A stretch of 46,908 nucleotides of DNA from a virus. The stretch lies in IMG/VR virus record IMGVR_UViG_3300042564_000653, positions 1-46,908 of that record; one strand, given 5' to 3'. Below, one piece after another: positions 1 to 46,908 of the stretch. Numbering within the stretch: the first letter of the stretch is position 1; each line of letters begins with the position of its first letter. Made by a program: the position numbers and the translations under genes. The notes beneath the pieces are model-generated. The model was not told the origin of the DNA. It saw only the letters and a list, made by a program, of their open reading frames with translations, and did not search any database.

Positions 1-1061
1 TATGTGCTATAACCAACACTTAAGCTGTTACCAAAGTAAGATGTGTTATCTGTGTGTAATAATACCTTAAGTGCGCCTGCTGCGTTGTAATAGTACGCTA
101 AAGCAGTTCCATCTGCTCCAATATAAAATGGATAAGCAGATAATGAACCATCTGATTTTTCAATACGGAACTGTCCACCTGTAGGGTTAGAGCGCATTGA
201 AACAATGTTGTTGCCCGCAAGAACACCTCCGTTAAGAGATAATGTAGGCGCGTTAACTACCGAAGTGAATGTCTTTACTCCAGCAACCGTTTGGTCTCCA
301 GTTAATTTGACAACAGTAGAATCGTCTGCAGGAGTATATCCTAGAGCAGCAGCAATAGTCTTGTTCTTCCAAAGGCTTGTAGCTGACTCCCAAACAAGGG
401 TTTGATTATTTGCTAAAGAGGAGATAGATACGTTGTGTAGCTCATCTAATTCAAAGCCATTCTGTACCTTAACAAAGATTTCTCCGTTATTAGATTGAAC
501 TCTTGTTACAATACCAATAAACACCATATGAGCAGGCGCAACTGGCTTGTTAGCTAATCCAAATATTAAAGCACCGTTTACTCCCAACCAAACTGGGTCT
601 CCAGCAGTTGCAGTAGATGTATCCAATCCAGCAAGTAAACCCTCTGTAATTACTTTAACTAAATCATTTGTAACGCCACCTGTCTCTAGTAAGCCAAGCG
701 TCTTTGATGAAGTAGCCTCAGAAGCATTAGATGCCGCTGAAACAATCATATTAGTTCCGTTGGCAGAAGATACATAAACGGCGGCTCCTTTAGATAAAGT
801 AGCTCCAAGTTTAACTTCGTGTTTTAATTGAGCGGCAAAATTATCAATCCATTGAGTATTGTAATTCGTAGCATCTATCTTGGATAAGATTTGCCCTGCA
901 GTTCCGCCTGTAGGCAATAACGCTGTAGTAGGAGCCTGATAATCAGTTCCTGCTGTAGCGGCTACTAGCTTACCATTAGAATCTGTTTTAAGCAAAGATG
1001 AGGTTACAGCCGTTTGAGCGATGTAACCTTTTACATCCGCGTTATTTAAAAGCTTAGTCAT
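1..1061 (-). CDS. Tail fibre protein, 3' end cut by the window edge
   Basis: A leftward reading frame opens with ATG at 1061 (MTKLLNNADVKGYIAQ) and stays open to base 1, giving 353 codons without a stop. The product is rich in Ser, Thr, Ala and Gly and carries phage-fibre-like phrases such as LKTDSNGKLVAATAGTDYQA, GGTAGQILSK and GDQTVAGVKTF, so it probably belongs to a receptor-binding fibre. It lies 3 bases after the next fibre gene in the same leftward operon. The C-terminal part is missing here. If the window is closed into a circle, the frame runs on without a stop into the gene at the right edge. The fibre call is firm as a class; receptor and exact role are unknown. Confidence 0.75.
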   Translation of the reverse strand, partial: MTKLLNNADVKGYIAQTAVTSSLLKTDSNGKLVAATAGTDYQAPTTALLPTGGTAGQILSKIDATNYNTQWIDNFAAQLKHEVKLGATLSKGAAVYVSSANGTNMIVSAASNASEATSSKTLGLLETGGVTNDLVKVITEGLLAGLDTSTATAGDPVWLGVNGALIFGLANKPVAPAHMVFIGIVTRVQSNNGEIFVKVQNGFELDELHNVSISSLANNQTLVWESATSLWKNKTIAAALGYTPADDSTVVKLTGDQTVAGVKTFTSVVNAPTLSLNGGVLAGNNIVSMRSNPTGGQFRIEKSDGSLSAYPFYIGADGTALAYYYNAAGALKVLLHTDNTSYFGNSLSVGYST

Positions 1062-1064
1062 TTA

Positions 1065-2168
1065 TTATTTTTTTATAACTACTCTGTAAGCGTTTGATGT
1101 AGGAGCAGTAGCAAAGCTAACTGTAACAACTGAAGTTGATGTTAATACCACGTCAGTGATTACCTCCTCGTAAGTTGTGTTGTCGTAAATTGAAACAACA
1201 ACATCTCTTGTACCTAAACTGTGAGTCAATGCAAATGAAGTAGCAGAACCGTCTCCTACGTTAGCAGCATATCCTCCAGTACGGTTATCTAATAAAGTCT
1301 TTAACTTCAAAGGCGTAACGATTGTTGTATCGTCGGAACCTGTGTTAGTTTGAGTCTGTGTTGCAATCTTTGCAAGACCAAGTGTAGTTTCAGTAGCCTG
1401 GTCACGGTTAACCTCTAAAGAGAACCAGTTTGCAGCATAAGTTGTAGTTGAAGCGTTATCAACCTTAGCACCAAGTACATCTCCAACATTAAATGCAACA
1501 CCGTCTACTGTACCAGCAACACTAACATACCAGTAGTCGCCTTTCTTAGTTCCTGCAGATGGAGTTGAACCAACTGGGAAAGAGCCAGCAGAAGCATCCC
1601 AAGCTCCCTCTAAATTACCTAAAGAACCTGTGTTTGCGTCAACATAAGCTTTAACGGCAGCAGCAGTAGGAATATTAGAGTTAGAAGCCCCAGATAAGTC
1701 AGTTGCAGTAATAATATCAACTTCAGCAACATTACCTGTTGAGCCAGATACGTTACCAAGTAATTTATTGTTAGCAATGGTTTGAATCTTAGCAAATGTT
1801 ACTTGATTAGCACCAATCTTAATAGTTGTAACTGCGCCATCAGCTAATTTTCCTGTAGTAACTCCAAGGTCTTTAATTTGAACCGTGTCAGTGCTAATTT
1901 CAATCGTAGCATTGTCTACGTTAACACTAAGGGTTACAACATCGCTTTCAGTAGAAGCGCTTAAACCTGCACCGCCTAATACATCTTGGATATCTCCAGA
2001 CATATCTACCCAAGCAGTACCGTTGTAGAAATACATACGCAGGTCTGTTGTATCGAAATACACCTGACCAACTACTGGAGATGATGGAGCTGATGATAGA
2101 TTCTGAATCGCGACGTTTAATATCTGATTCTTAGTTAAATCTAAATTGGTTAAAAACTTCTTTGCCAT
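1065..2168 (-). CDS. Tail fibre / virion appendage protein, 367 aa
   Basis: The N-terminus (MAKKFLTNLDLTKNQILNVA) and the phrase VVGQVYFDTTDLRMYFYNGT near residue 33 are typical of phage fibre proteins that start with an attachment segment followed by a short trimmer motif. The middle is repetitive beta-type sequence (ATETTLGLAKIATQTQTNTG). The last ~60 residues (FALTHSLGTRDVVVSIYDN...) form a small beta domain related to the C-terminus of the neighbouring 411-aa protein. The gene starts 8 bases downstream of that gene's stop, in one operon. Probable role: part of the adsorption apparatus. Ligand unknown. Confidence 0.7.
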   Translation of the reverse strand: MAKKFLTNLDLTKNQILNVAIQNLSSAPSSPVVGQVYFDTTDLRMYFYNGTAWVDMSGDIQDVLGGAGLSASTESDVVTLSVNVDNATIEISTDTVQIKDLGVTTGKLADGAVTTIKIGANQVTFAKIQTIANNKLLGNVSGSTGNVAEVDIITATDLSGASNSNIPTAAAVKAYVDANTGSLGNLEGAWDASAGSFPVGSTPSAGTKKGDYWYVSVAGTVDGVAFNVGDVLGAKVDNASTTTYAANWFSLEVNRDQATETTLGLAKIATQTQTNTGSDDTTIVTPLKLKTLLDNRTGGYAANVGDGSATSFALTHSLGTRDVVVSIYDNTTYEEVITDVVLTSTSVVTVSFATAPTSNAYRVVIKK

Positions 2169-2176
2169 TGCTTATG

Positions 2177-3412
2177 TTAATTTAAAAATGCCTTGCCGCT
2201 AAATGCTGCTGAAAATGTTACTACTACCTGGTTTGTATTTGTATAACGTACCTCTCCGATAACTTCATCATTTGCAGAATCAACTATACTAACGGACGGG
2301 TACTTGCCTAAATTATGTGTAATTGTCCATACGGCGGCTGCAACAGTCTGAGTATGAACGTAAGCGGTTTTCGCTGTAAAGGTAACTTTATTGTCAGTTA
2401 CTGCAATGCCTAATCCAGCATTTGCAGATTCAAATGTAAGCGTCTCCCCCTTATTAATTGGGTCTAATGTTGTTCCATCAGATATTTTAAAGGATGTCAT
2501 ATATGTAGTAGACATCCTAAAAGGTAACATTTGCGTTGCCTTATAGCTATATGGCTCCATTGGAGGAAGCAAACCTATTAATTGGTCTATTATAGACTTA
2601 CTGCCATCAAGGGTTTCTGTTTCAAATCTAGCAATTAAATGAGAGTACAGTCCAAGGACTAAGTCATATTCTTCATTAAGTATTTCGTACTCACTTGGAT
2701 TAGTCGACTTATAAGCCTCAATTTGGGTCTTATAAGTATTCATCATTGCAACAAACTCTTCTTGAGTTGGAACTTCTCTGATATCGTAAGTTTCTTGCAA
2801 TAAATCAACATAACTTACCGTTAACCAACTCTTAGAAGTGTGCGTATAAGCCACGGAAATATCCGACTTGACTACATATATCCCCTCGTAGTATTTAGAG
2901 CTGTGAGAGGGCGTTAAAATGTCTCCTACGCTAGTCTTTGTGATTACTCCTACCTCACTTGTTGATGGAGTAGTGGTATAAAAGTTTCTAGTTAGCGTTC
3001 CAGAAAAACTTCCAGACACTTCATATGCCGTTAAATCCTTGAACTGAACCTCTGGCAAAACAACATCGGAATCATTAATAATTGCCTTAGTTGGCTTTTC
3101 CCAGTTGAAATCAAAAGTCTGTTGTGAAATAAATGACGTTGATACGGAATTTAGCGCAACAAAATCAATAATATAATTCCCTGTAAGAATCGTATTGTCA
3201 TTATCTGTAATTAAAGCAATGTCAACTGAACCTCCTGGCGAAGTAATGTCTGGAGAAATAAAGTCAGTATGTTCTACTTTAGAGCCATCAGGAAACGTAA
3301 CTGAAAAGTTACCCTTAGCCAAAACGAACCCTGTCGAAGTATCCGTCAGGCGCAACACCCTTGTAGATGTCTTTTCGTTTACAATAAATTGGGCATTAAA
3401 ATTTGCAGGCAT
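2177..3412 (-). CDS. Tail appendage / baseplate-type protein, 411 aa
   Basis: The N-terminal ~110 residues look like an immunoglobulin-like or upper-baseplate beta domain (alternating hydrophobic strands, FSVTFPDGSKVEHTDF). A middle helical part has Tyr/Glu-rich stretches (EEFVAMMNTYKTQIEAYK). The C-terminal ~55 residues (WTITHNLGKYPSVSIVDSAN...) match a module seen at the end of many phage fibre proteins and recur in diverged form in the 367-aa neighbour. A minus-strand terminator and promoter-like box lie just upstream. It is probably a fibre or fibre-attachment protein; no enzyme motif is visible. Confidence 0.6.
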   Translation of the reverse strand: MPANFNAQFIVNEKTSTRVLRLTDTSTGFVLAKGNFSVTFPDGSKVEHTDFISPDITSPGGSVDIALITDNDNTILTGNYIIDFVALNSVSTSFISQQTFDFNWEKPTKAIINDSDVVLPEVQFKDLTAYEVSGSFSGTLTRNFYTTTPSTSEVGVITKTSVGDILTPSHSSKYYEGIYVVKSDISVAYTHTSKSWLTVSYVDLLQETYDIREVPTQEEFVAMMNTYKTQIEAYKSTNPSEYEILNEEYDLVLGLYSHLIARFETETLDGSKSIIDQLIGLLPPMEPYSYKATQMLPFRMSTTYMTSFKISDGTTLDPINKGETLTFESANAGLGIAVTDNKVTFTAKTAYVHTQTVAAAVWTITHNLGKYPSVSIVDSANDEVIGEVRYTNTNQVVVTFSAAFSGKAFLN

Positions 3413-3433
3413 ACCAGCTTAGGATAATTTGTT

Positions 3434-3441
3434 CAAATATA
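3434..3441 (-). promoter_or_regulatory. Possible Bacteroidota -7 box before the fibre genes
   Basis: The minus strand reads TATATTTG here, a full match to the TAnnTTTG -7 element, 22 bases before the start of the 411-aa gene and just after a terminator. No good TTTG -33 element sits at the expected 19-21 base spacing, so this is a weak candidate. Confidence 0.35.
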
Positions 3442-3460
3442 CGATATTTTATATTGCTTT

Positions 3461-3492
3461 AAAAAAAGAAAAGCGCTACAATATGCAGCGCT
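3461..3492 (-). terminator. Intrinsic terminator after the 271-aa gene
   Basis: On the minus strand a 9-bp stem (AGCGCTGCA with TGTAGCGCT, one G-U pair, 3-base loop) is followed by a U-rich run. It lies ~45 bases beyond the stop of the 271-aa gene and separates it from the fibre genes. Confidence 0.8.
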
Positions 3493-3534
3493 CTCTTATT
3501 AACCCAACCAAACAAATCAATCCTGTAATCGGAT

Positions 3535-4350
3535 TTAGCCTAGGCGGCTCTTGATGGCTTCTAACTCATCTTGATTTGTTTCTACTAAGTGGTCGGCTAA
3601 TTCCTTAAAGTAGTTCTTGTCCTTACCTTTAGTGTAAGTAAAGATTACTTTTCCTGTTTCAACCCATTTGAAGCACGATGCGTTAACATCGTTCTTAATT
3701 ATATTCTTCTTAACAGCGTCCTTTAACGCAGTCTCATTAGCTAAAGAAGCGCGTTCAACAATCTCTAAGAACTCTTCTGGGTTATCTCCAGCGTAGTCTT
3801 CAAGTTCGTTACGCAATTCCTCATTAGATTCTGCGTCAATACCAAGTGCTAGAGCAACCTCTCTTGCCTTAGTGTCGTCTAAATCTAGCGCTAAGTTAAC
3901 AGCTTTTACGATTACTTTACGCAAGCTTCTTTCTGTCTTAGCTTCTTTCTGTGCATCAATGCGAGAGAATAAAGATTCTTCCTCTTGATTTCTATCTGGA
4001 TTAGACTCGTTCCAGTTACACAACTCAACGTATTGATAAATCTTCTGATGAACTGGATTGTTTCCATTCAAGAATAAGTATCCTAAGTTGCTTGCATTAA
4101 ATACAATGTTGATAAATGTTGGGTTGCCGTCAATGTCCGTACGCTCAATTGCTGCGATTGGCACAAACTCGTTAGTTCCTTTGTCAAGAACAACGTCTGT
4201 TGAACGAATCTGTAGAGCAGATGGCATTAAAAACTTACCTGGATTATCAGGGTCAGGACGCACATTATTTACGCGGTAAATAGCTCTTTCGTTTGGTTTG
4301 AGCTTTCTAATCATCTTCTCTGATAGAAGATTGAAGTCTGATGCTTTCAT
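3535..4350 (-). CDS. Unknown virion-operon protein, 271 aa
   Basis: I do not recognise the family. The N-terminal half is beta-rich with a Pro/Asn-containing segment (NVRPDPDNPGKFLMPSAL), and residues from about 120 are strongly charged and helical (SLRKVIVKAVNLALDLDD, RNELEDYAGDNPEEFLEIVE). It lies directly downstream of the major capsid gene, bracketed by terminators on both sides with its own -7-like box, so it is expressed as a separate unit. Position suggests a head accessory or decoration protein, but that is inference only. Confidence 0.65.
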   Translation of the reverse strand: MKASDFNLLSEKMIRKLKPNERAIYRVNNVRPDPDNPGKFLMPSALQIRSTDVVLDKGTNEFVPIAAIERTDIDGNPTFINIVFNASNLGYLFLNGNNPVHQKIYQYVELCNWNESNPDRNQEEESLFSRIDAQKEAKTERSLRKVIVKAVNLALDLDDTKAREVALALGIDAESNEELRNELEDYAGDNPEEFLEIVERASLANETALKDAVKKNIIKNDVNASCFKWVETGKVIFTYTKGKDKNYFKELADHLVETNQDELEAIKSRLG

Positions 4351-4370
4351 TTTTATTTTGTTTGGTTACG

Positions 4371-4398
4371 CAAATGTATCAATTATTCTTAAAACAAA
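4371..4398 (-). promoter_or_regulatory. Possible minus-strand promoter for the 271-aa gene
   Basis: The minus strand carries TACATTTG (4378-4371), matching TAnnTTTG. A TTTG lies upstream (4398-4395), but the 16-base gap is shorter than the usual 19-21. The sequence around the box resembles that before the scaffold gene, which supports a shared late promoter type. Confidence 0.35.
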
Positions 4399-4422
4399 AA
4401 AGAGGAGGATTGCTCCCCCTCT
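4391..4422 (-). terminator. Intrinsic terminator after the major capsid gene
   Basis: On the minus strand a 9-bp stem (AGAGGGGGA paired with TCCTCCTCT, one G-U) closes a GCAA tetraloop and is followed by a run of U. It starts ~20 bases after the capsid gene stop. Confidence 0.85.
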
Positions 4423-4442
4423 CTTTGTCAATTAATCTAAGA

Positions 4443-5774
4443 TTAAACTGAGTACTTAACGAAGTGCTCGTTACCTACTGTTTCTAATCCCTCGATTGAA
4501 GTGTACACGATATCTAAAGTATCAGTGTCTGAAGTTGGAGTTGGTGCAAGACCACCCAACATCTTCTCACGGAAACGAGAGTTAACGCCATCTGGCATCT
4601 CTAAATAACGCATCATCATACGGTCTACTTGACCACCACCTTGCTCAACCTTAATCTTGCCAGCAGGAACTAAGTAAGCCTCTTTAGAGAATACTGTAGC
4701 ACCACCAACTGAAGTGATTTGAGGGTGTGATAAAGCGTTAAGACGCTTCTTGTGGAAAGTACGTCCGTAAGCAGCGATTGAGTTAACTCCTAAAGCAAGA
4801 GCAACCTCTTTCTTGCCACCGAATGAAGCGTAGTTTACAGCTCCGTTAACGAATTGAGTAGCAGCAGTGATGCTAGTATCAAAAGCGTTATCGAAATCAG
4901 CACCAGCCCATAATAAATACTCAGATGGGCAACGGTTAGCATCCATCAAACGAGATAAAGCAGATAAGTCAGCTAAAGAAACTGCGTTTCCAGTTCCAGT
5001 AGAAGAAGAAATACCACCAGCGTTTAAGATAGTATCGCGTAAACCACGAGTTGTATTGATAGCGTTACCAGAAGCATCAGTTAAACCTGCAGACTCACGA
5101 CCGAACAAGATAGCATAAAGGATATCCATACGGTGCTTCAAATACGCATCGTGTTGTTGCTTTAAGAAATAGTAAGGCTTGCCTTTAAACTCAACCTCAA
5201 TCTTAGAACCGTAAGCGATATCTGTGATAGAAGTTTTAGTTTTGAAGATTTGCAACTTGTTAGAACGCTTGATTAAGTCAGACTTACGCATTTGGTTAGA
5301 ACCAGTACCCTCAGCGTATGCGTTAGACATAAACGATAACTTAGAACCAGTTGTAGCAGCAGGAATTGCATCCGCAGAGTTAACTGGCTTAACAGTGATA
5401 ACAGCGTCAGTAGCAGCAGAGATAGCTGATACATAACCTACTACACCGTTAGAGAACAAAATCAATTCACCTACTACAGGCTTAACTGAAGTTGAACCAA
5501 CAATAGTGATGTCAACTGAAGCACCAGCAGAACCCGCAGAAGTACCTGGAGTCTTAACTGTAGCAGTTGCATACAAGAAGTTGTTTTGAACTGTGAAGAA
5601 TTCAGTTTGAGCAGAAGCCTTAGCCTTACCTGTCCAATCTAAAACGTCCAACATAGACGCTTCTTCATCATAGATGTCAAGAACGTCCTTTAAAATTTCA
5701 CGTTGCTCTAACGTGTTTGTGAATGATACAGTCGACAAGAATGTTCTGTCGATGTTACCTGCTCCAATAGCCAT
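4443..5774 (-). CDS. Major capsid protein, 443 aa (HK97-fold expected)
   Basis: Called from position (scaffold, then this gene, then a strong terminator), size and sequence style. There is a helical N-arm (EQREILKDVLDIYDEEASML), then a beta-rich, Gly/Thr/Ala-rich segment at about residues 83-150 that may be an inserted surface domain. A long helical/beta core follows, with YFLKQQHDAYLKHRMDILYA and a late GRTFHKKRLNALSHPQITSV strand region. The product would form the icosahedral shell of the head. There is no evident protease partner, and no cleavage site can be called from sequence alone. Confidence 0.8.
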   Translation of the reverse strand: MAIGAGNIDRTFLSTVSFTNTLEQREILKDVLDIYDEEASMLDVLDWTGKAKASAQTEFFTVQNNFLYATATVKTPGTSAGSAGASVDITIVGSTSVKPVVGELILFSNGVVGYVSAISAATDAVITVKPVNSADAIPAATTGSKLSFMSNAYAEGTGSNQMRKSDLIKRSNKLQIFKTKTSITDIAYGSKIEVEFKGKPYYFLKQQHDAYLKHRMDILYAILFGRESAGLTDASGNAINTTRGLRDTILNAGGISSSTGTGNAVSLADLSALSRLMDANRCPSEYLLWAGADFDNAFDTSITAATQFVNGAVNYASFGGKKEVALALGVNSIAAYGRTFHKKRLNALSHPQITSVGGATVFSKEAYLVPAGKIKVEQGGGQVDRMMMRYLEMPDGVNSRFREKMLGGLAPTPTSDTDTLDIVYTSIEGLETVGNEHFVKYSV

Positions 5775-5800
5775 TTTTTAAATAATTTAATTGTTAAACA

Positions 5801-6901
5801 CTATTTTTTTGTAACCGTCATTCCTTGTAAGAAAGCAATTGGGTCGTCTGATGGTCTTTCAATATTGTTAGACTGTACAACCGTCTTGTTAACTGTCGGA
5901 GGAACGACATTCTTTAGCTCAGATTCCATAGCTCTGCGTCCTAAAGACTTGCCGTGTTTAATTAATTCGCTTATAAATTGAGTTGGATTCTGTGCGAATG
6001 CAACTGTTTTTGTCCACTTATCCCAATCAACACTTCCGTCTTTTGCAAAGATGGAAAGGAACTTGTTTGAATCCATAGCGTAATCAACTACAACATTTGG
6101 GTCCTGAATCTGGTAGTTAATACCCTCTCCGTTTGCCCCAATTTTAATGATGTTGTTATTGACAACACTGGCGATTCCCTCACTAATAATTTTTCTGCTC
6201 TGTTCTTGTTGAGCAGCAAGTTCCTCTTGCGATGGACCTTGTTGTGCTTGTGGCGCTGTGACGTTGTTTAGGAATTGCATTTGCTCATCCATAAAAGTCT
6301 TCCTTAGCTTTTGTGCATCTCGCCTTAATAAAGCCTCGCCAACTTCTTTGTCTTCTTCGTCATACGCGTCTAAGCCGTACTTTTCTAATTCCTTGTCAAA
6401 CAACTTCTGTCTTGCCTTGGGAGTTAAATCAAAGTTCTCAGTGTCGAACTTTACCTTTAGAATCTCCAAGTCGGTCATTTCATTGTAGTCGACTTCGGTT
6501 GCTCTTAAGAAAGGCTGAAGCGTACCATACGTCTCGTAGTACTGGACAGCTTTCTCAATGAACGGGTCTTTAAACTGATACTGCGGAACTTCTGGTTGCT
6601 CGTATTGAGGCTCCTCTTGCTCAAACTGAGTCGTATCAGTTTGTTGCACAACGGTTTCCTCTGCATATCCATCTGATAAATCAGAATCATTTGCGGAACT
6701 CTCTTCTGTTTGCGTAGTATTTTCTACTGAAGTCTCAACGTTCTGAGACTCATTATCTTCACTAGAATCACCAGCTCCTTGGTCTTCAGCGCTATCATCT
6801 GCGCTAGAAGTTTCCTCGGAAGTCTCTGATGTTTCCTCTGGTGTTTCAACAATTGGTTCGTTTTTAGACAATAAATCGTCTAAGTTAATTGGCTCTGCCA
6901 T
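5801..6901 (-). CDS. Capsid scaffold protein, 366 aa
   Basis: The first ~110 residues are extremely acidic and low-complexity (Glu, Ser, Thr, Asp, Gln), followed by a charged helical body (LTPKARQKLFDKELEKYGL; LRRDAQKLRKTFMDEQMQFL) and a basic C-terminal tail. This composition, plus placement between portal and major capsid protein, is what podovirus scaffolds show. It would guide capsid assembly and leave the head before or during packaging. A promoter-like element lies 23 bases upstream, inside the end of the portal gene. Confidence 0.7.
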   Translation of the reverse strand: MAEPINLDDLLSKNEPIVETPEETSETSEETSSADDSAEDQGAGDSSEDNESQNVETSVENTTQTEESSANDSDLSDGYAEETVVQQTDTTQFEQEEPQYEQPEVPQYQFKDPFIEKAVQYYETYGTLQPFLRATEVDYNEMTDLEILKVKFDTENFDLTPKARQKLFDKELEKYGLDAYDEEDKEVGEALLRRDAQKLRKTFMDEQMQFLNNVTAPQAQQGPSQEELAAQQEQSRKIISEGIASVVNNNIIKIGANGEGINYQIQDPNVVVDYAMDSNKFLSIFAKDGSVDWDKWTKTVAFAQNPTQFISELIKHGKSLGRRAMESELKNVVPPTVNKTVVQSNNIERPSDDPIAFLQGMTVTKK

Positions 6902-6923
6902 ATTATATTATTGTTTGGTTATG

Positions 6924-6956
6924 CAAATGTATAAACTATTCCTACTTAATTCCAAG
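6924..6956 (-). promoter_or_regulatory. Minus-strand promoter before scaffold and capsid genes
   Basis: The minus strand reads CTTG (6956-6953), a 21-base gap, then TACATTTG (6931-6924), one mismatch from the Bacteroidota consensus TTTG-N19-21-TAnnTTTG. It overlaps the 3' end of the portal gene and would give extra transcription of scaffold and capsid, which are needed in high amounts. Confidence 0.5.
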
Positions 6957-9236
6957 CGCCTTTTCGCTCTTTTTAATTTGAGCAATATATTCTCTTGAAT
7001 CAGCCTCTATTTTAGCAGTATTAATCTTGCCCTCAAGCTTACCTTGCTCAATCATAGCTTCGTTCTGCAGTTTCATTGCTAATAACTGACCCTCAAGTTG
7101 TTTTTCAAGCTGTAAATACTGTGATTTAAGTTGGATTTCCATTTGAAGAGTCTGTTGCTTAGCCGCCTCAGCTGCCTGAGCAGATTGCTGTTGAATCTGA
7201 CCATTCATTTGCTGCTGCTCCATAGCACGTTTCTGCTTTTCCTCCTCGTTCTGCTTAATCTTGTATGCAAGCATTACCTCAGCATACTTCATATTCTCAA
7301 GGTTCTCTAGCATAATAGCGTCAGCTAAAGTAATTTGTCCAGATTGAATAGCAAGGTTGACTCGTTGCGCAAATTTCTCCTTTTCAAACTCTGTTGGCTT
7401 CTGGCTAATCACTAAACCGCACTCGTGAGCACTTGTGTTAGGGTCTAACTTAAAGAATTGTACTGAAGAACTACCTAGCGCGCGGATATATCCCTCGATA
7501 GTGCCATTCTCAGCAGAATCTTGGATACGAAGCGTTAACGCGTAGCATAATTTCTCTAATAACTCTCTCTCAGCACGCTTAATAAAGTCTAAAGAGTTGT
7601 TAGTAGATTCGGATGCGTACTTCGCCACACCATTTAATGTCCGCGGGTCAGGTGTTGAACCGTCCGTAATCTCATTAAATCCTAAAATGTCGCGAAGTAA
7701 CTGGATATTGTTAGTAATGATATTAAAATACTGCACTGCCTCATTACCAATACCGTTATCAAGCTCTTCAATAGGCTTATAGTTACTTGCAGAACCCTCC
7801 TCAGACAATCTACGGTACACCAAGTTACCTGTCTGGTTGTATAGGTCAATGATTTCCATTGGCTTAAGAGCCTTGCCACCTTTACCGATAGGCACACTCT
7901 CTAAAGCGCCGATTTCAATCATAATACCGCGAGGACGCGCGCGTAGCATTACGTTCTGTAGTTTATACCAGGCTAACTGAATCTGGTCAGCAATAGCTTT
8001 CATTTGGCTACCTAATGAATAAGTAACCATCTGATAAATGTTAGGAGCTACAACGTGGAAAGATAAAGATGTGTTAGTCAAGTCTGACTTAGCGCGCTTC
8101 ATATTCGTAGCAAGCTTGCAATCAAAGAATACATCGCTATCTACAATCCATTTGCCCTGGTAAACAACCTTGTAGTCAGTCTTAGAATATTTTTTATCTT
8201 TGCGGTTTCCTTTAACTTTAGACGCGCGACCAACAACAATGTTGCCTTTTGAATTAACACGCTCTTCTAAAATCATACTGTTTACTGAGTAGAACTCAAT
8301 ATCAAGCACTGAAATACGGAAACCGTCGTAGTTGCGAGTCTGATTAAAACCAGTATTCTTAACTAAAGTTGGATTACCAAGCTTATTCGTGTATTTTTCG
8401 GCAATCATTTCATATTGCTCAGCAGAAATCTGCTCGCCAGCTAATTCCTTTAAGTCGGAGATTGTCATTTCAACAACCTCGCCCATATACTGAACATCTT
8501 TAAATGATGGATTAGTCGTATAAGACATAACCATATTAGACGGATTCACACGACGAAGCTTAATGTTGCCCGCAGCGTCAAAGTATTCTCTATATCCTGC
8601 AATACCAAAGTCGTGCAGGTCTTCAATAGCTAACGCACGTTCTTGTGGAAAGCTATTCATATTTAACACAAGGTCAATAGCCTGTTCCATCTCAATAGCC
8701 ATTCTATGCTTATATGAATAGTTCATATACATATCAAGCTCCTTAAGATTAGCTGCATCAACGTCAGCGTTAGGAATTAATTCTGGGTCAACGCCTTGCT
8801 TCTGGAATTCTTCTTTAAGGATTAACTTAGCCGCATTGTCTGCGTAGAATTTGTTCTTGTCGTCTTGTGCGATAGGGTCAATTGCGTCTACAGAGATATT
8901 GAAGTCAGACTTCATTAATGTAGCAAGCGCAATACGACGGAACTTAGGGATAATAGGTAAGATGTCCCAGCTTATGTTGGACGTTGATTGGTCTTCATTA
9001 GCAGTGGACGATGGGTTGACTAACTTCTTGTATCTGCTAACAGACTGTTTACCAAGCATATACAACTTAATCTCGTGATAATTCTCGCGACCGTTGTATA
9101 ATTGATTAGGATAATAAGTCCCAAAATCTCTCCACGCTGCTTTGATATACTGGCTAATCCAGGTTTTATCTTTCTTGTCAGTGTCAATTAAATGACTTGG
9201 AAAGTCTACATTTTTTGGTACATCTTGTTCCATCAT
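6942..9236 (-). CDS. Portal protein, 764 aa
   Basis: This is a large portal of the podovirus type, immediately downstream of the large terminase (3-base gap). The N-terminal region has TWISQYIKAAWRDFGTYYPN. A long mixed core includes YRYSLGSQMKAI-like helices, and the last ~150 residues are a Gln/Glu/Lys/Met-rich coiled coil (EEEKQKRAMEQQQMNGQIQQ), as in large portals with a barrel or clip extension. It should form the dodecameric DNA channel at one vertex and the docking site for terminase. Size is at the large end for portals. Confidence 0.8.
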   Translation of the reverse strand: MMEQDVPKNVDFPSHLIDTDKKDKTWISQYIKAAWRDFGTYYPNQLYNGRENYHEIKLYMLGKQSVSRYKKLVNPSSTANEDQSTSNISWDILPIIPKFRRIALATLMKSDFNISVDAIDPIAQDDKNKFYADNAAKLILKEEFQKQGVDPELIPNADVDAANLKELDMYMNYSYKHRMAIEMEQAIDLVLNMNSFPQERALAIEDLHDFGIAGYREYFDAAGNIKLRRVNPSNMVMSYTTNPSFKDVQYMGEVVEMTISDLKELAGEQISAEQYEMIAEKYTNKLGNPTLVKNTGFNQTRNYDGFRISVLDIEFYSVNSMILEERVNSKGNIVVGRASKVKGNRKDKKYSKTDYKVVYQGKWIVDSDVFFDCKLATNMKRAKSDLTNTSLSFHVVAPNIYQMVTYSLGSQMKAIADQIQLAWYKLQNVMLRARPRGIMIEIGALESVPIGKGGKALKPMEIIDLYNQTGNLVYRRLSEEGSASNYKPIEELDNGIGNEAVQYFNIITNNIQLLRDILGFNEITDGSTPDPRTLNGVAKYASESTNNSLDFIKRAERELLEKLCYALTLRIQDSAENGTIEGYIRALGSSSVQFFKLDPNTSAHECGLVISQKPTEFEKEKFAQRVNLAIQSGQITLADAIMLENLENMKYAEVMLAYKIKQNEEEKQKRAMEQQQMNGQIQQQSAQAAEAAKQQTLQMEIQLKSQYLQLEKQLEGQLLAMKLQNEAMIEQGKLEGKINTAKIEADSREYIAQIKKSEKALGIK

Positions 9237-9239
9237 AGC

Positions 9240-11249
9240 TTAAAATGGGAATATCTCCCTTATGTCGTAAATATGTTGTTTTTGCTCTACTTTTCCTACA
9301 AATTTAGACTTGTTAGCCTGTATTAACGTGTAACCAGATGCCATCGCGGCATCGAACTTGGTCGTCTTGTTAATATCAAACTTTAACCAGTCTTGCAATA
9401 ATCTCATAAAGATAACCTTTTCTACGCTTTCTGTAATGTAGCTTTCGGTAACTTCTGCAATTTGCTGATGCGTCTTAACTGTTGCTGAGATTCCATACTT
9501 GTTGGAATTAGGCATCTTAGTCAAGAACTTCTCATATCCTCTGTACTCAAAGTATTTAATTAAGCCAACTTTGTTATCCTCGGAAAGTATCTCGCATCCA
9601 AAGAAATGACAAAGCTTAATCATATCCTCGTAGAATATCTCAGCCTTTTCAGGTCTATTAAGATATTCAACTAAGAACGTCTCACTAAACTCATCCACCG
9701 CATCATATCTCCTGTACACATATGCAGCACCATCTGACCGCTCTTTACTTGTCGTAATGCTATGGTCAAAAGGGTCAACTGCTATTGCGTACTTCTTATT
9801 CTCCTTTGGAGCTTTCTTTGTTCCATACTCCTCAACCTGATTAAAGCTTGCGTAGTCGTGGACTTGGAATTTCTTATGTACTAAGAACTTTCCATTAGAG
9901 GTCTCGTTAAAAACAACCCTACTGTCACGCTCCGCTTTTTCCCAAACAAATTCTCCACGCAAATATAAATCTTTTTCAGCAATCCACGATATAGATTCCA
10001 TCTGTCTGTTCAATGCCATCGCATCATACAAACAAGTTTCTGCCTCGCTAAAGAATGCTTCGCCGATTGTAAAAGGATTCTTTCTGATAAAAGAAGCTAA
10101 TGCTCGCGGGTCTGTTTCTAGGGCAGCACGTTCTGCCATATAAAACTCTTTGGCTTTTTCTTCGTCGGCTTGACCAAACTTATCATAGAACAATGTCTTA
10201 TACGCTGGCATAAAATATTGATACAACCCTGAACGTGTTCTTCCGTTCTTATTCTTTTCTAATTGATTAGACGCATCCCATAACATCTTAAAAGATTCCC
10301 CGCCATCTTCCATCTCCTCCACAGTTGTAGTGTATAAGGCTTTACCGATAATATGCTCTTCCTGCTGGAGACAGAACTGCAAGACTTGATGTCTGTCGTA
10401 AACGTCAACGTTCTTTGTCTTACCTGCCTCGTCTCCTAAGTATCTATGGAGCTTCATACCGTCATAGGCAAACTTATCTGCAGACTTAAATGTAATAGAG
10501 GATTCTAATTCAATCTTTTCTGCAAAGATGTCGTCTGTCGCACCACGCTTATTAGTCTTAAAGAAACGTAACTCTCCTTTAGGAGTCATACCTTTCTCAG
10601 TATCGTAGATAGGCACAAAGAAATCGGGTAAGTATTTAAACGGCATAACAACACCCTTAGCAAATACGTTGTCCTTAGCGTCTTCGTAAGTCTTAGACTG
10701 GATGCCCGCATTCTTATTCCTGCTGCGAGATGTTAGTTCAAACAAGAAAGCACCCGCGCGCATAGTCTTGCCCTGGCGACGTTTTGTAACCTCAACCATT
10801 CCTAAGCAGTTAGGGTCTTGAACACAGTACTCCAGGAAGTAAAAGAACTCTTTGTCAGTTGCTCGGAACGACGGATAGCCGACGTCCAACTTCCAGTGCA
10901 CCAGGTAAAAGTAATGCAGACCTGTTATATAGGTAGCGTGACCGTTGTTATAGAACCAGAAGCCATTAAGTCTCCTGTCCCATTCTTGGTTGCGGTATTC
11001 TTGCAGCTCAGGATTAAAGTAACCAGGGTTTGTTTTCTGGGTATTAATTTCTTTCTTGCGCTTTGTTTCGTAGTCCTTTGGTGGCTCAGGTCTTTCCCAG
11101 TACTGATAGTCTTTCTTAACAGACCGCGACATAATCTCCCTCTTCTCCCACTGGTTAGTAATAATGTTGAACACATACCCGTTCGGAGGTACACTTACCT
11201 TAATGCCATTAATCTCATACTCCTTACCCTTGGCGTGCTTCCTATACAT
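9240..11249 (-). CDS. terL: Terminase large subunit, 669 aa
   Basis: This is the DNA-packaging motor. A Walker A-type loop TKRRQGKT is at residues 155-162 and a Walker B strand ending LGDEAGKT at 271-278. The C-terminal RNase H-like nuclease half has KYAIAVDPFDHS (Asp near residue 490), a second acidic cluster LSEDNK and a late KFDAAMASGY. The ATPase pumps DNA through the portal and the nuclease cuts the concatemer. It overlaps the upstream candidate small terminase by 8 bases. Residues 1-150 are an N-terminal extension rich in aromatic residues. Confidence 0.9.
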   Translation of the reverse strand: MYRKHAKGKEYEINGIKVSVPPNGYVFNIITNQWEKREIMSRSVKKDYQYWERPEPPKDYETKRKKEINTQKTNPGYFNPELQEYRNQEWDRRLNGFWFYNNGHATYITGLHYFYLVHWKLDVGYPSFRATDKEFFYFLEYCVQDPNCLGMVEVTKRRQGKTMRAGAFLFELTSRSRNKNAGIQSKTYEDAKDNVFAKGVVMPFKYLPDFFVPIYDTEKGMTPKGELRFFKTNKRGATDDIFAEKIELESSITFKSADKFAYDGMKLHRYLGDEAGKTKNVDVYDRHQVLQFCLQQEEHIIGKALYTTTVEEMEDGGESFKMLWDASNQLEKNKNGRTRSGLYQYFMPAYKTLFYDKFGQADEEKAKEFYMAERAALETDPRALASFIRKNPFTIGEAFFSEAETCLYDAMALNRQMESISWIAEKDLYLRGEFVWEKAERDSRVVFNETSNGKFLVHKKFQVHDYASFNQVEEYGTKKAPKENKKYAIAVDPFDHSITTSKERSDGAAYVYRRYDAVDEFSETFLVEYLNRPEKAEIFYEDMIKLCHFFGCEILSEDNKVGLIKYFEYRGYEKFLTKMPNSNKYGISATVKTHQQIAEVTESYITESVEKVIFMRLLQDWLKFDINKTTKFDAAMASGYTLIQANKSKFVGKVEQKQHIYDIREIFPF

Positions 11250-11802
11250 TAGCTATTGTTTCAGGCGTTAAATTAAGTATTTCTTTCTTCTTCTCTTTGG
11301 TATCCCCAAACAGTTTATCTTCGTAGGATTCAATCCGTTTGATAATCGCATCACACTCCTGCATTAACTTGGTCTTAATCTCAAGTGCCTGCAGTTTATC
11401 CTTGTCATTCTTGAAATCCTTAATAGGAGTCAATAATTCTTGCTGATATTGCCACAATACCTCCTCGTTAGCCGTCAGTATTGACCACACCTTGGACGAT
11501 TGATGGCGCAGGTACATATTGATATAGACAAGCAGATTATCGTTCCTTAAATCAAAGATACTCTCTAGGTCGCCCTTAAGTCCAGCCATCTCAGCAGCCT
11601 CCTCCTTACGCTCCTGTATGTTCGATATCTTTAATCGCAGTGGACTCTTCTGGTCGTATATCAGTCCAACGTAAATGATAAGTGGAATATCTGAACTGGG
11701 TGGGTTACCAAATACCTGTTTGATAATCGGATTTTTTCCAAGGTTCTCTGAGAGAACAGGAATTGCTAAATCGGAAAACTCTTCGTTGTTAAATAATGCC
11801 AT
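11242..11802 (-). CDS. Candidate terminase small subunit, 186 aa
   Basis: Placed immediately upstream of and overlapping the large terminase, with the helical, charged composition of a small terminase: a central helical stretch (NIQERKEEAAEMAGLKGDLE), then QALEIKTKLMQECDAIIKRI and a lysine-rich tail. I cannot see a clear helix-turn-helix, so the call rests on position and size. It would recognise the packaging site and regulate the motor. Confidence 0.5.
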   Translation of the reverse strand: MALFNNEEFSDLAIPVLSENLGKNPIIKQVFGNPPSSDIPLIIYVGLIYDQKSPLRLKISNIQERKEEAAEMAGLKGDLESIFDLRNDNLLVYINMYLRHQSSKVWSILTANEEVLWQYQQELLTPIKDFKNDKDKLQALEIKTKLMQECDAIIKRIESYEDKLFGDTKEKKKEILNLTPETIANV

Positions 11803-11956
11803 ATCTTATTACTTCCTACTATATGTTACGCGGTATTGAATCGGCGGGCGGCGCGGCGTCCCAATTCTTTTTTTTCTTTTTTTTTCTTTTAGGTTGATGA
11901 GTTTGAGCTCCGCGATATATAGTATTTATTATTCTTATTTATTACCTTATATATTA
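11803..11956. other. AT-rich, homopolymer-rich intergenic flank of the iterons
   Basis: No gene. A short GC-rich patch (about 11841-11862) is followed by a T-tract with three long T runs (about 11869-11899), then a strongly AT-rich stretch (about 11918-11956) that abuts the first iteron. The AT-rich part is the natural candidate for a DNA unwinding element if the adjacent repeats act as an origin. The T-tract reads as poly-A on the transcribed minus strand, so it is not a terminator for the late genes. Confidence 0.5.
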
Positions 11957-12073
11957 TGTGGTAAAATTCAACCATAGGTATGGTCATTTTTTACCAGAGG
12001 GTATGGTCAAATTCAACCATAGGGGTATGGTCATTTTTTACCAGAGGGGGGGGTATGGTCAAATTCAACCATA
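11957..12073. repeat. Five palindromic iterons (intergenic cluster)
   Basis: Five 20-bp units of the form TATGGT-N8-ACCATA lie at 11957-11976, 11979-11998, 12002-12021, 12026-12045 and 12054-12073; some ends vary (TGTGGT, ACCAGA). The cores alternate between two types, AAAATTCA/CAAATTCA and CATTTTTT. Units are separated by runs of 2, 3, 4 and 8 G, giving start spacings of 22, 23, 24 and 28. The same unit occurs four times inside the initiator gene at 19295-19384, with the CATTTTTT core there in reverse complement. The cluster ends 5 bases before the stop of the cochaperonin gene. Likely role: binding sites for the phage initiator, as a second origin, enhancer or control element. Confidence 0.85.
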
Positions 12074-12078
12074 GGGGG

Positions 12079-12723
12079 TCAAGCTTTTGCACACAAAATA
12101 TCGCCCTGACGCACCGTATAGTACTCTTTCCCCTCGATGGTGTTTTTAAAGTTTGAGTTTTTATTGATGATTACCATTGCTCCTTGACCAACTTTTAGCT
12201 CGTCCGACCCAACTAATGGCTTACCAATGTGTGAAAGTCTTGCAAATTTTGTTGACGTCTTTTTGTTGAGTCCAATCACTAGTCCAGAAGCAGATGTTAT
12301 CGCTTCAACTTTTTGACCAGAGACTTCAACGGTGTCAAACTGTTCTTCAACCACCTGCTCACACAGAGTCCAGCCTCCAACAGGCAATATATTACCACTC
12401 CTAACGACACAAAATACCCAATAATAAGGTACTTTATAATAGTTCCCGTAGATACAGTTCGTTTCATCGGATGTTGTTAAGTAATGAAAGTAAATAATGT
12501 CCCCTACTTGCACTTCTTTCTCAATCTCTACTGACTCCTCATTGTATGCTTTGCCATCTGGTACAGCGATTACTCTACCATAGATTCTAGCGTAGTGTGT
12601 AGGATTAAATTCAGGGTCTATATGGAGCTTCAAGTTACCGTATTGGACAGTATCATCCAAGGCAGCACCGACTTCAACCACGACCGTATTTGGTGGCGAT
12701 TTTTTGATATCGTAAGTAAGCAT
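12079..12723 (-). CDS. Tandem GroES-like cochaperonin, 214 aa
   Basis: Two GroES-like halves are visible. Half one has GRVIAVP (49-55), VQVGDIIYFHY (71-81) and VRSGNILPVGG (107-117). Half two has ARLSHIGKP (161-169), KVGQGAMVIINK (177-188) and GKEYYTVRQGDILCA (198-212), which follows the GroES pattern of a GD-type strand, then EEYLILRESDILA. Phage cochaperonins such as T4 gp31 replace GroES so that host GroEL can fold the capsid protein, and this gene heads the virion operon, which fits. GroES is normally ~95 aa with one domain; two fused domains resemble the plant Cpn20 arrangement. A minus-strand promoter lies just upstream. Confidence 0.65.
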   Translation of the reverse strand: MLTYDIKKSPPNTVVVEVGAALDDTVQYGNLKLHIDPEFNPTHYARIYGRVIAVPDGKAYNEESVEIEKEVQVGDIIYFHYLTTSDETNCIYGNYYKVPYYWVFCVVRSGNILPVGGWTLCEQVVEEQFDTVEVSGQKVEAITSASGLVIGLNKKTSTKFARLSHIGKPLVGSDELKVGQGAMVIINKNSNFKNTIEGKEYYTVRQGDILCAKA

Positions 12724-12749
12724 CTAAATGTTTGTTTGGTTTGTAAACG

Positions 12750-12781
12750 TAAATATATACAGATATTCCCAGATTGTCAAT
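12750..12781 (-). promoter_or_regulatory. Minus-strand promoter of the virion block
   Basis: The minus strand reads ATTG (12781-12778), a 20-base gap, then TATATTTA (12757-12750), one mismatch per box from TTTG-N20-TAnnTTTG. The same stretch also reads TTGACA-N17-TATATT. It lies 27 bases upstream of the cochaperonin start and probably drives the leftward genes. Confidence 0.55.
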
Positions 12782-13297
12782 TTTTAGGAGCGTGTAGCTG
12801 TTCTCGCAGGGTTATATATATTATCCGACGGGTCGCGCCACGGATTGGCAAACGGGATTTTGCGAGCGGGTGGGGTCGCTTTTGCGTTTTCAATTTCCAA
12901 AATTTGCCCCCTGTGCCAGGCTACCAGGCGACGCGCTACACTGTGCCCACAGTTCACACGCTTACACAGTACACGCGCCAGCATACCCACGCCCACCCCC
13001 ACACGCGCGAACAAATAACGCCTAGACTTTGCAATGTAACCGCGTAAAATGTAAACGCGTGCACCTGTTCGCGAGGAATTCCCCGCCTCACATCTAACGC
13101 CCCCACAGTACCCGCCAGCTGTCGCGCATTTACCAGGGACGCAATCACACAGGACGCGCGCGCAATAGGGGGAAATATGGGTACGCGTTTACCTGGTAAA
13201 TATGGGCATTTTTACCTGTGTTTTACCTGGTATTGTTAGCGCATAAAATCACGCATTTTCATTGTACTTTTCTAATAATTCATTGTATTCTCATTTT
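12782..13297. other. Non-coding divergent control region, GC-rich
   Basis: This lies between the leftward virion block and the rightward early block. From about 12820 to 13185 the sequence is much richer in G and C than the rest of the window, with many CGCG steps. Frames on both strands here give only Arg/Cys/His-rich, low-quality peptides, so I call no gene. Its right part holds the short repeats at 13173-13229. It is probably a regulatory or packaging region; nothing more specific can be supported. Confidence 0.5.
13173..13229. repeat. Short direct repeats and palindrome upstream of the early promoter
   Basis: AAATATGGG occurs at 13173-13181 and 13198-13206 (25-base period). TTTACCTG occurs at 13188-13195, 13211-13218 and 13222-13229. 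The first of these is part of a perfect 13-bp palindrome, TTTACCTGGTAAA, at 13188-13200. Candidate operator for an early repressor or activator. Confidence 0.5.
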
Positions 13298-13365
13298 TTC
13301 GTCGACACATTACGCCAGTTCGTCGACTATTATTTGGAACTTATTACCCTATTGTATTAACCTTG
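13298..13365 (+). promoter_or_regulatory. Early promoter 1 with paired TTCGTCGA sites
   Basis: Two TTCGTCGA sites (13298-13305, 13319-13326) lie 21 bases apart, followed by a -33 TTTG (13333-13336), a 21-base gap and a -7 box TAACCTTG (13358-13365; consensus TAnnTTTG, one mismatch). It lies 50 bases before the first early gene. The same arrangement recurs at 16151-16216. The sites sit two helical turns apart just upstream of -33, a position typical of an activator. Confidence 0.65.
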
Positions 13366-13414
13366 TGACATAATCAAACGGCGCAAAAACGCCCCCACAT
13401 AAAAAACGCATACA

Positions 13415-13702
13415 ATGAAAGCAACGAAAAAACAACTATTCGAAATGTACACAGCAAGCCCGCTAATGTTTGGTTCCCTGGGTGCAAAGGTTTTGAGCGA
13501 GAGCGCAAACGCAAGAGAGCTAAAAGGAAATTTAGCGTACTACCTGGAAAAATACGAGTGCCTGGCGTCACAGCGTAGCGAAAGAAAGTATTTTCACGGT
13601 AAGGCGTATTTGACAACCCAGGACAGCGCGTTTAGACTAGTGACGACCCTTAGAGCAATTATTGCATTTATGGAATGGGACGTAAATAAAATGAGCTATT
13701 AA
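13415..13702 (+). CDS. Unknown early protein, 95 aa
   Basis: First gene of the rightward block, ~50 bases after early promoter 1. It is basic and probably alpha-helical (KATKKQLFEMYTASPLMFG; LRAIIAFMEWDV near the C-terminus), with no recognised domain. First-gene placement behind a strong promoter is common for host-takeover or anti-defence proteins, but nothing in the sequence proves that. Confidence 0.6.
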   Translation: MKATKKQLFEMYTASPLMFGSLGAKVLSESANARELKGNLAYYLEKYECLASQRSERKYFHGKAYLTTQDSAFRLVTTLRAIIAFMEWDVNKMSY

Positions 13703-13728
13703 TATAAACTAACTAAACAAAAGAAATA

Positions 13729-13962
13729 ATGAACAATTCAACTAATTACGCACAGCAACAAGACCGCAAATTTTACACAGCTAACGCGGTTACAGTTTAC
13801 GGGGGTCTATTAATGGTATTAGCTCCCCTGGTGGCGTCTTGCTTCGAGACTATCCACCGCCCAGAAATGCTAGAAAATTACGGCGTGCCTATGGTGGTGG
13901 GCACACTTATCACGGCGCTAGGATTTGTACAGCGCGCAACATATAAACCATTAAACAAGTAA
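13729..13962 (+). CDS. Small membrane protein, 77 aa
   Basis: Two likely membrane helices: AVTVYGGLLMVLAPLVASCF (about residues 20-39) and VPMVVGTLITALGFVQ (about 53-68). The N-terminus is short and polar and the C-terminus basic. It is the first of three consecutive tiny membrane-protein genes. Function unknown; a holin or membrane-stress role is possible but unsupported. Confidence 0.6.
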   Translation: MNNSTNYAQQQDRKFYTANAVTVYGGLLMVLAPLVASCFETIHRPEMLENYGVPMVVGTLITALGFVQRATYKPLNK

Positions 13963-13966
13963 GGCA

Positions 13967-14068
13967 ATGACAAAGACACTTAAAACCCTAGAAATTATTT
14001 TTGCCCTGGTGGCGCTTTATTCACTATCACGGGCTTCTATCGAATTATTTCACATCTTAAACGCTTAG
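13967..14068 (+). CDS. Tiny single-span membrane protein, 33 aa
   Basis: ATG at 13967 follows the previous stop by 4 bases, and TAG is at 14066. One hydrophobic helix (LEIIFALVALYSLSRASIEL) fills most of the protein after a basic start MTKTLKT. It lies in a run of three membrane-protein genes with tight spacing, which supports its being real despite its size. Confidence 0.5.
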   Translation: MTKTLKTLEIIFALVALYSLSRASIELFHILNA

Positions 14069-14073
14069 AAATT

Positions 14074-14196
14074 ATGAACACATTAAATAAAGTAATAGTA
14101 TATTTTTTAGGAGAGGAAGCCGCCCAGGACAAAGGCGAACTATTAACGGCTTTATTAATTGCCACCCTATGCGCTTTTTTACTCCCTTTAATGTAA
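14074..14196 (+). CDS. Tiny membrane protein, 40 aa
   Basis: ATG at 14074, 5 bases after the preceding stop. A short amphipathic start (MNTLNKVIVYFLGEEAAQ) is followed by a hydrophobic C-terminal helix (LLTALLIATLCAFLLPLM). Function unknown. The three small membrane genes in a row are candidates for lysis or superinfection functions because no holin is recognised elsewhere. Confidence 0.5.
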   Translation: MNTLNKVIVYFLGEEAAQDKGELLTALLIATLCAFLLPLM

Positions 14197-14217
14197 ACCC
14201 CTTAAACACCCCAAACA

Positions 14218-14652
14218 ATGAACACACACGCAAAGAAACACGCTTTTAACTACATCCTAAACAGTATCGACGGCGACGGCTACGGCGTAAACCTGGCGAC
14301 AGATAAACAAAAGATTGATTTTGTCTATAACACATTTAAAAGCGAATACGCGCACAATATCAAGTATTACGGAGGTAATGAAGTCCGCGCCTTTGCGGAG
14401 TATTTGCCAGGCTTGCCAAGCTGTATCAATATAGAATACAGGAATGAGGAAATTTTAAATCTGGCGTTTGAATGGGGCTCGATTATGTCCAGCGACTGGG
14501 GCACCTGGGGAGCTAGCCCAAAGGAGGCGAAGCAAGCGCAAAAGATACTAGACAACTGGTTTAATTACATAGCTATTAATTTTTTCCAGCTAAAAAACAA
14601 ACTAACAAACAAAGAAAATTTGAGTAACGCGTACAATTTAGAAACAGTTTAA
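14218..14652 (+). CDS. Flavobacteriia-phage-type small protein, 144 aa
   Basis: It resembles a family of unknown function that I associate with phages and plasmids of Flavobacteriia: an N-terminal NTHAKKHAFNYI helix, FKSEYAHNI, then the signature EYLPGLPSCINIEYRNEEIL followed by a Trp-containing helix and a WFNYIA motif. No catalytic residues are evident. The preceding ATG context (ccaaacaatg) is A-rich without a Shine-Dalgarno, as usual in Bacteroidota. The family match is from memory. Confidence 0.6.
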   Translation: MNTHAKKHAFNYILNSIDGDGYGVNLATDKQKIDFVYNTFKSEYAHNIKYYGGNEVRAFAEYLPGLPSCINIEYRNEEILNLAFEWGSIMSSDWGTWGASPKEAKQAQKILDNWFNYIAINFFQLKNKLTNKENLSNAYNLETV

Positions 14653-14665
14653 ACAAGCAAAGACA

Positions 14666-14935
14666 ATGAGCCCACAAATAACACAAACAACGGAAAGATA
14701 CCAAAAGGACGGCAGAGCCTGGAAGCTATACGAAACAGAGACCGAAGCCGTAGACCTTAAAACAGTGGAAAGAATAGCGGACAGCGTCAAATTTTTTCGA
14801 CGCCTGGGAGGCACAGAAACGCTAATAAAAGGCTATACCTGCGCAGGATATAACCCCGTAAAATTGACAAGCACCAGCCCCGACAAGACGGCGCGCACGG
14901 TTCGGACATTTAATTATTCATACAATGAAATTTGA
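14666..14935 (+). CDS. Unknown early protein, 89 aa
   Basis: Not recognised. Polar, with a helical centre (VERIADSVKFFRRLGGTETL) and a Ser/Thr-rich C-terminus. Its last 11 bases overlap the start of the next gene, indicating coupled translation. Confidence 0.55.
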   Translation: MSPQITQTTERYQKDGRAWKLYETETEAVDLKTVERIADSVKFFRRLGGTETLIKGYTCAGYNPVKLTSTSPDKTARTVRTFNYSYNEI

Positions 14936-15131
14936 CAGCATAGAACAAGGCGCAAACGTACAGCACACCGCGCGCGAACTTAACCAGCTAATGGCGATAA
15001 TTAAACAGACGCCCGAAATAGACACGACGCAAGAGCGCCACGAATTAAACACACTTTTAATAGACTTATATATTAAACTAATGAACGCGGGAGACCTGGC
15101 GAAACAGGCACGCACACACATAAACAAATAA
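14925..15131 (+). CDS. Unknown helical protein, 68 aa
   Basis: Not recognised. Almost entirely helical and charged (TARELNQLMAIIKQTPEI; HELNTLLIDLYIKLMNAGDL), so a small coiled-coil or bundle protein is likely. Starts inside the end of the 89-aa gene. Confidence 0.55.
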   Translation: MKFDSIEQGANVQHTARELNQLMAIIKQTPEIDTTQERHELNTLLIDLYIKLMNAGDLAKQARTHINK

Positions 15132-15141
15132 AACGCACACA

Positions 15142-15342
15142 ATGAAAACGGAATTTATCGTCTGGGGTTACGCACCCGAAAAGGACTACGAACAAATTTT
15201 ATACACTAACAGCGAAACCCACGAGCGCGCGCGCCAGGTTTGCCAGACGCTAGAAGCTAAACACGGGTGCAAAAATACCCGCGTGCAAGTCCTGAATTTT
15301 AGCGACAAAGAAAATCTATTTATAAAATCTTTAAACCTCTAA
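15142..15342 (+). CDS. Unknown early protein, 66 aa
   Basis: Not recognised. A strand-helix-strand pattern (TEFIVWGYAP; ERARQVCQTLEAKHG; RVQVLNFS) suggests a small ferredoxin-like alpha/beta fold. Follows the previous gene by 10 bases. Confidence 0.55.
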   Translation: MKTEFIVWGYAPEKDYEQILYTNSETHERARQVCQTLEAKHGCKNTRVQVLNFSDKENLFIKSLNL

Positions 15343-15346
15343 GAAT

Positions 15347-15547
15347 ATGCAAACGGCTAACAAATGGGCGGAATTAGACGCCCTAAATTTAAACGGCTTT
15401 ATCTGTTACGCAAAGGAAAAGCGAGGCAAGCGCGGGAACCTGTTTACCTACTATTTCACAAAGAAAGACGGGGATAAATACCTGGATATAAAAGTCCGCG
15501 ACCTGGAAAGCGTAGAGCTCCAATTGAAATACCAGGTAACAAAATAA
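15347..15547 (+). CDS. Unknown early protein, 66 aa
   Basis: Not recognised. Basic, beta-rich (GFICYAKEKRGKRGNLFTYY then FTKKDGDKYLDIKVRDL), possibly a small beta-barrel. 4 bases after the preceding stop. Confidence 0.55.
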   Translation: MQTANKWAELDALNLNGFICYAKEKRGKRGNLFTYYFTKKDGDKYLDIKVRDLESVELQLKYQVTK

Positions 15548-15577
15548 TAAATTCCACTATCAAAAATTAACACAGCA

Positions 15578-16147
15578 ATGGAAACAATTAAAATAGACGC
15601 ATACAGCATTAAGGAACTAACAGGCACGGCGCAACAGCGCGCAAAGGACCGAATCTATGAAATTTTAGAGGACGTTTTCCTGGATACAATACAAAACGAA
15701 ATTAGCGAGTATTTTATACCTGAATTTATTAACAGCAAAGGATTTGACGCGGATAATGTTTTTTATTCCCTATCCTATTCCCAGGGAGACGGCGCAATGT
15801 TTGAGGGGCGGGTAAATGATATTTCAAAATTCACAGCTAACAAGCGCGCTATTAAGGTATTAAGCGAATACGGGATATATGCTAAATTCACGCACAAAGG
15901 ACGGTATTACCACGAAAAAAGCTACGATTTTACGCTAGACTTTCCAGAATTAAAACCTACTCAATACAGACTAAAAGAAGAATTCGAAAAGATAGAGCAA
16001 AACATTATTGACGTCTACGAAGAAACCTGCAAGGAAATTTATAAGCAAATCCAGGCGCACCACGAAGCGCACACAAGCGAAGAAAATATCTTTGACTTTG
16101 CAGACGGTAACGGCTATCAATTTAATGAGAGAGGGCACCTAATTTAA
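15578..16147 (+). CDS. Phage protein with SLSYSQGDGA motif, 189 aa
   Basis: Contains YSLSYSQGDGAMFEG (about residues 63-77). This motif is shared by hypothetical phage proteins that are sometimes annotated, without proof I know of, as antitoxins of stability systems. It also has a long helical C-terminal half rich in Glu, Lys and His. Last gene before the second copy of the TTCGTCGA promoter, so it closes the first early transcription unit. Biochemical role unknown. Confidence 0.6.
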   Translation: METIKIDAYSIKELTGTAQQRAKDRIYEILEDVFLDTIQNEISEYFIPEFINSKGFDADNVFYSLSYSQGDGAMFEGRVNDISKFTANKRAIKVLSEYGIYAKFTHKGRYYHEKSYDFTLDFPELKPTQYRLKEEFEKIEQNIIDVYEETCKEIYKQIQAHHEAHTSEENIFDFADGNGYQFNERGHLI

Positions 16148-16150
16148 GCG

Positions 16151-16216
16151 TTCGTCGACACATTTAGCCCGTTCGTCGATATTATTTGACACGGGCTAAA
16201 CTTAAACATACCTTTG
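16151..16216 (+). promoter_or_regulatory. Early promoter 2 with paired TTCGTCGA sites
   Basis: Second copy of the early control element. TTCGTCGA lies at 16151-16158 and 16172-16179 (21-base period), -33 TTTG at 16185-16188, a 20-base gap, and a -7 box TACCTTTG at 16209-16216, a full match to TAnnTTTG. It drives the unit starting at 16235. The likely start ATG (16235) is preferred over an upstream TTG because the TTG lies within the -7 box. Confidence 0.75.
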
Positions 16217-16234
16217 ACATACAAACAAATCGCA

Positions 16235-16417
16235 ATGAAAAAAGAATTTAGAGTAAACCCGCAAATAGGTCGCGCGAAGTACAGCATAAGCGCGCACAAT
16301 GGCACTAAAACCCATAGCGACGGAAGCGCATTCTGGGACATAGAAATTTTCAATAACAAATTAAACCTAATTAAAGCGATTAGGAGATACGAAATTAACG
16401 GATACACACTAAACTAA
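16235..16417 (+). CDS. Unknown early protein, 60 aa
   Basis: Starts at ATG 16235, the first start codon downstream of early promoter 2. Basic and beta-rich N-terminally (KKEFRVNPQIGRAKYSISAH), with a short helix (KLNLIKAIRRYEI). Family not recognised. Confidence 0.55.
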   Translation: MKKEFRVNPQIGRAKYSISAHNGTKTHSDGSAFWDIEIFNNKLNLIKAIRRYEINGYTLN

Positions 16418-16423
16418 AACACA

Positions 16424-16624
16424 ATGGGACTAACTAAATCCGAAGACATTTGGACCTGTTTCGAATGCAGTGAATTAAAAGGTCGACACGACCAGTATTT
16501 TGACGGCAGATGCGAGAAGTGCCACGCTGATAAGCAAGAGCGCGAAGCTGATAAGATTTTCAGAGCTAATATGTTACAGCAGATACGCGACCAGGCAAAT
16601 CTGCAATACTTTGGATTCAATTAG
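16424..16624 (+). CDS. Small zinc-finger protein, 66 aa
   Basis: Two Cys pairs, WTCFEC (about residues 11-16) and RCEKCHADK (about 28-36), form a four-Cys zinc-binding knuckle, followed by a basic helix (READKIFRANMLQQIRDQAN). Likely a small nucleic-acid or protein-binding factor in early infection. Partner unknown. Confidence 0.6.
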   Translation: MGLTKSEDIWTCFECSELKGRHDQYFDGRCEKCHADKQEREADKIFRANMLQQIRDQANLQYFGFN

Positions 16625-16645
16625 AACACTAAACTAAAACACACA

Positions 16646-16858
16646 ATGGAAAAGAAATTAAAAACATTCGAAGTAATTCAAATCATCCCATCTGTAACGT
16701 TCGTTACTTATCACGTCCAGGCGGAAGACGCTGACGACGCGGAAGCCCTGGTAGATAGCCAGGACGAATCAATAGAGAAAATAGGAGAGCATACTGAGGA
16801 CAGTAGCTGGGAGCCTATTGAGTACGACGTAAACGAATTAGTCTACGCGAATGAGTAG
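16646..16858 (+). CDS. Unknown acidic protein, 70 aa
   Basis: Strongly acidic (AEDADDAEALVDSQDESIEK), with an N-terminal strand pair (KTFEVIQIIPSVTFVTYHV). Negative charge suggests DNA mimicry as one possibility, but small acidic phage proteins are common and nothing decides the role. Overlaps the next gene by 8 bases. Confidence 0.55.
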   Translation: MEKKLKTFEVIQIIPSVTFVTYHVQAEDADDAEALVDSQDESIEKIGEHTEDSSWEPIEYDVNELVYANE

Positions 16859-17093
16859 CCCAGGCGAGGACTTTAACGCTAGAACAGTGCTAAGCACAGA
16901 CAGCGAACAGCGCTCGCAGTTTGCGTATAAGATACGCGAATTCTGTAAGGAGCAAATGTTTGCCAGGGCGGAGGACAAAGAAGCGCCAAAGATTAGGCAG
17001 ATACTAGACATATTATTTTGGACAAGCAAAATATCTGAGAAACAAATTGAATGGGTAGCGAAATACGCAACAAAAAACAATATAACAATATGA
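16851..17093 (+). CDS. Unknown helical protein, 80 aa
   Basis: Starts at ATG within the previous gene's end. Helical and charged throughout (AYKIREFCKEQMFARAEDK; RQILDILFWTSKI). Its C-terminal pattern (EKQIEWVAKYATKNN) resembles small phage replication-accessory proteins, but I cannot assign it. Confidence 0.55.
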   Translation: MSSPGEDFNARTVLSTDSEQRSQFAYKIREFCKEQMFARAEDKEAPKIRQILDILFWTSKISEKQIEWVAKYATKNNITI

Positions 17094-17257
17094 CAAAGCA
17101 CGAAGCAACAAAAGCCCTGGCGGATAAACTGCTGGAAGAATTACGCTCTAAGTTAGCGGACAGAATGTACACGTCAAACGGAGGTATTGACAGCGAATTC
17201 TATGAGGAATTTTCTCTTATCGACGACATCCAGGCACTTATAAGCGCGCTAGACTGA
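17090..17257 (+). CDS. Unknown small protein, 55 aa
   Basis: ATG at 17090 overlaps the preceding stop (ATGA), which I prefer to an upstream in-frame ATG at 17051 inside the previous gene. Helical and acidic (HEATKALADKLLEELRSKLA). Not recognised. Confidence 0.5.
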   Translation: MTKHEATKALADKLLEELRSKLADRMYTSNGGIDSEFYEEFSLIDDIQALISALD

Positions 17258-17478
17258 TGAACAACAGAGAAAAGATATTGAATGCGATTGAGGACTGTCG
17301 TATCGCATCATTTACAACCAGGGACAGAGACGCGTATATGCGCCTAGAATTAGACGGTCTTATCGACCTAATTGTAGACGACTTGTATCTGTTAAAGAAT
17401 CATATTGATACAATGGGAGATGAGAAATGGAAAGAATTTTTTGAGGAAGTAACAAAAATGGGGAATAATGGCAACTAG
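17257..17478 (+). CDS. Unknown helical protein, 73 aa
   Basis: Begins at the last base of the preceding gene and ends 11 bases into the next, so it is part of a translationally coupled string. Helical, acidic (LELDGLIDLIVDDLYLLKNH). Not recognised. Confidence 0.5.
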   Translation: MNNREKILNAIEDCRIASFTTRDRDAYMRLELDGLIDLIVDDLYLLKNHIDTMGDEKWKEFFEEVTKMGNNGN

Positions 17479-17740
17479 TTTTAATGTAATAATAAACCCA
17501 TTCAAGCAAAGAATGTGCGTGTATGCTCGTGTTAACAAGGTTGACTGCGAGACAATTATTCCTTATGTGGAATTAGATGAATGGAACGCCTTTGAATTTA
17601 ACGGAGCTGTATTTGACATACATATCTTATATGAGGAAGATATTAATGTTAGCATATATGAGGTAACAAATGGCGAGACAGCTGACTACCAAAGCCCTAG
17701 CCCAGTTAAACTAACAACCATAACAAAAGATGAATTCTAG
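17468..17740 (+). CDS. Unknown beta-rich protein, 90 aa
   Basis: Alternating hydrophobic strands (FNVIINPF; RMCVYARVNKV; AVFDIHILYEEDINVSIYEV) suggest a small beta-sandwich. Acidic. Overlaps genes on both sides. Not recognised. Confidence 0.5.
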   Translation: MATSFNVIINPFKQRMCVYARVNKVDCETIIPYVELDEWNAFEFNGAVFDIHILYEEDINVSIYEVTNGETADYQSPSPVKLTTITKDEF

Positions 17741-17822
17741 GGGCACATACACCGAACTAATTGAATTAATTCTTGCTGGCGCATTTGTACTAACAGCATA
17801 CTATTTTATCGTAATTTTTTAA
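17730..17822 (+). CDS. Tiny membrane protein, 30 aa
   Basis: ATG at 17730 overlaps the end of the 90-aa gene. After a polar start (MNSRGTYTEL) the rest is a single hydrophobic helix (ELILAGAFVLTAYYFIVIF). Called because of the overlap-style spacing and clean membrane pattern; modest confidence given its size. Confidence 0.4.
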   Translation: MNSRGTYTELIELILAGAFVLTAYYFIVIF

Positions 17823-17841
17823 CAATCAAACAAATAAAACA

Positions 17842-18177
17842 ATGCAAAACACAGAGATTAACACAGACAAAACAATTCCTTTTAACTACGAATTATATTT
17901 AAAGGGAGACTACGATGCTTATCACATAGTCGATTCAAAAAACAAGATTGAGGTGGTATCATTTAGACACAATAATGTAATAGGATGGCTTAAAGAAGAG
18001 GTGGCTATTCACGAGCCAGCTGTAATTGTAATGAGAAAGAAGAGACCTATTGTATGGGTTAACGTAGTTAGAAATCGTCACGGAATTATCTTTTCGCGCG
18101 TGACTACCACTCCTGACACAAAGCCACAGTCTGGCAATGTAATGATTAAGCAATACGAATTAGAAATCGAGGGATAA
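17842..18177 (+). CDS. Unknown protein, 111 aa
   Basis: Mixed alpha/beta, basic in the centre (VIVMRKKRPIVWVNVVRNRH). No motif recognised. The start context (acaaataaaacaatg) is the A-rich type seen across this block. Followed one base later by a membrane-protein gene. Confidence 0.5.
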   Translation: MQNTEINTDKTIPFNYELYLKGDYDAYHIVDSKNKIEVVSFRHNNVIGWLKEEVAIHEPAVIVMRKKRPIVWVNVVRNRHGIIFSRVTTTPDTKPQSGNVMIKQYELEIEG

Positions 18178-18178
18178 T

Positions 18179-18415
18179 ATGAGAAAGATACAGAATGAAT
18201 TAGTTATCGTAATTGTTGGAGCTATTTGTATTGTAGGCGTAGCTCTGACCTTATTCCTGGCAAGAGATGACAGCAAATACACAATAAGAACAGAATTTGG
18301 TAGCTATTGCGTGGATAATTTCAGAATCTACGGTAAGGGCATATCATTTACAACAAAAAATGGAGATGTAGTAGCATCCCAGGGCAATTTTGAAATCATT
18401 TTAAATAAGAAATAA
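18179..18415 (+). CDS. Single-span membrane protein, 78 aa
   Basis: One membrane helix at about residues 8-27 (LVIVIVGAICIVGVALTLFL) follows a short basic N-terminus. The ~50 residues after it form a beta-type domain that would lie outside the inner membrane (SKYTIRTEFGSYCVDNFRIY). Family unknown. Confidence 0.55.
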   Translation: MRKIQNELVIVIVGAICIVGVALTLFLARDDSKYTIRTEFGSYCVDNFRIYGKGISFTTKNGDVVASQGNFEIILNKK

Positions 18416-18417
18416 TA

Positions 18418-18690
18418 ATGAGAAAAGTAGTAGGCACATACCTGACAGAGGGTGGCAACAGAAAAGAAATTTACGAGGTATATAATCCTAACGTAAAAGT
18501 AAGTAAGCTAGTCCAGGGGCAGAAATACCTAGTAGAGTACAGGTTAGTCAATAAATCAATATCAGATTTTGGAGTTTACCTGGATAGCACGCCAGATTTT
18601 CGCACGTTAATCTTTACTCATCCTACTGAAATGTTTAGAACTATTGGTATTCCGTTAATGAATATAAATAATTTAACAGAGGTTGTATAA
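18418..18690 (+). CDS. Unknown protein, 90 aa
   Basis: Beta-rich, basic. Last gene before the small RNA; its stop (18688-18690) overlaps the promoter region that starts at 18682. Not recognised. Confidence 0.5.
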   Translation: MRKVVGTYLTEGGNRKEIYEVYNPNVKVSKLVQGQKYLVEYRLVNKSISDFGVYLDSTPDFRTLIFTHPTEMFRTIGIPLMNINNLTEVV

Positions 18691-18722
18691 TTGAATAAAA
18701 TTATTTAGATTTGAAAATCTAA
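18682..18722 (+). promoter_or_regulatory. Promoter of the small RNA, with a palindrome over the -7 box
   Basis: GTTG (18682-18685), a 20-base gap, then TAGATTTG (18706-18713), a full -7 match. The -7 box is embedded in a perfect inverted repeat TTAGATTT-GA-AAATCTAA (18705-18722), a likely operator that would block or regulate this promoter. Expected transcription start about 18719-18721. Confidence 0.6.
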
Positions 18723-18816
18723 TCGAATGTGATGGAGTTGCGGTCATCACATTCGGTATTCAAGGCAACTTGAATCCGCCCCCTCTCCTGCGCAACAAGG
18801 TTTGGGGGCTTATTTT
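18720..18816 (+). ncRNA. Predicted small RNA of about 95 nt with its own promoter and terminator
   Basis: Three stems follow the predicted start. First is an 11-bp perfect stem CGAATGTGATG/CATCACATTCG (18724-18734, 18745-18755) with a 10-base loop GAGTTGCGGT. Second is a 7-bp stem ATTCAAG/CTTGAAT (18758-18764, 18769-18775) with a GCAA tetraloop, which can extend by GG/CC pairs. Third is a terminator stem GCCCCC/GGGGGC (18778-18783, 18804-18809) followed by TTATTTTTG. No reading frame explains the segment. It ends 7 bases before the ATG at 18823, so it could act as a trans-acting RNA or as a leader/attenuator of the replication module. I do not recognise a known RNA family. Confidence 0.7.
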
Positions 18817-18822
18817 TGTCTA

Positions 18823-19029
18823 ATGGATAACATAGAAGATATAAAGAATCAAGCATTCCTAGCTATTGTCCGTTTCCGCAAGAAATACTATGAGATAGAA
18901 TTAGATGAGTATCTGTCTGTGTTTAAGTATGCTACGCCAGAGATGAAAGCTTACGACATACTAGAAAAAAAGATAGACAGCATCCTTAATGCAATTAAAG
19001 AAGCAGATAAAATACTGCAAGAAATATGA
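18823..19029 (+). CDS. Unknown helical protein at the head of the replication module, 68 aa
   Basis: ATG 18823 (MDNIEDIKNQAFLAI) is chosen over an in-frame TTG at 18802, which lies in the terminator stem. Helical and charged (AYDILEKKIDSILNAIKEAD). Its end overlaps the initiator gene start by 4 bases, so it is translationally coupled to it. It may be a partner of the initiator; function unknown. Confidence 0.6.
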   Translation: MDNIEDIKNQAFLAIVRFRKKYYEIELDEYLSVFKYATPEMKAYDILEKKIDSILNAIKEADKILQEI

Positions 19030-19694
19030 GTTTTATAGCAATCCCTTTCGAGTTATTAAACAGAGAAGACCTATCGTGTTCTCACAAGGTTCTTATGGGA
19101 TTGATTCACAGTCTATCTGCTAAGGATGGCTACTGTTACGCAAGCAACCAGTACCTGGGCGAAGCAATAGGCGTCAGCTCTGAGAACGTGCGTAAGTGGG
19201 TTAGCCAGCTGGAACAGAAAGGAATCGTATCAAGAATTGTTAAGCGAAAAGCTAACGGGGAGATAGATGTAAGGGAGCTGAGACTGCTTATCCCTATGGT
19301 ATTAAATGACCATACCCCTCTGGTAAAATTCAACCATACCCCTATGGTAAAAAATGACCATACCTCTGGTAAAATTCAACCACATAATAAAGAAGATAAT
19401 AAAAAAGAAGATAATACATATAATGAGCGCTTTGAAGAGTTCTGGGAGATGTATGGAAAAAGAGTAGGCAAAGAAAAGACTAAGAGTAAATGGAGCAAGC
19501 TAAAAAGCAAAGATGTAGACGCTATATTCCTAACGCTCCCAGGTTACATAGCAAGTAGAGAGGTAAAATACAGGAAAGACCCTGAAAGATACCTAAGCAA
19601 TCGGGTATGGGATGACGATGTGCTCCTGGAAGCAACGGCAATTCCACTATCAGCAAATAAAATAACAGAAATCGAGATACCTGATAACTTTTAG
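19026..19694 (+). CDS. Replication initiator, lambda O-like, with origin repeats inside the gene, 222 aa
   Basis: The N-terminal ~75 residues form a winged helix-turn-helix: CSHKVLMGLIHSLSAKDGY, ASNQYLGEAIGVSSENVRKW, LEQKGIVSRIV. The C-terminal part (NERFEEFWEMYGKRVGKEKT ... KDPERYLSNRVWDDD) is the segment seen in phage O-type and DnaD-like initiators. Between them, residues about 91-119 are encoded by the iterons and give an 8-residue peptide repeat (NDHTPLVK, FNHTPMVK, NDHT). It should bind the iterons and recruit the helicase encoded next (2-base gap). This is the same architecture as lambda O, where the origin lies within the initiator gene. Confidence 0.8.
   Translation: MSFIAIPFELLNREDLSCSHKVLMGLIHSLSAKDGYCYASNQYLGEAIGVSSENVRKWVSQLEQKGIVSRIVKRKANGEIDVRELRLLIPMVLNDHTPLVKFNHTPMVKNDHTSGKIQPHNKEDNKKEDNTYNERFEEFWEMYGKRVGKEKTKSKWSKLKSKDVDAIFLTLPGYIASREVKYRKDPERYLSNRVWDDDVLLEATAIPLSANKITEIEIPDNF
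19295..19384. repeat. Four palindromic iterons within the initiator gene (candidate origin)
   Basis: Units of 20 bp, TATGGT-N8-ACCATA or slight variants, lie at 19295-19314, 19319-19338, 19343-19362 and 19365-19384. Start spacings are 24, 24 and 22. Cores alternate: ATTAAATG, AAAATTCA, AAAAAATG, AAAATTCA, so the true repeat is a ~48-bp pair. CCCC or CC spacers separate them. The last spacer is 2 bases shorter, which shifts the peptide frame of the final unit. The same units occur at 11957-12073. Confidence 0.9.
19385..19424. other. AT-rich purine tract next to the iterons (candidate unwinding element)
   Basis: Directly after the fourth iteron the coding strand is almost only A, G and T (encoding Lys, Glu, Asp, Asn), the same arrangement as the AT-rich element next to the iterons in lambda O. 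It would be the site where the duplex opens. Confidence 0.55.
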
Positions 19695-19696
19695 AG

Positions 19697-21124
19697 ATGA
19701 AATCAAACAACATAGTAGATACCTTATTAGAAGAAGACGTCGTCTCTTATTTATTAGAGCACCCGCACCTGGTTAAGGACGCTTCTAAAATTATCGACCC
19801 AGAAGTCTTTATAGACCCGCTGATGAAAGCGTCATTCGCTTCGATGGTGGACTTCAATATCGATGGCAAGGGATTTACTCGCTATGATATATTTCGTGAC
19901 CTTAAATCAAAGGAATCAGAGTTAAACATAGACGCGTCTCCTATCATTAAGTTGCTACCTAAAAGAACTTTTGATTTGAATAGCGTCTGCGTTAGCCTCC
20001 GCGAGCTAGAAAACAAGCGCAGATACAATGACATATCTACCCAGCTTGCCTGCGCTATCAAAGATGGCGACGACATATCTACAATGCAATCCATTATCGA
20101 GAACGGTTTGTCTGATATTATCGAGGGAACAAAGTCTGCTGAGATATTCACCCTTGGCGAAGTTTACGATAGCGTTATGACTAAGCTGGAATTGAATGCT
20201 GGAAACGTTAAATTTTCGGGCATAGATACAGGCTCGCGCAAGTTAAACTACGCGTTAGGTGGCTGGCAAGAGGGAATGATTGTTATCGCAGCTCGCCCGT
20301 CGATGGGTAAAACTATTGTAGGGCTAGATGTTGCGAAGTCATCTGCCAGGTCAGGCAAAAAGGTTTTGTTCTTGTCGCTTGAAATGCCCAAGGAATCTTT
20401 GATGTATCGATACATTTCATCCGAAGCCCCTGAGTTTAAGTACAGCGACATTAAAGCGAATCGAATCACACAGGAGGACGTAAAGAAGATACGCGTATCA
20501 AACGCAAGGGAATTAAAAAAGTTACCGATATATTTTTATGACTCAGATAACAGAGACATTAATTACCTGTCGATGATTTTGACAGGAGAGTGCAGAAAAA
20601 ATAAGATTGACCTGGTAGTAATTGATTATATGCAACTGATTCGAGACAATCAAATGCGCGGACAGGACGATTTCAGCCAGGTGTCCTCCGTTTCTAATAA
20701 AATTCAGAAGCTGACACGCAAACTTGGTATCCCGATTATTTGCCTGAGTCAACTTTCCCGCGGAGCTGAGGGCAGGAGCGATAAGCGTCCGCAGTTATCT
20801 GACATCAGGAGCTCAGGTAATATTGAGCAAGACGCATCTGTTGTAGTTGGATTGTATAGACCGTACTATTACGCTCAGACAGAGGCACGCGCTAACAATC
20901 AACCTGTGCCACCAATGGACTACACGCTGGAATTTATTCTGTTAAAGAACAGGGACGGTATGACAGGTGGGGTGGTAAGGTATTGCGATGTAACAACCAA
21001 TAGGATAGCGGATGAGGAAGAGGAGCTGTTCCGCTTTACCGTAGCTGAGCCAGCATACCACAATTCTGTAATTAATAAGATGGAGGTAGATTTTGATAAT
21101 AATGTAACCATAGCACCATTCTGA
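19697..21124 (+). CDS. dnaB: Replicative DNA helicase, DnaB family, 475 aa
   Basis: N-terminal helical domain (residues ~1-110), a linker, then a RecA-like motor. Walker A is ARPSMGKT at 199-206 and the Walker B strand LVVIDYMQL at about 306-314. The sensor/H3 region is IPIICLSQLSRGAEGRSDKR and the H4 region QLSDIRSSGNIEQDASVV. It is a hexameric 5'-3' helicase that unwinds the fork; the phage has no visible polymerase, so it probably brings in the host replisome. It lies 2 bases after the initiator that should load it. Length is normal for the family. Confidence 0.95.
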   Translation: MKSNNIVDTLLEEDVVSYLLEHPHLVKDASKIIDPEVFIDPLMKASFASMVDFNIDGKGFTRYDIFRDLKSKESELNIDASPIIKLLPKRTFDLNSVCVSLRELENKRRYNDISTQLACAIKDGDDISTMQSIIENGLSDIIEGTKSAEIFTLGEVYDSVMTKLELNAGNVKFSGIDTGSRKLNYALGGWQEGMIVIAARPSMGKTIVGLDVAKSSARSGKKVLFLSLEMPKESLMYRYISSEAPEFKYSDIKANRITQEDVKKIRVSNARELKKLPIYFYDSDNRDINYLSMILTGECRKNKIDLVVIDYMQLIRDNQMRGQDDFSQVSSVSNKIQKLTRKLGIPIICLSQLSRGAEGRSDKRPQLSDIRSSGNIEQDASVVVGLYRPYYYAQTEARANNQPVPPMDYTLEFILLKNRDGMTGGVVRYCDVTTNRIADEEEELFRFTVAEPAYHNSVINKMEVDFDNNVTIAPF

Positions 21125-21125
21125 T

Positions 21126-21893
21126 ATGAACGTATTCAAAGAGCTTAAAAAGTTCTCACACATCAAGTATTACGATGAACCGCATAAGTATTTTATCGGG
21201 GAACAGGAGTTAGTATCTGGGACTGGATTCCTTAAACTGTTTAAGCCTGAGTTCAACGCTAAGATAATGGCTCAGAAGACAGCTAAGAAGTTGGGTGTAC
21301 CTGTTGAGGATGTGCTTGCTGAATGGGATTACAAACGTGAGTTTGCGGGAATGAAAGGAACGCTAGTCCACAACTTCGCAGAGAGCTACTGGTTCAACAA
21401 GATATTCCCATACAACTCTCAGGTGGTAATAGATAAGTTTGGAGAAGACCACATTAAGGAACGCTATGACGTATGTGTCCAGATGTTTCTTGACTTTTAT
21501 CGCGACGCCTCCCCTGCCCTGACTCCCATCACAATGGAGTTAGTTATCGGGGATTCAGAACTTGGGGTAGGGGGTATGGTGGATTGCTTGTTCTATAATG
21601 AGAAGCTTAAAGAGTACCAGATATGGGATTATAAAACCAACAAGCAGATACGAATGAAGTCAGAGTATCGCAAGCGTTTTAAAGCACCTATATCTTTCAT
21701 AGAAGAATGCGAGTACGAGTTGTATTCGCTCCAGCTAAACCTTTATAAGTATATAATAGAAAAGAATACCAACATTAAGATTGGTCGATTGTACCTGGTG
21801 TGGTTGTTTGAAGAGAACGAGAGTTATCAGGTAATTGAATGTAAGGATTATCAATCAACAATAGAGTTAATGTTTAAACACAAAAAACAATGA
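21126..21893 (+). CDS. PD-(D/E)XK exonuclease, RecB/Cas4-like, 255 aa
   Basis: The motif set of this nuclease superfamily is present in order: GTLVHNFAE (78-86), an acidic residue near 138 (MELVIGDSEL), GMVDCLFY with Asp153, the catalytic pair in WDYKTNK (Asp168, Lys170), and a late Gln/Tyr helix SLQLNLYKYI. It would process DNA ends during recombination-dependent replication or degrade host DNA. It sits directly after the helicase (1-base gap) and overlaps the next gene by 4 bases. Confidence 0.8.
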   Translation: MNVFKELKKFSHIKYYDEPHKYFIGEQELVSGTGFLKLFKPEFNAKIMAQKTAKKLGVPVEDVLAEWDYKREFAGMKGTLVHNFAESYWFNKIFPYNSQVVIDKFGEDHIKERYDVCVQMFLDFYRDASPALTPITMELVIGDSELGVGGMVDCLFYNEKLKEYQIWDYKTNKQIRMKSEYRKRFKAPISFIEECEYELYSLQLNLYKYIIEKNTNIKIGRLYLVWLFEENESYQVIECKDYQSTIELMFKHKKQ

Positions 21894-22078
21894 AATCAAT
21901 CAGAGAAGTAAATGCTAAACAATGTGACGCTGTAGTAATAGTTAAGACCAATGAGGGGAGTTTTCATCAGGTATTACTAGACACAAAAGAAGCTGAATGC
22001 GTGATGAATGTAATAAATATTATGCACAATGGTAAAATAAAAGTCATTCAAACTGAATTAAAAGGAGTAGAATTTTAA
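21890..22078 (+). CDS. Unknown protein, 62 aa
   Basis: Small alpha/beta protein (CDAVVIVKTNEGSFHQVLLD; ECVMNVINIMHNGKIKVIQT). Starts inside the exonuclease gene's stop (ATGA), so it is coupled to it. Not recognised. Confidence 0.5.
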   Translation: MKSIREVNAKQCDAVVIVKTNEGSFHQVLLDTKEAECVMNVINIMHNGKIKVIQTELKGVEF

Positions 22079-22090
22079 ACCAACCAAGCA

Positions 22091-22390
22091 ATGAAAGACG
22101 TATTAAAAGACACACTAGAACATCGGTTAGAAGATGTACTCGAAGAGGTTAAGACATCTTTGAGAAGCGCGTATTTCCGTGGCTACGAAAACGGCGAACA
22201 GAGCCAGTATCTGATTAATTCAAAGCTATCTAATCCCAAGTTAATCCTTGGCGATTTCATCAAGTTCATTAAGAGATATAAGATGACACTGATTGATGGA
22301 GAGATTAAGTTCTCTGACAACGACTACGTTTATATGGATGAAAATGTAATATCAAGATTCTTATTGCTATACGACTATGACGCGGAGTAA
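22091..22390 (+). CDS. Unknown helical protein, 99 aa
   Basis: Amphipathic helical N-terminus (EHRLEDVLEEVKTSLRSAYF, then RGYENGEQSQ). Not recognised. Overlaps the following gene by 14 bases. Confidence 0.5.
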   Translation: MKDVLKDTLEHRLEDVLEEVKTSLRSAYFRGYENGEQSQYLINSKLSNPKLILGDFIKFIKRYKMTLIDGEIKFSDNDYVYMDENVISRFLLLYDYDAE

Positions 22391-22646
22391 ATTAATCCTA
22401 CTTAACAAGACTAAGAGGTATATCACTGAGCTTGGGTATCTTTACTATATGGTTCCTGACGCAGGCAGTGTAATGCTATTGAAAGATGGTGGAGATAATA
22501 ACCACTACCTGATGATTGTAATCACGGGACGCAACAGACTATGGGAATACGAGCGACGTCATTTCAGTATGGCTACGTTGTATCCTGAGAAGTTTGAAGA
22601 TGTAGAAAAAGGAATCGCTAAATATTTAGGCAATGGAGAAATATAG
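22377..22646 (+). CDS. Unknown basic protein, 89 aa
   Basis: Basic N-terminus and a beta-type middle (HYLMIVITGRNRLWEYERRH). Overlaps both neighbours. Not recognised. Confidence 0.5.
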   Translation: MTRSKLILLNKTKRYITELGYLYYMVPDAGSVMLLKDGGDNNHYLMIVITGRNRLWEYERRHFSMATLYPEKFEDVEKGIAKYLGNGEI

Positions 22647-22893
22647 AATAATAGAAGTAAAAGAACCAGCGTTTACTAGAAATACCAAAGGTGTAGCAGA
22701 ATATACACCTGATATTACATACGACATAACATATCGTATAGAAGAGTTGTATGTAACAAAGAACAAATGGACGCGCAAGGAATATAAAGAATGGCGTCCA
22801 ATGACTGGCTGGTTTGAGACCATTAAGCAGGCTGAAGCTATGATAAAGTTTTACAAAGCAGAAAGAACAGAAACAGTTGTTAAAGAATTATAA
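22633..22893 (+). CDS. Unknown protein, 86 aa
   Basis: Strand-rich N-terminal half (YRIIEVKEPAF; YTPDITYDITYRIEELYV) and a helical C-terminus (IKQAEAMIKFYKAERTE). Not recognised. Confidence 0.5.
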   Translation: MEKYRIIEVKEPAFTRNTKGVAEYTPDITYDITYRIEELYVTKNKWTRKEYKEWRPMTGWFETIKQAEAMIKFYKAERTETVVKEL

Positions 22894-22894
22894 T

Positions 22895-23290
22895 ATGGAA
22901 AAAGAATTTGTAACATACGAGCAAGCCGTAGAATTAAAAAAGTTATTGTACGGAGAACATTATCGAAATGATTATTTTGCTTGGTACTCTAGTAATAAGG
23001 ATTTCCATTATAGAAATATGAATTCGCCTGTTTACCCAAACAATCAATCTTTTATAGCTCCACTTAAACAACAAGTATTTAGATGGTTTAGGGAGAAGTA
23101 TGGATGGATTGGGGGTATAAGACAATTAAGTCAGTCAGGCAACGGAATGATTATAGGCGAGTTCAGAAAAGACGAAGACAATAGTTTTATGATGTTCGCT
23201 GAAACATACGAGCAATGTGAGAATTATTGTATAGAGAATCTTATAAAGATGGTTAAACCGCAAGACAATGGGATGGAAATCAACAATTGA
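22895..23290 (+). CDS. Unknown protein, 131 aa
   Basis: The start is set at ATG 22895 (MEKEFVTYEQAVELKKLL), one base after the previous stop, rather than an upstream TTG. The pattern EFVTYEQAVELKKL...GF/Y-type aromatics...QVFRWFREKYG resembles a family common in Bacteroidota phages and prophages whose function is unknown to me. It has a Gly/Ser segment followed by FAETYEQCENYCIENLI. Confidence 0.55.
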   Translation: MEKEFVTYEQAVELKKLLYGEHYRNDYFAWYSSNKDFHYRNMNSPVYPNNQSFIAPLKQQVFRWFREKYGWIGGIRQLSQSGNGMIIGEFRKDEDNSFMMFAETYEQCENYCIENLIKMVKPQDNGMEINN

Positions 23291-23465
23291 TATAACAAGA
23301 ACGCAGGCACTTGCGCTTGTTATGGATTACGCATTACAATGCGGAACTCTGTCGGACTCAGAGTTAGAGGATTTATTAGAGACTCTTGGCTACGGAGACA
23401 ATCAGACGCTACCTTACTTTGGATATAATTTTAATATAACTAGACAACAAGACAATGGAAGATAA
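23268..23465 (+). CDS. Unknown protein, 65 aa
   Basis: Begins with ATG at 23268 inside the previous gene (23-base overlap). Helical with an acidic centre (LSDSELEDLLETLGYGDNQT). Not recognised. Confidence 0.5.
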   Translation: MGWKSTIDITRTQALALVMDYALQCGTLSDSELEDLLETLGYGDNQTLPYFGYNFNITRQQDNGR

Positions 23466-23637
23466 AAAATTTAAAAGAGGTGATAGAGTTTATGACGAAA
23501 GATATGGTAATGGAATAATAGATTATTCAGAGAACCATTTAATAGTAGAATTTAGAATGGGACAATATGTAACCTATGATTTAAAAGGTTATAGACATTT
23601 CCCAGAACAAAAACAACCAGCTTTATTTAAACGATAA
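23455..23637 (+). CDS. Small KOW/Tudor-like beta-barrel protein, 60 aa
   Basis: The sequence FKRGDRVYDERYGNGIIDY followed by HLIVEF has the turn-and-strand pattern of KOW/SH3-like barrels (Gly-Asp-x-Val, then GxGxI). This fold often binds nucleic acid or protein. Function in the phage is unknown. Confidence 0.5.
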   Translation: MEDKKFKRGDRVYDERYGNGIIDYSENHLIVEFRMGQYVTYDLKGYRHFPEQKQPALFKR

Positions 23638-23641
23638 TACA

Positions 23642-23824
23642 ATGCCTGATATAGCAATGTGCTGGGGAGAAAATTGCCCCATTAAAGAAACGTGTTATCG
23701 CTTTACTGCCACCCCAAGCAAGTGGAGGCAGTCGTATTTCGCAGAGACTCCTATCAAAGAGGATAATACTTGCGAGCATTTTATGGAGATATGGAATAAA
23801 CCTAAAAAGGAAGATGAACAATAA
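23642..23824 (+). CDS. Small Cys-rich protein, 60 aa
   Basis: CWGENCPIKETCYRF near the N-terminus and a later CEHF give at least four Cys and one His for metal binding. The CxxxxCPIKxxCxR pattern is recurrent in small proteins of Bacteroidota phages. Function unknown. Confidence 0.55.
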   Translation: MPDIAMCWGENCPIKETCYRFTATPSKWRQSYFAETPIKEDNTCEHFMEIWNKPKKEDEQ

Positions 23825-24044
23825 ATGCACCTTGGAAGAATATAAGGGCTGTTGTTGTCAATGCGAGTATAGCACCCCTTTAATGAAGCATCCATTCAAT
23901 AAAGAAGTTGGGAATGGAAGAATGAATGAGGCAATGGGATATGCTTGTATTGGATTCTTTTCTTTAGGCGAAAAGGTGGCTCATTTTTTTGAAAACGAAC
24001 ACGGTATGTGTGAACTATTTAAGCAGAAGAACAATGGAAACTAA
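23814..24044 (+). CDS. Small Cys-rich protein, 76 aa
   Basis: An N-terminal CTLEEYKGCCCQCEY cluster and a later MCELF give six Cys in total, suggesting a zinc-binding unit. Overlaps both neighbours. Not recognised. Confidence 0.5.
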   Translation: MNNKCTLEEYKGCCCQCEYSTPLMKHPFNKEVGNGRMNEAMGYACIGFFSLGEKVAHFFENEHGMCELFKQKNNGN

Positions 24045-24231
24045 AACAGCAATGCAACAAATGTTGGAATGGACAAGGAAAACATTCCCAATGGACTTGG
24101 ATACCCCAAGGATGATTGAAGATAAGATTGAATCCTTACTAAAGGTAGAAGAGGAAGAGCACAGGAAAATTGCAAGCAAGGCAAGGGAAGATGGCTGGAA
24201 AGAGGGCAAGTATGGAGTTTCACGGTGGTAA
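24034..24231 (+). CDS. Unknown helical protein, 65 aa
   Basis: Start set at ATG 24034 (METKTAMQQMLEWTRKTFPM), which overlaps the previous stop region, rather than ATG 23989 deep inside that gene. Charged helix throughout (IESLLKVEEEEHRKIASKAR). Not recognised. Confidence 0.5.
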   Translation: METKTAMQQMLEWTRKTFPMDLDTPRMIEDKIESLLKVEEEEHRKIASKAREDGWKEGKYGVSRW

Positions 24232-24242
24232 CTAATAATAAT

Positions 24243-24431
24243 ATGCAAAATAAATCAATCTTTTTGTACCCGTATGTATTCTGGAGGAACGCATATGAAG
24301 ACCTATGGTACGCTATCCCTCGTGAGAACTACTCCGAGTTTTGGAATGGCAACAAGGATGTCGCAATGAAAGCGCAGTATATGGAAGATTTAGTTAAACA
24401 ATTAACATATGACGAAGATGAAGAAGATTAA
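24243..24431 (+). CDS. Unknown protein, 62 aa
   Basis: ATG 24243 (MQNKSIFLYPYVFWRNAYED) is preferred to the upstream GTG at 24225. Aromatic-rich N-terminus and acidic C-terminus. Not recognised. Confidence 0.5.
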   Translation: MQNKSIFLYPYVFWRNAYEDLWYAIPRENYSEFWNGNKDVAMKAQYMEDLVKQLTYDEDEED

Positions 24432-24660
24432 ATTAATGCACTACAAGTCAGCAGATGCAAACGAGGTTTGTGTTGTCGACTACAATGAACTTAAAGTAAA
24501 CTTTTATGACAAACAAGGGAACTACCGCTACCGATTACTTGGAGCGGTCAACGACAGAATTGAAGCTAACCTGTCCTATAACGGATGGACTAAAACGAAT
24601 GCCTCCACTATCAGCAAATTCAGAGATGCAGTTCAAGAGATACAACTTCAGGAGAGTTAG
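24409..24660 (+). CDS. Unknown protein, 83 aa
   Basis: Alpha/beta protein; strands VCVVDYNELKVNFYD and YRYRLLGAV. A later ATG (24418) is also possible. Overlaps genes on both sides. Not recognised. Confidence 0.5.
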   Translation: MTKMKKIKLMHYKSADANEVCVVDYNELKVNFYDKQGNYRYRLLGAVNDRIEANLSYNGWTKTNASTISKFRDAVQEIQLQES

Positions 24661-24883
24661 AGGTTACTACCTTAAACTCTGGGGAATTATATACCGCGCA
24701 GAAAAATATCAGGATGTTCCTAGAGAGTTGCGCTATAATATTGTCCCCCATATTAGATTATTTGAATGGTATTTTTATAAGGTAGATGTACGATGGCAGA
24801 CAATGCAAAGAATGAAAACTATGAAAAAGCAATCCAGTGGGCTACTAAGTACCTTGAAGAGAATACTGAAAGCAAGGAGTTAA
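24626..24883 (+). CDS. Unknown basic protein, 85 aa
   Basis: Start set at ATG 24626 (MQFKRYNFRRVRGYYLKLWG), near the end of the previous gene, instead of an earlier in-frame ATG at 24506. Very basic and aromatic. Its last 91 bases overlap the next gene in another frame, so its C-terminal part may not be under selection. Confidence 0.4.
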   Translation: MQFKRYNFRRVRGYYLKLWGIIYRAEKYQDVPRELRYNIVPHIRLFEWYFYKVDVRWQTMQRMKTMKKQSSGLLSTLKRILKARS

Positions 24884-25032
24884 GGTTTAAGCAGGGAGTT
24901 GTTACGCATAGCGACATTGATATGGTTAAAGTCAACCTTAATAGATTGATTCACGCCAAAGGACGAGCACAACAGGCATCTTATAGGCAGATAAGAGAAT
25001 TTAAGATTTATTTGTCCCAAAATTTGACTTAA
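24793..25032 (+). CDS. Unknown helical protein, 79 aa
   Basis: Helical, basic C-terminal half (LNRLIHAKGRAQQASYRQIR). Last coding gene before the non-coding RNA locus; its 3' end contains the -33 box of that locus's promoter. Not recognised. Confidence 0.5.
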   Translation: MADNAKNENYEKAIQWATKYLEENTESKELRFKQGVVTHSDIDMVKVNLNRLIHAKGRAQQASYRQIREFKIYLSQNLT

Positions 25033-25054
25033 CAAAAACGTTTACCTATCTTTG
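25023..25054 (+). promoter_or_regulatory. Consensus Bacteroidota promoter of the RNA locus
   Basis: TTTG (25023-25026), exactly 20 bases, then TATCTTTG (25047-25054): a full match to TTTG-N19-21-TAnnTTTG, the best promoter in the window together with that at 16185. It points into a ~950-base region without credible genes. Confidence 0.75.
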
Positions 25055-25165
25055 GGTCAGGGTTAAAAGCAGTTAGTCACCATATTACCGAATAGCACGA
25101 AGTCTCGGTGTGAGTAGGGAGGGAGCAAAACATAGTTATCTGAGTTGGTGTGAGGATAACTATAT

Positions 25166-25259
25166 AGTCAGGTGGCGGAATGGGTAGACGCATTTGGATT
25201 CTCTGTCCGATACCTTTGTTAAGGCAAAAAGATTACAGGTTCGAATCCTGTCCTGATTA
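25166..25259 (+). tRNA. tRNA-like, class II (Leu-type body), anticodon uncertain
   Basis: Acceptor stem AGTCAGG (25166-25172) pairs with CCTGATT (25252-25258; one G-U), with A as discriminator. The D arm GCG-GAATGGGTAGA-CGC (25175-25191) is the typical Leu pattern. The T arm ACAGG-TTCGAAT-CCTGT (25235-25251) is canonical. The anticodon arm best folds as TTGGA/TCCGA with loop TTCTCTG, which gives CUC, not a Leu anticodon, and has U at position 37. A variable stem CCTT/AAGG is followed by ~10 unexplained bases. The ends are those of a real tRNA; the middle is odd. Confidence 0.6.
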
Positions 25260-25260
25260 C

Positions 25261-25376
25261 TAAATCATTCCAATTGGTACACGAGAGATAAAACGGTCGA
25301 GTTCAAATCTTCTTTGGGGTCTTACGAACTGAAAATGGCATTCTAGGGAGTTCAAGGATTAGAACCTTGGTGATTT
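25261..25376 (+). tRNA. tRNA-like unit, enlarged, non-canonical T loop
   Basis: A perfect 7-bp terminal stem TAAATCA/TGATTTA (25261-25267, 25370-25376) encloses ~100 bases. The 3' arm CAAGG-ATTAGAA-CCTTG has T-arm geometry but lacks the TTCRAnY loop. Total length of 116 is too long for an ordinary tRNA. It lies one base after the first unit. Probably degenerate, or a structural element of the large RNA. Confidence 0.35.
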
Positions 25377-25383
25377 AAAAAAT

Positions 25384-25462
25384 AGTCAGGTGGTGTAAAA
25401 GTAACACTTGGGTGAGCCTTATTGCAAAAGACCAACAACAGGGGCAGTACCTGTCCTGACTA
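25384..25462 (+). tRNA. tRNA-like paralogue of the first unit with altered T loop
   Basis: Acceptor AGTCAGG (25384-25390) pairs perfectly with CCTGACT (25455-25461). The D arm is GTG-TAAAAGTAA-CAC. The T stem ACAGG/CCTGT is identical to that of the first unit, but its loop is GGCAGTA instead of TTCGAAT. The anticodon region pairs only as TTGG/CCAA around 20 bases. It looks like a diverged duplicate of the unit at 25166, with the acceptor kept paired by a compensating change (ATT to ACT). Confidence 0.4.
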
Positions 25463-25748
25463 CCGTACCTGATGCAACAATAGAAGTGTTGGCAGAGTTG
25501 CATAGACGGTTGCCAAACCCATACGCTACGGGTCGAACAGGGTTAAGAAATAACTCTAGGAAGCGTAAAAAATACCGACAGCTGGAAAGACAGCAATTTA
25601 CTTGTTTAAATATACGACTATAAATATTGGCAATGAGGTTCTCAGTCGTATAACCCTCAATACACGGCTAGCCACTGCAAGGTTACAAGTAATGACAGCG
25701 GGGAAAGACCTGCGCCACGAGAAAAGGCGGATTGGGTAACGCAGGCTT

Positions 25749-25879
25749 CGAGGGAAGTCCGATGATTAAACTGCAAATACAGGAAGTAGACCGAGCTTTG
25801 TTACGTACTTGGGGTAGCTACCAAGGAAGCATAGGATGTATGAGCGGTCATCAATATGGTTCGATTCCATATTTCTCGA
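25749..25879 (+). tRNA. tRNA-like 3' half with long-range acceptor stem
   Basis: A canonical T arm TATGG-TTCGATT-CCATA (25855-25871) is followed by TTTCTCG and A. The only 7-base partner I find is CGAGGGA at 25749-25755 (with G-U pairs), making a 131-base unit. Its interior holds the CTTGG/CCAAG hairpin. Either an enlarged or interrupted class II tRNA, or a tRNA 3' fragment. Confidence 0.3.
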
Positions 25880-25916
25880 CTAGATAAGGTAGTGGATAGC
25901 AAACGGGCTCAAGTCC

Positions 25917-25982
25917 GATAAGGCTAAATGGTAAGCTTCTTTTTGAAAGACCACATTGCGGGTTCGAGTCCCGTCCTTATCT
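25917..25982 (+). tRNA. Short tRNA-like unit, possibly Gln(UUG)
   Basis: Acceptor GATAAGG (25917-25923) pairs perfectly with CCTTATC (25975-25981). A D arm with loop AAATGGTA (25923-25936) is present, and the T arm GCGGG-TTCGAGT-CCCGT (25958-25974) is canonical. The middle fits loop TTTTGAA (UUG anticodon) but with only 3 anticodon-stem pairs, and the unit is ~66 bases, shorter than normal. An identical GATAAGG at 25883-25889 offers an alternative 5' strand. Confidence 0.4.
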
Positions 25983-26002
25983 CTAACTAAATAAATAATA
26001 AA

Positions 26003-26194
26003 ATGGAAGAGTTCAAATTAAGATTACAAACTGAATACTCAGAGTTAACAGAAAGGATATCAAAACTAGAAGATTTTATTAACTCTAATCATAGAGAAAA
26101 ATTATCTAAATCGCACGAAGATTTATTAATGATTCAGTATATGACTATGCAATCTTATGCGCAAATTCTGCATACGAGATTACTAGATTTATAA
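26003..26194 (+). CDS. Acb2/Tad1 hairpin-family protein, candidate anti-CBASS/anti-Thoeris, 63 aa
   Basis: The pattern F-x2-RL-x2-EY-x-EL-x2-RI-x-KLE-x-FI, then LL-x2-Q-x4-M-x-Y-x2-IL-x2-RL, spans the whole protein. It fits the helical hairpin of small phage proteins annotated as Acb2/Tad1-type. Founding members bind and sequester the cyclic-nucleotide signals of CBASS or Thoeris defence. The family is broad and many members are untested, so anti-defence activity is inference. First coding gene after the RNA locus, in a string of early genes. Confidence 0.6.
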   Translation: MEEFKLRLQTEYSELTERISKLEDFINSNHREKLSKSHEDLLMIQYMTMQSYAQILHTRLLDL

Positions 26195-26195
26195 T

Positions 26196-26447
26196 ATGAT
26201 AAAGAAAATAATACTAGACCGTATGAACAATATGCGGGCAAAGCTAAAAGACGCCAACCAAGAGAAGCTAACCAAGTACGTTAGCGAAGAGCGTTGCGAC
26301 GAATACAAGACTCGAATTGACGAGTTGCAATGGCTACTAAAAAGAGTAAGCCTTGCTGAGAAGAATAAATCAATGCCAGAAGACCAGGAAGAGCTAACAA
26401 GAAAGATTGTTGAAGATGTAATTGGTCGATTGTCAACTAAGATGTAA
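26196..26447 (+). CDS. Unknown coiled-coil protein, 83 aa
   Basis: Heptad-like charged helices throughout (MRAKLKDANQEKLTKYVSEE; KTRIDELQWLLKRVSLAEKN). Starts one base after the Acb2/Tad1-like gene and ends at the first base of the next. Not recognised. Confidence 0.5.
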   Translation: MIKKIILDRMNNMRAKLKDANQEKLTKYVSEERCDEYKTRIDELQWLLKRVSLAEKNKSMPEDQEELTRKIVEDVIGRLSTKM

Positions 26448-26899
26448 TGAGTTACCATAGGACTGTTTGCAAGGTATGCGGTCATAATAATGATTTGAGA
26501 TTAATCAGGAGACAGCTGGGCAAGTCATATAGATGCGAGAGTTGTGATTATCCATACATTGTATTCTTACTTGATTACGGATTCATTGGTCTTGAAAAGA
26601 GAAACAATCGCTCAAAGACTTTCTTTTACAGGAAGCAATTAGCGGAGGACTTTGAGTATTTAGACAGCCTTACCAGGCAAAAGGTAAAGCAATCGCAAAA
26701 GAAAGTTAACATTGCATTAATTGACAACTTCATTAAGGACGGAAAGGTAAGATGGGTAGTTAAAGCCAGGAGCATCTTTGTGCAAGAAGCTTATATGCTA
26801 GGCATATCACTGAATACAATATGCAAATACTTTAAGAACCGAGGAGGCAAATTAGACATTAGAACAGCAAAAGCATACATAAACCAACCAACAACGTGA
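26447..26899 (+). CDS. Zinc-ribbon protein with DNA-binding-like C-terminus, 150 aa
   Basis: An N-terminal four-Cys ribbon: CKVCGH (about residues 8-13) and CESCDY (about 29-34). The C-terminal ~50 residues (ARSIFVQEAYMLGISLNTIC ... GGKLDIRTAKAYI) have a helix-turn-helix pattern reminiscent of DnaA domain IV (IxxYFKxRGG, then a recognition-type helix). A candidate phage transcription or replication regulator. Target unknown. Confidence 0.55.
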   Translation: MSYHRTVCKVCGHNNDLRLIRRQLGKSYRCESCDYPYIVFLLDYGFIGLEKRNNRSKTFFYRKQLAEDFEYLDSLTRQKVKQSQKKVNIALIDNFIKDGKVRWVVKARSIFVQEAYMLGISLNTICKYFKNRGGKLDIRTAKAYINQPTT

Positions 26900-27261
26900 A
26901 AACAAAAAAAAGAGCCTTGGATGACCAAGAGATTCGGGATATGATATCCTATTACGCTAAGTGCCAGTCGCTTAGAGACTTTATTGACGAGAAAGTTGCA
27001 CCGTCAAACTTTCATTACCACAGAATAAAGCAGTACACTAATCTTTTAGTGAAAGAATTGGAGTCTCAGGTAGATGCTTTAATAGCGGCTGGAGATAAAA
27101 ATGATTCTGTTTCAGTAGTCGAACAATTTGTTAACGCATCACAACAAGTAGACTATCTATTTGAGATAGCTCTAAAATTAGAGATGTTAGAGAATGATAA
27201 GAAAGTAGAATGTGCAACCAGAGTATCAGAAATTTTTAGAGAATATGGAGTTGAAAAATGA
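26896..27261 (+). CDS. Unknown helical protein, 121 aa
   Basis: GTG start at 26896 overlapping the previous stop (GTGA). Helical and charged (LDDQEIRDMISYYAKCQSLR; VNASQQVDYLFEIALKLEML). Not recognised. Confidence 0.5.
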   Translation: MKTKKRALDDQEIRDMISYYAKCQSLRDFIDEKVAPSNFHYHRIKQYTNLLVKELESQVDALIAAGDKNDSVSVVEQFVNASQQVDYLFEIALKLEMLENDKKVECATRVSEIFREYGVEK

Positions 27262-27598
27262 AGAAGTTGAACAAGTAACTACATTCACAGACAGTGTAGT
27301 ATTTGAAATCATAAAAGAATTTGGGGATAGAGCCAAAAAGGGATACGATAAATACGGAACCGATATGGATAGAACGGATTTGTCAGTTTCTGAATGGGCA
27401 CAACACCTAAGAGAAGAGCTAATGGACGCCCTGGTGTACCTTACTCGACTTAAAAAAGATGTGATTAAGTTAGAAGAAGAGTTAGCTGCTTTCAAAAATG
27501 ACACTAAGGCAGAAAATGAAGTCAAGTTTTATGATGGCGCGGAATTTGTAACATACAAGTACGTTACCCAACCAAGCAAAAAAGCGTTTAAGGAATAG
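27248..27598 (+). CDS. MazG-like nucleotide pyrophosphohydrolase family protein, 116 aa
   Basis: Start ATG 27248 (MELKNEEVEQ) is preferred to an upstream GTG. The segment RAKKGYDKYGTDMDRTDLSV followed by EWAQHLREELMDALVYLTRL is the signature of small phage proteins related to MazG/dUTPase-like all-alpha NTP pyrophosphohydrolases. The EELxDALxYL helix would hold metal-binding acidic residues. It may cleanse or reshape nucleotide pools, or destroy an alarmone. The terminator at 27632 ends this transcription unit. Confidence 0.6.
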   Translation, partial: ELKNEEVEQVTTFTDSVVFEIIKEFGDRAKKGYDKYGTDMDRTDLSVSEWAQHLREELMDALVYLTRLKKDVIKLEEELAAFKNDTKAENEVKFYDGAEFVTYKYVTQPSKKAFKE

Positions 27599-27631
27599 TT
27601 GTTGATTTGATTTCATTGTGTGTTCGAAAAG

Positions 27632-27658
27632 TAGCCTGTCATACGGGCTATTTTTTTT
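27632..27658 (+). terminator. Intrinsic terminator
   Basis: A 7-bp stem TAGCCTG/CGGGCTA (27632-27638, 27644-27650) with loop TCATA, followed by eight T. It ends the RNA-locus/MazG unit and precedes a new promoter. Confidence 0.9.
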
Positions 27659-27678
27659 GTAAATTATTTACACTTATT

Positions 27679-27709
27679 GTTGCATTAATAAATGTTTTTA
27701 TTAACTTTG
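27679..27709 (+). promoter_or_regulatory. Promoter of the recombination-gene unit
   Basis: GTTG (27679-27682), a 19-base gap, then TAACTTTG (27702-27709), a full -7 match. It lies between the terminator and the ATG at 27730 and drives the SSB, HTH and resolvase genes. Confidence 0.65.
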
Positions 27710-27729
27710 TCATAGAAATCAATCAAACA

Positions 27730-27900
27730 ATGAGAAAAACACGCTACAGCGACGTAGTCAGCCAGGCTGAGGTACTCGCATCAGACCCCCAAAATTATAC
27801 CAGAAGAGGTGTATTAAAGTCAAGAGTCGAAAGACAATTGAGAAGAATGACAGTTAGGATAGTTGTCCTGGCGCAAGAAGAATTAGTTAGTAATTATTAA
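27730..27900 (+). CDS. Small basic protein, 56 aa
   Basis: Start ATG 27730 (MRKTRYSDVVSQAEVLASDP), the first after promoter 27702; an earlier frame start would lie before the terminator. Highly basic C-terminal half (RGVLKSRVERQLRRMTVRIV), suggesting nucleic-acid binding. Not recognised. Confidence 0.5.
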   Translation: MRKTRYSDVVSQAEVLASDPQNYTRRGVLKSRVERQLRRMTVRIVVLAQEELVSNY

Positions 27901-27918
27901 ACCAAACAAACAAAAAAT

Positions 27919-28644
27919 ATGGCACGTTCAGATGCTTACGCAACAACATTGCAATCCCCTGTAAAGAAGTATCTTTCTTGGGCGTCTAATGATAAGTGTT
28001 TCACTTATTGGGACAAGGAAACGGAGAAAGATAGAAACTTGCCGTTACCTATTAATTTCATTCATTATGATGAGATGGCTACCATCAAAGGATGGCACGA
28101 AGACTCTGATTCAAGAATCTTTTCTAATGAGGTTAAGTCTACGCTTACAGAACCTTTTTCTGTTAAAGCCTGGAAGCACAAAGGAACTGTAATTGAGGGA
28201 TTGTATCAGGCAATCAAAGACAAGCTTAAAGCAGCTGGTGGCAAGTACACTGTTAGCTTATACGCTGAATTAGATGGAGAGATTGTTAATTTCTCATTCA
28301 AAGGCGCTGCTTTGGCGGCTTGGTCTGACTTTGCAAAGGAGAATCGCAAGGCATTCCTAGGCAATTACGTTAAGATTTCTGGAGCATTAGATGCTAAGAA
28401 AGGTTCAGTTAAGCACAGTGTGCCTGTATTCGAATTAGGCTCTGCTATTGAAGCATCAGTAAGCGATAAGTCTGATAAGAATTATGATTTGTTACAAGAA
28501 TACTTTAAGGCTCGCAAGAATAGCGCAGACAATCATACAGAAGAGCATTACGATAGCACTCCAGAACCTGCAATCATTCCAGTACAGGAGTCTTCTATTC
28601 CAGCATTTGACGAACCATCTGACTCTAGCGATTTACCGTTCTAA
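27919..28644 (+). CDS. Single-stranded DNA-binding protein (phage type), 241 aa
   Basis: A ~170-residue mixed domain of OB-fold style (KYTVSLYAELDGEIVNFSFK; NYVKISGALDAKKGSVKHSV) is followed by a ~50-residue disordered acidic, Pro/Ser-rich tail ending SSDLPF. That tail is the mark of SSBs, whose acidic tip docks partner proteins. It should protect single strands at the fork and coordinate helicase, resolvase and nuclease. Placement ahead of RusA-like and recombination genes agrees. The core resembles SSB-like proteins of Bacteroidota phages more than E. coli SSB. Confidence 0.65.
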   Translation: MARSDAYATTLQSPVKKYLSWASNDKCFTYWDKETEKDRNLPLPINFIHYDEMATIKGWHEDSDSRIFSNEVKSTLTEPFSVKAWKHKGTVIEGLYQAIKDKLKAAGGKYTVSLYAELDGEIVNFSFKGAALAAWSDFAKENRKAFLGNYVKISGALDAKKGSVKHSVPVFELGSAIEASVSDKSDKNYDLLQEYFKARKNSADNHTEEHYDSTPEPAIIPVQESSIPAFDEPSDSSDLPF

Positions 28645-28646
28645 TT

Positions 28647-29117
28647 ATGGAAGCTTTAGCAACACTTAAGAAGACCACGATTGTCTCCGCTGATAAACGA
28701 GAAATGACAAACATTGTAAGCCAATACCTTGAGAACTTGGCTTACAATGGCGGAGAGCCAATCAAAGATTTAGCATTGTGCAGAAAATACATATTCCTTT
28801 TAGAAGAATTAGAAAAAGGATTGAAAGATTATGCTATTACAGAGCTAGAATCGTATGATAGAAATGAAGCAGATGTGCTGGGAACTACTGTTAAAACAGT
28901 TGAATCTGGGGTTAAGTGGGACTGTTCTGCGTCATCTGCTTGGGCAGAGCAAAAGAAACGCGTAGATGCTGAGACAAAAAAGTTGAAAGACATCGAAGCT
29001 TTTACTAAGACTCTTAAAGAGAAAACTACTATTGTAGACGAAGAGACAGGAGAGACAACTGAGTTTTATCCTGCAGTTAAATCAAGTTCAACAACAATTA
29101 GAGTAACTATATCGTAA
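28647..29117 (+). CDS. Unknown recombination-cluster protein, 156 aa
   Basis: Mostly helical (KYIFLLEELEKGLKDYAITE; AEQKKRVDAETKKLKDIEAF) with a Glu/Thr-rich turn (VDEETGETTEFYPAVKSSST). Directly after the SSB gene and coupled to the next gene by overlapping stop and start (TAATG). Possibly a replication or recombination accessory factor. Family not recognised. Confidence 0.5.
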   Translation: MEALATLKKTTIVSADKREMTNIVSQYLENLAYNGGEPIKDLALCRKYIFLLEELEKGLKDYAITELESYDRNEADVLGTTVKTVESGVKWDCSASSAWAEQKKRVDAETKKLKDIEAFTKTLKEKTTIVDEETGETTEFYPAVKSSSTTIRVTIS

Positions 29118-29254
29118 TGAATCAATTAACATTTAACCAGATATACCAGAATCTTGGCGCTCAATTAGATAAAATACACCGCCAAAAAATAGAATCAGCT
29201 AAAGCTAGATTCGCCAAAGAAAGGGAAAATGACAAACATAATAAAAGAAATTAG
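29117..29254 (+). CDS. Small helical protein, 45 aa
   Basis: ATG at 29117 shares a base with the preceding stop; TAG at 29252. Polar helix (LGAQLDKIHRQKIESAKARF). Overlaps the HTH gene by 26 bases. Modest confidence given its length. Confidence 0.4.
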   Translation: MNQLTFNQIYQNLGAQLDKIHRQKIESAKARFAKERENDKHNKRN

Positions 29255-29459
29255 AAAAGAGTTAAACTTAAAGCAGGTAGAGTTCGCTCCATTAGCTGGG
29301 TTCAATACTGTCCAACAGGTGTCTCAATTAGAGAGGAATGTTTACGGATTAGGATTGAATCGCATAGCTAAGATGGTCAGGAACCTATCTGCTAACGGTT
29401 ATCAAGTCTCAGTCGATATTAGTGTTACTGTAAATGACAAGACAATTGTTATCCACTAA
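29229..29459 (+). CDS. XRE-type helix-turn-helix protein, 76 aa
   Basis: IIKEIRKELNLKQVEFAPLA then FNTVQQVSQLERNVYG and LNRIAKMVRNLSANG follow the Cro/CI HTH pattern (short helix, Q-rich second helix, recognition helix starting VQQVSQLE), ending with a beta strand. A small DNA-binding regulator, candidate for binding one of the operator-like sites in the window. Target not known. Confidence 0.65.
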   Translation: MTNIIKEIRKELNLKQVEFAPLAGFNTVQQVSQLERNVYGLGLNRIAKMVRNLSANGYQVSVDISVTVNDKTIVIH

Positions 29460-29860
29460 TGATAATAGACGAAGAGATTGCAACAATTCAAATTGAATGG
29501 GAGGGGGTTGACTTATCTCTTAACAAATGGTACGCTAATAGACACTGGTCTTTTCGTAATAAAGAAAAAGAGTTCTGGGCTAACCTCTTCCTAAAATTGC
29601 TTCCTAAGCGCGCAAAAAAGATAGACAAGTATATTATCACATTGTACTTCAATAGTCGCTTAGACGCCAGCAATACCGTGCCTATGATTAAGATATTAGA
29701 GGATACTATGAAGAAAGCTCACTACATAGTAGATGACTCCAAGAAATTCTGCAAAGGTATCCAGATTTATCCTGATGAGAACTTAGGAAAGAAACACTAT
29801 AAGTTAACCGTTCACATTTTATCCTATGCAACTAAAGAAACTAAAGCTTATAGAGCCTAG
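29459..29860 (+). CDS. RusA-like Holliday junction resolvase, 133 aa
   Basis: The family signature is clear: an N-terminal NKWYANRHW segment, the catalytic RLDASNTVPMIKILED (Asp69, Lys78, Asp82) and HYIVDDSKKF with paired Asp (92-93). Length is normal for RusA. It cuts four-way junctions and branched replication intermediates to allow packaging. Overlaps the next gene by 35 bases. Confidence 0.85.
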   Translation: MIIDEEIATIQIEWEGVDLSLNKWYANRHWSFRNKEKEFWANLFLKLLPKRAKKIDKYIITLYFNSRLDASNTVPMIKILEDTMKKAHYIVDDSKKFCKGIQIYPDENLGKKHYKLTVHILSYATKETKAYRA

Positions 29861-30356
29861 TAATTACCAAGAAGATTTATGTAACAGATTCTCGCTTGAA
29901 AGCGCATCGAATCAACAAGATTTTTATACGACAAAAGGAGAGGGGAATTTAATTAAGTTAAAGCAGTGGGCGTACATAGGTAAGATGGCTGAGTATGCTG
30001 TCTTTAATACGCTCATATCTTTCCCTGAGTACAAGATTGTGAGTCCACCTGACATAGTTATCTATGAAAAGAAAAGGAAGTCTCACGCGGCAGATATAGT
30101 AGCCGACGGAAAGCAAGTTCACGTTAAGTCTTTTATGAGTAAGGACGACAGGCTGGTATCCTGGCTTTTTTCTACTGAAGATAGATTGGTCGACAATCCA
30201 TCTGATGCAGATATTGTAGCGTTAGTAATCGTTACCTTGCCTAAGACTTTCGAAGCGTATTTTGTTCCTGCTAAGAATCTGGTAGGATTGTATGAGAAAC
30301 CAATTAACCCAACAACAGTAGCTCACGCTATTTACGAATCAACATTACTAAAATGA
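29826..30356 (+). CDS. PD-(D/E)XK nuclease-like protein, 176 aa
   Basis: GKMAEYAVFNTLI (Glu56), then PDIVIYEKKRKSHAADIVAD with Asp90 and QVHVKSF with Lys101 make an E...D...xVK active-site pattern of the restriction-endonuclease fold, with His99 in place of the usual second acidic residue. Possibly a structure-specific or sequence-specific nuclease for host DNA breakdown or phage recombination. Confidence 0.55.
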   Translation: MQLKKLKLIEPSNYQEDLCNRFSLESASNQQDFYTTKGEGNLIKLKQWAYIGKMAEYAVFNTLISFPEYKIVSPPDIVIYEKKRKSHAADIVADGKQVHVKSFMSKDDRLVSWLFSTEDRLVDNPSDADIVALVIVTLPKTFEAYFVPAKNLVGLYEKPINPTTVAHAIYESTLLK

Positions 30357-30499
30357 CAGCACTATTTGCATTTTTAATTCCATTTGCTATAGCAATGGTT
30401 ATAACCTACAACTGGGTTAAGGGTATAGAGTATATGCAAAATAATCATCCTGATTACAAAGGAGAAGATTTTTTAGGCGAGGATGAAGATACAAAGTAA
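30353..30499 (+). CDS. Small membrane protein, 48 aa
   Basis: ATG 30353 overlaps the preceding stop (ATGA). One N-terminal membrane helix (ALFAFLIPFAIAMVITYNW) and an acidic tail ending GEDEDTK. Last gene of the rightward block; its stop abuts the stop of the convergent gene. Confidence 0.5.
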   Translation: MTALFAFLIPFAIAMVITYNWVKGIEYMQNNHPDYKGEDFLGEDEDTK

Positions 30500-30766
30500 T
30501 TACTTTCCTCCTCTTGCGCGCTTGTCGCCAGGAGAATCTGATTTAGAGCCTCTGTTTACGGAGGCTTTTTTCATTACAATACCCTTGCTAGTATGAGATG
30601 CATCCTTTCCATCTCCGTTGCCGTATGTACCGCGTTCGCGATTAACCTTAACTAACTCCGCTCTCTTAGCGCGTTGCTCTGGTTTGCGATTAAACTCTTT
30701 ATTGTAGGCATCTTTCTTAGCCTTTGATTCGGGGTTAGCTGCGTAATACTTAGCTGATTTTTTCAT
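30500..30766 (-). CDS. Conserved basic phage protein, 88 aa
   Basis: Start set at the codon MKKSAKYYAANPES, with an alternative 4 codons upstream. Lys/Arg/Gly-rich; the order KSAKYYAANPE, NRKPEQRAKRAEL, GTYGNGDGKDASH and a final GDKRARGGK matches a small family found in many environmental phages, including cyanophages, of unknown role. It lies at the end of the virion operon, so it may be a DNA-associated virion protein. A terminator for the opposite strand lies within it. Confidence 0.6.
   Translation of the reverse strand: MKKSAKYYAANPESKAKKDAYNKEFNRKPEQRAKRAELVKVNRERGTYGNGDGKDASHTSKGIVMKKASVNRGSKSDSPGDKRARGGK
30547..30571 (+). terminator. Terminator of the rightward block, inside a convergent gene
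   Basis: On the plus strand, AGCCTC (30547-30552) pairs with GAGGCT (30561-30566) around an 8-base loop and is followed by six T. It lies ~50 bases after the last rightward stop, within the coding sequence of the leftward 88-aa gene. Confidence 0.75.
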
Positions 30767-31229
30767 CACTCTCAACATTATGTTTTGAAGCCACTAAGTT
30801 ACAAATTTTTATGAAGTAATCCTGGGAGTAGATATATTTCATATAGTTAACATCCTTGTGGACTATCTGTATATTCTCGCGCACATACCCCTGTGAATTA
30901 TCTATCCTGTCCAAAGATGCTGTGCCCTTAAAATCAATTGGGACACCAGACAAGGCACAGACTTTATTCTGCGCGATGTAGATGTCCCAAATGTCTTCTA
31001 TTGTTAACGTAAACTCGTAATCTCTTTGCTTAGCTCTTCTTGTTTTACTATTAAACCAAGCTACAGGTATCTCTTCGTAAGAGCCTTTGTGATTTCTTAA
31101 AAGGCTAGAGCAAGACCTGCAAGGAATGTTATTCTTGACCGACCTGTTTCTTTCCGACACCGCACTATACGCCAGTTCTTTTTGGCATACAGGGCAGTGT
31201 CGTTTATATGGTTTATCTGAGTTCAGAAT
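30750..31229 (-). CDS. HNH endonuclease with zinc ribbon, no ATG start, about 159 aa
   Basis: The C-terminal half (CALSGVPIDF, then SLDRIDNSQGYVRENIQIVH) is the beta-beta-alpha-metal HNH core of homing-type endonucleases. Upstream in the same frame are HCPVCQKEL and PCRSCSSLL, a four-Cys ribbon. The first Cys pair lies before the only common start codon (GTG at 31160), so true initiation is probably further up, at ATT (31229) or CTG (31226). These codons directly follow the TAA of the 544-aa virion gene, in its frame. Either a rare start with reinitiation, or stop readthrough. Likely a free-standing homing endonuclease. Confidence 0.65.
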   Translation of the reverse strand: MLNSDKPYKRHCPVCQKELAYSAVSERNRSVKNNIPCRSCSSLLRNHKGSYEEIPVAWFNSKTRRAKQRDYEFTLTIEDIWDIYIAQNKVCALSGVPIDFKGTASLDRIDNSQGYVRENIQIVHKDVNYMKYIYSQDYFIKICNLVASKHNVESDEKIS

Positions 31230-32864
31230 TTATCTTGTTTGAGATATGGAATTCCACCAATTGTTTGCCTCTTTCTTACTTGCTAAATCTTGAATCTCTT
31301 TTGCAACTTGCTCTTTAGTTCTTCTTCCTTTAGGGTCAGCAAATTGCTTAGTAGCATTTGTTGCAATTTTTCTATAAAAACCATTACCTAATGACTCTTC
31401 TCCTGCAACTGGATTGTAATCTCTGTTAAATCCTTGCCCCTCAGAGAACATATAAAGATTGTCAATATTGTCAAGTTCAGATATGTTTTTACCTATGAAT
31501 TTTTCTCTCTGGTCTGCAATTTTGTCTCCGTATCCCCAGATTGTATTGCCTATATCACCTGCTTTTCCTTGAAACCCTGCGTCCATAATCGTTCCATCTG
31601 GAGACACCATAAATGTGAAAGGCAATTGCTTTCCACTTAAAGGATGCTTGTCGGGGTATCTGTAGCCTGTCATTCCACCGCTTCTGCGATACGCATTAAC
31701 TACTCTATAAGGCTGAGTATAAGCGTACTGACTATTAGCGTCTTGTGCTTCATTCATTCCCTCTGGCAATTGTCCCTCTGGAGTTTCAGTGCCTAAAGAC
31801 TGCATTACTCTGTCAAAGTTTTCGTCATCAATACTTTGCTGACTTCTCTTATTAGCAGGCGCATTTTGAATATAAGTAGATTCTGGAGCCATCCCTAACA
31901 TACTTGTAGTAGATTGTCCACGCTGAGGGGCTACAACTTGACCCTGACCTTGTCCACCTTGGATTACAACTTGTCCTTGTCCTTTAGCGCTCTTCTTCCC
32001 TTTAGTTAGGAATACTGCTTCTGCTGGGACATTTCCGCCTCCGCCAGTTACTCTGATAGAGCCTGTCGCTTTCTTGTTGTTTCCTCCTTGAGAGCTACCT
32101 GAAATACCACTACCTTTTACAGCAATTCTACCTGTTGGACTTCCTTGTACTGGAACACTCATTCTCATACTACCACTTCCATTGGATGGCAACAAGTCAA
32201 TCTTGTTTTCGTATGGAGTAGAAACAGTGCCATATTTTTCTAATCTAAGCTTCTGGTCTTCTTTGCTTAACTGAGCCCAAGGTGTGATTGCAATTGGGTC
32301 ATATATAGGAACTGTACTAGTGTTCATACCCGCAGGACTATCAGACACTCTTATTTGTTGCGGCTCGATTCTAGGGTCATAAACAGCATATGGTGCATTA
32401 AAATCTATATTTCCCCCCTCATACCCAGGTTGAAAATTTCTTCCTTGATAAACGTTGGGATTAATGAATCCGCTTTGGTCATTTTGGATATTTGCAATTT
32501 CTTGAGCATCGGTTATATCTTTGCCTCTTTTTGTTTTTGCAGTTTCCCCTGCAGCAATCCTGCCTTTTTCGGTAGCAACCCTCTTCTTAGTTGCCTCCGC
32601 AACTTGTTGAACTGGCGGAGCATATCTTTCCCTTTCCGCGGGGCTCATCCCACGATTCCACCCTAGCTGATTCTTAAAGGTAGTAGGATACGAATAAGCG
32701 GTATTATTAGGATTGTTGTAGAACTGCTTAAGCTGCGGATTACGCTGCTGTACTTGGTTTAACAAGAATGTACTGTCTGCAGCCGTAGCTCTTGGAGGTG
32801 GCGCTTGCTGAGTTGTCTTTGGGTCAACTCTCTGATTTAATAAATCTGATAAATTAGATAACAT
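31230..32864 (-). CDS. Putative internal virion protein, 544 aa
   Basis: Low-complexity, Gln/Gly/Ser/Pro-rich throughout, including a GQGQ-type stretch (QVVIQGGQGQGQVVAPQRGQ), with a helical N-terminus (LSNLSDLLNQRVDPKT). Such proteins at the end of podovirus virion operons are often injected or internal proteins. No catalytic motif seen. Its TAA is followed in frame by the HNH nuclease. Confidence 0.5.
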   Translation of the reverse strand: MLSNLSDLLNQRVDPKTTQQAPPPRATAADSTFLLNQVQQRNPQLKQFYNNPNNTAYSYPTTFKNQLGWNRGMSPAERERYAPPVQQVAEATKKRVATEKGRIAAGETAKTKRGKDITDAQEIANIQNDQSGFINPNVYQGRNFQPGYEGGNIDFNAPYAVYDPRIEPQQIRVSDSPAGMNTSTVPIYDPIAITPWAQLSKEDQKLRLEKYGTVSTPYENKIDLLPSNGSGSMRMSVPVQGSPTGRIAVKGSGISGSSQGGNNKKATGSIRVTGGGGNVPAEAVFLTKGKKSAKGQGQVVIQGGQGQGQVVAPQRGQSTTSMLGMAPESTYIQNAPANKRSQQSIDDENFDRVMQSLGTETPEGQLPEGMNEAQDANSQYAYTQPYRVVNAYRRSGGMTGYRYPDKHPLSGKQLPFTFMVSPDGTIMDAGFQGKAGDIGNTIWGYGDKIADQREKFIGKNISELDNIDNLYMFSEGQGFNRDYNPVAGEESLGNGFYRKIATNATKQFADPKGRRTKEQVAKEIQDLASKKEANNWWNSISQTR

Positions 32865-32866
32865 AA

Positions 32867-33178
32867 TTAAGAACCTTTAACCCATTTTTTAGATGGAGAT
32901 GATGTTTTACTTGGAGACCATTTTACTTTGTTTGCCCAATATGCTGCACTCATTTTCCCCTTAGCAATGTTCTTTGCGTGACGAGATTTGAATGCCTCAC
33001 GTTGACCTACTGTTTGATTAGTTTTAACGCCTGCTTGTCCAAAGCGAATGAGTTTAACTTGGTCTCCGTCTTTTGCTAAGACAATGTGAGACTTGCCGTT
33101 ATGCGTACTTCTCTTAGGCTTATTAACTCCTTGTAATCCGTACTTCTCTAGCTTGTTCTTTATAGCGTCGTTAATCAT
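32867..33178 (-). CDS. Conserved small basic phage protein, 103 aa
   Basis: The sequence GKSHIVLAKDGDQVKLIRFG then AFKSRHAKNIAKGKMSAAYW and ANKVKW is the hallmark of a small family, I believe DUF6321, found in many marine and freshwater phages, usually near structural genes. Highly basic. Function unknown. Start overlaps the stop of the next gene upstream (ATGA). Confidence 0.65.
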   Translation of the reverse strand: MINDAIKNKLEKYGLQGVNKPKRSTHNGKSHIVLAKDGDQVKLIRFGQAGVKTNQTVGQREAFKSRHAKNIAKGKMSAAYWANKVKWSPSKTSSPSKKWVKGS

Positions 33179-33321
33179 TTCTTTTTAGCTGTTTTAGCCG
33201 CTTGCTTAAACTGTTTAGCTGTAGGCGCACCTTTAGCTCCTGGAGTTCTCATTTTTTCTCCAGAACCAGCTTCAATTCGTTTCCGCTTAGCGTGAATATT
33301 AGCGTATAGCCCATTCTTCAT
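33175..33321 (-). CDS. Small basic phage protein, 48 aa
   Basis: ATG at 33321 (MKNGLYANIHAKRKRIEAGS), then GEKMRTPGAKGAPTAKQFKQ and a Lys/Ala tail. Very similar small proteins accompany the 103-aa family in environmental phages. Likely a virion DNA-binding or head protein; unknown. Confidence 0.6.
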   Translation of the reverse strand: MKNGLYANIHAKRKRIEAGSGEKMRTPGAKGAPTAKQFKQAAKTAKKK

Positions 33322-33322
33322 A

Positions 33323-33808
33323 TTACTTAAATGTTAGGCGGTATAATGTTTGTTCTGTTAGCGCTTTAATTTCATCTAAGATATTCAATAAAGCTGAATT
33401 ACCAATTACTGTCATTCTAGCTTCTCCTGAGATATACTCCTTAAACGAAGTCATAAATGCAACTGGTGCATCCATTGTGTATGGCTTAACTTCCATATCG
33501 CAACCAACCATAATACGACCATAACATCCTTGATATGATTCGATGAATTTATCCATCAAACCATTGAAGTCATCATAGAATTCTCCTAATGCTTCGTGCT
33601 CTGCAAAAGAGGAAGTTTGCCAATGGAAAACTTTTGCCTGCGCAGATGCTTCTAACATCTCGCATAACAACTCTTCTTGTGGAGATTCGCCTGATTCTTT
33701 CTCGCCTGCTGGCATAGAATAATCGCTCATTAATTTAGAGAAAGCTTGCTTCTGAGCTCCCATCTTTTGCACTTCTATTAAACTTGCCATAATCGCTTCT
33801 TTATCCAA
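33323..33808 (-). CDS. Dps/ferritin-like protein, 161 aa
   Basis: Four-helix pattern with FHWQTSSFAEHEALGEFYDD (His62, His71, Glu76, Asp79/80) and FNGLMDKFIESYQG (Asp86), the Dps-type ferroxidase spacing of HW-x7-H-x7-D. I believe this matches DUF5856-type phage proteins. Bacterial Dps binds iron and DNA. A copy embedded in the virion operon suggests it is packaged or acts late. A second start (ATG at codon 7) is possible. Confidence 0.6.
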   Translation of the reverse strand: MDKEAIMASLIEVQKMGAQKQAFSKLMSDYSMPAGEKESGESPQEELLCEMLEASAQAKVFHWQTSSFAEHEALGEFYDDFNGLMDKFIESYQGCYGRIMVGCDMEVKPYTMDAPVAFMTSFKEYISGEARMTVIGNSALLNILDEIKALTEQTLYRLTFK

Positions 33809-33819
33809 TAAAGTTAATA

Positions 33820-33966
33820 CTATTTTTTCTTATTAGCAGCCATATGTTTGAACATCTCGACTTGCTTTTCTCTTTTAACAATACCTGCTTTAGTTTTAGC
33901 AGTTCCAAGGTTTTTACCAGTTGTTTTGGAGACTAACTTGTAGCCTCCTTTAACTTTCTTTATCAT
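33820..33966 (-). CDS. Small basic phage protein, 48 aa
   Basis: ATG at 33966 (MIKKVKGGYKLVSKTTGKNL), then GTAKTKAGIVKREKQVEMF and KHMAANKKK. It belongs to a small conserved type seen near other basic virion-operon proteins in environmental phages. Role unknown. Confidence 0.6.
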   Translation of the reverse strand: MIKKVKGGYKLVSKTTGKNLGTAKTKAGIVKREKQVEMFKHMAANKKK

Positions 33967-36900
33967 TATTTCTTCTCTATAAGTTTATTATACTCAAGAC
34001 TCATTAATCCAATGTCTTTCTTAGAAACACCCAGTACAGAAGCTTTACCCATAGTTTCAGTAGCCTTTTTCTTATCATTACCAAACATATAATAAAGCAT
34101 CTCGGCTTGTCCTTTAGGAGTTTGAGTTACCTTAATAATTGCAGCTTCATCGTATGCCTCTGGGGTTACTACATTCTTTTTAATTGATTTAATAGCAATG
34201 CTTTTTGCAGTCTCTAAAACATCAATTGTTCCAACAATGTCCTTGTTGTTCTTGTATTCAGGTAAAACTTCCTTTGATACTTTTTCCAAGAACTCTGACT
34301 CGCTTTTTGAGGCAGTTCTTAAGTCTTGTAGCTTAATCTGAAGCTCCCTTTCTTGAGTAAGGTATTTACGAGAAACCTCATTAGCTTCTTTGTATTTAGC
34401 TTGTAAATCCTTATTGTAAGAGTAGTTCACATCAGAAGAAACGCTTATTCTATTACCTGTTAAACCTTTTAGCATCATCGGAATGTTTGTTACACTCTTC
34501 TCTCCTCTGATAGTAGGGCTCTTCTCTTGCGTCATTGCCGCAGCAACATCACTTGTAATAGCATAAACTGATTGAATCAACATATGATTTCCTGTCGTGA
34601 ATGTCTCCACAAAAGCTTGTGTTCTTACAGGAGATAATCCAGTTTTGCCAATTGCTTTGTAAACATAAGGAACATTCTTGTTTTCTAATCCCTCTGCTCC
34701 AGTTTCCCCTTGCTTATCTTCGTATGTTAACAAGTCTTGTCCACGATACGGGTCATAACCTGTAATGGTCTTGAATGCTGCAGCCATCCAAAGTTTACGA
34801 GAAATTGTTAATCCCGCACTTTGTTTAACTTTTTGCAATGAAGTTCCAACAGGAATAGCAACTGGCAGTGCAGTATTTATAGCACCAATAAATGTATCAA
34901 CCTTATCTAGTCCAGAAGTTGCCTTTTGCTCAATACCGTGCAAAGAATAATATGTAGCCTCCGCTGCCTTTCTACTAGCAATCCAAACTGGAGCTATTGT
35001 AGGGTTGACTCTGATAGGAATAAAGTTCCACTGAATCTTATCGTTGCCAAACTTATCTTTAACAGTTGAGTAAGAGAAAGGAATCAAAATGTTTCTATCC
35101 TTATCATAATCCTTTACATTCTCCCAATCTTCTGGGTCTCCAACTAATCCCATAATAGACATTGCAGCTAATTGCCCAACAAATCCAGATGCAGCGATTT
35201 GAGTCGCTTTCCAAGCAAATTGCCTAGGGTTATCTGCAACATATTCCATTGCTGAACTAAATGCTGATATTGAAGATGTCAAGTAAGGCATATTCAACTT
35301 AGGAGTGTATGTACCTTTCTCAGCAAAGTCAGTGTATGCTCTAGCTTGCGCAACAGCAATCGTGTCTATCTCGTATTGCTCTCTCTCGTTTGGCTTTCTG
35401 CCATTCTCTTTTTCGAAGTCCTTAGTTAAGTTATTCTGAACCTCAGAGAATGCAGCCAAACGCATTGCAACCTCAGTCTTTAGGTTGAACTTAGTCAACA
35501 TCTTTGCAGCTCTTTTAAGCTTGCCATCAGGTTGCATTTGCTCCATTGGACCAATCTCTCCTGTCTCCTTGTACATCTTTCTTGTCTCAGAAGAGGTAGA
35601 TAGCATATCCATCATCAAACCAAGCTCAGTAGCTCGCTCTAATGTCTTTTCAATCATATCCTTATTCTTACCTCTGATGTCAATAAACTTAGCAGAGCGA
35701 ACTAACGCACGCATTGTAGATGACGCCAGGTTAGAATAGTTTTTACCTCCATCCCAGATGTCTGTGAATATAACTTGCTGAGCCATATCCATCTGAGTGT
35801 TACTGATAAAGAACAATGGATTATATCGCGTTGCAAAACCAGTTAAGATTCTATTACCAAGGTTCTCAGCATTAACCATACTCATAATAAACTTAGACTG
35901 AATAGCATCAGAATCAAATGTATTATTTAGGCTATACATCTTATTGTTAATCGAGTCTTCCATAAAGAAATACTTCGCGCGTCCGCCATCTTTGTAGCCT
36001 ACTAATGTGAAGCCTTTAGGTGCGTTCTTAACAACAACGTCTCCTTGTTCATTCTGTCTAATAACCTCGTTACCATTCTCATCTTTGTATGTTTCAACCT
36101 GAGCCTCTCTAAAATACTCGCTTTCTTTTCCTTGAGCAACAGTCGCATCAAACATAGCTTTCTTTAACTCATTCTTCTTGATGGCGCGCTTCATAATGTT
36201 GTACGAAGTTTGCATCAATAAAGGAGTATCCGTAATCATAACTTTTGTTGTACCGTCCTTAGACAATGAGCCAAATGCTTTATCTACAGCTGACTGATAC
36301 ATCACTTTATCGCCAGGAGAGAACTGCTCAAACGTTCTTTCTACAGTAGCTCTTAATGAATAGAAGTCATCTTTTAAATCATCGTAAACCTCTTTCGAAA
36401 TCATTCCTGCATCATAAGACTCCTTAAGAGCCATATTCCCAAACTCCTTGTATCCATCAATACGCTTAGACATCCTTGCAAATGCTTCATTTCCAAGGGC
36501 AGCCTTAATGCCATCAATGGTTTCTTGCGCAATCTGAGATGTCATCGGAACCTCTCTCTCAATTCCATTTACCTTAATTTTAACCGTACCGTGATTCAAA
36601 ATAGGGAACTTAGCTTTTGCTTTAGCTTCTATTTCTGCTTTCACTTTTTCAGTATAAGGCTTTCTTTTGTCCTCGGCAAGCTTACTATTCTTGTCGTTAA
36701 ACTCTTGAATTAATCGTTCAATTTCCTTTTTCTGTTTACCTAAGCGCTTTGCATCTAATTGAATCGTTCTTAAAGCATATCCCAATGAGTTAAATCGAGA
36801 CATACCAACCTCGTTAAGACCTTTGAAAATCTTTTCGTTTGCCTTATTAATAACCTGATTGATAGAAGCTGTCAACCCTCTTCTGTTGCGCAATAATGAA

Positions 36901-39900
36901 ACAACAAACGATTTCTTTCCAGCAGCTCTAGTCAAGATATTCTTAATCTTAACATCGCTATTAACGAATGCTTCAACTAAACTTTCCCAGGTAGTCTTTT
37001 GTCCTCTCTTTAGCTCCTCTGCTCTTTTCTTAGACTCTTCGCGAGATAATACAGTTAAGTCGTTTTCTTGGTCTGACAATGGCTTATTCTCTTCCTCTTC
37101 AGCCATCTGCTCATCTGTTGGAGGAACTGGTGGAACTGGAGGTTGAGATGGATTATTCTCCTCTCCTACATTTTCCGTAGTAGCTTGATTCGCGTTATTA
37201 TAATCGCGAAGCTCTTGCATTATTTCCTCGTACACGTCAGAATATTCTTTTTCTAAAGCACGAAGCCTATTAAAGAATTCATCATAAGTAGCACGGGATT
37301 TTTCTGGAGTAGATGTATTTTCTGCTGTTAATAATTCATCAACTGCAGCATTTCTTTTGCCATAATACTCTTTTTTCCTTGCAGCTCTGTTAGTATCCTC
37401 AGCTGTAGGCGCTTGCTCTGTTTTAGTATCCTCGGCAAACAAGTTATTTAATTCAGCTTTTTCTGATTCAGATAACCCAAAAGGCTCTAATAACTCAGGG
37501 TGGTCTTCGATGTTAGCTAAGTAGTTTTCAGTCTCTTCTAACGCAGAATCCCAGGCTTCCTGGTAATCAGGATTTTCATTAATGAATTGTTCGAATTCCT
37601 CTAACGTCATTCCTCTTTGCTCAGCTTCGAACATCATCTGCTCTTGCTCAAAGTTTTGGTCGACAGCTAATGCTTGCTTATTGCTTACATTATTCTTTTG
37701 CAACAAATGAGTAGCCATCTGAGTCTTAGTATAGAATCTACTAACAACAGACTCTACTGCATCTAAGAAATCTTGCTCTGCACCATCTTTCGCACCAGAT
37801 TCTTCCCATAGTCTCTGCGCAATAGCATCCATTGATAAGCCGCCGTCTTTTTCTTCTGCGGATATTGCTTTTCTGCTTTGTATCTCCGAGGCAATAGGAA
37901 CGTTTCCTCCTTGTTTTGATTTAGAAAAAAAGCTCTGTAATGTTTTTAGCTTTCCTCCTAAAGAACTTTCTGGATTAGACCTCATTACCTTTCCTCCTGC
38001 TGCAAAGAATTTAATAACTGCAGCTTCAGCAGAATTGTCCTCTACCTCTAATGCTCTTTCGTGAATTCTGCCTTTAGGCTTTACAGGCTTACTTCTTTCA
38101 GGAACTACTTCTGTTTTGTTTTCTGTAGATTCTGATTGAGCAAGCTGCGAAACAGCGTCGTCGATAGCTCCTTTTTGATTTTCAGTAACTCCGCTTTCCG
38201 TCGCGGGGATATTTTCTGTTTTTCCATTTTCTTGTTTTGTGTTATCTAATTCAGTTTGAGATTCTTGAGCTACAAAAGGAGTTAACTCCGAAGTGTTGAC
38301 TTCCTGGTCAAGACCACTAAGCTTTGCCTGCTGTCCATTATAAGAGACACTCTCAACAGTATGCTTATTGCCATTGAATAGAACCTCTTGCTTTTCATTA
38401 GATACGTTCCAGTTTCTAAGCTTACCGTTATAGGCATCCATATCAAATGCGCCATTCTTATTGATGTCGCTTTTCGCCTCATTCATTAAATTGATTAAGC
38501 GCAAATCTTTAGATACAGATTCTTTTGCAGCTACAGCCTCTAATGCAAATGCCTCTCTAGTCTTTTCGTCAGGCAGAGTCATTTTAATACGGTCAATTAA
38601 TTTATCAAAAGAGATAAAGTTAGACGTGCCTATAATGTCTGAAATTGCATTATTAATGCTTTGAGTTATGCCGCCTTTACTTTGGTTGTTTTGCTCATAA
38701 GCTCGCGCAATAGATGCTGGAACGTTTGCTATAATGATAGGAACACCCTCTGCAGTAACTGGAACATCTGATATAAAAGGCGTAAATTCATCTGGAACAT
38801 TTTCTCTTATATCATATCGCATATGAACAAGATTGTTATTTTCAATATCATTCTTGACGTCTGATTCGTTAGCCTGTACAGTAGGAGTAAGTCTATCTAC
38901 AAATGTATCAGATACTCTTCTTACGGCATTAGGGATATGAGAGTTCTCTATCTCAAACTTAGAGAATCGAGTAAACGAATCTGCCTTAGAATTTTGAGAA
39001 TAAGACTGAACGTCTGTAACAATATTGCCTAGGTTAAATAATGCTTGCTGATGCTGCTGCGGAGTCATCTTATTTGACGCAAGTGCATCATTGATACCTT
39101 TCTCTATTTGAGCCGCAGATTCTTGAACTTGAGTCGCTCCCCCTGCATCGTATGCGTTCTGAATAGAAGAATAGACTGTAGGAGAAAATGCTCTTGAACC
39201 AGTGAATCTGGCTCCCATACCACCGCTAAGACCTCCGTAGAATGAGGCGTTTAATGCTCCATAGAAAGTTTTTGATGAGCCTGTGTCTGCATCATATAGC
39301 TGCAATTTAGCATTGTCATCATTATCATTCTTAGCTTTTTGATAGTTATCAAATAATGTTTTAATGCCCTCGTCTGCATAAGTCTGACCAAATTCATCTA
39401 ATGCTTCAAATCCAACACCTTTTCCTATTTGAGCTAAACCCTCTTTAGAAAATGTCTTTATGCTCCTAGAGACCATCTCGTCGAAAGCTTCTCTGCCTAA
39501 GCCTTTTTTAGACAATTGTTCTAGCGCTTCTTTTGTCCCCATCTTAATAGCCTGCTTTCCAGCAATCTTTTCAATTGCCATTTCTGCTCCTAAGAATTTG
39601 TCTAATAAGGTCTCTGCTCCTGCACGAACGGCGCTTTCATTCAAGGCTCTATCTGATGAAATACCTTGTCTACGAGCTTCCTGATAGTTCTTTTCTGTAT
39701 TAGCAAAGTAATTGATAGCCAATCCAGTTCCTCCTCCAAAAATGTTTAATCCTAACTGAGCAATACCATCTCCGATTTGATAACCAGCAGCTTCGGCATC
39801 TGGAATTCTCATTCCCTTGTCTGTAAATACATCAGATTTGCCTTTTGTTTCTGCCTTAATTGCGTCAAGCCCAGATAGTATTTTATCTGCCGCGATAGTC

Positions 39901-40280
39901 CTTTCTTGGTAAGTCGTATATTTAGGCTTCTCTCCTTTAATTTCTTGAGATAAAAATTGACTAGGAGCACCGCTACCCATCGAGCCTCCAGCCATACTAA
40001 AACGGCTAAGAGATTCTAGCGCATCAATTGCTTTATTATAGAAAGCCTTACCTGTCCCGCTTAAAAATCTAAATGGAGATGTCAGAAACGAGCTCTCTTC
40101 GCCATCCGAAGAATCTGTCTCCCCAGATAATGCCGTACCTCTTAAACTTGCGTTTTGGTTTGGATTTTTTTTTTCAGGGGCAACTCCTACAATGGACATT
40201 GGGTCAAATGCTTTTTTTACATTAGACGTCGGCTTAACACCTACAATAGACATTGGGTCAAAGTTATCTTGATTTGGCAT
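33966..40280 (-). CDS. Giant internal virion / ejection protein, 2104 aa
   Basis: The largest gene. It opens with two copies of FDPMSIVGV (residues 6-14 and 25-33) separated by a basic linker, a type of N-terminal tag seen on other podovirus internal proteins. The C-terminal third has LPD38-like text of polyvalent phage proteins (ATRYNPLFFISNTQMDMAQQ; FSSAMEYVADNPRQFAWKAT). Glu/Lys coiled-coil parts fill residues ~700-1100, and a hydrophobic segment near 1730 (GQLAAMSIMGLVG) could enter a membrane. Analogous to T7 gp16 or P22 gp16: injected to form the DNA channel. No lysozyme or transglycosylase motif seen. Confidence 0.65.
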   Translation of the reverse strand: MPNQDNFDPMSIVGVKPTSNVKKAFDPMSIVGVAPEKKNPNQNASLRGTALSGETDSSDGEESSFLTSPFRFLSGTGKAFYNKAIDALESLSRFSMAGGSMGSGAPSQFLSQEIKGEKPKYTTYQERTIAADKILSGLDAIKAETKGKSDVFTDKGMRIPDAEAAGYQIGDGIAQLGLNIFGGGTGLAINYFANTEKNYQEARRQGISSDRALNESAVRAGAETLLDKFLGAEMAIEKIAGKQAIKMGTKEALEQLSKKGLGREAFDEMVSRSIKTFSKEGLAQIGKGVGFEALDEFGQTYADEGIKTLFDNYQKAKNDNDDNAKLQLYDADTGSSKTFYGALNASFYGGLSGGMGARFTGSRAFSPTVYSSIQNAYDAGGATQVQESAAQIEKGINDALASNKMTPQQHQQALFNLGNIVTDVQSYSQNSKADSFTRFSKFEIENSHIPNAVRRVSDTFVDRLTPTVQANESDVKNDIENNNLVHMRYDIRENVPDEFTPFISDVPVTAEGVPIIIANVPASIARAYEQNNQSKGGITQSINNAISDIIGTSNFISFDKLIDRIKMTLPDEKTREAFALEAVAAKESVSKDLRLINLMNEAKSDINKNGAFDMDAYNGKLRNWNVSNEKQEVLFNGNKHTVESVSYNGQQAKLSGLDQEVNTSELTPFVAQESQTELDNTKQENGKTENIPATESGVTENQKGAIDDAVSQLAQSESTENKTEVVPERSKPVKPKGRIHERALEVEDNSAEAAVIKFFAAGGKVMRSNPESSLGGKLKTLQSFFSKSKQGGNVPIASEIQSRKAISAEEKDGGLSMDAIAQRLWEESGAKDGAEQDFLDAVESVVSRFYTKTQMATHLLQKNNVSNKQALAVDQNFEQEQMMFEAEQRGMTLEEFEQFINENPDYQEAWDSALEETENYLANIEDHPELLEPFGLSESEKAELNNLFAEDTKTEQAPTAEDTNRAARKKEYYGKRNAAVDELLTAENTSTPEKSRATYDEFFNRLRALEKEYSDVYEEIMQELRDYNNANQATTENVGEENNPSQPPVPPVPPTDEQMAEEEENKPLSDQENDLTVLSREESKKRAEELKRGQKTTWESLVEAFVNSDVKIKNILTRAAGKKSFVVSLLRNRRGLTASINQVINKANEKIFKGLNEVGMSRFNSLGYALRTIQLDAKRLGKQKKEIERLIQEFNDKNSKLAEDKRKPYTEKVKAEIEAKAKAKFPILNHGTVKIKVNGIEREVPMTSQIAQETIDGIKAALGNEAFARMSKRIDGYKEFGNMALKESYDAGMISKEVYDDLKDDFYSLRATVERTFEQFSPGDKVMYQSAVDKAFGSLSKDGTTKVMITDTPLLMQTSYNIMKRAIKKNELKKAMFDATVAQGKESEYFREAQVETYKDENGNEVIRQNEQGDVVVKNAPKGFTLVGYKDGGRAKYFFMEDSINNKMYSLNNTFDSDAIQSKFIMSMVNAENLGNRILTGFATRYNPLFFISNTQMDMAQQVIFTDIWDGGKNYSNLASSTMRALVRSAKFIDIRGKNKDMIEKTLERATELGLMMDMLSTSSETRKMYKETGEIGPMEQMQPDGKLKRAAKMLTKFNLKTEVAMRLAAFSEVQNNLTKDFEKENGRKPNEREQYEIDTIAVAQARAYTDFAEKGTYTPKLNMPYLTSSISAFSSAMEYVADNPRQFAWKATQIAASGFVGQLAAMSIMGLVGDPEDWENVKDYDKDRNILIPFSYSTVKDKFGNDKIQWNFIPIRVNPTIAPVWIASRKAAEATYYSLHGIEQKATSGLDKVDTFIGAINTALPVAIPVGTSLQKVKQSAGLTISRKLWMAAAFKTITGYDPYRGQDLLTYEDKQGETGAEGLENKNVPYVYKAIGKTGLSPVRTQAFVETFTTGNHMLIQSVYAITSDVAAAMTQEKSPTIRGEKSVTNIPMMLKGLTGNRISVSSDVNYSYNKDLQAKYKEANEVSRKYLTQERELQIKLQDLRTASKSESEFLEKVSKEVLPEYKNNKDIVGTIDVLETAKSIAIKSIKKNVVTPEAYDEAAIIKVTQTPKGQAEMLYYMFGNDKKKATETMGKASVLGVSKKDIGLMSLEYNKLIEKK

Positions 40281-40283
40281 ATT

Positions 40284-41879
40284 TTAATTAGGGTTTATTG
40301 TCTTGTTGTTGTCTTTATACCACTGATACACTTCCGCGTCGGTTTTAGCAATCTTTCCATTTTTCAACGTAAGCTTGCCTTTTAGTTTACTCATATTAGC
40401 GTCAATAACGGACTTGTAAACAACATTCCCGCCTGCTGCAGGTGTGGTAACAGGAGGTTTTGCTGCAGGTGCTGACGCAGCCTTTGGAATTGCTGCCCTA
40501 TTGTAGTAGTAAATAGATTGGGAAATATTCGACTCTCTATCTTTTCCTAAGTTCTTAATAGCCATAGGCAACGACTTCTCTCCTGCACCTTTATAAGGAT
40601 AATACGTTAAAGTCTTCCCATACTCTAATTCTTTTGTATCCTGATTTATTGTGCCAGTGCCAGAATATCCTACAATTTGTTGTTGCCCATTAGGCAATGT
40701 CCTTAGACCAGTTGCTTTAAAAGGAATAGTGATGTTAGGTTTTTGTGGGTCGGAAACAGATATTTTTAACTCTGTCCCAAACTCTACACTCTTGCCTTTA
40801 TCTGTAATATTAATACCATAATCAGACAGAGTTCCTCCATTCATAGGAGGAATGCCGCTTCCGCCCATTTCAGATAACGCTTTTCTTCTTTGAGCATTAT
40901 TAGCTGCAATACCAGACCATTTAAGCTGCATTTCTACATCAAATACTTTTTGTTGATTAGCTGTCTGGAATGCCTCTTGTTCCGCTAAGTCTTTCTCTCT
41001 TGATATTTGTGCTGCAGTTTTCGACTCAACTATTGTTGTTGGAATCTTAATCTGGTTCTTAATATTAAACTCAATAATCTTTTCATCGCTAAGTCCTGAA
41101 ACTGAAGCTCCAAATTTTTCCCTCATTAAAGGAATTAATGTAGGGTCTTGAGCTTTTATTCTTTCAGTTACATAGGTCAAGTATGGAATTTGCGTTACAG
41201 ACCCGTCTGGGTTTGTGATGCTGTACATAGTTGGCATATTAGCGCCATTCTCGTTTACTTCCCATCCTTGAGGAGCCTCCACTTGAACAAGCGTTTTACC
41301 TCCCTTAGCATTATCTACTTCTTTTTTTACAGGAGTATATGGGGCAATACTACCAAATGTCTTTATAAATTTCTTATTACTATCTAAATTATTTGTATAT
41401 ACTTTAGAAAATGCAACTTGTAAGTCTCTTGGATTCTTGATTAGATTTTCATCATTCATTAATCCATTAATGTCCCTGTAGTATTTTTCGAAACTAGTTA
41501 AATCCTCTTTTGTAGATGCCCCTAATTGCAAGTTTTTTTCAAATTCTTTAGCCGCTAAATCGTATCCTGTCTTAAGGTCTTTAATATCAGATACGGCTTG
41601 TCTTATCTCTCCTAATTTACCATAGTCTAGCTTTCCATTTTCTAGTATAGCCGCACTAGCGTGACCTAATAAATTATTGGCTTTAGATGTTATGCTTTTC
41701 TGCCCATAGATATTTATATCCTTTTTAAGGGCTTCAATATTAGCAAAGGTGCTTTCAGCAAGATTATAATCTCTTTGCTGTTGCTGAATTATTTGCGTAA
41801 ATATACTGCCAAGACCAGACTGTGCTTGCTGGAAATCTTGTCTAATACTTTCTGCTGGGTTATAGATATATCCTGCCAT
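40284..41879 (-). CDS. Internal virion protein, 531 aa (T7 gp15-like position)
   Basis: Helical N-terminal half (SIRQDFQQAQSGLGSIFTQI; LKDLKTGYDLAAKEFEKNL), then a beta-type C-terminal half and an Ala/Pro linker near residue 465 (AAIPKAASAPAAKPPVTTPA). Stands between the gp14-like and giant proteins, 3 bases from each, which is the T7/P22 order of ejection proteins. Call rests on position and style. Confidence 0.5.
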   Translation of the reverse strand: MAGYIYNPAESIRQDFQQAQSGLGSIFTQIIQQQQRDYNLAESTFANIEALKKDINIYGQKSITSKANNLLGHASAAILENGKLDYGKLGEIRQAVSDIKDLKTGYDLAAKEFEKNLQLGASTKEDLTSFEKYYRDINGLMNDENLIKNPRDLQVAFSKVYTNNLDSNKKFIKTFGSIAPYTPVKKEVDNAKGGKTLVQVEAPQGWEVNENGANMPTMYSITNPDGSVTQIPYLTYVTERIKAQDPTLIPLMREKFGASVSGLSDEKIIEFNIKNQIKIPTTIVESKTAAQISREKDLAEQEAFQTANQQKVFDVEMQLKWSGIAANNAQRRKALSEMGGSGIPPMNGGTLSDYGINITDKGKSVEFGTELKISVSDPQKPNITIPFKATGLRTLPNGQQQIVGYSGTGTINQDTKELEYGKTLTYYPYKGAGEKSLPMAIKNLGKDRESNISQSIYYYNRAAIPKAASAPAAKPPVTTPAAGGNVVYKSVIDANMSKLKGKLTLKNGKIAKTDAEVYQWYKDNNKTINPN

Positions 41880-41881
41880 AA

Positions 41882-42859
41882 TTAGTTACCAGTTGTAAAC
41901 CATTCTTTGTTAATTGGGTTCCAAGAATATTTAGAGTCAAATTCTTCCTGAGGAGTCATTGCTTGTTTTGACATATTGCTACCAAAATTAACAGGACTAG
42001 CGAAAGGTATGCTTTGCCCTGTTGAACCTGATAATGAATTACCAATTAAATCAAGTTTTGAATTATCCCAAAGCTGAGGCGGTGCAGCAGTTTGAGTGGC
42101 TGGATACATTCTATTAAGAACCTCCATATTTTGTTTTTGATTTTGCATTTGCATTAAACCGCCACCTATGCTTGATGCTAAACCACCAACACCTGACCAA
42201 ATACTTGCGTTAGCATCTGCCACTGCTGCCGCTTTAGCTTGCTGTCCCTCAAAAAGTTGCTGGTTTAAATTTAATTGCCCTGAAAGTTTATTTTGAGAAA
42301 CGCCCATAATGCCAGCTTGCTTATTTGCCAAAGAAGAGAATTCTAGCCCTCTTTCTCTTGCTGAAGCTGCAGCCGTTTGACCAATAGCAGCTAATTGATT
42401 TTGCTGTGCTTGATTTTGTATCGCCATTTGTTGTTCTGCAGAACGAGCACTAATAGCATTTTGGGCTTGATTCTCGCCTTGCTGAGCCATCAATGCAGCT
42501 GTCATAATATCAGTACCACTTCCTGCGCCTCTTGTTGCTGCAGCCAATACATTGGAAGATGTTTGAGCTGCCTGGTCTCTAGCAATTTGCTCTCCAGCAC
42601 CACGCGACATCCCAGATGCCATACGCTTTGCTAAATCAGCTTGTTGCTCAACTTTTTGGAAGCGAGATATGTCTCCTTGGTATGTAGGAGCGCCTTTTGC
42701 TTGAGATAATAAATCTGCGTATCCAGCATTAAACTCGCTTCGTTGTTGCTCAGCAAAACGACGCTGGGCTCCTAATTGGCTAACGGCTTCGCGTTTCTTG
42801 CCAATGGCTCCAATTATATCCATTGCAGCGCCTGCTGCTCCTAAAATTAATGGTATCAT
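41882..42859 (-). CDS. Internal virion protein, 325 aa (T7 gp14 / P22 gp7-like)
   Basis: An N-terminal hydrophobic, Gly/Ala-rich helix (IPLILGAAGAAMDIIGAIG) is followed by a Gln/Ala-rich helical body (RRFAEQQRSEFNAGYADLL) with a Gly/Ser-rich region (GVGGLASSIGGGLMQ). This is the typical makeup of small ejection proteins that enter the outer or inner membrane. Position agrees. Confidence 0.6.
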   Translation of the reverse strand: MIPLILGAAGAAMDIIGAIGKKREAVSQLGAQRRFAEQQRSEFNAGYADLLSQAKGAPTYQGDISRFQKVEQQADLAKRMASGMSRGAGEQIARDQAAQTSSNVLAAATRGAGSGTDIMTAALMAQQGENQAQNAISARSAEQQMAIQNQAQQNQLAAIGQTAAASARERGLEFSSLANKQAGIMGVSQNKLSGQLNLNQQLFEGQQAKAAAVADANASIWSGVGGLASSIGGGLMQMQNQKQNMEVLNRMYPATQTAAPPQLWDNSKLDLIGNSLSGSTGQSIPFASPVNFGSNMSKQAMTPQEEFDSKYSWNPINKEWFTTGN

Positions 42860-42870
42860 ATCTTATATTG

Positions 42871-45800
42871 TTATGAGTGTCCTGATATTGCTTGTACTTC
42901 TATATCCAAGGAGTTCAATCTCATATCCTGAGTTTTATCCTTTAAAGATACAACAAAATTATTTAGATAGCCAATTATGTAGTTTCCTGATATTAATCCA
43001 CCAGTTGATGAGCTATCTCTTAAGATATGCGCATACAATCTATTGTCCTCTACAATAAAGTTTGTTTCGTTTATTGCGCTTGTTTGACTATTCTCGTTTG
43101 TAATAGCAATTGACAATAAGGAAGCTTTAACTCCATTAGGTTGGCTATAGTCTACGACGTTCATACTGTGCGATACAGACACGTTTAATGGCATAATAGG
43201 TAATCTACTATTCAAAGTAAATTTAATCGTAGAGTCGGGAGCGTTTTCAGGAAGTACGCCTAGAAATGCGTTATACCCTGATTGCAATGACTTATATACA
43301 ACACCATTTTTAAATAACACCATCTTGTCGCCATAGCTTTCTGCGTGGTCAACTTTAAATGCATAAGTAGATATCCAGCGCTTTAACGAATCTGAATATC
43401 CAATAGATGTGGTATCGCTCCCAATAGAAACAAAGCACATATTATAGAATGGGTCAAAAGCAAATCTAGCATTACCAGACTTAGTTAAGAAATGAGAGCG
43501 CATAAATGTATCGCTCACAAGCTCAATACCTTGCTCATTATACTTAATAACTTTCTTGTTATAATTATCCCACCACCAAACGTTTCCTTTGTAATTAAAG
43601 GCTGATTGTTTGTCTTGTAAGCCGTAGTTGTACCCAAGGTTGCGAATTGTACCGATAACATTAGATGATATAGATAGGATGCCTTGGTTATTCCCTTGAG
43701 TTAATTCTTGCTCTCCTAGTAAAACATAAGCAGATTCATTTTGGCACAAAGCAAGAAGCATCGTTCCATTGCCTTGTAGTCTTGATGCTCTTTGTAATGA
43801 TACAATTTCCCCATTTTCTACAGGTACATCTGCACTATCTAAGGCAAAGAATGAGCTAAGATTATTTATCTTAGTTCCTGCCACATAGTTGCCTCCGTAA
43901 CGGATTGTGTTCTTGCGTCCTGTCGGGTTAAGATTCTTAGATACAAGAACTGTAGGCTTACCTGCCGATGTATTCCAGAATTGTCTAGCTGTAGCTGCAG
44001 AAGAAGCTCTTCTTACAAGCTTAGCTGTAGTACCTGAAATGATAGCAGTTGGATTATATGTAGTCTCTGTAGTAGGCGCTATTCTGTCTCCGTTTAAAGT
44101 AAACTGAATAGCTGGGTATCCATCTGATGCTGTAAAATTAATAATAGCTGAAGCAAAATCTCCGTAAGAATCAAACACTAATGTAAGTTGTACATAAAAC
44201 TTGTCATCTGTTACAATGTCAGCGTTGGAATTAAGTTCAATCTCTTGAACTAAGGTATCATTTGATGTGCCAGATGTTTCAAGATTGCCCTCAGCTAACG
44301 TTTTTATTGTACCAAATGCTACTCCAGCACCATATGTTTCTGTTGTAGGATTATATGACATCTTATATACTTGAGCCCTTAAACTATAAGTTATATATCC
44401 GCCAGTATCTTGATAGCCTAAGTTTATTGACCAAGTTTTTTTAATACGATATGTAAGGGTTAGTTTATTAACGCCTACTTCTTGGTCAGTAGCATCATAA
44501 TATCCTAGTATTTTAAGCTCAGGACCCGAACTGCCCTCTATTCCAGTATTTGTAATAATTGCTGCTCCATCTGCATTTGCAACAAACGAAGTAAAAGAGG
44601 GAATTTGAACAACATCAGAAATAGTAGTTGATGGACCTGCCGAACTAGATTGCATTGAAAATGTTGCAATGTTTGCTGTAGTAATAGCGTCCTGAGTATA
44701 TTCTTTTGGATTAGACTTATACTTAGTGTAGATAAATGGTGCAGTAGAATAAACAGGCAAATCAATCTTAGAGAACACCATATCCCCCAATAGCTTGTTT
44801 GTGCCTAAAGTGCCGTCTCCAGATATATCTTTATTGGAGGATGCTGTCCAAGAAGTAATATCCATTAAATTCCCGTACTCATAGAATAACAATGATTCAT
44901 CTTCTGGAACCTGCTTAGGAGTATAAATCTCAAAGTATAAACTTTTAGCAACAGGAATAACTGGATTACTCATAATCCCCTTATCATACTTACAATAAAG
45001 AAAGTTGTCATTTTGACTTTCTATCTTAAGGTCAAGTATTCCGTTAGGGGTACTAATAGTGATTCTGTCGTCTTCAGAGAAGTTATAAATATTTCCAGCT
45101 CTAAACATTCCCATTAAATCAACTACCAAGAACTTAACGTTTTTGATTTGCTTGTCCGTTAATGACTGAGTAATTGTTGTAATCTCTGTAACAGCCTTTG
45201 TTGTAGGCAATGTTGTTAGGGTGGTTAATTCAAAAAAGATATTACTCGCATAACCCTCATAGATATATGACTTAGATATATTCTTAGTATATACCAATTG
45301 TGCATATTTTGCCCAAGCAGGACGAGCCCAAGTAGAGCCTAGTGCTACTCTAATAGTAGGCAAAATAGGATAAGTAAACTTTCCTGTATTAATCTTAACA
45401 TACTTTTCTACTCCGCGAGTCTTCATAGCTTCATCGTAATAAGCCAATCCGATACCATAAGTAGAACTATTTGCAAATGGTTTATAGTAAGCAGTTGAAG
45501 TGGATTCCTTGCTACTAAGTGCTGCCTCCGCAAAATTACTAGAAGACAAATAGCTTCCATATGTACCACCTGATGTAGATGGCTCATATCCATTTCCTGC
45601 AAGCTTACTAATAGTGAAGTCTAAGTTAGTATCTGCAATATCATAGTCGTCTACAATATTAGCTAAGAAAACCCTATTCTTTGCAATCTCAATATGCTTT
45701 GCGCTTATTGGGACTGAATCAAATGGCTTACTAGTCGTAACCGAATCTAAGCTTTCGTATATTTGACCTGTCCAACTGAATGATGTATCTGTTCCAATTT

Positions 45801-46551
45801 TAGCAGTATCAATTCTGCGCCAAATGCCTGCATTACCAATTCTTGTATATACCTCCAAGTACTCTGCATTAGCAGGGGCTCCTGTGAAAGAGTAAGTAAA
45901 TGCATAGTCAGTTACACCAACCTCAGCCTTGTACATCTGAGAGTAAGCGCTCATTGCCGAGTATTCGCCTGACTTGTACTGATATCTTCCACAGAATTGA
46001 AAGTCGTTAGTTTCTAAAAACTCTAATCCAGCATCAGCTGTGCCAACTGTTTTGGTTATAGTAAATACATTATTTGGAGTGCGCTTAACTAATTTTAGGT
46101 CTTCAATAGCAGGAGTTACAGCAGTTGTCCAGCCATCTAAAGAGAATAACAAAGGAGTTCCTGTTGCGTGATAATTCCATATAATGCAATTATCTAATAC
46201 TTTTAAGTCCGGGGCAAAGTCAGTAGTTACGCTATGCGTGTAGCTTAAAATAAGCACTTTAGAATCCAGCGTTGTAGGGATTCTATAAATGTATGCGGTA
46301 GCGCCACTAACCGTTAAAACATATATTTGACCATCGGCTGATTGATGAGTATCCTTAATGGTATGAGTGGAAAAATTAATATCAACACCGCCAGTTGATA
46401 TAGACTCAAGCATCTTAATTGCTCCAGCTCCACCTATTTTACCTGAATCAAAGATTATATTAGTTGCATCTGAATAATCGCCCTCTGGCAATAAATTCAA
46501 GTCTACATCTTTATTTAATCCGCCTGTAGCTTTTAAAGATACTTTAGCCAT
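42871..46551 (-). CDS. P22 gp10-like tail nozzle / stabilisation protein, 1226 aa
   Basis: The start (SLKATGGLNKDVDLNLLPEG, then YSDATNIIFDSGKIGGAGAI) is the signature of podovirus tail proteins of the P22 gp10 / packaged-DNA stabilisation type. The body is almost wholly beta-strand, with repeated Tyr/Thr motifs and a late YNMCFVSIGSD region. It should form the tail nozzle below the portal-connector. Unusually long, which suggests extra surface domains in the middle. Confidence 0.7.
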   Translation of the reverse strand: MAKVSLKATGGLNKDVDLNLLPEGDYSDATNIIFDSGKIGGAGAIKMLESISTGGVDINFSTHTIKDTHQSADGQIYVLTVSGATAYIYRIPTTLDSKVLILSYTHSVTTDFAPDLKVLDNCIIWNYHATGTPLLFSLDGWTTAVTPAIEDLKLVKRTPNNVFTITKTVGTADAGLEFLETNDFQFCGRYQYKSGEYSAMSAYSQMYKAEVGVTDYAFTYSFTGAPANAEYLEVYTRIGNAGIWRRIDTAKIGTDTSFSWTGQIYESLDSVTTSKPFDSVPISAKHIEIAKNRVFLANIVDDYDIADTNLDFTISKLAGNGYEPSTSGGTYGSYLSSSNFAEAALSSKESTSTAYYKPFANSSTYGIGLAYYDEAMKTRGVEKYVKINTGKFTYPILPTIRVALGSTWARPAWAKYAQLVYTKNISKSYIYEGYASNIFFELTTLTTLPTTKAVTEITTITQSLTDKQIKNVKFLVVDLMGMFRAGNIYNFSEDDRITISTPNGILDLKIESQNDNFLYCKYDKGIMSNPVIPVAKSLYFEIYTPKQVPEDESLLFYEYGNLMDITSWTASSNKDISGDGTLGTNKLLGDMVFSKIDLPVYSTAPFIYTKYKSNPKEYTQDAITTANIATFSMQSSSAGPSTTISDVVQIPSFTSFVANADGAAIITNTGIEGSSGPELKILGYYDATDQEVGVNKLTLTYRIKKTWSINLGYQDTGGYITYSLRAQVYKMSYNPTTETYGAGVAFGTIKTLAEGNLETSGTSNDTLVQEIELNSNADIVTDDKFYVQLTLVFDSYGDFASAIINFTASDGYPAIQFTLNGDRIAPTTETTYNPTAIISGTTAKLVRRASSAATARQFWNTSAGKPTVLVSKNLNPTGRKNTIRYGGNYVAGTKINNLSSFFALDSADVPVENGEIVSLQRASRLQGNGTMLLALCQNESAYVLLGEQELTQGNNQGILSISSNVIGTIRNLGYNYGLQDKQSAFNYKGNVWWWDNYNKKVIKYNEQGIELVSDTFMRSHFLTKSGNARFAFDPFYNMCFVSIGSDTTSIGYSDSLKRWISTYAFKVDHAESYGDKMVLFKNGVVYKSLQSGYNAFLGVLPENAPDSTIKFTLNSRLPIMPLNVSVSHSMNVVDYSQPNGVKASLLSIAITNENSQTSAINETNFIVEDNRLYAHILRDSSSTGGLISGNYIIGYLNNFVVSLKDKTQDMRLNSLDIEVQAISGHS

Positions 46552-46559
46552 TATGTTAA

Positions 46560-46908
46560 TTAGTTTTTAAGTGCGCCGTGAATACCATTTCTAATGAGTG
46601 CAATCATTTCTGCGTAGTCCATTGCATTCATTCTAGCTCTGAAAATTCTACGAGCGTTTTGGTAATCCTGTTGCGCTAATTGATACTCCCCTAATCTTGC
46701 TTTCTCAGCTTTTGCTGCCATCATTACAATGTACTTACTTATTACGTCAGTAGCGTATGGCGTTACTACATTAGCTGTAGAACGAGACACCCCTGTAGTA
46801 ATGTAAGTTAGTGTAACTTCAATCAAATCCATCGTATTGCTGAATACTAGCTCCGAATTAACAGTGTCAATATCGTAGGTCATTAAAGGATTTCTTTGAC
46901 GACCATAG
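46560..46908 (-). CDS. Head completion/connector-like protein, 5' end cut by the window edge
   Basis: The frame stays open to the right edge; the first visible ATG is at 46883, but upstream codons (YGRQRNPL) are also open, so the true start may lie outside. Helical (YIVMMAAKAEKARLGEYQLA; YQNARRIFRARMNAMDY). Being directly upstream of the gp10-like gene, it stands where P22-type connectors (gp4) stand. The call is by position and style. Confidence 0.5.
   Translation of the reverse strand, partial: YGRQRNPLMTYDIDTVNSELVFSNTMDLIEVTLTYITTGVSRSTANVVTPYATDVISKYIVMMAAKAEKARLGEYQLAQQDYQNARRIFRARMNAMDYAEMIALIRNGIHGALKN

Follow-up and report, generated by a model that had tools for sequence, protein, structure and literature searches.

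Matched iteron arrays inside the initiator gene and in a distant non-coding gap of a probable podovirus of Bacteroidota

We found that the genome of a probable Bacteroidota phage contains two arrays of the same palindromic iterons, and that the two arrays change sequence together between related phages. The DNA analyzed (46,908 nucleotides, positions 1 to 46,908 of IMG/VR record IMGVR_UViG_3300042564_000653; hereafter, the window) has one array within the gene for a putative replication initiator of 222 amino acids. The other array is in a non-coding gap 7.2 kb away, on the opposite strand. Because they change together, the two arrays look like twin sites for one replication protein. We think it probable that the initiator acts at both arrays, that at least one of them is a theta origin, and that the second is most likely another origin or a fork-stalling site. 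Initiator genes often contain an origin, as in lambda O, SPP1 gene 38 and pSK41-type plasmids, which makes the in-gene origin by itself less surprising. Such origins are already known; the new part is the matched, co-diversifying second array.

The initial annotation had proposed an origin inside an O-like initiator gene, composed of four TATGGT-N8-ACCATA units next to an AT-rich purine tract. We found exact TGGT-N8-ACCA cores at 19297, 19321, 19345 and 19367, with the proposed spacings of 24, 24 and 22 bp, within the open frame 19026-19694 (plus strand). The four iterons are at 19295-19314 (core TGGTATTAAATGACCA), 19319-19338 (core TGGTAAAATTCAACCA), 19343-19362 (core TGGTAAAAAATGACCA) and 19365-19384 (core TGGTAAAATTCAACCA), all on the plus strand. 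Unit 4 ends in ACCACA, so that its outermost pair is broken. The adjoining AT- and purine-rich tract (19384-19433, plus strand), a candidate unwinding element, was among the 0.6% least stable 50-bp windows. In total, the window contained nine exact TGGT-N8-ACCA matches, compared to 0.38 expected from dinucleotide shuffles (largest, 2). Four of the nine were in the initiator gene and the other five, which the initial annotation had overlooked, were at 11959-12071. The in-gene array is thus not the sole candidate for the origin, since an equal or larger non-coding array is present 7 kb away.

The assignment of the gene as a replication initiator (19026-19694) was supported by profile matches of the 222-aa protein to HTH_36 (Pfam; 35.5 bits, cut-off 25) and to phrog_270 (replication initiation protein; 9.9e-27 over residues 5-203, covering the winged helix-turn-helix and the C-terminal domain), together with an AlphaFold2 model and about 25 relatives. 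In the model (mean pLDDT 68), a predicted winged helix (aa 1-90) with its recognition helix at residues 52-64 (codons at 19179-19217, plus strand) is followed by a disordered linker (aa 92-130) and a helical C-terminal domain (aa 131-199). The disordered linker is the part of the protein encoded by the in-gene iterons. The best matches in a fold search were 4pql, 4pt7 and 5kbj (weak; best E=1e-3), and a sequence search of the PDB gave weak MarR-like matches only. Pfam detected no RepA_N domain (PF06970) in the initiator, giving HTH_36 instead. A DnaB-like replicative helicase gene (19697-21124, plus strand; PF03796, 6e-66; phrog_19, 1e-72) is next door. The phrog_270/HTH_36 initiators that we examined (the window and Firmicutes relatives) had iterons with an AT tract inside the gene, a pattern seen in those members rather than a formal definition of the group.

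The second array (11956-12074, minus strand) consists of five units of the in-gene type, with cores at 11959, 11981, 12004, 12028 and 12056 and spacings of 28, 24, 23 and 22 bp going towards its AT tract. It fills the gap between two minus-strand genes. On one side is a GroES-like gene (12079-12723; phrog_3188, 7e-11) that is also beside the array in relatives. On the other side is a gene for a protein of 186 amino acids (11242-11802), conserved in relatives and without a PHROG match, upstream of the gene for the terminase large subunit (9240-11249, minus strand; phrog_6681, 1e-92), our reference for the phage backbone. The AT-rich tract of the non-coding array (11892-11958; CACATAATATATAAGGTAATAAATAAGAATAATAAATAC on the minus strand), also a candidate unwinding element, was among the 0.09% least stable 50-bp windows. 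The AT tracts of the two arrays face outward in opposite directions, each following the transcription around it. Separately, core relatives conserve a GC-rich block (TTGGGACGCCGCGCCGCC, minus strand) that is at 11803-11890, upstream of the 186-aa gene, although the adjoining iterons differ; the block is possibly a leader or a packaging site.

We found that relatives of the window in viral contigs share this arrangement. Both arrays were present in all 17 genomes (the window included) for which the two loci could be read, one inside the initiator gene and one in the gap beside the groES-like gene, on opposite strands and 6.6 to about 10 kb apart. We saw no relative that had the protein and lacked the repeats; the array was kept in every relative examined, with a lineage-specific sequence. 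In a k-mer scan, four near-complete genomes gave exactly two peaks, the second array having 26-66 shared 9-mers and the runner-up location no more than 7. Read in the same orientation, the arrays nearly always end with spacings of 24, 23, 22 in the gap and 24, 22 in the gene. After the short last spacing, both continue with CACATAATA or a close variant and then AT-rich DNA. In 12 genomes, the AT flank was in the 0.05-0.34% least stable DNA beside the gap array and in the 0.1-2.1% least stable beside the in-gene array. The gap array usually has 4-5 units and the in-gene array 3-4, and only two in-gene units are recognizable in one relative (G004). The initial annotation had suggested that DNA rather than protein is selected in the repeats. 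Our results agree: the non-coding array also has a shortened final spacing, which indicates that the DNA and not the peptide is conserved, relatives differ in frame and peptide, and changes in the arms are compensatory. The reported 8-residue peptide repeat is simply the 24-bp phase read in frame; relatives have their units in different frames.

We also scanned viral contigs for three tandem TGGTN8ACCA units and obtained 50 matches. Judged by spacing and cores alone, most resembled in-frame coding repeats with 27- or 30-bp periods and were rejected. The matches that had AT-rich cores and a spacing of 22-25 bp (L012, L016, L022, L030, L035 and L041) were the window's phage family. Three distant relatives (L094, L095 and L096) have another format in the gene, 12-bp TCCAACNTTGGA-like palindromes at 15-bp spacing, and L094 has such palindromes in the gap too. 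In one contig (L091/G011, 4030-5055; IMGVR_UViG_3300021141_000254), the groES-like gene runs straight into iterons and then into the C-terminal half of the initiator. Recombination between the inverted arrays may have produced this join by inversion; otherwise it is a chimera of the assembly.

We found that the two arrays of a genome co-vary. Half-sites differ by lineage (TGGTAA, TGGTGT, TGATGC, TGCTAC and TGTCCC, with others in distant relatives), but the unit sequence of a gap array generally agrees with that of the in-gene array in its own genome. The mean fraction of shared 8-mers between a genome's own in-gene and gap arrays was 0.328. When array pairs were permuted, the mean was 0.119 and the largest of 20,000 values was 0.261 (p=5e-5; permutation p-values are optimistic here because the genomes are related). 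A partial Mantel test of gap against in-gene arrays with groES similarity held constant, which corrects for relatedness in part only, gave r=0.72 (p=0.0002; 12 core genomes), and r=0.48 (p=0.01) with one genome per unit type. In the latter set there was no correlation between the gap array and the adjacent groES-like gene (r=-0.11). The gap array varies with the far-off in-gene array and with the helix-turn-helix domain of the initiator, rather than with the gene next to it.

Copying alone is not sufficient to account for the match, because the arrays of one genome have half-sites in common while their cores, unit order and unit number differ. The inner arms of the units were complementary at 3.01 of 4 pairs, versus 1.66 with the halves shuffled, averages slightly affected by a unit caller that missed most L080 and L082 units and added one spurious unit in the window. 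One genome, L086, was an exception. Its gap array (near 3056) is of the TGCTAC/TGCCCC type, as in the in-gene array of L084, and its own in-gene array (10001-10642) is of the TGTCCC type, a partial mismatch with one half-site in common. In several close groups, the gap array of a sister genome scored at least as high as a genome's own.

Residues of the predicted recognition helix sorted with iteron type. Of the 57 columns that vary within residues 1-92, just three (53, 60 and 64) had non-overlapping residues between genomes with TGG and non-TGG units. Units with AA, GT or GC at positions 5-6 were separated by residue 57 alone (K, T and N, respectively). All four residues are within the recognition helix, and residue 53 is S except in genomes with TGG units, where it is E, D or Q. 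We take this as a lead to a possible recognition-helix specificity code, drawn from sequence comparison of few independent lineages. Among core relatives, identity is mostly 92-96% for the terminase and 80-92% for the groES-like protein, but the initiator has only 54-67% identity to that of the window. Decoy origins or satellites are possible sources of pressure on this fast-changing module. Lambda is blocked by lambda origins at ectopic sites (PMC4488673), and in PLE satellites RepA and the iterons are exchanged together as one module (PMC8263062).

Based on these results we suggest the following mechanism. The winged-helix domain would bind each palindromic unit as a dimer, with one half-site per monomer. 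One array would be within the initiator's own gene, where the iterons would encode only a flexible linker, and the other in the non-coding gap between the groES-like gene and the 186-aa gene. The 22-24 bp spacing, about two helical turns, would stack the initiator on one face of the DNA, and the stacked protein could strain the adjoining AT-rich tract open. The C-terminal domain may then help recruit the DnaB-like helicase encoded next door. The second array would most likely be another origin or a site where forks stall, the role suggested for oriR of SPP1.

The layout is most like that of SPP1. In SPP1, oriL is inside gene 38, oriR is in a non-coding gap among late genes, and gp38 binds both; oriR was proposed to stall forks and so switch replication from the theta to the sigma mode (PMC6316719, PMC3485210). 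As in SPP1, the window family has an in-gene and a non-coding array, each with an AT-rich flank, and a gene for a DnaB-family helicase is close by. In contrast to the direct repeats of SPP1-type sites, the sites in the window are palindromes, and the window's two arrays point in opposite directions. Unlike in SPP1, no gp39-type loader was identified in the window, and an hhalign comparison of the window initiator with the replisome organizer from an SPP1-like phage detected no relation (probability 0.6%). This SPP1-like phage served as a control for the k-mer scan, which recovered its in-gene/non-coding pair, with the second place at about 5.2 kb (14 versus 8 for the next best).

The window also has a lambda O-type layout, with four iterons at 20-24 bp in the initiator gene and an AT tract. 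Lambda carries its four iterons, each about 20 bp long and spaced 20, 24 and 23 bp apart, midway along the initiator gene. Lambda O is a dimer, and dimers on neighboring iterons form a higher-order structure (PMC3985674). The annotation's contrast with lambda, by which the window units are strong inverted repeats, was partly right: by our own count lambda iterons have 2-4 of 9 dyad pairs, compared to 5-6 of 8 for the window units. Lambda has a separate helicase loader, P, whereas in the window the helicase gene directly follows the initiator gene. Unlike the window, with its array at 11956-12074, lambda gave no second array in the k-mer scan used on the window family. The same scan detected no second array in Firmicutes phages with related initiators, which have an in-gene array and AT flank; an apparent second peak in an Acetoanaerobium phage had no iterons and was discarded.

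Two other systems share parts of the design. The pSK41-type RepA_N plasmids have a winged-helix N-domain, an origin in rep, an iteron-encoded linker that is dispensable, and a conserved C-domain, and the pPR9 hybrid has an N-domain of the window initiator's own Pfam family (HTH_36, PF13730) (PMC5703833). The window initiator lacks their RepA_N domain, and the review reports an in-gene origin and no second array for these plasmids (PMC5703833). In the ICP1 satellite PLE, as in the window family, the iterons vary together with the DNA-binding domain and are exchanged with it as one module, the C-domain being retained; unlike the window, PLE is a satellite rather than a phage, with a single non-coding origin and a RepA_N domain (PMC8263062).

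The second array could also be a fork barrier, an operator or another control site, and we considered several readings of the pair. One is that both arrays are outward-facing origins, each firing along its own transcription unit (early rightward, late leftward) from one initiator, whose specificity has diversified among close relatives, perhaps through satellites, decoy origins or co-infecting relatives. We regard this as conceivable but doubtful. GC skew cannot place an origin here because it mainly follows gene direction (cumulative minimum near 15 kb, between the arrays; window 13.4-30 kb). The third-codon-position skew of plus-strand genes changes sign between the arrays and at neither array itself, which fits two outward origins and does not prove them.

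It is similarly doubtful that the gap array is the real origin and that the in-gene array serves autoregulation, titration or copy control (handcuffing). The gap array's greater number of units and more unstable AT flank, and the erosion of the in-gene array in G004, are consistent with this. However, palindrome quality is equal in the two classes (5.72 versus 5.70 of 8), and in the related Firmicutes phages the in-gene array and AT flank must serve alone if they are origins. Less likely is that only the in-gene array is an origin and the gap array is a transcriptional operator of the late operon (the 186-aa gene, terminase and portal), used by the initiator for repression or timing. The gap array is between two same-strand late genes, about 150-190 bp upstream of the 186-aa gene, and MarR-like winged-helix proteins are frequently repressors. 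But four to five sites are many for an operator, which would not need the multi-unit phasing of the in-gene array or an unstable AT tract.

We consider it very improbable that the repeats act as RNA hairpins in transcripts. The folding z-scores (-2.5 to -6.4) and the identical orientation of both arrays relative to transcription would fit hairpins, but either strand of a DNA palindrome array folds well, the arrays gave no Rfam match, and the fixed 22-24 bp spacing, AT tracts and association with the recognition helix would be unexpected. That the arrays are a coding peptide repeat, or a recombination or assembly artefact with the second array copied by gene conversion, is hardly credible: the join in L091/G011 indicates that recombination or assembly exchange across arrays does occur, but the peptide varies in frame and sequence among relatives, half-sites are shared without cores, unit order or number, and both arrays are in 17 separate contigs.

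If, as we favor, one initiator acts at both arrays, these phages are a natural set of initiators and matching arrays with several specificity types, in genomes whose terminases are mostly 92-96% identical. The set would make it testable how an initiator shifts its origin specificity when two distant arrays must follow. The reason why a phage retains two arrays for initiator binding would become testable as well, and the twin-origin plan of SPP1 would be extended to an unrelated initiator and to phages of another bacterial phylum.

The portal and terminase of the window were closest to those of Flavobacterium elemo phages and Cellulophaga phages (about 25-32% identity), which makes a podovirus of Bacteroidota the probable source of the window. 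A scan of bacterial genomes for the host gave no close prophage. The window is probably incomplete, since it has no terminal repeat and several relatives are 62-66 kb. It also contains a tRNA gene at 25166-25259 (plus strand; Rfam, 45.8 bits). Finally, two other viral contigs (L010, 5332-5637, and L032, 913-1218) have eleven TGGT-N8-ACCA palindromes at exactly 29-bp spacing, with cores GAGTAATT or GATCAATT, and are apparently unrelated to the window's phage family.
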